Shown: positions 1 through 44,887 of the stretch, piece after piece
Layout of the letters: every line of letters starts with the position of its first letter
How positions within the stretch are numbered: position 1 is the stretch's first letter
Origin: an uncultured Ruminiclostridium sp.
GTDB taxonomy: Bacteria; Bacillota; Clostridia; Oscillospirales; Ruminococcaceae
Assembly: GCA_947623915.1 (NCBI GenBank)
Contig: CANQIB010000019.1
Location: forward strand, 1-44,887
Direction: 5' to 3'
DNA length: 44,887 nt
Made by a program: the position numbers and the translations under genes
The notes under the pieces: generated by a model
Databases searched by the model: none
What the model saw: the letters and a program-made list of their open reading frames with translations, nothing else
Told to the model about the DNA's origin: nothing

Positions 1-38
1 TTTCATCACCGCCCTTTTTATTATACCATATTTATTTG

Positions 39-110
39 AAAAAGCCAAGCATTCGCTTGGCTTTTTCGACAGTCTGACAGCCGCGCTTAATGTAAGCGCG
101 GCTGTTTTAT
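39..110 (+). terminator. Two tandem hairpins, probable terminators of an upstream gene
   Basis: The first hairpin (about 41-67) has arms AAAGCCAAGC and GCTTGGCTTT around ATTC and is followed by T residues. The second (77-105) is a perfect 13-bp stem, ACAGCCGCGCTTA with TAAGCGCGGCTGT and a 3-nt loop, followed by a T-rich tract. They separate whatever lies left of the window from the lichenase gene. Nothing coding is seen in 1-228. Confidence 0.75.
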
Positions 111-171
111 TTTATTGCAAAAAAATATAAAAAAGGTTAAAAAAGCGATATAACAAAACCCGCCGAAACGG

Positions 172-218
172 TATAATCAAAACGTAAGGACGCAAAGTTC
201 CTCACACAAACTGTTAGG
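172..218 (+). promoter_or_regulatory. Promoter -10 and ribosome-binding site of the lichenase gene
   Basis: A perfect TATAAT lies at 172-177. No good -35 hexamer is present 16-18 bp upstream, so an activator may be needed. A TTAGGAGG ribosome-binding site ends about 10 nt before the ATG at 229. Confidence 0.5.
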
Positions 219-228
219 AGGCTATGAA

Positions 229-1008
229 ATGAAAAGAATAAATATCTGCTGTATGCTTGCGATATGTCTGAGCTTTATGCTCTCCGCTTGTTCCGAACAG
301 GCGGACACGCAGTCCGCGCAGGGCGGCGAAAGCGCAACATCTGCGACCGAAACGGAGAGCTTTGTTGACGACGGAAATGTGAACGCCGATTTTTCAAAGG
401 GCGAATCCCCCTTGTTTGAAAAGTCCAACGGCTGGAGCAACGGCGGAATGTTCAACTGCACCTGGCGCGACTACAACGTGGCGTTTGAAAACGGCACTAT
501 GCAGCTCACCATAGACACCGACGGCGAGGAGGACACATACTCCGGCGCGGAATACCGCTCAAAGCAATTTTACGGCTACGGTATGTACGAGGTGTCCATG
601 AAGCCGATAAAGAACGACGGCGTGGTTTCCTCATTCTTCACCTATACCGGCCCGTCGGACAACAACCCGTGGGACGAGATAGACATTGAATTTTTGGGCA
701 AGGACACCACAACGGTACAGTTCAATTACTTTACCGACGGAGAGGGAAATCACGAAAAGGTATACGATCTCGGCTTTGACGCTACCGAGGATTTCCACAC
801 CTACGGCTTTAAGTGGGCAAAGGACAGCATCACATGGTATGTCGACGGAAAAGAAGTACATAAAGTCACCGAGGATATACCCGTCACCGAAAGCAAGATA
901 ATGATGAACGTCTGGAACGGTCTTGGCGTTGACGAATGGCTGAAAGAATACGACGGCACCACTCCCCTCACCGCCGAATATCAATGGGTAAAATTCACAA
1001 AGGAATGA
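229..1008 (+). CDS. GH16 lichenase-type beta-1,3-1,4-glucanase, lipoprotein
   Basis: Secreted endo-glucanase of glycoside hydrolase family 16 that should cut mixed-linkage beta-glucans outside the cell. Residues 1-20 are a lipoprotein signal with lipobox LSAC, so Cys21 is the likely lipidation site, followed by a polar Ser/Thr/Glu linker to about residue 55. The catalytic motif DEIDIEF is seen, with Glu150 as predicted nucleophile, Asp152 assisting and Glu154 as acid/base. The flanking stretches [19 protein letters not shown] and FHTYGFKW are typical of bacterial lichenases. At 259 residues it is a single catalytic domain without dockerin or binding module. It stands alone, with its own -10 box and terminator, and converges on a minus-strand lipoprotein gene. 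Confidence 0.95.
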
Positions 1009-1018
1009 CATAAAGCAC

Positions 1019-1047
1019 AAAAAGAGCCGCTTGCGGCTCTTTTTTTA
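1019..1047 (+). terminator. Terminator of the lichenase gene
   Basis: Stem AGAGCCG/CGGCTCT with a CTTG loop, followed by seven T residues. This convergent junction does not carry the palindromic element found at four others. Confidence 0.85.
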
Positions 1048-1075
1048 TTACTTGCTTGCGTATTACTTGCTTGCG
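1046..1075. repeat. 15-bp perfect tandem duplication at the end of a lipoprotein gene
   Basis: The unit TATTACTTGCTTGCG is present twice in a row and covers the stop codon of the minus-strand lipoprotein gene. Because 15 bp is five codons, a second in-frame stop follows the first. It looks like a recent slippage event with no effect on the protein. Confidence 0.8.
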
Positions 1076-1833
1076 GCGTATGACCTGACATACTCGCCGT
1101 CGGCATCTTTATATTCCAATCTGAACACATAATCTGTTTCGCCGTCTATCATGGGATATACCGACCGTTGCTTTACAACGTCGCCGGGGTGGATATCTTC
1201 CTCGCTCTTGCCTAAAGTATCCTCCGTTACGTCGGTAGTAGAGCCTACGCCGAGATATAAAGTGCCGTCCTTTTCAAAGCCGCCTCCGTTCGGCTTTTCC
1301 GCATACAGCGTAAGGCTGCTTACTCTTATTCCCGTATCAGACTCGGTGTAATCTTCGGGGTACTTTATCTCGTAATCCACCGCATAGTATTTGATAAAAT
1401 CCTCCTCCGGCTGCTCTAATATCCAGAAGTTCCCGCCGTCGTTGTACGCGTCTACCGAGGGCTGTCCGTCAGGGTCAACGCTTAATATACGCCAGTAGAT
1501 GACCTCCTGCTCGTCCGATTCGTAATTATGTACCATAGATTTTACCCATTCTCCCAAGGGCGCGGGCGAGTACGGGTCGGTGTACTGCTCTTTATCGGCG
1601 TTTGCCGCTCCGCCCGACTCTTCCGCGCCGCTTTCCTGAACGGACGCGTCGGACGTTTCGCCTCCCTCGCTTATCTCACCGCCGCTTTCGATATTGCCTT
1701 GCTCCGACTGTACGTCGGTACTGTTTATATCGCTCGGTTCGTTCGATACCGTGCCTGTGCTTTCGGAGCAAGCGCACAGTCCGAAGCATACAGCGCCGCA
1801 AAGCAACGCCGCAAGGATATGTTTTGACCTCAT
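1063..1833 (-). CDS. Predicted lipoprotein of unknown function
   Basis: I do not recognise a family. From Met at 1833 the protein has about 256 residues, a signal peptide with a cysteine lipobox (LCACSES) and an acidic Ser/Glu/Gly-rich linker to about residue 80. A globular part rich in Tyr, Trp and Asp follows, probably on the outer face of the membrane. I chose 1833 rather than an upstream ATG because GGGAGG lies just upstream and a normal signal peptide begins there. It sits downstream of the LytTR/GHKL pair on the same strand but has its own promoter, so it may or may not belong to that regulon. Confidence 0.75.
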   Translation of the reverse strand: MRSKHILAALLCGAVCFGLCACSESTGTVSNEPSDINSTDVQSEQGNIESGGEISEGGETSDASVQESGAEESGGAANADKEQYTDPYSPAPLGEWVKSMVHNYESDEQEVIYWRILSVDPDGQPSVDAYNDGGNFWILEQPEEDFIKYYAVDYEIKYPEDYTESDTGIRVSSLTLYAEKPNGGGFEKDGTLYLGVGSTTDVTEDTLGKSEEDIHPGDVVKQRSVYPMIDGETDYVFRLEYKDADGEYVRSYAASK

Positions 1834-1867
1834 TGTGGTTATCCTCCCAAAAAAATTTTGTAAGAAG

Positions 1868-1896
1868 ATAATAACATATCGTTTCGGCAAGGTCAA
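1868..1896 (-). promoter_or_regulatory. Promoter of the lipoprotein gene
   Basis: Read on the minus strand: TTGACC (1896-1891), 17-bp spacer, TATTAT (1873-1868). The predicted transcript starts about 30 nt before the ATG at 1833. Confidence 0.6.
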
Positions 1897-1914
1897 CGGA
1901 TTTCGCGTATTCGG

Positions 1915-3207
1915 TCAAACGGCTTGGATATTCGGCAGGAATATGCTTAGTTCAAAATATCCGTCCTGCTCCGAGATGACCATATCGCCGCCGTATTTTT
2001 CGCAGACGGCTTTCATGTTTTCTATACCGAAACCGTGTAAAAAGACGTTGTCCTTTGCGCCCTTTGCCGCCTTTTTTTCTTTCGCGGTGCTGTTTTTTAC
2101 ATAGACGGAGATACCGCCCGCCACGGGAAGAACGCGTATCTCCAGCGCGCGGGCTTTCCTGTCGTCTATACGGCGACATTCTTCTATAGCGTTGTCTATC
2201 GCGTTTCCGAGCAGTATGCAGAAATCTATCTCATCTACTCCGCCGAGGCTGTCCAGCACCACCGAAACGTATCTGCTGTCGCAAAGACCGTTTATTTCCT
2301 CCAGCTTAGCTTTAAGCAAAGCGTCCACCGTCGGTATCCCCGACGAACGTTCGGACGAGCCGGCTATTTTCTCGGTATATTCGCGCAGCTTTTGCTGTGC
2401 TTCTTCTATCCTGCCCTGTTCAAGATAAGAGTTTACCGCCAGCGAGAAATTTTTCACGTCATGGATATTTTTGCCCGCGAGCCTTGCGTTGTCCCTTATA
2501 TTCTCGTACTCCTTGACCTTGAGCTTGTATTGCAGTTCAAGCTCTTTGAGCCGCCGCTGGTATTCCTTATATTTCGTCTGACGGTCGTTTAGGATAAACA
2601 CGGATATGACCGCCGCCGCCATTATCACTATAGCGATGACCGACAGGAAAGCGTTGTTCCTGTCATCTCCCGTGAACATACCGTCTATCAAAAAGACCAT
2701 ATAGAATATTATCAGCACAAAAATTATCAGCAGCGCCGCCGAAAAGCCGCTGTCTACCTCTCCGCGCGGCTTTTTCGCGCCGACAAACAGCTTTACCGCG
2801 ATAAAGGCAATTAGCTTGCTTATCACTATGTCGATGATATACGTCATATCCGTTCCTATTACGCTGCCGACGTTCGTGCCGAGCAGCGCGGCGGTCGCCA
2901 CGCCGGTGATAATTTCCGCAGCACACATCAATATAAAGGTTATCAGCGCGGTATAGGCTCTTTTCAGCAGCCCGCAGTCGTTGCGGTATGATATTATTAT
3001 AATGGCAAGTATGCTGATACCCGCGTTCAGCGGAAATATATCTATAAACAGCGAGTTCACCGACAATAGGACAAACGCCGCGCAGCTCAGTATCGTTTTA
3101 AGGCGGCGGTCGCTTTTCGGCGTTGTAAAAACGCTGTAAAACAGCGAATATATATACACCTCCGCGGCACAGCCCGCAATTACCGTGATGATCCGTAATA
3201 TCTCCAT
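1915..3207 (-). CDS. GHKL-type (AgrC/VirS-like) sensor histidine kinase
   Basis: Membrane sensor kinase of the HPK10 class that pairs with LytTR regulators. About six hydrophobic segments fill residues 1-207, followed by a charged helical linker. The phosphoacceptor box contains IHDVKNF with His249, matching the HDxKN pattern of AgrC-type kinases. The ATPase part has the N box LLGNAIDNAIEEC and a glycine-rich HGFGIENM near the end. It starts one nucleotide after the regulator gene's stop codon, so the two are co-transcribed. No autoinducer-peptide gene was found nearby, so the ligand is unknown. Confidence 0.9.
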   Translation of the reverse strand: MEILRIITVIAGCAAEVYIYSLFYSVFTTPKSDRRLKTILSCAAFVLLSVNSLFIDIFPLNAGISILAIIIISYRNDCGLLKRAYTALITFILMCAAEIITGVATAALLGTNVGSVIGTDMTYIIDIVISKLIAFIAVKLFVGAKKPRGEVDSGFSAALLIIFVLIIFYMVFLIDGMFTGDDRNNAFLSVIAIVIMAAAVISVFILNDRQTKYKEYQRRLKELELQYKLKVKEYENIRDNARLAGKNIHDVKNFSLAVNSYLEQGRIEEAQQKLREYTEKIAGSSERSSGIPTVDALLKAKLEEINGLCDSRYVSVVLDSLGGVDEIDFCILLGNAIDNAIEECRRIDDRKARALEIRVLPVAGGISVYVKNSTAKEKKAAKGAKDNVFLHGFGIENMKAVCEKYGGDMVISEQDGYFELSIFLPNIQAV

Positions 3208-3208
3208 G

Positions 3209-3910
3209 TCACGCCCCCGAAAGATAAAGATTAAGCTCCGATAAAAACGACTTGTATGCCCGCCTGCTGATATACTTTGTTTCTCCGTTATCCAGCTCCA
3301 CGGCGGAGGAGGTAACGCGCCTTACATGGCAGAGATTTACGATGATACCCTGCTCTATCTTGGAAAATCCCAGCTTTGACAGCTTCTTTTCCGCCTCCTT
3401 TACGGTATCGTTGTACAGATATTCTTTGTCGGCGGTCTTTACCGAAAGATGCCTGCCGCTGGTCTCTATATAAATTATGTCGGAGGACCTTAATATCACC
3501 TTTTCATGTCCGTAATTTATCTCAAACGCGCTTTGTCTTAAAGCTATCGTCTTTATCGCTCTGTTCAGCTCGTGGCGCAGGTCGTCGTACTCTATGGGCT
3601 TGAACATATACTGAAACGCGTTGATATAAAACGCCTCGCTCACATACTTTTTATGAGCGGTAGTAAAAATTATAAGAGGACTTCCGCCGACGGCGCAGAT
3701 ACGCTTTGCCGCCTCTATCCCGCTTATCCCGTCCAGCTCTATATCAAGAAATACAATATCGAATCTTTCGCCCTTGTCGTACTTTTCCAGCAGCAGCTCC
3801 GCGCTTTGCGCGTAAAACGTTTCCGTCTTGTATTCGCTCATGCCGTTAAAATAATGTTTTATCTTTTCGATACATTCTCTTTCATCGTCAACGACCGCTA
3901 TGCGTATCAT
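3209..3910 (-). CDS. LytTR-family response regulator (AgrA/VirR type)
   Basis: Cytoplasmic transcription regulator. The receiver domain (residues 1-120) has the acidic pair Asp8/Asp9 and phosphoacceptor Asp56 in VFLDIELDG. The LytTR DNA-binding domain occupies about 130-233, with ERxSxRKY-like chemistry replaced by typical LytTR stretches such as IIYIETSGRHLSV and KLGFSKIEQGIIVNL. It is the first gene of a two-gene operon with the GHKL kinase. LytTR proteins bind paired direct repeats about two helical turns apart, and such a pair lies directly upstream, which suggests autoregulation. Confidence 0.93.
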   Translation of the reverse strand: MIRIAVVDDERECIEKIKHYFNGMSEYKTETFYAQSAELLLEKYDKGERFDIVFLDIELDGISGIEAAKRICAVGGSPLIIFTTAHKKYVSEAFYINAFQYMFKPIEYDDLRHELNRAIKTIALRQSAFEINYGHEKVILRSSDIIYIETSGRHLSVKTADKEYLYNDTVKEAEKKLSKLGFSKIEQGIIVNLCHVRRVTSSAVELDNGETKYISRRAYKSFLSELNLYLSGA

Positions 3911-3941
3911 GCCATCACCCGTTTTAATAATGTTTTATGCT

Positions 3942-3993
3942 ATTTTATCACAAGTTTCCTTTTTTGTCCAGTCATCTCCCTTTTTTGTCCGGT
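3942..3993 (-). promoter_or_regulatory. Promoter region with paired 21-bp-spaced direct repeats (candidate LytTR site)
   Basis: On the minus strand the 15-mer ACYGGACAAAAAAGG occurs twice, at 3993-3979 and 3972-3958, exactly 21 bp apart. A -10-like TAAAAT (3947-3942) follows 10 bp after the promoter-proximal repeat, so that repeat occupies the -35 position. This is the usual geometry of sites bound by LytTR regulators. That this regulator binds here is inference. Confidence 0.6.
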
Positions 3994-4006
3994 CCCTGAC
4001 ATAAAA

Positions 4007-4038
4007 ACCGACCCGCACTGGTTTATAGTGCGGGTCGG
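4007..4038 (-). terminator. Terminator of the sugar-binding protein gene
   Basis: Twelve-bp stem, CCGACCCGCACT with AGTGCGGGTCGG, and a 7-nt loop. Read on the minus strand it is followed by a T run (AAAAA at 4003-4007 on the plus strand). Confidence 0.85.
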
Positions 4039-4067
4039 CTCCATTTAAGGAGGAGAAACAATGAAAT

Positions 4068-5477
4068 TTACTTTTTTATTTTTTCAAGCTCTTGATTTAC
4101 CTTGTCTATCTCCGCCTGTACCGCGGGCTTCATGGATTCCTTGGTCTGAGTCCAGGATACACCGTTGTTAAAGGTCTCTTTCATGGGGTTATTTACAAGG
4201 TCGGACAGCTTAGCCGATACAGCGTTGTAGAATTCAAATACAGGATGTTCAGCGGTCATGTCGACTATCTTCTGCTGCATCTCGTACATATCTTCGTTCC
4301 AATGATAATCCTCAAATATCTGAGTTCTGCTTATCTCCTTAGCGGTCTCGTCGTCTCTTGCGAGCATCGCGCATTTAAGGTAAGCGCCCACGCCCTCGGG
4401 GTTCTTTGCGCCCGCGCAAAGCGAGAAGCCGGTTATTGCCGCGGGCAGATAATAATCGTCTACATAAGGACATTTGGGCATCGGCACGAACATGATGTCC
4501 TCATAATCGCCGTAATCCTCGTTGAAAGTGGAGGTGTACAGCGCCCAGATACCTACGGGATAGAACAGCGTTTTGCCCGCCTTTACCGCGGAGGGATTTA
4601 CCTGCCAGCCGTTTACCGCCTTATCTACCGGCAGCTTTTCGTTTTTGAGCTGGAGCATATAGTTCTGAGCCTTTTCTATAAGCGGATCGTCAAGGTTCTG
4701 TACTATCTCGCCGTCTACCACGTCTATATAAGGTACGCCCGTGGTGAGCGAGATGGCGCTTTCAAACCACCAGCCGTCCAGCGCCGCCTGATCCTCGGCG
4801 TTGTCGCAGAACTTTTTCATCATATCATAGAGGGTATCCCAGTTCCAGTTGCCCTCTTCGAGCAAGTCGGCGGGATCGTCAAGGTTGTTTTCCTCTACTC
4901 TTCTTCTGTTGTATATCATTACAACTCCGGCGTCAGCCGAAACGGCGGCGACATAATGTCCGTTGTTGAACATGAATTTGTCGTTTATCGTTTTCATGGG
5001 AGCCCAAAGCTCGCTGTCAAACTCCACATAATCGTCCATGGGCTGGAATATGTTTTTGTAAACTCCCATCGGGAATACGTCGAGGTCGCCCGCGCTGAAC
5101 ATATCGGGCGCTTCGTCGGAGGCTATAAGCGTGGACAGCCTGGTGAAACGCTCGTCAAACGTGCAGTTTATGTTCTCTATCTTGCCGCCGTACACGTTCT
5201 CAAACATTTGCAGCTCGACTGATTTGGGCTTGCCCTTTTGAGGGTTAAGGTCCCAGTCCGCCAACAGAGTAGTCACCAGAGGATTTTCCAGCTTCTCCGC
5301 TCCCTCTATCTCTATCTCTTCGATCTTGGACTGCTCTTCCTCGTTGAAAGTCGCGGGCGGCTCCGAAGAAACGACGTCATTCCCGCTCTCACCGCTGCTG
5401 CTGCACGCAGTCACGCTTGTCAGGCAGGCTGCCGCCGCCAACGCAAGCGCGGTTATCTTTTTAACCTTGGTCGTCAT
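4068..5477 (-). CDS. ABC-transporter extracellular solute-binding lipoprotein (sugar type)
   Basis: Family 1 carbohydrate-binding protein that would deliver oligosaccharides to an ABC importer from the outer face of the membrane. Residues 1-24 are a lipoprotein signal with lipobox TAC and Cys25. The mature part has family-typical stretches such as LLADWDL, GNWNWDTLYDMMKKF and AGKTLFYPVG, and a C-terminal helix rich in Lys/Glu. Length (469) is normal. No permease or ATPase gene for sugar import lies in the window, so it is an orphan. An AraC-type regulator is divergently transcribed next to it and is the best candidate for its control. Confidence 0.92.
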   Translation of the reverse strand: MTTKVKKITALALAAAACLTSVTACSSSGESGNDVVSSEPPATFNEEEQSKIEEIEIEGAEKLENPLVTTLLADWDLNPQKGKPKSVELQMFENVYGGKIENINCTFDERFTRLSTLIASDEAPDMFSAGDLDVFPMGVYKNIFQPMDDYVEFDSELWAPMKTINDKFMFNNGHYVAAVSADAGVVMIYNRRRVEENNLDDPADLLEEGNWNWDTLYDMMKKFCDNAEDQAALDGWWFESAISLTTGVPYIDVVDGEIVQNLDDPLIEKAQNYMLQLKNEKLPVDKAVNGWQVNPSAVKAGKTLFYPVGIWALYTSTFNEDYGDYEDIMFVPMPKCPYVDDYYLPAAITGFSLCAGAKNPEGVGAYLKCAMLARDDETAKEISRTQIFEDYHWNEDMYEMQQKIVDMTAEHPVFEFYNAVSAKLSDLVNNPMKETFNNGVSWTQTKESMKPAVQAEIDKVNQELEKIKK

Positions 5478-5600
5478 GTTATTTCTTTCCTTTCGATTAT
5501 TTTTCCGGCCGATTTAGCTTTCGGTCGGGAGATCATCTATATTTTAACGCTTTTTTGCCCCGTTTCGTATCATTTTTTTAAGTTAAATGTCAAAAGTTTA

Positions 5601-5629
5601 TTGCTAATTTCCGCAAAAAGTGTTATACT
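5601..5629 (+). promoter_or_regulatory. Promoter of the AraC-type regulator gene
   Basis: TTGCTA (5601-5606), 17-bp spacer, TATACT (5624-5629), then AGGGGGAAAG as ribosome-binding site before the ATG at 5664. Confidence 0.7.
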
Positions 5630-5663
5630 TAAAAAAACGAACGCGCGACAGGGGGAAAGCTGT

Positions 5664-6404
5664 ATGAAGATAAACGACCAACTCAGCCAAACGATGTTCG
5701 ACAGCCGCGAAAATATGGAAAGTCATCTCGCTTACGAACGCGAAATGAAATTTTTCGAGGCGATAAAAAACGGCGACGCCGACGAGGCAAAACGCCTGTT
5801 CAAGCCCCTGTCGGGGGAGGGCTTCGGAAAGCTGAGCCGCGACCCGCTCACCGACCGCAAATACCACCTTATAATAACGGTCGCTTTCATTACAAGATAT
5901 GTGATAGAGGGCGGCATGGATATGGAGACCGCCTACAGCCTCAGCGACATCTATATAAATCAGGTGGACAAATGCACCTGCGTAGACGAAGTGGACCTTA
6001 TCCACCGAAATCTGATAGACGATTACATAGAACGTATGCGGGTCATTTCCAAAAAGGGGCTGTACTCAAAGCCCGTCACGCTTTGCCTTGACCACATAAC
6101 CAAAAATCTCCACGGAAAGATAACGCTGGAGGAGCTGGCGCAGGTGTCGGGACTCAGCGCGCCGTACCTGTCAAAGCTGTTCCACAGCGAAACGGGAATG
6201 ACCGTATCGCATTATATTTCCGAAAAACGGACGGAGGCGGCGGAAAATCTTCTGAAATTCTCGGAATATTCCAACATAGAAATTTCCAACTACCTCGGTT
6301 TCAGCTCCGAGAGCCACTTTATCCAGACCTTTAAAAAGAATACCGGCTACACCCCCAAGGAGTACCGAAAAAAATATTTCCGCGTCCATTGGGGCGAAAA
6401 ATAA
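5664..6404 (+). CDS. AraC-family transcriptional regulator
   Basis: DNA-binding regulator with a C-terminal double helix-turn-helix (about residues 145-240). It shows the family signatures ITLEELAQVSGLSAPYLSKLF and GFSSESHFIQTFKKNTGYTPKEYRKK (each quoted only in part here). The N-terminal 140 residues are helical and unlike cupin sensors, resembling instead the alpha-helical regulators found beside ABC sugar transporters in Clostridia. The open frame extends upstream to 5238, but 5664 is the likely start because promoter and ribosome-binding site precede it and the upstream part lies antisense to the binding-protein gene. Divergence from that gene suggests it controls sugar uptake. Confidence 0.88.
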   Translation: MKINDQLSQTMFDSRENMESHLAYEREMKFFEAIKNGDADEAKRLFKPLSGEGFGKLSRDPLTDRKYHLIITVAFITRYVIEGGMDMETAYSLSDIYINQVDKCTCVDEVDLIHRNLIDDYIERMRVISKKGLYSKPVTLCLDHITKNLHGKITLEELAQVSGLSAPYLSKLFHSETGMTVSHYISEKRTEAAENLLKFSEYSNIEISNYLGFSSESHFIQTFKKNTGYTPKEYRKKYFRVHWGEK

Positions 6405-6521
6405 GTTGTGATTTTTATAAAAAAATTAAAATCATGATATGTTTGGACTTCCGATTGTGATATTATATAGCCGTAAGGAGAAAGACCTCTCCGAAAATAA
6501 TACCATGAAAGGAAAATTATC

Positions 6522-7199
6522 ATGAAATCTTTAAAAGTTTTAGCAGGTGTGACCGCAGCGGCAGCTGCAATATCCGCAATGGCGGTAGGAGCGTTCGCTT
6601 ATGACATCAACACCGACCTTATGACCGGCTGGTCCGCATCGGTAGTTATTCCCGCATCGGAATTTGAGAATGTTACCGAGGACACCACTATCACCATTAC
6701 CTACAAGACCGACGATACCCTTTCCGGCAACGAAGCATACTGGTGCATCAAGCCCCATCGTCAGGATCTTGAAACATGGCAGTTTATGGCCGACTGGAAA
6801 GGCGTTACCCTCTCCGACGCGGGCGACAGCTATTCGGTAGATGTTGACAGCAGCGAAATAAAGTTCAGACTTTCCGCAGACCCCGTTACCATCAACGGCG
6901 AGGAAGTTTGCGGCAGCCTTGAGGCGGCAAAGATAAACGGTATCGCATTTATGGGACACGGCTTGGAGCTGCTCACGATGACCTTCTCCGACGAGCCTCT
7001 TGACGATCCCGCCGACACGAATACCGACGCTACCGACGAAGACAACGTTTCCGACGACGCTGATACTCAGGACACCCCCACCGCGGGCGATTGCGACTCC
7101 AAGCCTAACACCAACACCGGCGCAGAGAGCATAGCAATAGCGGCAGGCGTTGCTGTTATCGCAGCGGGCGCGGCAGTTGTCAGCAGAAAAAGAAAGTAA
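6522..7199 (+). CDS. Secreted surface protein with C-terminal wall-anchor-like tail
   Basis: Residues 1-26 are a signal peptide ending AFA. A beta-rich domain of about 130 residues follows, rich in Trp and Thr and resembling a carbohydrate-binding or cohesin-like fold, but I cannot name a family. An Asp/Thr-rich acidic linker spans about 160-190. The tail has PNTNTGAES, a hydrophobic helix and SRKRK, the layout of a sortase substrate with a non-LPXTG motif. AAAGGAAAATT precedes the ATG. The gene is alone and ends at a convergent junction carrying palindromic element copy A. Attachment by a sortase is inference. Confidence 0.7.
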   Translation: MKSLKVLAGVTAAAAAISAMAVGAFAYDINTDLMTGWSASVVIPASEFENVTEDTTITITYKTDDTLSGNEAYWCIKPHRQDLETWQFMADWKGVTLSDAGDSYSVDVDSSEIKFRLSADPVTINGEEVCGSLEAAKINGIAFMGHGLELLTMTFSDEPLDDPADTNTDATDEDNVSDDADTQDTPTAGDCDSKPNTNTGAESIAIAAGVAVIAAGAAVVSRKRK

Positions 7200-7260
7200 T
7201 CAGCAGTAAGAAAGACAAAACGGCGATACGATTCAAAGTTAGAACGGAAAGAAGATAATG

Positions 7261-7288
7261 ATGCCCCTATCCTTTAGGATAGGGGCAT
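7261..7288. terminator. Terminator-like hairpin beside palindromic element copy A
   Basis: Perfect 12-bp stem, ATGCCCCTATCC with GGATAGGGGCAT around TTTA. It lies between the surface-protein gene and element A. No T run follows, because the element begins four bases later. Unlike the other three loci, no second copy is found on the far side. Confidence 0.65.
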
Positions 7289-7292
7289 AATA

Positions 7293-7488
7293 CAGTCTGT
7301 AGAAAAAGGTCAATATAAAGCGGAAGGAAAGAGGAGTTTGAGGGGAAAACCATCAGGGTTTTCACCCTCAAGTTTGATAAGAGCCGCGCAAAGCGCGGCA
7401 AAAATCGAGCGATACCGCTTATGCGGTATTGCCGATTTTTTCAGCTTGTCGGAAAATCCGACCATAGGGAGGGTTTTTCGACAAGCTG
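7293..7488 (-). repeat. Terminator-associated palindromic element, copy A
   Basis: A 196-bp non-coding element in the opposite orientation to copies B-D. It starts CAGTCTGTAGAAAAA and ends TTTTTCGACAAGCTG, so the ends form an imperfect inverted repeat. Inside are four palindromic modules shared with the other copies: the AGCTTGTCGAAAAA end hairpin, an ATACCGC/GCGGTAT hairpin within AATCG/CGATTTTT arms, GCCGCGC/GCGCGGC, and GAGGGTGAAAACC/GGTTTTCCCCTC. The right end lies 3 bp from the stop codon of the next gene. The flanks GCATAATA and TATTATGC are inverted copies of each other. The 7200-7491 gap holds only this element and the hairpin. Confidence 0.85.
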
Positions 7489-7491
7489 ATA

Positions 7492-8610
7492 TTATGCTTT
7501 AAGCGGCGCTTTCGCATTTTCCAACAGGTCGCATATATCGGACACGGAATCTGCGGAGATGACCCGCCGCTGATTTTGCAGCATTTTTTCTCGGACGTCT
7601 TTTCTGAGCAGCTTTTCGCAGGCGGCGATAAGCTGTTTTTCGGAGGAGCTTACGGATATGCACATACCGTTTTTGCGGAAAAATTCCATATTTTTTATCT
7701 CGCAGCCGGAGATAGGCGCTAAATGTATCAGCGGTGTGCCTACCGCCGCAGCCTCGGTCGAGGACAGACCGCCCGGCTTTGATAAAAACAGATCGCACGC
7801 TTTCATATAATCCGCCATTCGGGAGGTGTACTCCAAAACCGTACACTGTCCGTCGCCCGCTTCTTTCATGCTTCGGTAAAGAGCGCGGTTATTCCCGCAT
7901 ATTACGATAAGTCGGGCGCTGTCGCCGAAATGCCGCAGCAGCAGCGGCACTATCTGCTTTATTTGTCCCGCGCCTATGCTACCTCCCGCTATCAGGATAT
8001 ACTTCTTTTCATTATCAAAGCCCAGCCTTTTTCTCGCGGCGGAGCGGTCGGGGTCTTGGCGGAATTTTCGGCGGACGGGTATCCCCAGCGGGAAAAGCCT
8101 GTCGCGGGCTATCCCCCTCGCCGTATATTCGCCTATAAGCTGTTCCGACGGTATGACGTAATAATCGCAGGCGGTCTCTTCGGTAAACGGTATGCAGGTG
8201 TAATCGGTGGCGATAAAGCAGGTAGGCGGAAGAGGTATCCCCTGCCTTTTCATATTGGCAAGTATCTCCGCGGGAAACAAATGCGTCACCACTATCATAT
8301 CGCACGGTCTTTTTCGCAGATATTGCTCCATCAGCGCCGTCATGTGGCGGTTGATATGGTAAACGGGAGAATACACCGGCAGTCGGCGGTATGCGTCCCC
8401 CAGTCGGTATATCATACCGAAAGCGGACGGCGCTTTTTGTACAAGATTATTATAAGCTCCGCCTATCAAATCGGCGGTGCGTTTGCTTTTTAACAGATAC
8501 GGGTCAAGCGTCCGCACGCGATGTCCCCTGTCCGAAAGCTCCTGTGCCACGGCAACGCAGGCGCTGTTATGCCCTCCTCCCGTCGCGCAGGATAATATCA
8601 ACGCGTCCAT
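7492..8610 (-). CDS. UgtP/MGDG-synthase-like glycolipid glycosyltransferase
   Basis: Predicted membrane-associated GT28-type transferase that adds sugar from a UDP-sugar to diacylglycerol. The N-terminal half carries the MGDG-synthase-type acceptor domain (ATGGGHNSA near residue 10, and VVTHLFPAE). The C-terminal half carries the nucleotide-sugar site (ILIAGGSIGAGQI, then LSKPGGLSSTEAAAVGTPL). Length 372 is normal. Its start overlaps the end of plsY by 13 bp, so the two are one operon making phosphatidic acid and membrane glycolipid. Sugar and acceptor cannot be told from sequence. Confidence 0.85.
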   Translation of the reverse strand: MDALILSCATGGGHNSACVAVAQELSDRGHRVRTLDPYLLKSKRTADLIGGAYNNLVQKAPSAFGMIYRLGDAYRRLPVYSPVYHINRHMTALMEQYLRKRPCDMIVVTHLFPAEILANMKRQGIPLPPTCFIATDYTCIPFTEETACDYYVIPSEQLIGEYTARGIARDRLFPLGIPVRRKFRQDPDRSAARKRLGFDNEKKYILIAGGSIGAGQIKQIVPLLLRHFGDSARLIVICGNNRALYRSMKEAGDGQCTVLEYTSRMADYMKACDLFLSKPGGLSSTEAAAVGTPLIHLAPISGCEIKNMEFFRKNGMCISVSSSEKQLIAACEKLLRKDVREKMLQNQRRVISADSVSDICDLLENAKAPLKA

Positions 8611-9209
8611 AGCGTTTTTACCTCCAATCGTTTCTTGTCCTCATTGCTGAAGTGCATACGGATAAGCACAGCCGCCATGATTATGAGAAAGCCTGTCGAT
8701 ACCACGGGAAAAACCTTTGTCAGCAGCATTCCCGCGAGCGAGAAAACATACGCAAATACCGTGCGGTAAAAGTGCGGCGAGATCCTCAGCACGACCGAAA
8801 AGAAAATGAACGCCGCCGCGAATATCACCACCGGCTTTATGTACGGGAACAGCCCCAGCAGACAGCCGAACGTCGCGGCTATCCCTTTGCCGCCCTGAAA
8901 TTTTTTAAACAGCGGGAAAATATGTCCTATCACGGGAGCGGTCATTACCGGCACCAGCTCCCAGCTTTCCAGCGGCTGTAAGCGCAGATACAAAAACACC
9001 GGAAGAAAGCCTTTCATAAGGTCGAATATCAGCGTGAGCGTTCCGCACCAAAAGCCGCCGTACATATACGCGTTAGCGGTACCGGGGTTGTGGTCCGAGC
9101 CTTGCAGATACGCCTCTTTTTTTCTGAAAAGAGCGCAGAACAGCTCGGCATACAGTATGCTCCCCGACAGATACCCGATCACCGTAAAAATCATCGCGGT
9201 AATACTCAT
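8598..9209 (-). CDS. plsY: Glycerol-3-phosphate acyltransferase PlsY
   Basis: Integral membrane enzyme that transfers an acyl group from acyl-phosphate to glycerol-3-phosphate, the first step of phospholipid synthesis. Family motifs are seen: GYLSGSILYAE, GSDHNPGTANAY (phosphate binding) and GHIFPLFKKFQGGKGIA with the conserved GGKG. There are about six membrane segments. I prefer the ATG at 9209, preceded by AAAGGGGAAAGG, over the in-frame ATG at 9233. A long structured leader precedes it. It overlaps the downstream glycosyltransferase gene. Confidence 0.92.
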   Translation of the reverse strand: MSITAMIFTVIGYLSGSILYAELFCALFRKKEAYLQGSDHNPGTANAYMYGGFWCGTLTLIFDLMKGFLPVFLYLRLQPLESWELVPVMTAPVIGHIFPLFKKFQGGKGIAATFGCLLGLFPYIKPVVIFAAAFIFFSVVLRISPHFYRTVFAYVFSLAGMLLTKVFPVVSTGFLIIMAAVLIRMHFSNEDKKRLEVKTLWTR

Positions 9210-9294
9210 TACCTTTCCCCTTTCCCATGCCAAAAAGCGTGTATGATCTCACATAACGTGTTGTTTAAAACATAATTTTATTATACCGTTAATT

Positions 9295-9429
9295 GCGGCT
9301 GACTTGTCAGCCGCGGGACGGCGTAAGCCGTCGGGCGCAGAGCGCCCAAATTTACGATACAATGTTCTTAACGTCCGACCTTCGGTCGGACACCTGCGCT
9401 TTGCGCAGGAAATTTGCGTATGCAAATTT
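9295..9429. repeat. Cluster of six short palindromes in the plsY leader
   Basis: Six adjacent perfect hairpins occur in 135 bp: GCGGCTGAC/GTCAGCCGC, GACGGC/GCCGTC, GGGCGC/GCGCCC, GTCCGACC/GGTCGGAC, CCTGCGC/GCGCAGG and AAATTTGC/GCAAATTT, with loops of 2-4 nt. All lie in the predicted 5' leader of plsY. Confidence 0.75.
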
Positions 9430-9514
9430 AAAGTTAAGGTTATTATGCCATATCATGGTGGACGCGACAGCGCCCTTTTGCGTGAGCAAATTTAAAGTTA
9501 AGGTTATTATACCA
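9422..9514. repeat. 29-bp direct repeat, two copies 64 bp apart
   Basis: GCAAATTTAAAGTTAAGG plus TTATTATRCCA occurs at 9422-9450 and 9486-9514 with one mismatch. On the minus strand each copy contains a -10-like (T/C)ATAAT. This suggests duplication of the plsY promoter region. Confidence 0.8.
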
Positions 9515-9533
9515 CATTTTGTCGATTTTGCAA
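9506..9533 (-). promoter_or_regulatory. Candidate promoter of plsY-glycosyltransferase operon
   Basis: Minus strand: TTGCAA (9533-9528), 16-bp spacer, TATAAT (9511-9506). It would give a leader of nearly 300 nt carrying the hairpin cluster. A second TATAAT at 9283-9278 lies closer to the gene but has a poorer -35. Confidence 0.45.
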
Positions 9534-9580
9534 ATAGGCAAAATTATTTTAGTGTCTGAATTTAAAAAACCTATCAAACA

Positions 9581-9611
9581 AAAAATCGGCAAGGTATATA
9601 ACCTTACCGAT
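9581..9611 (-). terminator. Terminator of the tRNA-Leu gene
   Basis: Minus-strand stem ATCGGTAAGG/CCTTGCCGAT with loop TTATATA (approximate), followed by TTTTTTG, three nt after the encoded CCA. Confidence 0.85.
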
Positions 9612-9613
9612 CT

Positions 9614-9700
9614 TGGTGCGGGGAAAGGGACTTGAACCCTCACGCCAATACTGACACAAGCACCTCAAGCTTGCCTGTCTGCCTATTCCAGCATCCCCGC
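9614..9700 (-). tRNA. tRNA-Leu (anticodon GAG)
   Basis: An 87-nt class II tRNA on the minus strand. The acceptor stem GCGGGGA pairs with TCCCCGC, and A plus an encoded CCA follow. The anticodon stem CAAGC/GCTTG holds loop TTGAGGT, giving GAG, which reads CUU/CUC leucine codons. A long variable arm and a T arm with GGGTTCAAGTCCC are visible. It has its own promoter and terminator. Confidence 0.95.
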
Positions 9701-9714
9701 AAACCGCATTATTT

Positions 9715-9743
9715 ATTATAGCAGAATGAATTTTGTTTGTCAA
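9715..9743 (-). promoter_or_regulatory. Promoter of tRNA-Leu
   Basis: Minus strand: TTGACA (9743-9738), 17-bp spacer, TATAAT (9720-9715), a perfect consensus ending 14 bp before the mature 5' end. Confidence 0.9.
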
Positions 9744-9807
9744 TAGGTTTTTTTATTTTTTTGCGGATAGAAAAATCAAGCCCGCATAAAGATTTCACAA
9801 ATTGCTA

Positions 9808-9836
9808 TTGACATACAGATTTTTCCATGATAGAAT
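9808..9836 (+). promoter_or_regulatory. Promoter of the short-chain dehydrogenase gene
   Basis: TTGACA (9808-9813), 17-bp spacer, TAGAAT (9831-9836), with ACGGAGGT ahead of the ATG at 9864. Confidence 0.85.
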
Positions 9837-9863
9837 GAAAAAAACGTACAACGGAGGTACATC

Positions 9864-10616
9864 ATGGTAAACGTAAAAGGCAGATGGGCGCTCATCACGG
9901 GCGCGGCGCGCGGTATCGGCTATCTTACCGCAAAATTTATGGCTGAGCAGAGCTGCAATCTGCTGCTCCACTCAAGAAGTCTTAAACACACCGAAAAGGT
10001 AATGAACGAGGTCAAGGAGCTTGGCGTTTCGGCTTACGCATTCGAGGCGGAGCTGTCTGACCTTGATTCGGTGGCAAAAATGCTCGCCGAAATTGACGCG
10101 TTGGGTGTAAGGACCGACATAGTTATGAACAACGCGGGCGTTCAAATAGCGTACCGAAACGAATATTTCGACACCCCGATAAGCGACTACACCGAGAGCT
10201 TTAAAATAAACACGATAGCCCCCGCCATGATATGCTATCACTTCATGCCGAAAATGATAGCCGCAGGATTCGGCAGGATACTGAACACCACCAGCGGCAT
10301 ACGGCTTGAACCGCAGCAGGCGGGTTACTCCGCGAGCAAAGCGGCGCTGGACAAGATAACGATAGATCTGGGCTCTGTTGTGGAGGGTACAGACGTTATG
10401 ATAAACCTTACCGACCCCGGCTGGTGCCGCACCGATCTCGGCGGTCCGCAGGCTCCCAACGCTCCGGAAAGCGCGATACCCGGCATAGCGGTAGGCGCGT
10501 TCGTAGACGACAAAAAGTCCGGCAGATACCTGAACGCTCCGTTCTTTACCGGCCTTACGCTCGAACAGGCGGTGGAAAAAGCGGAAAAGGAATTTGATAG
10601 CCCCTATAACAAATAA
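9864..10616 (+). CDS. Short-chain dehydrogenase/reductase (SDR)
   Basis: Cytoplasmic NAD(P)-dependent oxidoreductase of the classical SDR type. The cofactor motif TGAARGIG lies at about residues 13-20, NNAG near 90, and the catalytic Ser with YSASK in the 140-160 region. HSRSLKH after the second strand suggests preference for NADP, which is inference. Length 250 is normal. Substrate cannot be told. It is transcribed alone from a strong promoter and converges on a membrane-protein gene across element copy B. Confidence 0.9.
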   Translation: MVNVKGRWALITGAARGIGYLTAKFMAEQSCNLLLHSRSLKHTEKVMNEVKELGVSAYAFEAELSDLDSVAKMLAEIDALGVRTDIVMNNAGVQIAYRNEYFDTPISDYTESFKINTIAPAMICYHFMPKMIAAGFGRILNTTSGIRLEPQQAGYSASKAALDKITIDLGSVVEGTDVMINLTDPGWCRTDLGGPQAPNAPESAIPGIAVGAFVDDKKSGRYLNAPFFTGLTLEQAVEKAEKEFDSPYNK

Positions 10617-10622
10617 AAAAAC

Positions 10623-10649
10623 GACCTCGCTTGTTTAGCGAGGTCACTT
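10623..10649. terminator. Bidirectional terminator hairpin, left copy at element B
   Basis: GACCTCGCT with AGCGAGGTC around a short T-rich loop, followed by CACTTTA. The same 28-29 bp, with one mismatch, recur at 10850-10878 beyond the element. Read leftward, the hairpin is followed by G then six T residues. Confidence 0.8.
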
Positions 10650-10844
10650 TAACTTGTCGAAAACCCTTCCTATGGTCGGATTTTTCGACAAGCTAACAAA
10701 AAATTGTCAATACCACATAAGCGGTATTGACAATTTTTGCCGCGCTTTGCGCGGCTCTTATCGAATTTGAGGGTGAAAACCCTGATGGTTTTCCCCTCAA
10801 ACTCCTCTTTCCTTCCGCTTTGTATTGACCTTGCAATACAGATT
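10650..10844 (+). repeat. Terminator-associated palindromic element, copy B
   Basis: A 195-bp non-coding element. It keeps the end hairpin CTTGTCGAAAACC/GGATTTTTCGACAAG, an AATTGTCAATACC-type hairpin in the second position, GCCGCGC/GCGCGGC, and the TTTGAGGGTGAAAACC/GGTTTTCCCCTCAAA stem. It ends CCTTCCGCTTTGTATTGACC...ACAGATT. Both outer ends have drifted from CAG/CTG. The host terminator hairpin is present on both sides. It fills the gap 10617-10870. Confidence 0.85.
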
Positions 10845-10849
10845 TAAAT

Positions 10850-10878
10850 GACCTCGCTTTTTTAGCGAGGTCACTTTA
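10850..10878. terminator. Bidirectional terminator hairpin, right copy at element B
   Basis: GACCTCGCT/AGCGAGGTC followed by CACTTTA, matching the left copy in direct orientation. It overlaps the stop codon of the minus-strand membrane-protein gene, so the left copy includes a duplicate of that gene's last bases. Confidence 0.8.
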
Positions 10879-11413
10879 TTACCTTTCTGAGCTTCTTTTT
10901 GAGCCATTTATCGTAAAAGAACGACAGTTGGTCAAGACAAAGGTCATAGCATAAAAAGGTGAAATTTCCTATTCCCCAGAAGATGAGCAGCGCCCATTCC
11001 CCGAATCCGGCAAAATCCTCCATAAGCTCCGCCATGCCCAGCACGTTGAGCAGTACGAAGTACACCGCCACCACGGGTATGTTGAATACCGCCAGCCGCA
11101 GCAAAAAAGAGAGAGGCGCGGGCTTTATCGCCGCCAGCTTATCCCTTACCGCCGGATAATAACCGAAAAACACGGCGAACAGCAGCTTGGACTCTATATC
11201 GGGCGTAAGCAGCAGCGCAAGCAGCGCCACCGCGGAATAGCTGAGCAGCGCCCATTTCAGATTTATCTCCTGATATATCACCCATATGACTATCCCCGCC
11301 ACCGCGGGAAGAATATACGCGCCTATAGGTATGACTCCGGTGAAAAACATCATTATCACGCATACGGCGCTCAATATTCCGCACAACGCGATATGAAAGC
11401 TCCTGCCCGACAT
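10871..11413 (-). CDS. Integral membrane protein of unknown function
   Basis: A 180-residue protein with about five hydrophobic segments and a basic C-terminus (KKKLRKVIK). The pattern TGVIPIGAYILPAVAG, then a second gene-wide run of helices, resembles small membrane proteins of Clostridia sometimes annotated as ECF-transporter-like, but I cannot assign a substrate. It starts 21 bp after tyrA and is probably translated from the same mRNA. Its stop codon lies in the duplicated terminator hairpin of element B. Confidence 0.75.
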   Translation of the reverse strand: MSGRSFHIALCGILSAVCVIMMFFTGVIPIGAYILPAVAGIVIWVIYQEINLKWALLSYSAVALLALLLTPDIESKLLFAVFFGYYPAVRDKLAAIKPAPLSFLLRLAVFNIPVVAVYFVLLNVLGMAELMEDFAGFGEWALLIFWGIGNFTFLCYDLCLDQLSFFYDKWLKKKLRKVIK

Positions 11414-11434
11414 TTTCCGGTCCTGTCCTTTCGC

Positions 11435-12292
11435 TCAGTTATTCTTGTTCTTTTCGTAAAGCTCTATGCTTTTCTCCTTGCGCTCCCTGCCGTTTTTCAG
11501 TATCTCCCTGAGCGCGGCGGCGTCGCCGTCCTCTATTGCGGTTTTGTACTGTCCGAGATGCTCTATTATATTGTTCAGCTCGAACAGCAGCGCTTTTTTA
11601 TTGCACAAAAACAGTCCCGTCCACATATCCTCGTTCAGCTTTGCCACACGGGTAAGGTCAAGAAAGCTGCCGGCGGAAAATCCGTCCGCGTTGAACAGCG
11701 ACGGGCTTTTTACATAAGCGTTGGACACCACATGAGCAAGCTGCGAGGTAAACGCGATATTCGTGTCGTGCTGCTGCGGAGTGGCGGTGACCACCTTTTC
11801 AAACCCCATGCAGCAGGCGAGCGTCGCAAGCAGGTCGATAGCCATTTTGGGAGTGTCCTCGGTCGGAGTGACGATATAGCTTGCCCCTACGAACAAGTCG
11901 TCCGTCGAATAGTCAAAGCCGGAAAACTCTCTGCCCGCCATCGGGTGACTTCCGACGAATATCACCCCGCGCTGCGCCAGCACCTCGGTGCAGCCGTTTA
12001 CCACATATTCCTTTATGCCGCAGGAATCGGTCACTATCGAGCCGCTCTTGAAGCGGTCCGCGTGCTCCCGCACGAAATTTACTATTGCCTGAGGATAAAG
12101 ACATATCATGGTCATGTCGGCTTCTCCCAGCTGCTCCGGCGTTATTATCTCGTCCACCGCGCCGCAGCTAAGCGCCTTTTCGCACACCTCGGCGTCAATA
12201 TCCGAACCCATTATATGATGGAAGGTATTCTTTTTCAGCGACTTACAGATAGAGCCGCCGATAAGTCCCAGTCCTACTACCGCTATTTTCAT
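11435..12292 (-). CDS. tyrA: Prephenate dehydrogenase
   Basis: Cytoplasmic NAD-dependent enzyme that oxidatively decarboxylates prephenate to 4-hydroxyphenylpyruvate in tyrosine synthesis. The Rossmann motif GLGLIGGS is at residues 7-14, DSCGIK and GSHPMAGREFSG (catalytic His region) follow, then the helical dimer domain with SQLAHVVSNAY. Length 285 is that of the stand-alone enzyme without chorismate mutase or ACT domain, so no feedback domain is seen. A good promoter precedes it. It leads a two-gene unit with the membrane protein. Confidence 0.93.
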   Translation of the reverse strand: MKIAVVGLGLIGGSICKSLKKNTFHHIMGSDIDAEVCEKALSCGAVDEIITPEQLGEADMTMICLYPQAIVNFVREHADRFKSGSIVTDSCGIKEYVVNGCTEVLAQRGVIFVGSHPMAGREFSGFDYSTDDLFVGASYIVTPTEDTPKMAIDLLATLACCMGFEKVVTATPQQHDTNIAFTSQLAHVVSNAYVKSPSLFNADGFSAGSFLDLTRVAKLNEDMWTGLFLCNKKALLFELNNIIEHLGQYKTAIEDGDAAALREILKNGRERKEKSIELYEKNKNN

Positions 12293-12335
12293 CTTTTCAT
12301 GTTCCTTTCATTCAAGAGATCTGTCCCACAATAAT

Positions 12336-12364
12336 ATTATATATTCTCCCGCCCGTGATTTCAA
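12336..12364 (-). promoter_or_regulatory. Promoter of tyrA
   Basis: Minus strand: TTGAAA (12364-12359), 17-bp spacer, TATAAT (12341-12336). Confidence 0.8.
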
Positions 12365-12414
12365 GTAGAAAAATGAAAATCAGGTGAAATAAACGATAAA
12401 TTTTTTTTACCCTC

Positions 12415-12444
12415 TTGACATTCGGACGGCGGCGGGGATATAAT
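12415..12444 (+). promoter_or_regulatory. Promoter of the ABC exporter operon
   Basis: TTGACA (12415-12420), 18-bp spacer, TATAAT (12439-12444). Transcription should start near 12451, leaving a leader of about 150 nt before the first gene. Confidence 0.85.
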
Positions 12445-12450
12445 TTAAAT

Positions 12451-12601
12451 ATATAGAGTTTAAATCATTCAGCCGCGTTTTGTATGCAAAACAAGTAAAA
12501 GAAATATGCCCCGACGGGCTTTTTTGAAGATAAAACACGGCAGTCGGACATGCTGCCGAAAAATACAATATCTTTCGGAGAAAGTAGGTACTGTTTTTTC
12601 T
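12451..12601 (+). promoter_or_regulatory. Structured leader, candidate attenuator of the ABC exporter
   Basis: The leader holds a small terminator-like hairpin, GCCC-CGAC-GGGC plus six T residues (about 12510-12526), then a second hairpin CGGCAG/CTGCCG (about 12539-12561). CCGAC in the first could instead pair with GTCGG in the second, giving mutually exclusive structures. A tiny frame ATG-CAA-AAC-AAG-TAA lies upstream. Attenuation of multidrug exporter operons by leader translation is known for bmrCD of Bacillus subtilis. Here it is only inferred. The rest of 12293-12450 holds the two divergent promoters. Confidence 0.35.
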
Positions 12602-14353
12602 ATGAGAAAGGTTATAAAATATCTTAAACCGTACTGGCTGATAGCTTTGCTGTGTCCGCTCGCCATGATACTTGAAGTATCGATGGACCTTATCCAGCCG
12701 CAGCTTATGAGCGATATAGTAAACTTCGGCATACTCGGCACAGCCCCCGCGGACGAGAATTTGAGATACGTCATACAGACCGGCATATATATGCTGATAT
12801 TCTCGCTTATCGGCTGCGCGGGAGGGATACTGTCGGCGGCATTCGGTACGATAACGGCGCAAAAGCTGGGCAACGACATGAGAAAGGACACGTTTGAAAA
12901 GGTCATGCACCTGTCGTTCCAGCAAACGGATAAATTCACCACAGGCTCGCTGGTAACAAGGCTCACCAACGATATCACCATGATACAGCAGTTCGTGGCG
13001 ATGTCGCTGCGTATGTTCGTCCGTACCGGTATGCAGTTCATCGGCGGAATAGCCTGCCTGCTGTTTTTGAACGTGAATTTCGGACTGGTGCTGGTCATTT
13101 CGCTGCCGATACAGCTTATCGTGGTAACGCTGATAATGAAAAGAGCCGCGCCGCTGTTCGGCATAGTACAGGATAAGCTGGACAAGGTAAACAGCGTCGT
13201 GCAGGAAAACGTGACCGGCGCGCGGGTGGTAAAGGCGTTCACCAGAGAGGAATACGAGATAAACCGATTTGACGACGCCAACACCGCCCTTATGGAAACC
13301 AACATGAAAGTGCAAAAGCTGCTCGCCATACTCAACCCCCTGCTGATGGTAGTTATGAACGCGTCGGTAATGGCGATAATACTTATCGGCGGACTTCAGG
13401 TCGAGGCAAAGTCGATGGAGGTAGGCAGCGTTATGGCGGCTGTCACCTACATAACACAAATACTTATGTCCGTTATGATGGTGGGCATGATGTTCCAGCA
13501 GGTATCCCGCGCCATGGCGTCCGCAAAGCGTGTTAAGGAAGTGTTGGACACCGATCCCGTAATATCGGACGGAAGCTCCGCACAGGCCGAGATAACGCAG
13601 GGCCGCGTGGAATTTAAAAACGTCGGCTTTTACTATCCCGGTACGGCGGGAAAGCCGGTGCTGAAAGATATCGACCTTACCGTAGAGCCGGGGCAGATGA
13701 TAGCCGTACTCGGCTCGACCGGCTGCGGCAAGACCTCGCTTGTAAACCTTATCCCGCGCTTTTATGACTGCACGCAGGGCGAAGTGCTGATAGACGGAGT
13801 AAACGTCAAGGATTACGAACTGGACGTACTGCGTTCAAAAATAGGCGTGGTATTGCAAAAAAGCGAGCTGTTTTCCGGCACGGTAGCGGAGAATATCCGC
13901 TGGGGCGACAACGAGGCGTCGGACGAGGAGGTAAAAAACGCGGCGACCATCGCGCAGGCGGATACTTTCATACAAGGCTTCAACGAGGGCTATGACACCA
14001 TGATAAGCGAAAAGGGCGCGTCGCTGTCCGGCGGACAAAAGCAGAGAATGTCCATCGCCCGCGCCATACTCAAAAAGCCCAAGATACTTATTTTCGACGA
14101 CAGCACCTCCGCGCTCGACCTTAGCACCGAATCAAAGCTGCATGAGGCGCTGCGCAGCAGCCTGAGCGGAGTTACCGTCATAATGATAGCCCAGCGTATA
14201 GCCAGCGTTATGAGAGCTGACCGCATAGCGGTAATAGATAAAGGCACGATCTGCGCGTTCGGCACACATTCCGAGCTTATGCAGTCCAGCGAGATTTACC
14301 GCGATATTTATTATTCCCAGATGAAGAATGAGGGAGGTGAGCAGAATGGCTGA
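12602..14353 (+). CDS. Heterodimeric ABC exporter subunit with degenerate ATP site (BmrC/LmrC-like)
   Basis: Half-transporter with an N-terminal six-helix membrane domain (about residues 15-300) and a C-terminal ATPase. Walker A is GSTGCGKTS and the signature is LSGGQKQRM. Walker B reads LIFDDSTSALD, with Asp where the catalytic Glu should be, and the switch motif reads IAQR with Gln in place of His. These changes mark the inactive site of heterodimeric multidrug exporters. I place the start at 12602 by homology, though its ribosome-binding site is weak. It overlaps the next gene by 8 bp. Substrate is unknown, and drug or lipid export is likely. Confidence 0.9.
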   Translation: MRKVIKYLKPYWLIALLCPLAMILEVSMDLIQPQLMSDIVNFGILGTAPADENLRYVIQTGIYMLIFSLIGCAGGILSAAFGTITAQKLGNDMRKDTFEKVMHLSFQQTDKFTTGSLVTRLTNDITMIQQFVAMSLRMFVRTGMQFIGGIACLLFLNVNFGLVLVISLPIQLIVVTLIMKRAAPLFGIVQDKLDKVNSVVQENVTGARVVKAFTREEYEINRFDDANTALMETNMKVQKLLAILNPLLMVVMNASVMAIILIGGLQVEAKSMEVGSVMAAVTYITQILMSVMMVGMMFQQVSRAMASAKRVKEVLDTDPVISDGSSAQAEITQGRVEFKNVGFYYPGTAGKPVLKDIDLTVEPGQMIAVLGSTGCGKTSLVNLIPRFYDCTQGEVLIDGVNVKDYELDVLRSKIGVVLQKSELFSGTVAENIRWGDNEASDEEVKNAATIAQADTFIQGFNEGYDTMISEKGASLSGGQKQRMSIARAILKKPKILIFDDSTSALDLSTESKLHEALRSSLSGVTVIMIAQRIASVMRADRIAVIDKGTICAFGTHSELMQSSEIYRDIYYSQMKNEGGEQNG

Positions 14354-16229
14354 GCAAAAGAACAGCGCGCCTATGCAGATGCCGCGTGTTATGGGACGCG
14401 GAGGTCCTCCCCCGCACGCAAGAATGGGAATGCCCGCCGAAAAGCCCAAAAACGCGGGCGCTACCGTAAAGCGAATAATCAGCTATATAGGAAAAAATAA
14501 GTACCTGCTGTTCGCGCTGCTCGCGATAATGCTGATAATAACGCTTACCAACCTGCTCGCGCCGTTTTTGCAGGGTCTGGCGATAGACTGCATAACTCTG
14601 TCCGACAGCCGCCTTAATATAGACATAAACGGCATGATAACCTATCTGCTGCTGCTCGGCGGGATATATCTGATAAGCTCGCTGCTTACATATTTTCAGG
14701 GCATTTTTGCCGCCAAGCTGTCCCAGACGACCGTCAAGGTCATGAGAAACGACCTTTTTAAGAAGATCTCCTATCTTCCGATAAAATATACCGACACCCA
14801 TCAGCACGGCGATATAATGAGCCGTATGACCAACGATATAGAAAACATCTCGAACACCGTTTCCCAGTCGATAGCGTCGCTGTTTTCCGGCGTGCTTACC
14901 CTGTTCGGCTGCTTTATGTTCATGATATTCTACTCTCCCATGCTTACTTTGGTAAGCATGACAAGTATAGTCCTTACGCTGATAGTCACCCGCACCCTTA
15001 CAAAATTCATGCGTAAGTATTTCCCGATGCAGCAGTCGCTGCTCGGCGAGCTGAACGGGCATATAGAGGAGACCGTCACCGGCTACAAGACCGTAGCGTC
15101 GTTTTCCCGCGAAAAAAGAGCCTGCGACGATTTCAACGTCATAAGCGACAAGCTGACCGACGCGTCGATAAAAGCGCAGATAAGCGGCGGCGTGATGGGG
15201 CCGTGCATGAACGTTATAGGCAATATAGGATTTTTACTGGTAGCGGGAGTCGGGGCGTATTTCCTGATAATCGGCTTTAACCCTCTTGCGCTCAGCGGCG
15301 CGATAACCGTAGGCACTATTCAGGCTTTCTTGCAGTACACCCGCAACTTTACCCGCCCGATAAACGAGATAGCGCAGCAGTACGCTATGATACAGACCGC
15401 CATCGCGGGCGCGGAGCGTGTTTTCGAGATAATGGACAATCCGCCGGAAACGGACGAGGGCAAGGACGACAGCTTCAGCGTGGAAAACGTCAAGGGCGAT
15501 ATAAACTTCAAGGACCTCAGCTTTTCTTACGTCCCCGGCGAGGTAGTGCTGCACGACTTCGACCTTTGGATAAAGAGCGGACAAAAGCTGGCGATAGTCG
15601 GTGCGACCGGCTCCGGCAAGACCACCGTCGTAAACCTGCTCACAAGATTTTACGATATAGATTCCGGCTCGATAACTCTGGACGGTCAAAGCATTTACGA
15701 GATACCCAAGAAAAAGCTGCGCGGCTCTATCGGTATAGTGCTTCAGGACACCGTGATATTCAACGACACCATAGCGCAGAATATCCGCTACGGCAAGCTG
15801 GACGCGACCGACGAGGAAGTGATAGCCGCGGCAAGGACCGCCAAGGTGGACGAATTTGCCGAAAAGCTGACGGACGGCTATAACACCGTACTCACCGAGG
15901 GAGGCAGCAACCTTTCACAGGGTCAGCGGCAGCTTATCGCCATCGCAAGAGCGGTGCTGGCAGACCCCAAGATACTTATTCTTGACGAGGCTACTTCAAG
16001 CATAGACACCCGCACGGAGGTCTATATACAAGAGGCTATGCTCGCCCTTATGAAAGGCAGGACCAGCCTGATAATCGCGCACCGACTCTCCACCATACGC
16101 GACGCCGATAAAATAGTGGTGATAGACAAAGGCCGCGTTGCCGAGGCGGGCAATCACGAACAGCTCCTCGCACAGGGCGGAGCGTATGCAAAACTGTACA
16201 ATACCCAGTTCGCGGGGATAGCTACCTGA
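14346..16229 (+). CDS. Heterodimeric ABC exporter subunit with canonical ATP site (BmrD/LmrD-like)
   Basis: Partner of the preceding subunit. The first 45 residues are Pro/Gly/Met-rich and probably disordered. Six membrane helices and an ATPase follow. Walker A is GATGSGKTT, Walker B LILDEATSSID keeps the catalytic Glu, and the switch motif IAHRLSTI keeps His. The signature is LSQGQRQLI with Gln in the second glycine-flanking position. Because composite sites use the signature of the opposite subunit, the pair has one active and one degenerate site. The start at 14346 follows GGGAGGTG by 8 nt. No terminator was recognised after it; 16230-16319 is AT-rich. Confidence 0.92.
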   Translation: MAEQKNSAPMQMPRVMGRGGPPPHARMGMPAEKPKNAGATVKRIISYIGKNKYLLFALLAIMLIITLTNLLAPFLQGLAIDCITLSDSRLNIDINGMITYLLLLGGIYLISSLLTYFQGIFAAKLSQTTVKVMRNDLFKKISYLPIKYTDTHQHGDIMSRMTNDIENISNTVSQSIASLFSGVLTLFGCFMFMIFYSPMLTLVSMTSIVLTLIVTRTLTKFMRKYFPMQQSLLGELNGHIEETVTGYKTVASFSREKRACDDFNVISDKLTDASIKAQISGGVMGPCMNVIGNIGFLLVAGVGAYFLIIGFNPLALSGAITVGTIQAFLQYTRNFTRPINEIAQQYAMIQTAIAGAERVFEIMDNPPETDEGKDDSFSVENVKGDINFKDLSFSYVPGEVVLHDFDLWIKSGQKLAIVGATGSGKTTVVNLLTRFYDIDSGSITLDGQSIYEIPKKKLRGSIGIVLQDTVIFNDTIAQNIRYGKLDATDEEVIAAARTAKVDEFAEKLTDGYNTVLTEGGSNLSQGQRQLIAIARAVLADPKILILDEATSSIDTRTEVYIQEAMLALMKGRTSLIIAHRLSTIRDADKIVVIDKGRVAEAGNHEQLLAQGGAYAKLYNTQFAGIAT

Positions 16230-16319
16230 CGAAATATCCGCCTGTAATGCGTTTTTCTGAATTTTTTTGAATTTTTTAAAATTTTTTAAAAATTTTCTCC
16301 TTTTTTGTGGTTTTACCTA

Positions 16320-16348
16320 TTGACAAACACAACATATTGTGTTATACT
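16320..16348 (+). promoter_or_regulatory. Promoter with an NrdR box in its spacer
   Basis: TTGACA (16320-16325), 17-bp spacer, TATACT (16343-16348). The spacer contains ACACAACATATTGTGT (16327-16342), which fits the known NrdR-box consensus at 15 of 16 positions. A repressor bound there would block RNA polymerase. NrdR controls ribonucleotide reductase genes. I see only one box, whereas NrdR sites are often paired. Confidence 0.75.
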
Positions 16349-16426
16349 TATTATCACCACCCGATAAAAGCCGGTTCGGTAGGGCTTTGTATCGAAAATG
16401 TTTTATGAAGGAGAAAGGAAATCAAA

Positions 16427-16729
16427 ATGGTACAGGTAAACGTAATCAACGGAACATTGGAACAAAACGAGATCGACGCATATGTAAGGCACGCGATCGA
16501 CGCAAATCCCGGCAAGCTGATAAACACCATAGATCTTGAGCTGGACGGCGATTTCGTGAACATGACCTATCATTTCGGAGAGATACCCTTTGACAGGATA
16601 CGCCGCATAACGGGATATCTTGTAGGCACGCTCGACCGCTTCAACAACGCCAAGAAAGCGGAGGTCGAGGACAGAGTAAAGCACAGCATCGTCCCCGAAT
16701 CCGAGGAAGACATCTACATCAGCGCATGA
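16427..16729 (+). CDS. Small protein resembling the C-terminal tail of anaerobic ribonucleotide reductase NrdD
   Basis: A 100-residue cytoplasmic protein. Residues about 62-92 contain RRITGYLVGTLDRFNNAKKAE and DRVKH (shown in pieces), which match the end of class III reductase NrdD proteins (GYL...RPFN.GK..E...RVKH). The first 60 residues are an alpha/beta stretch I do not recognise. No glycyl-radical motif or catalytic cysteine is present, so it cannot be a reductase on its own. The NrdR box in its promoter supports a link to nucleotide reduction. A role as accessory or regulatory protein is inference. AAGGAGAAAGG precedes the ATG. Confidence 0.7.
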   Translation: MVQVNVINGTLEQNEIDAYVRHAIDANPGKLINTIDLELDGDFVNMTYHFGEIPFDRIRRITGYLVGTLDRFNNAKKAEVEDRVKHSIVPESEEDIYISA

Positions 16730-16745
16730 GGCTTTGATATTTTAA

Positions 16746-16775
16746 GAATAATCCGACTATTATCCGTCCATACTC
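16746..16775 (+). promoter_or_regulatory. Sigma-G-type promoter of sigG
   Basis: GAATA (16746-16750), 18-bp spacer, CATACTC (16769-16775). Sigma-F/G promoters have roughly GHATR and CATAMTA, so this is close to consensus and suggests autoregulation in the forespore. Confidence 0.65.
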
Positions 16776-16801
16776 TTAATGAAAATTAAGGGTATGGAGG
16801 G
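16768..16801 (+). promoter_or_regulatory. Palindrome overlapping the sigG ribosome-binding site
   Basis: CCATACTCTTAAT pairs with ATTAAGGGTATGG around GAAA (16768-16797), a 13-bp stem with one G-U pair. Its 3' arm runs into GGAGGG (16796-16801), the ribosome-binding site. A transcript reading through from upstream would fold this hairpin. A transcript from the sigma-G promoter, starting near 16782, would lack the 5' arm and stay translatable. Confidence 0.65.
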
Positions 16802-16807
16802 ATTTTT

Positions 16808-17578
16808 TTGTACTACAACAAGGTCGAGATAAGCGGAGTCAGCACCTCTAAATTAAAAGTGCTTAAAGAGGAGGAAAAGACCGAGCTGCTCAAAAAGGTA
16901 AAAAACGGCGACAAAAAAGCCCGCGAGGAGCTGATAAACGGCAACCTGCGCCTTGTGCTGAGCGTGATACAGCGCTTTTCGGGACGCGGGGAAAATCCCG
17001 ACGACCTGTTTCAGGTGGGCTGTATCGGGCTTATGAAAGCGATAGACAATTTCAGCACCGACTACAACGTGAAGTTTTCCACCTATGCCGTACCGATGAT
17101 AATGGGAGAGCTACGCCGCTATCTCAGGGACAACAACTCTATACGCGTGAGCCGCTCCATGCGCGACCTTGCCTACAAGGCGATGCAGGCGCGCGAAAAG
17201 CTGACCGCGAAACATTCAAAAGAACCTACCGTCGAGCAGATAGCCGAGGAGATAGGCGCAAAGCGGGAGGACGTGGTACTCGCGCTGGAGGCGGTGAGCG
17301 ACCCCATCTCGCTGTATGAGCCGGTATTTTCCGAATCCGGCGACACGATATATATGATGGACCAGATAGGCGACAACAACGACGATAAAAACTGGCTGGA
17401 CGAAATAGCGCTGAAGGAGGCGATAGTTTCTCTGGACGCCCGCGAAAAAAGGATACTCAATCTGCGCTTTTTCAAAGGCAGAACACAGGTCGAGGTAGCG
17501 GAGGAGATAGGGATAAGTCAGGCGCAGGTGTCAAGGCTGGAAAAAGGCGCGCTTAACAAGATAAAAAAGCAGATATGA
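16808..17578 (+). CDS. sigG: RNA polymerase sporulation sigma factor sigma-G
   Basis: Forespore-specific sigma-70-family factor that directs late gene expression in the developing spore. Residues 1-40 match the sigma-G start (NKVEISGVSTSKL). Region 2 contains NLRLVLSVIQRF, DDLFQVGCIGLMKAIDNF and FSTYAVPMI. Region 4 has a helix-turn-helix ending ISQAQVSRLEKGAL. Length 256 is normal. The start is TTG, chosen because it follows GGAGGG and gives the conserved N-terminus. The usual neighbours spoIIGA and sigE are absent here; an NrdD-tail gene lies upstream instead. Confidence 0.95.
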   Translation: MYYNKVEISGVSTSKLKVLKEEEKTELLKKVKNGDKKAREELINGNLRLVLSVIQRFSGRGENPDDLFQVGCIGLMKAIDNFSTDYNVKFSTYAVPMIMGELRRYLRDNNSIRVSRSMRDLAYKAMQAREKLTAKHSKEPTVEQIAEEIGAKREDVVLALEAVSDPISLYEPVFSESGDTIYMMDQIGDNNDDKNWLDEIALKEAIVSLDAREKRILNLRFFKGRTQVEVAEEIGISQAQVSRLEKGALNKIKKQI

Positions 17579-17594
17579 GCGTATAAAAATCCTC

Positions 17595-17623
17595 TTGCAA
17601 AATTTTACAATATATAGTATACT
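17595..17623 (+). promoter_or_regulatory. Promoter of the CapA-GH3-sirtuin operon
   Basis: TTGCAA (17595-17600), 17-bp spacer, TATACT (17618-17623), and GGGAGGTGG ahead of the ATG at 17660. Confidence 0.7.
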
Positions 17624-17659
17624 TTACATTAAGACGACTGCATATCGGGAGGTGGTACG

Positions 17660-20600
17660 ATGGCGGAGGTATTTGCCGCGCCTAACGGCGTCAGCGCCAA
17701 GGGCGGCGACGGCTGCGCGATAATGAGCTGGCAGTCCGTGAAAGGCGCGGACGGTTATCTGCTGAGGTTTTACCGCGACGGCAAGCTGATAAAGCGCCGC
17801 TATGCACAGCGAAATTCAAAGACTGTGCTCGGCTTTAAAAACGGCACGGAGTATTCCGTATCGGTCACGGCGTTTCGCCGCAGTCCCGACGGGACGGAGC
17901 ATAACGGCGAGGAAAGCGGACGCGCGCCGTTCATACCCATCTGCGAAAAGCTCAAAGCGCAAAGCGTCATATGTATGGAAACGGGCGAAAAAGCGCGGAT
18001 AACTCCCGAATATAAAAACACCGTTCCCGACGCGAAATTTACCTCGCTCGACCCCGACACCGTTTCGGTAGATGAAAGCGGCGGGCTTACCGCGCTGAAA
18101 AAGGGGTATGCCGTTATCCGCACCGAAAGCGAGGGCGAGAGCGTTCTGACCGACGTATACGTCGAGCGCTCGGCAAGGAACGACGGCGACGCGGTGCTGC
18201 TGTTCGGCGGAGATATTATGTGCGCGCTGACCCATCAGCGTATCGCCAAAAACTTCTCATATGATTTTTCCGGCTGCTTTGACGGAACGGCAGACGTTAT
18301 TAAAAGTGCCGACTTTTCCGCTGCCGTACTGGAAAGCGTCTGCTGCGACGGCGCTCCCTATGAGCATGAGCAAAAGCGGCTGGACGCGGGAAGTCCCAAC
18401 TGCAACTCCCCCTCCTCCTTTCTCGACGCGGTAAAGGACGCGGGCTTTTCCGCGCTCATAACCGCCAACAACCACATTCTCGACGCGGGAGAGGACGGAC
18501 TTTCCGACACCGTTTCAAATATCAAAAAACGCGGGATATTCAACATCGGCACGGGCGGCGACTGTCCTGTACTGATACATATAAAAGGCATAACGGTGGG
18601 CTTTGCCGCCGCAAATCTTATCTCAAACGGCACCGACGACTCTCCCGAAAAGCAACAGCTTGCCGGCAGCTATGACAGCGCCGCTTTTGCCGAAAAGATA
18701 CGGCAGGCGCGCGAGGCGGGCGCGCAGTTCATCATAACCTGTCTTCATTGGGGAACGATGAATTCCCGACAGGTCAGGCCCTCTCAGCTTACCGCCGCAA
18801 GGGAGATAGCCGAGGCGGGCGCGGATATGATAATAGGCTCGCACCCGCACGTCATACAAAAATACGAGCTGATAAGCACCTCGGACGGCAGGACGGTGCC
18901 CTGCGCTTATTCTTTGGGGAACCTCTTCACCTCGATGAACGAGCTTGAGGAAAACCGCGACGGCGTACTGTTAAAGCTGCGGCTGTCAAAGAAAAAGGAC
19001 GGCGGGCTGTCCGGCAGGATATGCTTTATACCCACTTACTGCACCGACTGCGTAAAAGGCGTGAGGATAGACCCTTGCGTTCCCGCCGTGAACGGTCGGT
19101 TTGAAAAAAGCGCGCTGCGCGTCAAAAAGGCGCTGGGAAGCGCCGCCGCCTTTTCGGATAAGCCGCTTATGCTGCTGCAAGGCTCTGCCGTACTGAGAAA
19201 TATTTTCGGCGGCGGAGAGTTTTCCACCGACGGCGCGGGGCTTATAATATCTCAGCTTGCCGCAGTAGGGAACGGCAGAGAGGACTGCGCCGATACCGAG
19301 AGCGTCCGCACCAAGCTGGAGGTCAGAAAGGATCTGGCGCGGTACGCGTCGTACAGCAAAGCGGAGTACATCGTGACCGACTTTTACACCGCCGCCTCCC
19401 TCTCCTGCTATAAGCTGGGCGACGAGCTGTACACCGCCTCTCAGGGCTTTGAGGCGTCGGACTTTTTCAAACGTCACAAAGATGAATTTGAGCTGCTGCG
19501 TCCCCCGTTCGACCGTCAACTTGTAAGGGAGCGCATACGGCGCTATGCACAGCTGCTCACCTCCGTATTCCCGTCCGAAAAGATAGTGCTTGTACGGTTA
19601 TGCTTTTCGGACATGGCGGTAACGCACGGTCAGCTCAGGAACACTTCGCGGCACGACGCGCTCAACAAGCGCATCAAAGAGATGGAAGAGCTGTTCATCT
19701 CCTATGCCGACCCCATAGTGATAGACGTTGCGGGGCAATATTTCGCCGACTGCTCGGCGGACAACCGCCCCTCCTCTTTCGAGCCTTATTTTTACCGCCA
19801 TGTCAAAAAACTGATATCAAGGATACAAAACGGTGAAAACAGAAGATACTACAGCGAACCGGACGGCGCGCTGTGGCTGGAACGCATAGTGAACTGCTAT
19901 GACAACATGACCGCTCGCGGATATCAAAACAGGCTGCTGGACGATTCGGCGGCGGACAGGATAATAAGGTACAGCTCAAAAGAGTTTATCGAAAAGCACG
20001 CCGACGCGCTCATAAAGCTAAAGCGCCTGCCCGACGTGGATCTGCCGCACGCGGCGGAGCTTTTCAAATACGACGGGGAGTTTTCCGCCGCCGCGCTTGC
20101 GATAGACGCGCTGCTGCACGCCGATACCGACCTGCCGTATGAAACCGTCAAGGTAGTATTCGACCGAAAGCTGAACGCGCTAAAGCTGCTTTGCGACGCG
20201 CTTGGAAAAAAGATCGGCTGCAAAGTCGTTCCCGAAACCGCCGAGGAGGTATTTTTACGCCAAAACTCCCCCGATGAGCTGAAAAGCTATTTTTCAAATT
20301 TGCCCCACGTCAAGGCGGACATATGGGGGAGCTGCGTTACCCGCGAAACGGTCAACCGCAACCGCGGCGGCATCGAGGTCGGAAGATATATATTCAAGCA
20401 GCCGCAGGTGCTGGCTTACGAGCCGCCGATAAACTGTATACTTCCCGAAAGTCTTGACAAATATTGCAACAACAAATGGCGGCAGCGCACGGTGTTTGAA
20501 TCGTTCAGTCACGCGGGGGCGGCGCTGCTTAGCGAGAGCCGCTCGCCTTGGCTGCTGGTAGATCTTTACGACCTTATCTGTACCATGTGCGAATATAAGG

Positions 20601-21046
20601 GCGGGCTGTTTGAAACGGACGACTTTATCAAGCGGTGCGACTTTTACCGAGAGCTTGAAAGCGAGCTTACCGACACCTATCTGTTCAAAAGCCGCAGCGA
20701 GGAATACTGCGACCGCGGCATGGAGCGTTTTGCCGCTTTGGTAAGCAAAATATACGGGAAAAATATAATTCTTATCCGCGTGGACCTTAAAGACAGCTAT
20801 ATCGACCTTGACGGCGGCATATCAAAGCTGCCGGAGGATAAAGAGCTTGAAACCAAGCGCAGATTTCTTAAAAGATACGAGGATATGTTTGCTTCGCTTA
20901 CTGACTGCGCGGTGATAGATACGGCAAAGGACTACCGCGCGGACGACCGCTTTCCTCTGGGAGGCGCGCATATCGCACATTATGAGGACGGATTTTACGC
21001 CGCCTCATGTGAAAGGATAAACGAAATAATTTTCGGGCAGTCATAG
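17660..21046 (+). CDS. Fn3-Big2-CapA-DUF6270 multidomain protein
   Basis: An unusual 1128-residue fusion without a signal peptide. In order: a fibronectin-III-like domain (about 5-95); an Ig-like Big2 domain (100-172); a CapA-type metallophosphatase domain (178-425) with GGDIM, TANNHILD, CLHWG and GSHPHVIQ; then two SGNH-like DUF6270 modules (about 495-725 and 880-1128) separated by a helical stretch. The second module has the family signature GSCVTR. The first has GSAVLR at that place, so it is probably degenerate. CapA proteins act in polyglutamate capsule or amide-ligase-like chemistry; DUF6270 occurs near surface polysaccharide genes. Its role is unknown. It is followed after 8 bp by a GH3 gene. 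Confidence 0.8.
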   Translation: MAEVFAAPNGVSAKGGDGCAIMSWQSVKGADGYLLRFYRDGKLIKRRYAQRNSKTVLGFKNGTEYSVSVTAFRRSPDGTEHNGEESGRAPFIPICEKLKAQSVICMETGEKARITPEYKNTVPDAKFTSLDPDTVSVDESGGLTALKKGYAVIRTESEGESVLTDVYVERSARNDGDAVLLFGGDIMCALTHQRIAKNFSYDFSGCFDGTADVIKSADFSAAVLESVCCDGAPYEHEQKRLDAGSPNCNSPSSFLDAVKDAGFSALITANNHILDAGEDGLSDTVSNIKKRGIFNIGTGGDCPVLIHIKGITVGFAAANLISNGTDDSPEKQQLAGSYDSAAFAEKIRQAREAGAQFIITCLHWGTMNSRQVRPSQLTAAREIAEAGADMIIGSHPHVIQKYELISTSDGRTVPCAYSLGNLFTSMNELEENRDGVLLKLRLSKKKDGGLSGRICFIPTYCTDCVKGVRIDPCVPAVNGRFEKSALRVKKALGSAAAFSDKPLMLLQGSAVLRNIFGGGEFSTDGAGLIISQLAAVGNGREDCADTESVRTKLEVRKDLARYASYSKAEYIVTDFYTAASLSCYKLGDELYTASQGFEASDFFKRHKDEFELLRPPFDRQLVRERIRRYAQLLTSVFPSEKIVLVRLCFSDMAVTHGQLRNTSRHDALNKRIKEMEELFISYADPIVIDVAGQYFADCSADNRPSSFEPYFYRHVKKLISRIQNGENRRYYSEPDGALWLERIVNCYDNMTARGYQNRLLDDSAADRIIRYSSKEFIEKHADALIKLKRLPDVDLPHAAELFKYDGEFSAAALAIDALLHADTDLPYETVKVVFDRKLNALKLLCDALGKKIGCKVVPETAEEVFLRQNSPDELKSYFSNLPHVKADIWGSCVTRETVNRNRGGIEVGRYIFKQPQVLAYEPPINCILPESLDKYCNNKWRQRTVFESFSHAGAALLSESRSPWLLVDLYDLICTMCEYKGGLFETDDFIKRCDFYRELESELTDTYLFKSRSEEYCDRGMERFAALVSKIYGKNIILIRVDLKDSYIDLDGGISKLPEDKELETKRRFLKRYEDMFASLTDCAVIDTAKDYRADDRFPLGGAHIAHYEDGFYAASCERINEIIFGQS

Positions 21047-21054
21047 GAGGGCGC

Positions 21055-23820
21055 ATGGAAAAATTTCGCAACAGCAATTACTCGATGGAGGAGCGCACAA
21101 AGGACCTTATCAAGCGGCTCACCACAGATGAAAAAATAGGGTTCCTCGCTACATATCAGCCCGCCGTGGAACGGCTGGGGATAAAGGAATGGCACGTCGG
21201 CGCGGAGGCTGCGAGGGGCTATGTGTCGCGCGACCCTAAGCTCCCCACCTCGGTATACCCTCAGCCGATAGGCATGGCGGGAACGTTCGACGTCGAGCTT
21301 ATGAAAGAGATAGGAGAGGCAGCCGGAGAGGAGGCGAGGGCGATAAACAGCCTTTACCCGAACGGCCACCTTATGCTTTGGGGACCTACCGTCGATATGT
21401 GCCGTAACCCGCTTTGGGGGCGCAACGAGGAGGGCTACGGCGAAGACCCTTTCCTTACCGGACAGATGTCCGCCGCGTACACACTCGGACTTGCCCACCC
21501 CGTCGGGGAATATCTGCGCACGATACCCACCCTTAAACATTTCTGTGCCAACAACACCGAGGAGGGGCGCGGAAGCTCCAGCTCGAACATCGACCCGCGC
21601 ACTTTGCACGAATACTACTACGCCGCGTTCAAGCCCGCCATGACGGAGGGCGGAGCGCGTTCGGTGATGGCGGCGTACAACGAGCTGTCGGGAGTACCCG
21701 CCATGGTAAATCCCGACCTTAAAGAGCTGCTAAAGAAAAAATGGGGTATGCTGTTCGCGGTAACGGACGGCGCGGATTTTTCCCAAAACGTCAATATGCA
21801 CCGCTACAGTCCCGACCATGCGGAGACCTTGGCGCTTGCGATAAAAAGCGGACTGGACGTTATGACCGACGACCGAGAGCTGGTAACGGCAAGCGCGAAG
21901 GAAGCGCTGCGGCGCGGGCTCATCACTCAAAAGGAGCTTGACGACGCGATATACGGCTGTCTGCTTGCTCGGTTCAAGCTGGGAGAATTTGACGAAAAGA
22001 ACCCCTATTCCGACGTTGACACATCGCGGTTGGAATGTGAGGAATTTCGCGCGCTGAGTCTGCGTTCCGCCAAGGAACAGACGGTACTGCTCAAAAACAA
22101 CGGACTGCTGCCGCTTACCGACGGCAACATTTCGATAGCCTTGATAGGTCAAAACGGCAACGACTGTATCATGGACTGGTACACCGGCTGGTCGTCCTAC
22201 CGCAAGACCATACTTGACGGGCTTAAAAAGAAATATAAAAAGGTCGAATTTGACACGGGCAGGGATCACGTCGTTATAAGGTCCGCGCTTACCGGCAAAT
22301 ACCTTGGTGTGAACGACGACGGCACATTGTCCGCCTCATACGGCGAAAACGACCCTCGCGCACGGTTCGAGCTGGGAGATCACGGGCAGGAGCAGATAAC
22401 GCTGAAAAGTCTGTACAACGGCAGATTTTTCACCGACGAAAGCATGAAAGCGGATTCCGAAACGACCTACAGATGGTTCACCAGAGAGATATTATGGGTA
22501 AAGCCGTCAGCGGGTCATATAAAGCTGGGTACATATTTTAAACAGGCTCTTTGCGTCGGCGAGGACGGTATGCTGACGAGAGAACGCGCCTACGGCGGCC
22601 AAGCGGGCAAGCTGTTCGATATAAAAGTGGTTTCAGACGGTGCAAAGCGTGCCGCGGAGCTTGCCGAAAAAGCGGACGCGGCGATAGTCTGCGGCGGCAA
22701 CGACCCGATGATAATCGCGCGGGAATGTTACGACCGCACCTCCCTTTCGCTGCCGCAAAGCCAAATAAAGCTGATAAACTCCGTTCATCGTGCAAATAAA
22801 AACACCGTGCTTGCGATAGTGTCAAGCTACCCCTATTCGATATGTGAACAGCAAAACGACCTGCCCGCGATAATCTACACTACGCACGCGGGTCCCGAGC
22901 TTGGCGACGCGTTCGCCTCGGTGATAAGCGGAGAATACAATCCGGCGGGCAGACTTTCCCAGACTTGGTACAAAAGCGAGGACGAGCTTGCTCCGATAAC
23001 CGACTACGATATAATAAGCTCCGATATGACTTATCTTTACTATAAGGGCGAGCCGCTTTATGAATTCGGATACGGGCTGAGCTATTCGGATTTTGAGTAT
23101 TCCGACTTTGTCATAAAGGAAAACGGCGGCCGTATCGCCGCGCGGGTAGATATAAAAAACACCTCCGAGCGGGACGGAGAGGAAGTCGTACAACTGTATT
23201 TCGCGCATAAAGCGCCGCGCGTAAAACGCCCGATAAAGCAGCTTTGCGGGTTCAAGCGGGTGTTCGTTCGGGCGGGCGAAAAGGTTACGGTAAAGCTGAG
23301 CGTGCTTAAAAAGCGGCTGGAGTTTTATGACGTGACGAGAGAAAAGCTGACGGTGGAAAGCGGAGAATATACGTTCTTCTGCGGAGCAAGCAGCCTTGAC
23401 ATACGCTGCCGCGCCGACGCCGAAATACACGGTGAAACGATACCTCCCCGCGATATGTTCAAATATACCAAGGCGAAAAATTACGACCGCAAAAACGGCT
23501 GCGTTATGCGGTGGTCAAAGAGCCTCCGACAGCACTATATGTCGGGCGGCACGCTGTTTTTCGATACGGCGCGGCTAAACGGCGCGAAAGCGATAGAGCT
23601 TTACCTATGCAACAACTGCGGCAAGGGCGAGCTGACGGTATCGCTTAACGGAAAGGAAGCGGCAAGGATAACCGCGGCGGCGTGCCCCTACCCCGATAAA
23701 TTCATAAAATACCGTGCGCCGCTCAATACCGACGGCTCGGAAAACTACGGTACTCTTTCGATATATATACCCAACCAGACGGGACTTTTGAAGTTCAGGC
23801 TTTTGGAAGAAAAGGAGTAA
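21055..23820 (+). CDS. GH3 beta-glycosidase with an inserted trefoil-like domain
   Basis: Predicted beta-glucosidase or beta-xylosidase of family 3. The N-terminal barrel (about 1-300) has TLKHFCANN, SVMAAYNELSG and the nucleophile region FAVTDGAD with Asp238. A stretch of about 125 residues (403-528) interrupts the second domain and looks like a ricin/fascin-type beta-trefoil (VIRSALTGKYLGV, ITLKSLYNGRFF). The second domain resumes with CGGNDP, then a fibronectin-III-like domain. The last 150 residues resemble a CBM6-like beta-sandwich. No signal peptide is seen, so it probably hydrolyses imported oligosaccharides in the cytoplasm. It lies between the CapA fusion and a sirtuin gene. Confidence 0.88.
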   Translation: MEKFRNSNYSMEERTKDLIKRLTTDEKIGFLATYQPAVERLGIKEWHVGAEAARGYVSRDPKLPTSVYPQPIGMAGTFDVELMKEIGEAAGEEARAINSLYPNGHLMLWGPTVDMCRNPLWGRNEEGYGEDPFLTGQMSAAYTLGLAHPVGEYLRTIPTLKHFCANNTEEGRGSSSSNIDPRTLHEYYYAAFKPAMTEGGARSVMAAYNELSGVPAMVNPDLKELLKKKWGMLFAVTDGADFSQNVNMHRYSPDHAETLALAIKSGLDVMTDDRELVTASAKEALRRGLITQKELDDAIYGCLLARFKLGEFDEKNPYSDVDTSRLECEEFRALSLRSAKEQTVLLKNNGLLPLTDGNISIALIGQNGNDCIMDWYTGWSSYRKTILDGLKKKYKKVEFDTGRDHVVIRSALTGKYLGVNDDGTLSASYGENDPRARFELGDHGQEQITLKSLYNGRFFTDESMKADSETTYRWFTREILWVKPSAGHIKLGTYFKQALCVGEDGMLTRERAYGGQAGKLFDIKVVSDGAKRAAELAEKADAAIVCGGNDPMIIARECYDRTSLSLPQSQIKLINSVHRANKNTVLAIVSSYPYSICEQQNDLPAIIYTTHAGPELGDAFASVISGEYNPAGRLSQTWYKSEDELAPITDYDIISSDMTYLYYKGEPLYEFGYGLSYSDFEYSDFVIKENGGRIAARVDIKNTSERDGEEVVQLYFAHKAPRVKRPIKQLCGFKRVFVRAGEKVTVKLSVLKKRLEFYDVTREKLTVESGEYTFFCGASSLDIRCRADAEIHGETIPPRDMFKYTKAKNYDRKNGCVMRWSKSLRQHYMSGGTLFFDTARLNGAKAIELYLCNNCGKGELTVSLNGKEAARITAAACPYPDKFIKYRAPLNTDGSENYGTLSIYIPNQTGLLKFRLLEEKE

Positions 23821-23822
23821 AA

Positions 23823-24542
23823 ATGGAACAGCTTACGGAAAAATTGCAGGGTATACTGTCAAAAAGCAAGTCTATCGTGTTTTTCGGCGGAGCGGGAGTT
23901 TCCACCGAGAGCGGGATACCCGATTTTCGCTCGGCGGACGGGCTATATAATCAAAAATACGACGTCCCGCCCGAAACAATGCTCAGCCACGAATATTTTT
24001 TCAGTCACACCGAGGAATTTTACCGTTTCTACCGCGATAAAATGCTGTGCCTTGACAAGAAACCGAACGCGGCTCATAAAAAGCTGGCGAAGTGGGAAGC
24101 CGCAGGCAGGCTCACGGCGGTGGTAACTCAGAACATAGACGGACTTCATCAGGCGGCGGGCAGTAAAACCGTGTACGAGCTTCACGGCTCGGTCCATCGC
24201 AACTACTGCCGGAGCTGCCATAAAAGCTACGACGCGGAGTATATACTGAACAGCGACGGCGTGCCGCGCTGCTCCTGCGGCGGACTTATCAAGCCCGATG
24301 TAGTGCTTTACGGCGAGCAGCTTGACGACTATACCGTCACCAAAGCGCTGGAGGCGATAAGCGCCTGCGATACGCTGATAGTCGCCGGCACTTCGCTTAC
24401 CGTCTACCCCGCCGCGGGATTTATCAGCTATTTCGGCGGGCAAAACCTCGTCCTGATAAACCGCGACCCCACGCCTTTCGACGGGCGCGCCGACCTCGTT
24501 ATCCACGGAAAGGTCGGGGAGATCTTAGGCAGCATGGTTTAA
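23823..24542 (+). CDS. cobB: NAD-dependent protein deacylase (sirtuin)
   Basis: Cytoplasmic enzyme that removes acyl groups from lysines using NAD. Motifs seen: GAGVSTESGIPDFRS near residue 22, TQNIDGLHQAAG near 103, catalytic His in ELHGSVH at about 121, and a zinc site with CRSC and CSC (about 129-152). C-terminal GTSLTVYPAA and INRDPTP complete the NAD site. Length 239 is that of bacterial CobB/SrtN. It starts 2 bp after the GH3 stop, so it is co-transcribed with glycan genes. Confidence 0.94.
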   Translation: MEQLTEKLQGILSKSKSIVFFGGAGVSTESGIPDFRSADGLYNQKYDVPPETMLSHEYFFSHTEEFYRFYRDKMLCLDKKPNAAHKKLAKWEAAGRLTAVVTQNIDGLHQAAGSKTVYELHGSVHRNYCRSCHKSYDAEYILNSDGVPRCSCGGLIKPDVVLYGEQLDDYTVTKALEAISACDTLIVAGTSLTVYPAAGFISYFGGQNLVLINRDPTPFDGRADLVIHGKVGEILGSMV

Positions 24543-24550
24543 TAAATAAA

Positions 24551-24578
24551 AACGGCGGAAGTGTAATTTCCGCCGTTT
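24551..24578. terminator. Bidirectional terminator hairpin, left copy at element C
   Basis: AACGGCGGAA/TTCCGCCGTT with a short loop. Leftward it is followed by TTTTTATTTATT, the T run for the minus direction. Rightward the element starts after TTT, so the plus-direction T run is cut off. Confidence 0.85.
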
Positions 24579-24806
24579 CAGCTTGTCGAAAAACCCTCCC
24601 TACGGTCGGATTTCCCGACAAGCTGAAAAAAATCGGCTAGACTGCGTAAGCAGTCTAGCTCGATTTTTGCCGCGCTTTGCGCGGCTCTTATCAAACTTGA
24701 GGGTGAAAACCCTGATGGTTTTCCCCGTGAACTTTCCGCCGAATGGCGGACAGTTTTAAACTCAACTCTTTCCTTCCGCTTTATATTGACCTTTTTCTAC
24801 AAACTG
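24579..24806 (+). repeat. Terminator-associated palindromic element, copy C
   Basis: A 228-bp non-coding element and the best-preserved copy. It starts CAGCTTGTCGAAAAA and ends TTTTTCTACAAACTG, an imperfect terminal inverted repeat of about 15 bp. Internal modules are the 47-bp end hairpin, GCTAGACTGC/GCAGTCTAGC inside AATCG/CGATTTTT arms, GCCGCGC/GCGCGGC, the GAGGGTGAAAACC hairpin, and an extra TCCGCC/GGCGGA hairpin not present in A and B. The host terminator hairpin stands on both sides. The gap 24543-24860 holds nothing else. Confidence 0.88.
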
Positions 24807-24836
24807 AAACAGCGGAAATTACTTCCGCCGTTTTTT
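24807..24836. terminator. Bidirectional terminator hairpin, right copy at element C
   Basis: GCGGAA/TTCCGC stem followed by GTTTTTT, the plus-direction T run. Its loop ATTAC matches the left copy's loop better in inverted than in direct orientation. Confidence 0.8.
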
Positions 24837-24860
24837 CTGTTTCATATTTCCATATGCTTT

Positions 24861-25289
24861 TTACAGCGCTTGAGTCTGCTCTACGGCGTCCTCCGCCTCG
24901 ACCGCCTCGCCCATCTCTTCCTCAAAAGCGAGCGGGTCGATATTGTCCTCCGAAAGGTCAACGTTTGCGCCCTTTCCGACCGATACCACCATATCTTTCA
25001 GATTTTCCAGTTCGTTTTTAAAGCCGGAAGTGGTGTTTTTTGCCTTTTTAACCAGCTTGCTGCCGGTCTCCTTGCTCTTGCTGACTATCTTATTAACGCT
25101 TTCAAGAGCCTTTTCGCTGCCGTTCTTCAAAGCGCCCGCGCAGTAGACCGACGCGCTGTGCAGCTTTTCACCGTAATTTTCTTTCACCGCCGCGATAGCG
25201 CCGGGATTTTTCTCTATGTACTTTTTGCCGATAATAAACCCCGCGGAAGCCGCGGCAAGCAATCCTATAGCCACCCATGCCTTGCTCAT
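24861..25289 (-). CDS. Small membrane-anchored protein (YtxH-like layout)
   Basis: A 142-residue protein with one N-terminal membrane segment (residues about 4-22), a Lys-rich helical middle that could form an amphipathic or coiled helix, and an acidic C-terminus. The layout resembles YtxH-type general-stress proteins, but no sequence motif proves this. CGAAAGGACGGG precedes the ATG. It has its own promoter at the end of trmB. Confidence 0.65.
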   Translation of the reverse strand: MSKAWVAIGLLAAASAGFIIGKKYIEKNPGAIAAVKENYGEKLHSASVYCAGALKNGSEKALESVNKIVSKSKETGSKLVKKAKNTTSGFKNELENLKDMVVSVGKGANVDLSEDNIDPLAFEEEMGEAVEAEDAVEQTQAL

Positions 25290-25346
25290 TATGACCCGTC
25301 CTTTCGTTGTCAGCCGTCAGGCTGATCTTTGTTTGATACTGATACT

Positions 25347-25375
25347 AATATAGCATAAAAACGCGCCGATGTCAA
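25347..25375 (-). promoter_or_regulatory. Promoter overlapping the end of trmB
   Basis: Minus strand: TTGACA (25375-25370), 17-bp spacer, TATATT (25352-25347). The -35 shares bases with the trmB stop codon. It should drive the small membrane-protein gene. Confidence 0.75.
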
Positions 25376-26040
25376 ATTTTCGCCTCAAGGCGATATATCG
25401 CGGCTCCCTGTTCGATGAATTTTGCCTCGTATTCGGTCGTTATATTGCCCTCAAAGCCGCTGTTGTGCAGGTCAAGACTTATGTTTTTCAGCTTGTACCC
25501 ACATTCGGAAAAGCTCTCGATAGAAAACTCAAAAAAGTGCATATTGTCCGTTTTCTGGTGTATCTCGCCGCCCGGCACAAGTATCCGCCTGTATATCTCC
25601 AAAAATTTCGGGTGGGTCAGACGGTGCTTTGCATAGGAATTTTTCGGGAACGGACAACTGAAATTCAGATATATCCGTTCGACCGAACGGGGCGGGAAAA
25701 ACTTTTCCAGATACTCCGCGTTTCCCATAAGAAAGCGCAAATTCGGGAGCCGTTCCTTCATCGCAAGCTCCATCGCGGCGACTATCACGTTGCGCGACAT
25801 CTCCACCGCGATAAAATTCACATCGGGCTCGCGCTTTGCCGCCTGCACGATAAACGCGCCCTTTCCGCAGCCTATCTCAAGATGTATCGGAGCGTCGTTG
25901 TCGAATATCCCGCGAACGTCCAGCGTGCGCTGCTGCGTTTGACCTCTCAGCTCCGCCGCCCTGTCGGTAAGCCAGCCGAGATTTACCTCGTCGCACGCCG
26001 CCAGCCGTTCATCGAGATATTTTTTTCTTCTCATTCTCAT
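25372..26040 (-). CDS. trmB: tRNA (guanine-N7)-methyltransferase
   Basis: Methylates G46 of tRNAs using S-adenosylmethionine. The SAM motif LEIGCGKGAFI is near residue 55, IAVEMSRN follows, and the C-terminal TTEYEAKF matches the family's conserved T-x-Y-E. The usual motif FSDPWPK reads FSCPFPKN here, so the conserved Asp is Cys. The rest, including AKHRLTHPKFL, is well kept. Length 222 is normal. It starts 3 bp after the EpsG-like gene stop. Confidence 0.92.
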   Translation of the reverse strand: MRMRRKKYLDERLAACDEVNLGWLTDRAAELRGQTQQRTLDVRGIFDNDAPIHLEIGCGKGAFIVQAAKREPDVNFIAVEMSRNVIVAAMELAMKERLPNLRFLMGNAEYLEKFFPPRSVERIYLNFSCPFPKNSYAKHRLTHPKFLEIYRRILVPGGEIHQKTDNMHFFEFSIESFSECGYKLKNISLDLHNSGFEGNITTEYEAKFIEQGAAIYRLEAKI

Positions 26041-26043
26041 ATG

Positions 26044-28062
26044 CTATACTTCAACGCCGTTTCTAAGTCCCGTGAGCATGACATAATACGTCTTAAAGGT
26101 GATGCGGTCCACCACTTCGCCGGTGGAATTGTTCAGCACCACGATATTTATACCGCGCCCGTTTTCCGAGCAGTCCTTGTCGTCGATAAATATTTCCGAT
26201 TTTTCGCGCGAAGAGGTTATCTTTATCTTATGTCCGAGGATATCCTTGTCATAAGTCAAAGTATCGGCGGACGTCTCCTCGTATTCCACCTTGCCGGACT
26301 TGATTATCGCGATATAGTTTTTCGTCGAGGACATTTGATTGAATTTGTTCATGCCCAGATTTTTAATAATTCCGCGAACGCCGGTATTCAATCCGCTCAC
26401 CGCGTCGCCGCGAGAGGATATGACAGCGGTGTAATTCTCGTTTTCTTTTAATCTGTAGAGGTAGGAAAGCAGATTTCCCTCGGCGCGCAGCAAATTGTCC
26501 TTATCCTCCGCCTTTTCCAGCGAGAGCGACCATTCCATATATCCGGGGAATATGCTCCTATACGGCATTACCCCGTGGAAGCTGCTGCTGCTTGCGTTCA
26601 GGAATTTATCCACGTTCAGTCCGAAATAATTGTACCACAGGTTTACGCCCAACACCAAGGTCAGTACAAACGCGTAAACGGTCACGGGATGGCGTATGAT
26701 GTCAAGCAGCTTTTTGCCGGTCCTGCGAAATTCGTAATGCTGAGGCTGCCACCTCTCCTCCTCGCTCAGACCGTCGTCGTATTCCTCCGAATAATTTTCC
26801 TCCTGAGCCGAGATCGTCTGACTGACGTTTTCGGCTATCCTGTCGGCGATGCTCTTCGCGCCGTCGTCCTGCGGCAGCTCGCCCTCCTCGCCGTCGTATT
26901 CATCATATTCGCTTTCGTCGTCGGTATTCGGCACGCCGCTGTCCTCAGCCATTATCTCGGCAAGTATCTTTTCCTCGTCCTCGTCGCGGGTAGCCCTTAT
27001 TACCTCGGCTTCCGCCATGTTGACTCTTTCGGGATCGGCTACCGAGCTGTCGGGAATAAAGCCCTCACCCTCCGCAACGGGGTGACGTTTGTTGTAAATA
27101 TATGCGCCGACGCGCTGACGGTAGAAGTTCACTACCGACGGGATAAACATTATCAAGAACAGATACGGGTACATCGAAAAACGCTCTATTACGAAATGCT
27201 TAGTGGACATCAGCCATATGATGAAATTGAACATCGCAAAATTCGTAAACAGCGCGGATTTCATGGGATAAGCCTTTCCGTATCCCGTAAAGTGCGCGAA
27301 CAGCGCGACCGCAAAAATTATACCGGGAACTATTATATATATTATGTTGAAGCCCTGCGTGATAAAGCTGAGCTGGGTGTAACGCTCGTACTGAGGCAGT
27401 ATCCTTACCGCAAGATTTATCACGTCCATCGAGAACAGGTATAACAGCAGCGTAAGCACGCCGTACACCGTAAGCGACTTCCAAGTCGGCTTTATCAGAA
27501 CGGACAGCAGATATACGGGTATCAGTATGACGACCGTCGAATGGAACAGGCAGGCAAAGAAAATAAACAGCAGCACCATAAAATGCTTTCGCTGTACGAA
27601 ATACTTGTACGCGAGGAAAACGATGGACAGGGCGATGGACTGACGTATAAAGCTCAGCGAGCAGTAGAAGAACGTCAGCGATATGAACATCACCGTGGAC
27701 AGCCATATATTTTCGCTGTATCTGAAAATAATATACGCCGTGGGAAGCAGTATTATCACCGCGTATATCGCGTACAGTATGTTGCTGTCGGTGGTGAACA
27801 TTCCTATCAGCTTATCCATTATAACAAATCCCGGCTCAAAGTCTATGTTGAAAATATTGCTCCAAGGCAGGGAGTTTATCACGTTGAAATGGTAAATGTA
27901 AGAATAATAGTCGTTACCCAAGCCGTATCTCAAAATGGAGATGTACAGCATACATACAAAGACCACCATCACATAGCAAAATTTCTTTGCGATGGAGGGC
28001 TTATGTTCAAGCAGCGGATACGCCAACACAAGGACTACCGCCATAAGTAAATAATAAACCAC
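26044..28062 (-). CDS. EpsG-family membrane protein with C-terminal ILEI-like domain
   Basis: The N-terminal 320 residues form a polytopic membrane domain of the EpsG family (ILRYGLGNDYYSYIYHF, SLSFIRQSIALSI), which takes part in exopolysaccharide assembly. A strongly acidic, probably cytoplasmic insert of about 120 residues (roughly 335-455, rich in Asp/Glu) follows, then a further membrane helix. A C-terminal extracytoplasmic domain ends with SRGDAVSGL and NGRGINIVVLNN, matching the interleukin-like EMT inducer (ILEI/FAM3) fold seen in some bacterial glycan proteins. Length 672 is about twice that of plain EpsG. It lies between yycJ and trmB and starts after AAGGTGG. Confidence 0.8.
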   Translation of the reverse strand: MVYYLLMAVVLVLAYPLLEHKPSIAKKFCYVMVVFVCMLYISILRYGLGNDYYSYIYHFNVINSLPWSNIFNIDFEPGFVIMDKLIGMFTTDSNILYAIYAVIILLPTAYIIFRYSENIWLSTVMFISLTFFYCSLSFIRQSIALSIVFLAYKYFVQRKHFMVLLFIFFACLFHSTVVILIPVYLLSVLIKPTWKSLTVYGVLTLLLYLFSMDVINLAVRILPQYERYTQLSFITQGFNIIYIIVPGIIFAVALFAHFTGYGKAYPMKSALFTNFAMFNFIIWLMSTKHFVIERFSMYPYLFLIMFIPSVVNFYRQRVGAYIYNKRHPVAEGEGFIPDSSVADPERVNMAEAEVIRATRDEDEEKILAEIMAEDSGVPNTDDESEYDEYDGEEGELPQDDGAKSIADRIAENVSQTISAQEENYSEEYDDGLSEEERWQPQHYEFRRTGKKLLDIIRHPVTVYAFVLTLVLGVNLWYNYFGLNVDKFLNASSSSFHGVMPYRSIFPGYMEWSLSLEKAEDKDNLLRAEGNLLSYLYRLKENENYTAVISSRGDAVSGLNTGVRGIIKNLGMNKFNQMSSTKNYIAIIKSGKVEYEETSADTLTYDKDILGHKIKITSSREKSEIFIDDKDCSENGRGINIVVLNNSTGEVVDRITFKTYYVMLTGLRNGVEV

Positions 28063-28094
28063 CTTAGTTTTTCCTTTCCGGCTTTCGGCGCTTT

Positions 28095-28127
28095 AAAAAA
28101 TATTGCGGCTTGTATATTCAAAGCCGC
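28095..28127 (-). terminator. Terminator between yycJ and the EpsG-like gene
   Basis: Minus-strand stem GCGGCTT/AAGCCGC with a 9-nt loop, followed by AATATTTTTT. It would limit read-through from murA-yycJ into the EpsG-like gene. Confidence 0.6.
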
Positions 28128-28162
28128 TTGATAAAAACGGGTACGTCACGGTATGTGCCGTT

Positions 28163-28954
28163 TTACAATGCTATGTATCTTCCGACGGTACGGACAGGCG
28201 CTACGTCCAAGGTACAGTCGGTACCGCATTTTATCCCCACCGACGCCAATGTATCCCTTACCGCTTTATATGCGGTATCGGGCGTATTGTTCTCTTGGCT
28301 GAGATGACCCAGCAGCAGCCTTTTAGCCCCGCTGTCCACCAGCTCTTTGCAAAAGCCTCCGCACTCTCCGTTTGCCAAATGCCCTATGTCGGAGGCTATC
28401 CGCTTTTTCAGCGGATAAGGATAAGAAGTATTCACCCGCAGCATTATCGGGTCGTAATTTGCCTCTATGTAAACGGCGTCACAGCCCGAAACACCGGCTC
28501 TGACCTCGTCCGTCACCGTACCCAGATCGGTACAGCAGGCTATTTTATGCTCCGACAGAGTCAAGGTATATCCGACGCTCTCGGCGCTGTCGTGAGGCGT
28601 GTGGAAAAATCCCACCTCAACGTCCCACGGTATCGACGGCAGCTCCGACAAATCGAAAAGTCGGTCGCTGTCAAATATATCTCCCTCGCGTACCAATGCC
28701 TCCGCCGTGCCCTTTGAGGCGTAAACCGGCAGGTCGGTATGCTTTGTGAGTTGGTAAAGACCTTTTACATGGTCCGAATGTTCGTGTGTTATCAGTACCG
28801 CTTTTACCGCCTCAAAAGGTATCCCGCAAAGCTCAAGCGATCCTTTGAGCGTTTTAAAGCTGCACCCGACGTCTACCAGCACTCCTCCGCCGGTCTCCCC
28901 GATAAAAATGCTGTTTCCCCTGCTGGAGCTGCAAAGCGGAACTATCCTTGCCAT
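28163..28954 (-). CDS. MBL-fold metallohydrolase (YycJ/WalJ family)
   Basis: Cytoplasmic metallo-beta-lactamase-fold protein. The family start SSSRGNS is seen, then the metal motif THEHSDH (near residue 56), CTDLG and GHLSQENNTP with the last His ligand. WalJ-type proteins are linked to cell-wall metabolism and DNA-end processing. Its ATG overlaps the murA stop codon by 1 bp, so it is translationally coupled to murA. Confidence 0.9.
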   Translation of the reverse strand: MARIVPLCSSSRGNSIFIGETGGGVLVDVGCSFKTLKGSLELCGIPFEAVKAVLITHEHSDHVKGLYQLTKHTDLPVYASKGTAEALVREGDIFDSDRLFDLSELPSIPWDVEVGFFHTPHDSAESVGYTLTLSEHKIACCTDLGTVTDEVRAGVSGCDAVYIEANYDPIMLRVNTSYPYPLKKRIASDIGHLANGECGGFCKELVDSGAKRLLLGHLSQENNTPDTAYKAVRDTLASVGIKCGTDCTLDVAPVRTVGRYIAL

Positions 28955-30246
28955 TACAGCGCCTTTCTCAGCTTATCGTCGTCGGGATAATAGCGCTTTA
29001 CTATATCCGCGCCAAGCTCTCTGAGCTTGACCTCCATTTCCTCATATCCGCGCTCGATATGGAAAATATCCTCTATCTCGGTAGTCCCCTGAGCCGCAAG
29101 CCCCGCTATTATCAGCGCCGCTCCCGCTCTGAGATCCGACGGCTTTACCGGCGCGCCGGTAAGGTGATCTACTCCCCTTATCACAGCCACTCTGCTGTCT
29201 ACCGTTATATCCGCGCCCATTCTGCGCAGCTCGTCAACGTATTTAAAGCGGGAATCGAACATACTTTCCGTCACCATGCTCGTGCCGTCCGCCATCGTCA
29301 GCAGCGTCGTCATCTGAGGCTGCATATCGGTGGGAAAACCGGGGTGCGGAGAAGTCTTTATGTCCGTGCTTTGATATTTTGAGCGTCCCACTACCCTTAT
29401 GTTATCGCTGTCATCGGCTATCTCAACATAAACGCCTATCTTGCGCAGCTTGGCGGTTATCGACTCAAGGTGCTTGGGTATCACGTTTTTCAGCACTATG
29501 TCCCCCGCGGTAGCGGCGGCCGCCACCATAAACGTGCCCGCCTCTATCTGGTCGGGTATTACCGAATATTCCGTGCCGTGCAGCTGCTTTACGCCCTTTA
29601 TTTTTATAACGTCCGTGCCCGCGCCCATTATGTCCGCGCCCATGGAGTTCAAAAAGTTCGCCACGTCCACGATATGCGGCTCTTTTGCGGCATTCTCTAT
29701 TATGGTGAGCCCCTCGGCGCATACGCACGCAAGCAGCGCGTTTATCGTGCCGCCTACCGTCACCTTGTCAAAATATATCTGCGTGCCTATCAGCCTGTCG
29801 GCGGAAATGTCCACTATACCGTGCTGTATGTCGGTCTTTGCGCCGAGCGCCTCAAAGCACTTTATATGCTGGTCTATCGGTCTGCTGCCAAGATCGCAGC
29901 CGCCGGGCATCGGCACTCTCGCGCTGCCGAAACGTCCCAGCAAAGCGCCGAGGAAGTAGCTGCTCCCTCTTGTGGAACGTGCCAAGTCGTAAGGTACTAC
30001 TCCGTCCGTAATACGAGAAGAATCTATCTGTATCCTTGATTTTCCGAGCCGCTTTATTTCCGCCCCCATATAGGACAGTATCTCAAGCGCGACCTCTACG
30101 TCGCTTATAGAAGGAACATTGTCAATAACGCAAACATCTCTCGCAAGTATCGCGGCTGGTATTATCGCCACGGCGGCGTTTTTCGCGCCGCTTATCCGGA
30201 CCTCGCCCTTGAGCGGGATCCCGCCTTTTATGATAAATTTATCCAA
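28954..30246 (-). CDS. murA: UDP-N-acetylglucosamine 1-carboxyvinyltransferase
   Basis: Cytoplasmic enzyme that transfers enolpyruvate from PEP to UDP-GlcNAc, the first committed step of peptidoglycan synthesis and the fosfomycin target. With a TTG start at 30246 the protein begins MDKFIIKGG and has Lys22 in SGAKN and active-site Cys117 in PGGCDLGSRP, the usual fosfomycin-sensitive residue. FPTDMQPQ and GASYEE-like FHIERGYEEME are also visible. I prefer TTG at 30246 to GTG at 30255 because it gives the family N-terminus and correct spacing from GGGAAG. Length 430 is normal. Confidence 0.94.
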   Translation of the reverse strand: MDKFIIKGGIPLKGEVRISGAKNAAVAIIPAAILARDVCVIDNVPSISDVEVALEILSYMGAEIKRLGKSRIQIDSSRITDGVVPYDLARSTRGSSYFLGALLGRFGSARVPMPGGCDLGSRPIDQHIKCFEALGAKTDIQHGIVDISADRLIGTQIYFDKVTVGGTINALLACVCAEGLTIIENAAKEPHIVDVANFLNSMGADIMGAGTDVIKIKGVKQLHGTEYSVIPDQIEAGTFMVAAAATAGDIVLKNVIPKHLESITAKLRKIGVYVEIADDSDNIRVVGRSKYQSTDIKTSPHPGFPTDMQPQMTTLLTMADGTSMVTESMFDSRFKYVDELRRMGADITVDSRVAVIRGVDHLTGAPVKPSDLRAGAALIIAGLAAQGTTEIEDIFHIERGYEEMEVKLRELGADIVKRYYPDDDKLRKAL

Positions 30247-30374
30247 AAATAACACTTCCCAATCGTTGTTATAGTAAATAACGATATGACTTTTTCATAT
30301 CCCCGAACACGAAACAGATATAACAAAATTTATACAAATCAAAATTAACATTTAAAATCAATTCATACTGTATC

Positions 30375-30380
30375 ATTATA
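30375..30380 (-). promoter_or_regulatory. Extended -10 promoter of murA
   Basis: Minus strand TGCTATAAT, with the TG extension compensating for a weak -35 (TTTAAA, about 17 bp upstream). The leader is about 120 nt and contains a small GATATGA/TCATATC hairpin. Apart from this, 30247-30505 is AT-rich and shows no gene. Confidence 0.55.
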
Positions 30381-30505
30381 GCACATTCGCGTAAAAATTT
30401 AAAGGTTTTTTTTGCAAGAATTGCTTTTTCGTCAATTTATACTATATATTCTTATTTTTTTGTGCTATTTTTATACTTCTTGGTCAATTTTGCAGCGTCA
30501 TCTTC

Positions 30506-30883
30506 TCAGAATATATTGACCCATGTCAGTTCCTGACGGTCGGAATAGTTATCCAAAAGGTTCATGGCGGCGGCACATTCGGGGTAAAGCTCGTCGTCGC
30601 GGTTCTCCACATATTCCTCTATACGCGCAAGAGTTATGGTTATCTCCACGTCGATCTCGGGGCAATCAACGAAAAGCGTGTCCTCCGCCAGCCCGCTCCA
30701 CATTTTCTTGGCTGTACGCGCACAGCTCACCGCCTCGTCATAGTTTTCGTCGGTGTAGCCCGCCTGCGCCTTTGCCACCTGCTCCTGTATATCGGCCATT
30801 TTGCCCTGCGAATACACCTTGGCATAGGCGGAAAAGGCGATGAGCGCCGCGGTGAGTATTATGCACCCTACCAGTCTTTTCAT
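30506..30883 (-). CDS. DUF4363-family small exported protein
   Basis: A 125-residue protein with an N-terminal membrane segment (MKRLVGCIILTAALIAFSAYA, quoted in part) and a helical outer domain ending SDRQELTWVNIF. This matches DUF4363 proteins, which in Clostridia sit beside DUF421 genes, often in sporulation settings. The start at 30883 follows AAAGGAG by 8 nt. Its upstream neighbour's stop codon lies within the 5' region, so the two are coupled. Confidence 0.8.
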   Translation of the reverse strand: MKRLVGCIILTAALIAFSAYAKVYSQGKMADIQEQVAKAQAGYTDENYDEAVSCARTAKKMWSGLAEDTLFVDCPEIDVEITITLARIEEYVENRDDELYPECAAAMNLLDNYSDRQELTWVNIF

Positions 30884-30897
30884 CGGGTCTGCTCCTT

Positions 30898-31605
30898 TCA
30901 CACGTCCGGCGGCAGGTCGAACACCTTGCCGGACGCCTTTTCTTTAAGCACGATATGCGTGCCGTTGTTTTTGTCATATGTCAGCATGAACACGTCCTTC
31001 AGCCGAACGTTCTTGGAACGCAGTATCCTATCCAGCCGTTCCCTGCCGCCGTCCCAGCGCGCCAGCACGGGAGCGTTTATCTGTCCGTCCTTTATCAGCA
31101 GATAGGGCGGATCTCCGTTGGGCAGTTGGATATTCATATCCCCGTTTTGCACCCCGCGATACTTGCTTTTTTGGTAAAAGTTTATCTTGCCGGTAGTTTC
31201 CACTATCGCGTACTGCACCTCGGTTATATCGAATATCATAGCCTCTCTCATCGACTCGTTGAGCTCGTCTATGCTGTATCTGAGATTTTTCATAACACGC
31301 TGGTCTATTATGCCGTCCGATATTATTATCTGCGGCGTGCCGGTAAAGATCCTGCGCATGCGCGAGCTTTTCAGCAGCAGATAAGAAGTGAAAACGTCCA
31401 GACAAACTATCATCAGTATCGGGACTATGCCGTATATCATGGGAACGGAGGAATCCTCCAACGAGAGCGTGGCGATATTCGATATCAGTATCGTCGTTAC
31501 AAGCTCGCTCGGCTGCAGCTGCGCGAGCTGCTTTTTCCCCATGAGCCGCAGCGCCGTAACTATCAGAAGATACAGCACCACGGAGCGTACGATTATTATC
31601 AGCAT
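30898..31605 (-). CDS. DUF421 (YetF-like) membrane protein
   Basis: Three N-terminal membrane helices with LRLMGKKQLAQLQPSELVTTIL, the family signature, then a cytoplasmic domain with PQIIISDGIID and the pair of beta-rich DUF421 repeats, including YAIVETTGKINFY. YetF-type proteins of spore formers have been linked to spore traits, but the molecular role is unclear. GGGAGG precedes the ATG. It leads the operon with DUF4363 and is divergent from gerAA. Confidence 0.88.
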   Translation of the reverse strand: MLIIIVRSVVLYLLIVTALRLMGKKQLAQLQPSELVTTILISNIATLSLEDSSVPMIYGIVPILMIVCLDVFTSYLLLKSSRMRRIFTGTPQIIISDGIIDQRVMKNLRYSIDELNESMREAMIFDITEVQYAIVETTGKINFYQKSKYRGVQNGDMNIQLPNGDPPYLLIKDGQINAPVLARWDGGRERLDRILRSKNVRLKDVFMLTYDKNNGTHIVLKEKASGKVFDLPPDV

Positions 31606-31653
31606 TATATCCGCCTCCCGTATTTTGTCGTTTAAACTTATTATCCCGTCTTT

Positions 31654-31683
31654 GGATAAAAAAATACGCGGCGGGAAATACTA
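31654..31683 (+). promoter_or_regulatory. Possible sigma-G promoter of the gerA operon
   Basis: GGATA (31654-31658), 18-bp spacer, AATACTA (31677-31683). This is near the sigma-G pattern, and gerA operons are sigma-G dependent in Bacillus. The -35 has G at the second position, which is not preferred. Confidence 0.4.
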
Positions 31684-31734
31684 ACAAGGCAAATTTGCCG
31701 CCGTAGGCAAAGTTTTCAGAACAAGGAGGAAACC

Positions 31735-33264
31735 ATGGCAAAGAAAAAATTTTCACAAAAGCCGGTCAGCCTGCCGTTCGACGAAAAAACGCCCATCTCG
31801 CCGGATATAAACGCAAGCTGCACCGATATGCGCGCATTGTTCGGAAACTCCTCCGACCTTATCGTAAAATACGCGGAGATAAACAATATAAATATAGCCG
31901 TAATGACCTGCGAGGGAATGACCGACAAAGCCGTGCTGGCGGATATGATATACCGTCCGCTGACCGAGCATGCTCTCTCGGACTGCAAGGACGGAAACAC
32001 GCTGCTAAACAATGCGGCGCGGCTGCTCATGGCGGAGGATCAAAAGCAGGCATACACCTGCGGAGAGGCCGCCGCAATGATAATGTCGGGCTTCGCGCTG
32101 ATATTCGCCGACGGCGCGGGGTTCGCGCTGGGGATAGGCGTGCAGGGATATGAACACCGCGCGGTGGAAGAACCCAGCACCCATATCAACCTCAGAGCCT
32201 CCCGCGAGGGCTTTATAGAAGTGGTGCGCGCCAATATGTCCATGGTGCGCCGCCGCATGAAGTCCCCGACGCTGGTCATGAATCTTATAAAAGCAGGCTC
32301 TCGCAGCAACACCGACGTTTGCGTGTGCTATCTCAGCGACCGCGCGGACAAGCAGATGGTGTCCGAGGTGACGGGACGGATAAAAGAGCTGCCGCTCAGC
32401 ACGATACTTTGCAGCGACTTTTTACAGGCGTTTTTGGAGAAAAGCGGCGGCACGCTGTTTTCGCAGGTGACCTTGACCGAGCGGCCCGACACCTTTGTGT
32501 CCAAGCTGTACGAGGGGAGAGTCGGCATAATAGTGGACGGCACTCCGTTCGCTCTGATAATCCCCGGACTGTTTATCGAAAATTTCCACACGATGGACGA
32601 CTACACCCACCATCCTGATTTTTCGGCGTTCGTCCGCGCGCTGAGATTTATCGCGTTTTTGCTGGCGGCGTTCCTGCCGGGGCTGTATGTGGCGCTGTGC
32701 AACTTCAATCCCGAACTTTTCCGCACCACCCTGCTGCTTAACATCTATTCATCTATACAGACTACCGCCTATCCCGTACTTGCGGAATGTCTGATAATGT
32801 ACATTCTCTATGAGATAATGAGAGAGGCGGGGCTGCGGCTGCCGAAAAGCGTAGGTCACGCGGTCAGCATAGTGGGAGGTCTGGTGATAGGCGAGATAAC
32901 CGTCACCGCGGGACTTATGAGCGCGCCGGTGGTGCTTATCATAGCGGCTACAGGGCTTTGCTCTTTCGCCGTCCCCGACCTGTACGAAAGCTGTATGATA
33001 TTAAGACTGGTATTTATTCTGGCGGGCGGATTTTTCGGATTGTTCGGAATAATCGTGGTAACTTCGGCAATGCTGTTTCGCCTATGCTCGAAAAGCTCTT
33101 ACGGCATACCTTATCTTTCCCCGATAGCGCCGGTAACGCTCAAAAGCATACTGCGCGACAGCTTTTACCGCAGGAACTGGCAGGCTCTTACCAAATCGGA
33201 CGTTACCGTAAGCGAGCTTTCCCACAAAAAGTCCGACGGAAACGACAGCGAAAGGAACGGCTGA
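31735..33264 (+). CDS. gerAA: GerA-family spore germination receptor subunit A
   Basis: Inner spore-membrane subunit of a germinant receptor. The N-terminal soluble domain (about 1-280) has DLIVKYAEI and the nucleotide-like fold of GerAA. LYEGRVGIIVDGTPFALIIPGLF is the conserved link to the membrane domain, which has about five helices. The C-terminal tail is soluble. Length 509 is normal. CAAGGAGGAAACC precedes the ATG. It is the first gene of gerAA-gerAB-gerAC; the germinant cannot be told from sequence. Confidence 0.95.
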   Translation: MAKKKFSQKPVSLPFDEKTPISPDINASCTDMRALFGNSSDLIVKYAEINNINIAVMTCEGMTDKAVLADMIYRPLTEHALSDCKDGNTLLNNAARLLMAEDQKQAYTCGEAAAMIMSGFALIFADGAGFALGIGVQGYEHRAVEEPSTHINLRASREGFIEVVRANMSMVRRRMKSPTLVMNLIKAGSRSNTDVCVCYLSDRADKQMVSEVTGRIKELPLSTILCSDFLQAFLEKSGGTLFSQVTLTERPDTFVSKLYEGRVGIIVDGTPFALIIPGLFIENFHTMDDYTHHPDFSAFVRALRFIAFLLAAFLPGLYVALCNFNPELFRTTLLLNIYSSIQTTAYPVLAECLIMYILYEIMREAGLRLPKSVGHAVSIVGGLVIGEITVTAGLMSAPVVLIIAATGLCSFAVPDLYESCMILRLVFILAGGFFGLFGIIVVTSAMLFRLCSKSSYGIPYLSPIAPVTLKSILRDSFYRRNWQALTKSDVTVSELSHKKSDGNDSERNG

Positions 33265-33268
33265 CCGT

Positions 33269-34360
33269 ATGAACAAAATAAGCTGGGGGCAGATGACGGT
33301 GCTGCTGATAATAACCCGTATCTCCGCCGAAATGATAATACCGGGCGAGCTTACACGCTACGGCTCGGACAGGTTTTGGAGCCTGCTTGCGGCAAAGCTG
33401 GCGGTGCTGATGCTTTTTTTGCCGCTGATATTTCTTACCGTGAGATTTAAGGGGGATAATTTCCTGCTGCCCGCGATACGCCGCAGCAAAATACTCGGCG
33501 GCGCTCTGGCGGTGATATTCGTCGTTGCGCTCGCCGCCTCCACCGTGGAAACGCTCGTCAATTTGCAGCTCTATGTGTCCGACGTGATATTCGACAGTAT
33601 GCTGTTCATCACAGGCGCGGCGGCGGTGGCAGCCGCCGCGTTCTACGGCGCGCTCAAAGGCTTTTCCGCCATCTCCCGCAGCAGTATTTTTGCGCTGACG
33701 CTTTTTGCGGTGCTTATCGTTTTGATAACCGTAACTTCGTGGGAAAACATGGACGTGACTTTTCTTTACCCCTCGTTTATCCGCGACGGGAATTATTTCA
33801 TGAAATCCTTTTTTTCGGAGATAAGCTCCTGCTCGGAGATACTGGTGTTCGCCGTATTTTGCAAAAACATACGGTCAAAGCCCAACCGCTCGGTGTTTTT
33901 TTACCTCGGCGCGGTGCTTATCATACTTGAGGGGCTCAACCTGCTGTACAACATTATCCTCGGTCCGTATCTCAGCGCGTTGGAATACCCGCTGTACTAT
34001 ATCTCCTCCCTTTCCGATATAGTGATATTCCAGCGTCTGGACGGCATAGACGCGGTGGTGTGGGTATTCTGCGGGATAATCAAGCTGGCGCTGCTGTTCG
34101 CGGCGGCGCACGATATCCTGTCGTCGTTCGACACCTCGCCGGTAAAGCTGCGCCGCAGTATCGGACTTGCAGTATATGCGGCGTCGATAGTGGGCATATC
34201 CTTTTTCATCGGAACGGACAAGCCAAGGCTGGATATGTTTGAAACGTTCATGCACTCCGCTTTGCATATCGCCGTCGCGGGAACGCTGATACCGCTTATC
34301 GTGCTTATCGCGGGAAAAAAGCGTCCCCAAGCGAAAGGAGAGGAAAATGAAGAAAATTAG
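33269..34360 (+). CDS. gerAB: GerAB-family spore germination permease-like subunit
   Basis: Ten-helix membrane protein of the APC superfamily that binds the germinant in the spore membrane. It starts ISWGQMTVLLIITRISAEM, as GerAB proteins do, and has long hydrophobic stretches to residue 350. Length 363 is normal. It begins 4 bp after gerAA and overlaps gerAC by 14 bp. Confidence 0.93.
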   Translation: MNKISWGQMTVLLIITRISAEMIIPGELTRYGSDRFWSLLAAKLAVLMLFLPLIFLTVRFKGDNFLLPAIRRSKILGGALAVIFVVALAASTVETLVNLQLYVSDVIFDSMLFITGAAAVAAAAFYGALKGFSAISRSSIFALTLFAVLIVLITVTSWENMDVTFLYPSFIRDGNYFMKSFFSEISSCSEILVFAVFCKNIRSKPNRSVFFYLGAVLIILEGLNLLYNIILGPYLSALEYPLYYISSLSDIVIFQRLDGIDAVVWVFCGIIKLALLFAAAHDILSSFDTSPVKLRRSIGLAVYAASIVGISFFIGTDKPRLDMFETFMHSALHIAVAGTLIPLIVLIAGKKRPQAKGEENEEN

Positions 34361-35576
34361 ATACCTCCTTATTTTGCCCGTCGCGGCGGGGATTTTTCTG
34401 CTTACCGGCTGTGTGCGGTTTGTGGAACTGTCGGAACGCGTGATAGTGCAGTCGGTGGGGATAGACTACTATCCCGAAACCGGCAGTTACCGATTAAGTA
34501 TGCAGTATTTCACCCAAAGCGGCGAGGGCGGGCAAAACCAGATAGACAAAACTCAAGCGAACGTTCTTAAATCCGTCGGAGAGGGCATGAGCATCTGCGA
34601 CGCCGCGGTCAACGCCTCGATAAAGACCGGCAAGGACCTGCTTTTCAGCGAAAACAGGCTTATAATAATAGGCAGCGAGCTTGCCGGATACGACCTTGAG
34701 GCAACGCTGAACTTTTTCGTTTCGGATTTTCACTCCCACCCTAAAGCCCACGTCGCCGTAGCGGACGGCAAAGCCGAGGACATTATAGATATAAGATTTA
34801 AAGAGGGCACGGTCTCCACCGAAAAGCTGACCAACCTGCTGACCAACGCCGAACGACACGGCGTATGTCCCGCAAATATGCTCCCCGATACGCTGATTTC
34901 GCTCCACTCGGCGTCGCGCAGCGCATATCTTCCGCTGCTGAAAATAGTGGAGGAAAAGACCGACGTCACGATACCGCAGGGCGGGTCGGACGGCTCCGGC
35001 GGCTCGGGCGGCGATCAGGGCGGAGGGCAAAGCTCCGACGAGGGAATGAAAGAAAAGACCGTGGAGCTGGTCGGCGGCGCGGCGTTTTCGGACGGGAAAG
35101 CGGTAGGCAAGGGCTCCTTTGCGGATTCGGCGGGTATACAGCTCATCACCGACCGCACGCACGAGCTGTCCGTCACCGTGCGCACCGACGAAAGCGAAAC
35201 GGCGACCGTTACGCTGTTCAAGACCGATTTTTCCGCCGAACCCGTGATAACCGACGGCAAGCTGAAATTCGTTGTAAAAGGCTTTGCTTTCGGCAGATTC
35301 GAGGAACGTATCTTCCTATCCGATACCGACGAAGAAACGCTTGAGGAGATAACCCGACAGACCGAAAAAACGGTCAAAGAGTCGGTATACGGCGCGGTAT
35401 CGAATATCAAGACCGCGCTCGGCTGCGACGTTTTCGGATTTGAAAACGTGCTGCGCTGCCGCTGTCCGGATTTTTGGTTCGATAATGAGGAAAATATCGC
35501 GGAATTGATACGTCTTGCCGACGTCGAGGTGGAGTTTTCCTGCCAGCCGTATATCCTCGGACTTCAAAACGACTGA
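34347..35576 (+). CDS. gerAC: Ger(x)C-family spore germination lipoprotein
   Basis: Lipoprotein subunit of the germinant receptor. The signal peptide ends in lipobox LTGC (about residue 22). VELSERVIVQSVGIDY and ENRLIIIGSELA are typical of the family's first domain. A Gly/Ser/Asp-rich loop (about 210-235, GGSDGSGGSGGDQGGGQ) is inserted before the later domain, longer than usual. Length 409. AAAGGAGAGG precedes the ATG within the end of gerAB. Confidence 0.93.
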   Translation: MKKIRYLLILPVAAGIFLLTGCVRFVELSERVIVQSVGIDYYPETGSYRLSMQYFTQSGEGGQNQIDKTQANVLKSVGEGMSICDAAVNASIKTGKDLLFSENRLIIIGSELAGYDLEATLNFFVSDFHSHPKAHVAVADGKAEDIIDIRFKEGTVSTEKLTNLLTNAERHGVCPANMLPDTLISLHSASRSAYLPLLKIVEEKTDVTIPQGGSDGSGGSGGDQGGGQSSDEGMKEKTVELVGGAAFSDGKAVGKGSFADSAGIQLITDRTHELSVTVRTDESETATVTLFKTDFSAEPVITDGKLKFVVKGFAFGRFEERIFLSDTDEETLEEITRQTEKTVKESVYGAVSNIKTALGCDVFGFENVLRCRCPDFWFDNEENIAELIRLADVEVEFSCQPYILGLQND

Positions 35577-35627
35577 CTTCGTTTCATCGACGGTAAAAAA
35601 TTGAACTTATATACCCTTTATTTGTAA

Positions 35628-35656
35628 TTGACAAAATCACGCCGTATATGTATAAT
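35628..35656 (+). promoter_or_regulatory. Consensus promoter of the CAP-domain lipoprotein operon
   Basis: TTGACA (35628-35633), 17-bp spacer ending TG one base before the -10, TATAAT (35651-35656). This is among the strongest promoters in the window. Confidence 0.9.
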
Positions 35657-35710
35657 AAAACTGTAAACAGATATCCCGACCTATGGGCAAATATATAACG
35701 GAGTGATAAT

Positions 35711-36820
35711 ATGGAAAGCAAAAAAATCTTATACCGTATCGGCGCGCTGCTGCTCGCCGCAGTAATGTGTACCGGCTGTTCCGTCGGCGGTAACTCGACA
35801 GATCAGCCGGACTCGACCCCGTCGGTCCAAAGCACGGACAAAGAAACTTCGGCGCAGTCCTCGATCCCCGACAAGACGTCGTCGGACGTTCAGTCCACCG
35901 CCGAGCAGACCGAATCATCGGAGCAGACGGTCACTTCGGCGACTACGGAAACCACCGCCGCAGCGCCGCTCACCTCGACCGCGCCGCCCGCTACCTCCTC
36001 TTCGGCCGCTACCAAAGCGCCGCAGACCGAGCCCTCCCCCGAATGGAAGGAAAGTCCGGCGAGCGGTACATATTACGCCTCCGCCGATTGCAGCACCCGT
36101 GAAAAAGCGATAGTCGGCGCAAAAGCGGTAAGGAGCGTCAAAGCGGGCGAAAAGCTGACCGTCACCGCAAAGACCGATACCGACTACTACAAGCTGTCGG
36201 ACGGCTCGTTCATACATTCCGATTATCTGAGCAAGACCGCTCCCGCGTCCTCCAAAGCGCCGCAGACCGCCGCCCCGAAACCCGTTTCTACAAAGCCTGC
36301 CGCTACAAAACCGACCACTACCAAGCCTGTCACCACAAAGCCCGCCTCTGCCAAGCCGACAACCACCAAACCCGCCTCCACAAAGCCCTCCGATGACAGC
36401 GACAGTTACTCCTCCGCGTCGACGGAGGAAAAGGAGATGTTCCGCGCCATCAATGAATATCGCGAGAAAAACGGAGTACCCGCGCTCACCTGGGACGATA
36501 ACGCTTACCGTGCCGCGAAGATACGCGCAAAAGAGCTTGTTCCCGCATGGGGCGGACACACCCGACCGAACGGCTCGGAATTTCAGACCGTTTACGACGA
36601 GCTGGGCGTAGCAAAAAAACTCTCCTCCATGGGCGAAAACCTCGCCGGAGGATCCGCCTCGGTGCAGGACACGCTGAAACAATGGCTGGACTCTTCCGGA
36701 CACCGCAAAAATATCCTTGAAACTAAATACAAAAGCGGCGCGATAGCTTTTATCAGCGCGCCGAACTCTCAGTATAAATATTACTGGGTACAGGAGTTTA
36801 CCGCGTACTTTGCGTCCTGA
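35711..36820 (+). CDS. CAP-domain lipoprotein with SH3-like domain and Thr/Lys/Pro linker
   Basis: Exported protein with lipobox CTGC (Cys at about residue 23). A Ser/Thr/Gln-rich linker runs to about 110, then a small SH3b-like domain (about 115-178), then a second linker of repeated TKP-type units to about 235. The C-terminal CAP/SCP domain (240-369) has HTRPNGSEF, GENLAGG and SGHRKNIL, the residues that line the family's central cavity. Bacterial CAP proteins are surface proteins of unclear function. GGAGTGATA precedes the ATG. MATE and deacetylase genes follow. Confidence 0.9.
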   Translation: MESKKILYRIGALLLAAVMCTGCSVGGNSTDQPDSTPSVQSTDKETSAQSSIPDKTSSDVQSTAEQTESSEQTVTSATTETTAAAPLTSTAPPATSSSAATKAPQTEPSPEWKESPASGTYYASADCSTREKAIVGAKAVRSVKAGEKLTVTAKTDTDYYKLSDGSFIHSDYLSKTAPASSKAPQTAAPKPVSTKPAATKPTTTKPVTTKPASAKPTTTKPASTKPSDDSDSYSSASTEEKEMFRAINEYREKNGVPALTWDDNAYRAAKIRAKELVPAWGGHTRPNGSEFQTVYDELGVAKKLSSMGENLAGGSASVQDTLKQWLDSSGHRKNILETKYKSGAIAFISAPNSQYKYYWVQEFTAYFAS

Positions 36821-36840
36821 CGATACAGCGGAGGAGCTAT

Positions 36841-38211
36841 ATGAGCGTACATATGCGAAAAATGACCGAGGGCAGCGAAATAAAGCATATACTTATGTTT
36901 GCCGTTCCGCTGCTTATCGGAAATTTATTCCAACAGGTATATAACATCACGGATTCCATCGTGGTAGGACAGTATCTGGGGGATTTCAAGCTGGCGGCGG
37001 TAGGCGCGACCGGCTCGATAACCTTTTTGTTTTACACGATATGCAACGGACTGTCGATAGGCGCGGGGGTGCTTATATCTCAATGCTTCGGCGCGGACAG
37101 AAACGACGACGTTAAAAAATACATCGCAAATTCCGCGTACTGTATCGGCACTATCGGCGCGGCGGTCAGCATAGTGTCCTGCGCCTTAGCGCCGCTGCTG
37201 CTTTCCCTTATGGGAACGCCTGAAAACCTGCTTGCCGACGCGTCGGACTATATGCGGATAGCCGCGGGCGGCACGATAGCGGTCGCGGCGTACAACTGGA
37301 TAAATTCGGTAATGCGCAGCCTGGGCGATTCCCGCACGCCGCTGTTTTTTCTGGTAGTAGCCAGTCTGCTTAACGTCGTGCTGGATCTTTTATTCGTTAT
37401 GGTGTTCAATTTCGGCGTCGGCGGCGCGGCTTGGGCTACCGTCATAGCGCAGGGCACTTCCGCGATGCTGAGCATAGCGTATGCGTTTTGGAAAAATCCT
37501 TTTTTCATTTTTTCAAAGCGGCATATCAAGCCTAATAAAGGGATACTAGCGCGCTGCATAAAGACCGGCGTGCCTATCGCGCTGCAATACGGAATGGTGT
37601 CAATATCCATGATATTCCTACAGACCGTCGCCAACGGCTTCGGCGAGGAGGTCATGGCGGCTTACACCGCCACCATGAGAGTGGAGCAGCTTATACAGCA
37701 GCCGTTTGTTTCGCTGAACTCCGCCCTTTCAGCCTTTACCGGTCAAAACGCCGGAGCGGGACTGCCCGAACGAATATCAAAAGGCTACCGCAAGTCGATA
37801 AAAGCGTGCGTTATCTTTTCCGCCGCTATAGCCGTGATATTCCTGCTGCTCAATAAGCAGATAGTAGGCTGCTTTGTAAGCAAGCCGAATGTAATACAGA
37901 CCGGCGGCAACGCGCTCATGCTCTCCTGCCTGTTCTATCCGTTTTTGGGGATATTGCAGGCGACCAGAGGTTTGCTCAACGGCGCGGGGGACGTCGGCTA
38001 CGCGTTTATAAATGGGCTTGCGGAGGTCGTGGGACGTATAGGCTTCGGGCTTATCCTCACCGCGATAACCGTTATAGGAAGCTGGGCGGTATGGGGCACT
38101 ACCTGCCTTACCTGGCTGCTCACCGCGATAATGGGCGTTATACGCTACAAAAGCGGGAAATGGCGCACGAAATGCTTTATTTCCCATGAAGAACAGGAGG
38201 TATTACAATGA
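36841..38211 (+). CDS. MATE-family efflux transporter
   Basis: Twelve-helix cation-coupled exporter. The start EIKHILMFAVPLLIGNLFQQVYNITDS (quoted in part) and the duplicated half beginning near residue 240 are typical of the DinF/NorM-like branch common in Clostridia. Length 456 is normal. GCGGAGGAGC precedes the ATG. Its stop overlaps the start of the deacetylase gene (ATGA). Substrate is unknown. Confidence 0.93.
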   Translation: MSVHMRKMTEGSEIKHILMFAVPLLIGNLFQQVYNITDSIVVGQYLGDFKLAAVGATGSITFLFYTICNGLSIGAGVLISQCFGADRNDDVKKYIANSAYCIGTIGAAVSIVSCALAPLLLSLMGTPENLLADASDYMRIAAGGTIAVAAYNWINSVMRSLGDSRTPLFFLVVASLLNVVLDLLFVMVFNFGVGGAAWATVIAQGTSAMLSIAYAFWKNPFFIFSKRHIKPNKGILARCIKTGVPIALQYGMVSISMIFLQTVANGFGEEVMAAYTATMRVEQLIQQPFVSLNSALSAFTGQNAGAGLPERISKGYRKSIKACVIFSAAIAVIFLLLNKQIVGCFVSKPNVIQTGGNALMLSCLFYPFLGILQATRGLLNGAGDVGYAFINGLAEVVGRIGFGLILTAITVIGSWAVWGTTCLTWLLTAIMGVIRYKSGKWRTKCFISHEEQEVLQ

Positions 38212-38825
38212 CCGAAAGACCGCTTGCCGCGCTCACCTTTGACGACGGTCCGAACACCGAAACTACCGTGGAGGTGTTGGAAAAGTTGAAAAAATACAGC
38301 GTTCCCGCCACCTTTTTCCTTATAGGAAACAACATCGACGAACAAAGCGCCGCTGTTGCGGCGGCTGCCGTAAAACAGGGCTGCGAGCTGGAAAATCACT
38401 CGCTGACTCACAGCGATATGAGCGTGATGAGCCGCGAGGAGATCCGTAAGGAGCTTGAAAAGACCGACGGTAAGATACATAAAATATGCGGCAGAACGCC
38501 GGAATTTTTCCGTCCTCCCTATATCGCCGTTGCCGAGCATATGTACGACTGTATCGACAAGACCTTTATCTGCGGAGTAGGCGCGGACGACTGGGACCAA
38601 AACGTCGGCGTTCGGGAGCGTATCGACCGTATCCTCGCACAGATAAGCGACGGCGTGATAATACTGCTGCATGACTCAAAGGGTAACGGCAAGACCGCCG
38701 AGGCGCTGGACGGGATAATCCCCGCCATGCTGGACGCGGGCTATGACTTCGTTACGGTAAGCGAGCTTTTCAAAAGAAAAAACGCCTCCGTTAAAAAAGG
38801 CGAGATCTATTCGTTTGTAAAATGA
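38208..38825 (+). CDS. Polysaccharide deacetylase (NodB domain)
   Basis: Metal-dependent carbohydrate esterase family 4 enzyme. TFDDGPN gives the catalytic Asp and metal Asp (near residue 11), HSLTH the two metal His, RPPY the next motif, and LLHDS the C-terminal His motif. There is no signal peptide, so it either acts inside the cell or leaves by another route. Length 205 is that of the bare domain. It is translationally coupled to the MATE gene. Confidence 0.9.
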   Translation: MTERPLAALTFDDGPNTETTVEVLEKLKKYSVPATFFLIGNNIDEQSAAVAAAAVKQGCELENHSLTHSDMSVMSREEIRKELEKTDGKIHKICGRTPEFFRPPYIAVAEHMYDCIDKTFICGVGADDWDQNVGVRERIDRILAQISDGVIILLHDSKGNGKTAEALDGIIPAMLDAGYDFVTVSELFKRKNASVKKGEIYSFVK

Positions 38826-38861
38826 TGTTGTTAGGCTCTCGTTTCTTAGGCATAACGCAAA

Positions 38862-38906
38862 TCACCCCGACGCGGCGATAATCGCCGCGTCGGGGTGACT
38901 TTTTAT
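38862..38906. terminator. Bidirectional terminator between deacetylase and GH74 genes
   Basis: A perfect 18-bp palindromic stem, TCACCCCGACGCGGCGAT with its complement and a 1-base centre, followed by CTTTTTATT. This is a convergent junction without the palindromic element and shows what an unoccupied site may look like. Confidence 0.9.
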
Positions 38907-38912
38907 TCGTTT

Positions 38913-41150
38913 TTACTGTACAAGATCTCCGTAAACCAGTCCCAAGCCGACGGTACTCATATAACATCTTCCGTATACGTTAAAGTCGCCGTAAACGAAA
39001 TTGCCGTTGCCGGGGCCGCCGAACTGGTGCTGATCGTCGTTTATCCGCTCCCATGTAGCGCCCTCGTCCTGCGACCAGTAAAGTCCCAGCTCATCTTCGG
39101 AATCGGGTCTGCCCCAAATGAATATCGTGTAAGGATCGTCGTCGGTCTTGCCTTTGCCGAGTCCTACCGCAAGGCAGCCCGCAACGCTGTCCAGTCTTTT
39201 GAACGTTTTGCCGTGATCCTCCGATACCTGAAGTCCCATAGCCGCGTAATATACCTTACCCTCGGTGTCGGGCTCAACTATCGGTCTTGTAAGGGTAAAC
39301 ACCGCAAGCTCGCGGTTTGCCTCAAAACTCTTGCCGCCGTCCGAGCTTACATAGAACGTTCCCGAGCTGGAGGCATAGATATAATCGGGATTTACAGGAT
39401 CGCATACCATTCTCTTTATGCCGAAGCTGCCCTCGCTTTGCGCCCAGGTCTTGCCCCTGTCGGAGGTGTAGTAAACGCCCGTGCCGTTTTCCGGCGCCCA
39501 GTATATTACCGAACCGTCGGGAGAGACTGCCACGCAGCCGCCGTATGCGATGTTGGAGGTTTCAACGGGGGATTTCCTTACGTTCACCCACGTTGCGCCC
39601 GCGTCCTCGGTGTACCACAGTCCGGGAGTGCTGCTGTCGCCTCCGCATTTTACCCATACGTCCTTTGCCTGAGCCGCAGCCGCGATGCTCTGCATAGAGC
39701 CCGCCACGCTGCTGTGTACCGTTCCGTACTCGGAGGCGTCGTCCTGCGCAAAGCCGTCATAATCGCCTATCGCGGTTATCAGCTTTCCGCCCTTTATGCT
39801 GACCATCTCCAGCGGTACGGTCTCCTCTATTCCCTTGGAATTGAAATAAAATTCCGGCTTTTCGTCCCAGATATTGTCGCAGGCGAATATTCCGTTGCCG
39901 GATACCACCATTATCCTGTTAGGGTCGTTGGGGTCTATGCACATTGAGCTGCACCAATGCATAGACGCCGTGTTTATCCACTCTATCCCGCCGTCCGACA
40001 TGGTCATTACGTCGTTAAGCAGCTTCCAGTTCTTTCCGCCGTCGGTGGTAACGTAAAACTCATCGCCGTATGCGCCGTTGGGCTGAAGAACATATATGTT
40101 TTCCGTGCAGGCTACCATCTTATTCGGGTCGGTAGGATCGCACACCACGTCGCCGAACGTCTTTTTCGCGGGGGATATATCCTCCATCGTGCCGTCGGCG
40201 GGATCGAGCAGCATAACTCTGCCGCTCGTGCGGTTGTTGTTCCACGGGCCTTCGGTATCGGCATAGGTTATCATTATCTTACCGTCGGGACGGTACTTCA
40301 TACGCTGCACCATTATGCCGAGCGGTGCGCCCTCGACGGGCTTCCAGGTAGCGCCCGCGTCGGTGGAGCAGTAAAGATTATCCTCCTGTATGCGGGAAAC
40401 TGCGGCGTACAGAGTGGTACAGCCGTTTTCATCGCCCGATTCGGGGTCGATAACTATACTGCATATCCCGTTGCCGTTCGAGGTAGAGGTGTTTGTCCCC
40501 ATATCCAACGATGTAAAGGTCTTGCCGCCGTCGGTGGATTTTATCATTCCGCCGGTGCGTCCGCCTATATATATTATGTCGCTGTTTGAGGGATCGACGG
40601 CTATACGCTCCCCGTTGCCGCGTCCCATTCCGTTGCCGTGTACCTTGATAAGCTCGGTAAGATCCACCGTTTCAAAGGTATCTCCGTAATCCTCGGAAAT
40701 AAGCAGACAGGTCTTGCCGTTGCTGAAATATTCCGTACCCGCGAGCAGATACAGCTTGTTCGGGTGTTCGTCGTCGAACGCCAGCCCGTCTATACCCAGC
40801 AATCCGCGGTCGTCCTCGCTCACCCAGTAGGAAAGCGACTTCCATTTACCCGCCTCCTTGTCGTAACGGTAAGCTCCCCCGACGTCCGTCCTCGCGTAAA
40901 ACAAGCCCTCTTCCTCGGTCGCAAATACTCCGCTCACAAATCCGCCGCCGCCCATTGCCGCCTGGCTGAATGTCCATTCGGACTGAGGCGTGGGTCCCGT
41001 TTGCGTTTCGGAGCTGCCGTCACCGCTTTCGGTGACTGCGCCGGAGCTTTCTTCGGGAATATCGGAGGTGTCGGTATTATCCGAGCAGCCCGCCGCCGTT
41101 ATTGCGGTAAAAGCCGCCAGTATCAGCGCCGTAAGTCTTTTTGCTTTCAT
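38913..41150 (-). CDS. GH74 xyloglucanase-type lipoprotein
   Basis: Secreted endo-xyloglucanase with two seven-bladed beta-propellers. Lipobox AAGC puts Cys22 at the membrane anchor, followed by a Ser/Thr/Glu linker to about 58. Asp89 in FYARTDVGGAYRY is the first catalytic Asp of the family. Repeated Asp-box motifs (STDGGKTF, TTDGGKNW, TEDAGATW, TSDRGKTW, SSDGGKSF, SQDEGATW) mark the propeller blades. Length 745 is normal, with no carbohydrate-binding module or dockerin. It has its own promoter with operator-like palindromes and ends at a strong bidirectional terminator. Confidence 0.94.
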   Translation of the reverse strand: MKAKRLTALILAAFTAITAAGCSDNTDTSDIPEESSGAVTESGDGSSETQTGPTPQSEWTFSQAAMGGGGFVSGVFATEEEGLFYARTDVGGAYRYDKEAGKWKSLSYWVSEDDRGLLGIDGLAFDDEHPNKLYLLAGTEYFSNGKTCLLISEDYGDTFETVDLTELIKVHGNGMGRGNGERIAVDPSNSDIIYIGGRTGGMIKSTDGGKTFTSLDMGTNTSTSNGNGICSIVIDPESGDENGCTTLYAAVSRIQEDNLYCSTDAGATWKPVEGAPLGIMVQRMKYRPDGKIMITYADTEGPWNNNRTSGRVMLLDPADGTMEDISPAKKTFGDVVCDPTDPNKMVACTENIYVLQPNGAYGDEFYVTTDGGKNWKLLNDVMTMSDGGIEWINTASMHWCSSMCIDPNDPNRIMVVSGNGIFACDNIWDEKPEFYFNSKGIEETVPLEMVSIKGGKLITAIGDYDGFAQDDASEYGTVHSSVAGSMQSIAAAAQAKDVWVKCGGDSSTPGLWYTEDAGATWVNVRKSPVETSNIAYGGCVAVSPDGSVIYWAPENGTGVYYTSDRGKTWAQSEGSFGIKRMVCDPVNPDYIYASSSGTFYVSSDGGKSFEANRELAVFTLTRPIVEPDTEGKVYYAAMGLQVSEDHGKTFKRLDSVAGCLAVGLGKGKTDDDPYTIFIWGRPDSEDELGLYWSQDEGATWERINDDQHQFGGPGNGNFVYGDFNVYGRCYMSTVGLGLVYGDLVQ

Positions 41151-41195
41151 GTCATCGTTCCTTTCGTTTGTTTATGCCTTTGCCGAAAAAGCATA

Positions 41196-41211
41196 TGCGG
41201 AAATTTCCGCA
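41196..41211. promoter_or_regulatory. Perfect 16-bp palindrome in the GH74 leader
   Basis: TGCGGAAATTTCCGCA, a perfect palindrome about 45 bp upstream of the GH74 ATG. It may be an operator or an mRNA hairpin. The binding protein is unknown. Confidence 0.5.
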
Positions 41212-41225
41212 GTCGGCGTATAATG

Positions 41226-41276
41226 TGTGAAATGGTTTACATAGAGTATTATGCACCTTTTTTGCCGCTTTTTCAA
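41226..41276 (-). promoter_or_regulatory. GH74 promoter with LacI/CcpA-like operator
   Basis: Minus strand: TTGAAA (41276-41271), 17-bp spacer, CATAAT (41253-41248), followed by TGTAAACCATTTCACA (41241-41226). The latter has the TGTnAAnnnnTTnACA symmetry of LacI-family sites and fits a cre site at 12 of 14 positions. Position at the transcription start suggests repression. Confidence 0.55.
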
Positions 41277-41352
41277 TAGGATTTTCAGATTTTTATTCAG
41301 AATGTACAATTAAGTTCACCGCAAGTTGGATAATATCACTAACAAATTTTTC

Positions 41353-41382
41353 TTGACAATCTCACCCGCGAGGGGTTAGAAT
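41353..41382 (+). promoter_or_regulatory. Promoter of the YgjP-like metalloprotease gene
   Basis: TTGACA (41353-41358), 18-bp spacer, TAGAAT (41377-41382), with GGGAGGCGAG before the ATG at 41401. Confidence 0.8.
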
Positions 41383-41400
41383 TATTCGGGAGGCGAGAAT

Positions 41401-42096
41401 ATGCTCAGAACGGTATTTTTCGGCGAAAAAGCGATAAATTACGAGCTGGAACGCAAGAAAGTAAAAAATATAAACCTGCGTATAAAGCGCGACCTTACCG
41501 TGACCGTATCCGCTTCCCGCGCGGTACCGTCCGGCTACGTCGACGGCTTTGTGCTTTCGCGGGCGGAGTTTATCCTGAAAACGCTGGAGAAGTTCAAAGC
41601 CTCCCCTCATCCCGCCGAAAAAACGCCGGAAAGCGGGGAAAGCTACAATGTGTTTGGCAAGCCAAAACGGCTGGCGGTGATATACGGAGATAAAGACAAC
41701 GCCGAGTTTTTCGGCGACGTTATCATACTTACCGTTACCGAAAACACCCTTGAAAAAAAGCAAAAGCTGCTGGACGGGCTTTTCGGTCGGGAGCTTTTAA
41801 AAACAACGGAGCAGCTTTGCCGCAAATTTTTCCCGTTTTATGAAAGCAGGGGTGTGACTTTCCCGACAATAAAGGTGCGCCGTATGCGCTCCCGCTGGGG
41901 AAGCTGCATACCTCAAAAGCATACCGTAACTTTCAGCCTTTCTCTGATAAGCGAGCCTGTTAAATGCGTGGAATATGTGGTGGCGCATGAGCTTACCCAT
42001 TTTATCCACCCCGACCACTCAAAGCGATTTTATGACTGTCTTGCCGAGGTCATGCCCGACTGGAAAGAGCGAAAACGCGCGCTTGACGGTAAATAG
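41401..42096 (+). CDS. YgjP-like (DUF45) zinc metalloprotease
   Basis: Cytoplasmic protein of the YgjP/SprT-like metallopeptidase family. The zinc motif HELTH starts at residue 196, and HPDHSKRF about eight residues later supplies the third ligand region. RMRSRWGSC is the family's conserved stretch upstream. Length 231 is typical. Substrates are not well known in bacteria. It converges on a PIN-like gene across element copy D. Confidence 0.9.
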   Translation: MLRTVFFGEKAINYELERKKVKNINLRIKRDLTVTVSASRAVPSGYVDGFVLSRAEFILKTLEKFKASPHPAEKTPESGESYNVFGKPKRLAVIYGDKDNAEFFGDVIILTVTENTLEKKQKLLDGLFGRELLKTTEQLCRKFFPFYESRGVTFPTIKVRRMRSRWGSCIPQKHTVTFSLSLISEPVKCVEYVVAHELTHFIHPDHSKRFYDCLAEVMPDWKERKRALDGK

Positions 42097-42099
42097 AAA

Positions 42100-42121
42100 C
42101 GACCCGCGATCATGCGGGTCA
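42100..42121. terminator. Bidirectional terminator hairpin, left copy at element D
   Basis: GACCCGC/GCGGGTC stem. Leftward it is followed by TTTCTATTT. Rightward it meets the element directly, without a T run. Confidence 0.85.
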
Positions 42122-42557
42122 CAGCTTGTCGAAAAACCCTCCCTACGGTCGGATTTTTCGACAAGCTGAAAAAATCGGCTAGACTGCTTAAGCAGTCTAG
42201 CTCGATTAACCCATTTTTAATGCTTTAAAAATTGGTTGCTGCCGCCTGCTTTGCGCGGCTCTTATCAAACTTGAGGGTGAAAACCCTGATGGTTTTCCCC
42301 GTGAACTTTCCGCCGAACGGCGGACAGTTTTCTCATTCAAACTTTCCGCCGAAGGCGGACAGTTTTAAACTCAACTCTTTCCTTCCGCTTTCAATAAGGG
42401 GCTTGCCCCGTCATTCAACGTGGCAAGGTGCGGCAGCCGCCGCACTTGGTAATCAGCAGGAGGATTGTGTCCACCTGCTGATTACGAAATTTCCCCCGCC
42501 GCTATACGCGGCGGGGGAAATCTTGCCTAAGTTATATTGACCTTTTTCTACAGACTG
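42122..42557 (+). repeat. Terminator-associated palindromic element, copy D (enlarged)
   Basis: At 436 bp this is the longest copy. It starts CAGCTTGTCGAAAAA and ends TTTTTCTACAGACTG. It has all modules of copy C, plus three additions: a palindromic stretch starting AACCCATTTTTAA (about 42208-42242); a second TCCGCC/GGCGGA hairpin; and about 140 bp (42390-42531) inserted between CCGCTT and TATATTGACC. That last block holds four more hairpins: GGGGC/GCCCC, GTGCGGC/GCCGCAC, GTAATCAGCAGG/CCTGCTGATTAC and a 14-bp ATTTCCCCCGCCGC stem. The gap 42097-42577 holds no gene. Confidence 0.88.
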
Positions 42558-42590
42558 CGACCCGCGAATCATACGGGTCATCCTTTTTTA
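42558..42590. terminator. Bidirectional terminator hairpin, right copy at element D
   Basis: CGACCCGCGA, ATCATA, CGGGTCA, then TCCTTTTTT. It matches the left copy in direct orientation (one inserted base, one change) and retains the plus-direction T run. Its end overlaps the stop codon of the PIN-like gene. Confidence 0.85.
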
Positions 42591-43141
42591 TTCTTTATAA
42601 GCGGCTTGATAAGTCTGTATATCTCTCCGGCACGCGTTGTGCCGTATTTTTTTGCGATACGATTGTTTATTCCCGTCTTGGTGGAAAGCTCGCGTATGCA
42701 CTTTATCACAAAATCCCGCTCCTCGGTATCGGTTATCACCTTTCCCACCTCGGAGGAGATCCTGTCACAAGCCGCGCCGTCTATCGCCGCGCCTATGCCT
42801 GCCGCAACGTCTACGTCCGCCTGTTTTTCCCTCCAGAACCGCGCGACGGTCTCAAATCCCCTGTCGGCGGAAATTATAAAATATACTGCGTCCGGCTCTC
42901 CGTTTATCATATATCCCAAGTATGACACAAGCTGAAAATCCAAAGCGTTTTTTGTGCCGGTGACCGCTTTCACGGTGTAAACGTTCGCCTGCGTCCTCAC
43001 AAGATCGTGATACATGGAAAAGGTCATGGAATTTGCGTGGTCGCTGTAAAAAATATACACACGGTCGTCTTTTCCCAAACGCTCCACGCCTACCAGCCCG
43101 TCCGACTTTACGTTCTCGAAATCTACCAGAAAAACCGCCAT
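42578..43141 (-). CDS. PIN/NYN-like nuclease-fold protein
   Basis: A 187-residue cytoplasmic protein. FLVDFENVK at the start and YFIISADRGFE near residue 90 carry the conserved acidic residues of the PIN/NYN fold, and NALDFQLVSYLGY supplies a third. The C-terminal 60 residues are basic and helical, perhaps nucleic-acid binding. RNase activity is inference. It is the last gene of an operon with an ABC polysaccharide exporter, starting 2 bp after the ATPase gene. Confidence 0.8.
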   Translation of the reverse strand: MAVFLVDFENVKSDGLVGVERLGKDDRVYIFYSDHANSMTFSMYHDLVRTQANVYTVKAVTGTKNALDFQLVSYLGYMINGEPDAVYFIISADRGFETVARFWREKQADVDVAAGIGAAIDGAACDRISSEVGKVITDTEERDFVIKCIRELSTKTGINNRIAKKYGTTRAGEIYRLIKPLIKNKKG

Positions 43142-43143
43142 TT

Positions 43144-43899
43144 TTATCCTCTCTTTTGCAGGTTGGCAACGGTCTGGAGATATTTTTCATACTTATCGCA
43201 GACGGTCTTGGGGTCTCCGAAAGCTATCTGCTTTCCCTTATCCAGCCATAGCACCTTGTTGCACATTCTTCTTACCTGCGGTATCGAGTGGGAAACCAGT
43301 ATCGTGGCGCTCCCCTTTTTGATTATCTCGTTCATGGTAGCCTCGCTCTTTACTCTGAACGCGCCGTCGCCTACCGCCAAAACCTCGTCGATTATAAGTA
43401 TCTCCGGCTCAACAAGGCAGGATATGGCAAACGCCAGACGGCTCCTCATTCCCGAAGAAAGCTGCTTGAACAGTCTGTCCTTATATTCCGAAAGCTCCGC
43501 GTAATCCAATATCTCCTGATATTTGGAATTGATAAATTCTCTGGTATAGCCGAGGATAGCTCCTCTTAAATATATATTTTCTTTCAGCGAAAGATCGCCG
43601 TCAAAGCCGGTGCCTAGCTCCAAAAGCGCGGCGACCTTGCCGTTTACGACAACGGTACCGCTGGAGGGACGCATTACGCCTGACAACACCTTTAACAGCG
43701 TGGATTTTCCCGCGCCGTTCGTGCCGATTATGCCGAGAAAATCGCCCTTTTCCAAAGAAAAGGAAACATTGTCCACCGCAAGAAATTCCGTCATGGTGAG
43801 AGTGCCTTTTATTTTGCGCACCACATATTCTTTAAGTCCGATATCGCGAAAATTTCCGGATTTGTATTTGATAGAAACGTTTTTTACCTTTATGATCAT
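43144..43899 (-). CDS. ABC polysaccharide/teichoic-acid exporter ATPase (TagH/Wzt-like)
   Basis: Nucleotide-binding subunit of a polymer exporter. Walker A is GTNGAGKST, the signature LSSGMRSRLAF and Walker B ILIIDEVLAVGD, a combination typical of TagH, RfbE and Wzt. The N-terminal KYKSGNFRDIGLKEYVVRK is the family's gate-helix region. The 251-residue length lacks the C-terminal carbohydrate-binding domain of long Wzt proteins. It follows the permease gene after 16 bp. Confidence 0.92.
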   Translation of the reverse strand: MIIKVKNVSIKYKSGNFRDIGLKEYVVRKIKGTLTMTEFLAVDNVSFSLEKGDFLGIIGTNGAGKSTLLKVLSGVMRPSSGTVVVNGKVAALLELGTGFDGDLSLKENIYLRGAILGYTREFINSKYQEILDYAELSEYKDRLFKQLSSGMRSRLAFAISCLVEPEILIIDEVLAVGDGAFRVKSEATMNEIIKKGSATILVSHSIPQVRRMCNKVLWLDKGKQIAFGDPKTVCDKYEKYLQTVANLQKRG

Positions 43900-43915
43900 T
43901 TTTTGCTCCTATCCG

Positions 43916-44887
43916 TCAGAAGTAGTATACAAATTTCTGCTCTGTCTTTTTGTGTATGAAATATCCCAGCGCGAACACTATCGCCGCCGCTCCGAAGCAG
44001 AAAAGATGCGAGGAAAGGTCGGGTACGATGCCGTCTATTATCACCTGTCTTACATAAGTGATATAGCGGTATATCGGGTTTATCGCAAAAATTATCTGCA
44101 AGTTTTCGGGGAAGCTGTCGGCGGTATAGAATATCGCCGATACGAACATCAAAAGCTGCGTAAATATACCGTACAGATACTGGATATCTCGGAAAAAGAC
44201 AAACAAAGTAGATAAAATATATCCCACTCCGATATTGAACACCGTCATACAGACTATCGGATATATTATCAACAGCATATGCGGACCGAACGGCAGTCCG
44301 TCCACCGCAACAAATACAAAGTACACCACCAGCGTCAGCAAAAAGTTAAAGATGCAGGCGACGTTGGATGAAAGCAGGAAAATGGTCTTAGGCACTCTTA
44401 TCTTGGAGATCACTCCGGAATTCGCAAACATAGAAACCATACCGGCGTTGGTAGATGTGACAAAGAAAGAATATATCAGCGTGCCGGTCATTATATATGT
44501 TGAGAAATGCGGTATATTCCTGCGGAACAGGAAAGTGAACACGAACAGATAGATAAGGAAGTTCATGAACGGCGACAGCACGCTCCAAAAAATGCCCAGC
44601 AACGTACGCTTGTATTTTTTCTTAAAATCGCGCTTGGTAAGCTCCTCAAACAGAAAACGGTACTGCTTTACCTTATCCTTAAAAGTCATTCCGTCCCTTA
44701 TGACTATCTTTGACTGTTTAGGTAAAGCCGCCGCGGCAGCGCCGGCTCTTGCCCCATCGGGGCGAGGTCTGCGCGGTCTTTCTCCGTTCGGAGCTGCACC
44801 CTCCGGACGAGGTCTGCGAGGTCTTTCGCCGCTAGGAGCTGTACCCTCCGGACGGGGTCTGCGAGGTCTTTCGCCGCTAGGAGCTGT
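43916..44887 (-). CDS. ABC polysaccharide exporter permease (TagG/Wzm-like), N-terminus off the window
   Basis: Six-helix ABC2-type permease. RDFKKKYKRTLLGIFWSVLSP is its amphipathic entry helix, and the rest is hydrophobic. An ATG at 44689 could begin a 257-residue protein, but the frame stays open to the window edge and reads KQSKIVIRDG just before it, as I recall from Clostridial homologues, so I extend the gene. The extension carries Arg/Pro/Gly-rich repeats of 15 residues (units like RPRRPRPEGTAPSGE) and an alanine run. It forms a unit with the TagH-like ATPase and PIN-like genes. Confidence 0.8.
   Translation of the reverse strand, partial: TAPSGERPRRPRPEGTAPSGERPRRPRPEGAAPNGERPRRPRPDGARAGAAAAALPKQSKIVIRDGMTFKDKVKQYRFLFEELTKRDFKKKYKRTLLGIFWSVLSPFMNFLIYLFVFTFLFRRNIPHFSTYIMTGTLIYSFFVTSTNAGMVSMFANSGVISKIRVPKTIFLLSSNVACIFNFLLTLVVYFVFVAVDGLPFGPHMLLIIYPIVCMTVFNIGVGYILSTLFVFFRDIQYLYGIFTQLLMFVSAIFYTADSFPENLQIIFAINPIYRYITYVRQVIIDGIVPDLSSHLFCFGAAAIVFALGYFIHKKTEQKFVYYF
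44755..44887 (-). repeat. 45-bp coding tandem repeats, about three units
   Basis: Units of 45 bp (15 codons) containing GAGGTCTGCGAGGTCTTTC on the plus strand recur with period 45 and continue off the window. The two right-hand units are nearly identical and the left one is more diverged, so the array is probably growing by slippage. It encodes the Arg/Pro-rich N-terminal tail of the permease. Confidence 0.85.

Follow-up and report, generated by a model that had tools for sequence, protein, structure and literature searches.

Non-coding elements with IS1182-like ends lie between duplicated terminator hairpins in an uncultured Ruminiclostridium

The window, a stretch of 44,887 nucleotides from an uncultured Ruminiclostridium sp., holds close to its right end a non-coding element that has nearly the same terminator hairpin on both of its sides. 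How does a single element come to lie between two copies of a hairpin, and what could have moved it there? The first-pass annotation of this DNA proposed that the whole bidirectional terminator had been duplicated as the target site. We followed this proposal through the window, the rest of the genome and its relatives.

Hairpin-flanked copies in the window and their family

The window contains four copies of the element (family 1), named A to D, which are located together with their flanking hairpins as follows.

7293..7488, minus strand: copy A, 196-bp family-1 element, terminator hairpin at one side only
10623..10649, unstranded: left hairpin repeat of copy B
10650..10849, plus strand: copy B, diverged family-1 element
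10850..10876, unstranded: right hairpin repeat of copy B, including the stop codon of gene 10871-11413
24550..24578, unstranded: left hairpin repeat of copy C
24579..24806, plus strand: copy C, 228-bp family-1 element
24807..24833, unstranded: right hairpin repeat of copy C, its loop in the opposite orientation to that of the left repeat
42100..42121, unstranded: left repeat of the duplicated terminator hairpin of copy D, CGACCCGCGATCATGCGGGTCA
42122..42557, plus strand: copy D, family-1 element (MITE) of 436 bp, a long form that contains extra hairpins
42558..42580, unstranded: right repeat of the duplicated terminator hairpin of copy D, CGACCCGCGAATCATACGGGTCA

The two repeats of copy D, described earlier as GACCCGC-type hairpins in direct orientation, align in that orientation with 21 of 23 columns identical, the differences being one indel and one substitution. 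The sequence 'tagaaa' is located 5' of the left repeat and 'tccttttttatt' 3' of the right one, in line with the claim that the T runs of one bidirectional terminator are split between the two hairpins. The stop codon (42578-42580) of the right-hand gene (42578-43141) falls inside the right repeat. Copy B lies between copies of another hairpin, for which an identity of 28 of 29 bp had been given; here one of 27 positions differs (26 of 27 identical), a gap within the uncertainty of the element ends. The stop codon of its right-hand gene (10871-10873) is also part of the repeat, so that the duplicate covers the end of the neighbouring gene at B, as had been noted, and at D likewise. Altogether, a hairpin is found on both sides in three of the four window copies (B, C and D, not A). 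The long form of D additionally contains several perfect hairpins (42331-42535) resembling captured terminators. At the end of the window (44750-44884), a 45-nt unit is repeated three times in tandem, and similar units open another contig, C20.

Family 1 is represented by at least 42 listed copies of 195-436 bp, all non-coding, in the 2.25-Mb genome of the window (G000), the list comprising 43 rows minus a false second start of the copy at locus L008. Typical copies start with CAGCTTGTCGAAAAACC and end with TTTTTCTACAGACTG. Being short, multi-copy, devoid of a transposase gene and provided with ends in common with an insertion sequence (IS), the element is a MITE. Among 60 genomes of the genus, counting G000, 11 matched the family, and a pattern scan of species genomes returned 39 stretches, mostly from metagenome-assembled genomes titled as uncultured Ruminiclostridium, Eubacterium or Oscillospiraceae. 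Carriage by phages was rejected, as viral contigs gave no exact match to a similar, slightly stricter core pattern and no relative of the IS piece described below by tblastn. A known RNA family was rejected as well: the window has no Rfam match at the gathering score, and all matches of copy C are below the gathering scores.

The interior of the element is conserved. Sixteen diverse copies have a common hairpin with the near-invariant loop ACCCTGATGGT, followed by the near-invariant TTTCCTTCCG. Their predicted consensus structure contains 29 pairs, with 448 of 464 cells paired and nine pairs changed on both sides; it was derived from the same 16 sequences and is hence biased in its favour. The retention of this predicted hairpin and of TTTCCTTCCG across diverged copies suggests a role beyond that of a passenger.

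A second non-coding family (251-523 bp; L159, L160, L161, L163 and L167-L170) has ends like the left end of the IS, and seven of its eight collected copies are located between duplicated hairpins. Some of these copies have an extra inner module. At a further locus, L071, the right-hand hairpin repeat is broken by another insertion-like stretch with inverted repeats.

Hairpin duplication across copies and at empty sites

The duplication was assessed in 83 copies for which both ends were available, 48 in G000 and 35 in relatives, the latter limited to loci returned by searches. A nested duplicate match at L097, copies truncated by contig ends, and ends with more than three (left) or four (right) mismatches, such as those of B, L020 and L042, are outside this sample, which includes a few weak end matches (for example L110 and L120). 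A direct repeat abuts the element in 59 of the 83 copies, compared with 21 of 6,806 mismatched left/right pairs used as the null. Folding places hairpins within 8 nt of both ends in 66 of the 83. When both approaches are combined, 60 copies have the same hairpin on both sides, six have unlike hairpins, 13 have a hairpin on one side only and four have none; one of the 60 was missed by the fold criterion, leaving a main class of 59.

The repeats extend 19-39 nt from the element, with a mean of 27 nt, and are perfectly identical over 19-36 nt in 19 copies. Their length tracks that of the hairpin (Spearman 0.88, n=58), which upholds the earlier description of an unusually long duplication and refines it, the length varying with that of the hairpin. 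Moreover, all 59 main-class copies have four or more T among the 8 nt that follow the right repeat, or four or more A among the 8 nt preceding the left repeat, and 39 have both runs. Most targets therefore resemble intrinsic terminators, in many cases bidirectional ones. The hairpins differ from locus to locus and are present at element-free sites, in agreement with the first-pass view that they are the host's own. The hairpin duplication is thus real and general, and the 23 of 83 copies without alike hairpins on both sides speak against full generality.

Filled and empty sites were compared between sister species, not between strains of the window's species. As anticipated for an insertion with duplication, orthologous sites at three loci hold one hairpin when empty and two when filled. 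The first locus is the terminator of the orthologue of copy D's right-hand gene. There, the relative G035 (L132) is empty and has a single hairpin, and another relative, G030 (L131), has the element, in the orientation opposite to D, between two copies of the hairpin, with flank identities of 95% and 87% and a left-hand gene other than that of the window. At the second locus, the element is found between two 22-nt hairpin copies in G030 (L075), and one hairpin is present at the empty site in G035 (L261). The third locus is filled in G035 (L074) and empty in G018 (L274) and G030 (L275), with one hairpin each; here the two flanks align with an overlap of 27 bases in G018 and 12 bases in G030, as must be the case after a duplication. 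A fourth comparison, between more diverged sites, gave a single hairpin at the empty one (L095) and, at the filled one (L006), a hairpin beside just one end of the element. A search starting from L064 yielded no orthologous flanks. Furthermore, the same orthologous terminator carries elements of different subtype with different hairpins in G000 (L005) and G035 (L106), which may reflect repeated insertion or one old shared insertion.

These sites bear on two other explanations of the paired hairpins. Pre-existing terminators of the neighbouring genes, with the element landed between them, would fit the six of 83 copies flanked by unlike hairpins, but loop and stem sequence are common to both sides in 60 of the 83 and the single hairpin at the empty sites rejects this explanation at three loci, making it extremely unlikely overall. 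Still closer to zero is our estimate for flanking hairpins carried by the element itself. Although its interior is rich in hairpins, the flanking ones are different at each listed locus, occur at sites free of the element and can include the stop codon of the neighbouring gene.

A partner insertion sequence and its relatives

Contigs of G000 break within a longer repeat that has element-like ends. The left end of this IS, found at six contig ends, has the sequence CAGACTGTCGAAAAAGCC, and behind it come a promoter-like stretch and what may be a start codon; the right end is found at four. One left end opens the window.

1..76, minus strand: left end of an IS1182-type insertion sequence, at the contig start
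77..105, unstranded: terminator hairpin beside this IS end; the same 29-nt hairpin borders an IS right end where contig C3 ends

All four right ends share an identical hairpin with a left end (C25/C16, C17/C7, C19/C3 and C13/C8), and two of the six left ends are without a partner right end. At C13/C8, the IS is inserted in the hairpin of a family-1 element. Since the ends were paired by the hairpins themselves, an IS with unlike hairpins could not pair, and the pairs are supporting rather than independent evidence; they strongly suggest that the IS itself shows the same hairpin duplication. Contig ends inside family-1 elements match likewise (C1/C9 and C17/C23). Because each locus has its own hairpin on both sides, the duplications work as bar codes linking contigs broken at repeats, and identical flanking hairpins join the contig ends C1/C9, C17/C23, C3/C19, C7/C17, C16/C25 and C8/C13, which makes them usable for scaffolding.

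The ends of the MITE match those of the IS in both G000 and G035. Terminal inverted repeats of the CAG..TGTnGA type are present in these two genomes and in annotated IS1182 copies (for example L243, L246, L247 and L253). In G035, a 124-residue open frame, a C-terminal piece, is positioned before the right end of the IS. It matches DDE_Tnp_1_6 (PF13751) with 86.2 bits (cut-off 25.1) and positions 394-486 of the 488 of the IS1182 model NF033551 with an E value of 2.2e-29 and 102.7 bits, the cut-off for the whole protein being 270. Among plasmid sequences, the highest-scoring relative is a protein from Thermocaproicibacter annotated as IS1182 transposase, which is 63% identical. The mover is most likely a DDE transposase of the IS1182 family. 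The G000 assembly lacks the transposase gene, and in G035 the gene is represented by the C-terminal piece only. The piece was matched in eight of 71 genomes, several of the matches being weak or interrupted and G000 not being among them; G018 and G030 contain MITEs and gave no match. As the IS ends are present in the G000 assembly and the gene is missing from it, absence from such draft assemblies is weak evidence.

Plasmid records were searched with the C-terminal piece (353 records) and with the whole protein (1,764 records), and 16 IS1182-type loci, a small and hand-picked sample, were examined. Ten of them have CAG-type or related ends, and in six of these ten the left and right hairpins are the same (Acetoanaerobium, Sutcliffiella, Peribacillus pB, Cetobacterium, E. 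casseliflavus and Rhizobium Q54). Three of the ten have unlike flanks (Peribacillus pA, Thermocaproicibacter and E. faecium), and the Subdoligranulum locus (L244/L250) has a hairpin at the right only, its left end not being found. The six distant IS1182-like loci (L255-L260, 24-28% identical) show no hairpin duplication; their terminal repeats are of another type where found, and the ends are unset for L256 and L260.

Proposed mechanism and comparison with known systems

The full hairpin copy left on each side suggests that the enzyme recognises DNA shape and not sequence. We consider it quite probable that the MITE is moved in trans by an IS1182-type DDE transposase, from a subgroup with CAG..TGTnGA ends, that would recognise a palindrome, the hairpin then being duplicated by gap repair. 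The palindromic DNA structures recognised would for the most part be intrinsic terminators, and their form would probably be an extruded cruciform or hairpin. Both transposon ends would be joined at the symmetrical feet of the hairpin, one per strand, and repair of the gap would copy the whole palindrome, yielding a target duplication equal to the hairpin. As the duplicated unit would be the whole palindrome, its length would vary with the hairpin. We infer the mobilisation in trans and the cruciform at the target, as well as the strand and foot that are attacked. The first-pass annotation had left the target as a cruciform or an RNA hairpin, and the link to a DDE transposase favours the DNA structure over the RNA one. 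Following insertion, the element would part a gene's nearest hairpin copy from its matching T run, the T run remaining with the far copy, and the element's own hairpins may stop transcription too. Insertion at a terminator, with a hairpin left on each side, may in this manner let the element multiply with little harm.

Two further explanations concern the enzyme. A different, unseen enzyme might duplicate the hairpins, with the resemblance between MITE and IS1182 ends being secondary. The MITEs of G018 and G030, two genomes unmatched by the C-terminal piece, speak for it, but MITE and IS ends match, the IS itself adjoins duplicated hairpins, and the IS gene is also missing from the G000 assembly despite the IS ends there, rendering such an enzyme improbable. 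About half as probable, in our estimate, is an RNA-based insertion, intron-like or by reverse transcription, into the terminator hairpin of a transcript. The prevalence of intrinsic terminators among the targets and the conserved, structured interior of the element would suit it, but the terminal inverted repeats are in common with a DDE-type IS, the target duplication spans the whole hairpin and the window lacks an Rfam match at the gathering level.

The orientation of the loops touches on the details of the proposed transposition. When the loops of 66 pairs were compared, some of them pairs of unlike hairpins for which the score means little, 53 scored better in direct and nine in inverted orientation, and four were undecided. 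All nine inverted-scoring pairs come from G000, and the right loop is clearly inverted in five of the 48 copies of this genome (L019, L008, L169, L014 and window copy C), four of them with otherwise unchanged sequence. It is conceivable, though rather unlikely, that a cruciform-specific enzyme cuts and joins at both hairpin feet and that a hairpin-capped intermediate is reopened on either strand; if true, this intermediate would account for the five inverted right-hand loops. Alternatively, the inversions may represent ordinary loop flipping by template switching. By eye, the loop in L261, an empty site, seems flipped as well when compared with the filled L075, which favours template switching.

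Several known systems resemble parts of this behaviour. Group IIC introns prefer intrinsic terminators, insert after the hairpin, and produce neither target duplications nor terminal inverted repeats. The terminator preference is alike, but the target duplications and terminal repeats found here speak against a group IIC intron. During CRISPR spacer integration, Cas1-Cas2 duplicates a whole, often palindromic repeat; it inserts short spacers at a single dedicated repeat, whose length is fixed. The duplication of a whole repeat is similar, whereas the fixed repeat length is unlike the situation here, and no Cas genes are implicated. In ISfinder, the direct repeats of IS1182 elements are reportedly 0-60 bp, and long IS1182 repeats may therefore already be on record.

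Hairpin targeting is established within the IS1182 family. IS1272 and TnSha1 from Staphylococcus target stem-loops and terminators without common sequence and delete all or part of the hairpin, with no target duplication (Wan et al. 2017, PMC5678879; Furi et al. 2016, PMC4923244). The stem-loop targeting is the same as here, but the whole hairpin is kept and duplicated instead of removed. An IS1272-type replacement of the stem-loop does not describe the present elements: 60 of 83 copies lie between two copies of the hairpin, and a single hairpin is present at the empty sites. MITEPye1 of Paracoccus yeei, an IS1182-related MITE with 4-bp direct repeats and one to three copies per chromosome, is small and non-coding with IS1182-like ends, as here, and hairpin duplication is not mentioned in the sections consulted of its description (PMC11578231). 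Its 4-bp repeats, like the hairpin deletion by IS1272, weigh against the mechanism proposed here. In the literature searched, as far as the consulted portions extend, no report of whole-hairpin duplication with a length that tracks the hairpin was found; duplication of the whole stem-loop is drawn as a possibility by Wan et al. (pathway b). Hairpin targeting in this family was already known, and whole-hairpin duplication, previously only proposed, is here well supported. Our empty sites and large sample show a target duplication whose length tracks DNA secondary structure and not a fixed spacing. The hairpin-deleting IS1272 gains a duplicating counterpart in the same family, and the model of structure recognition becomes directly testable.
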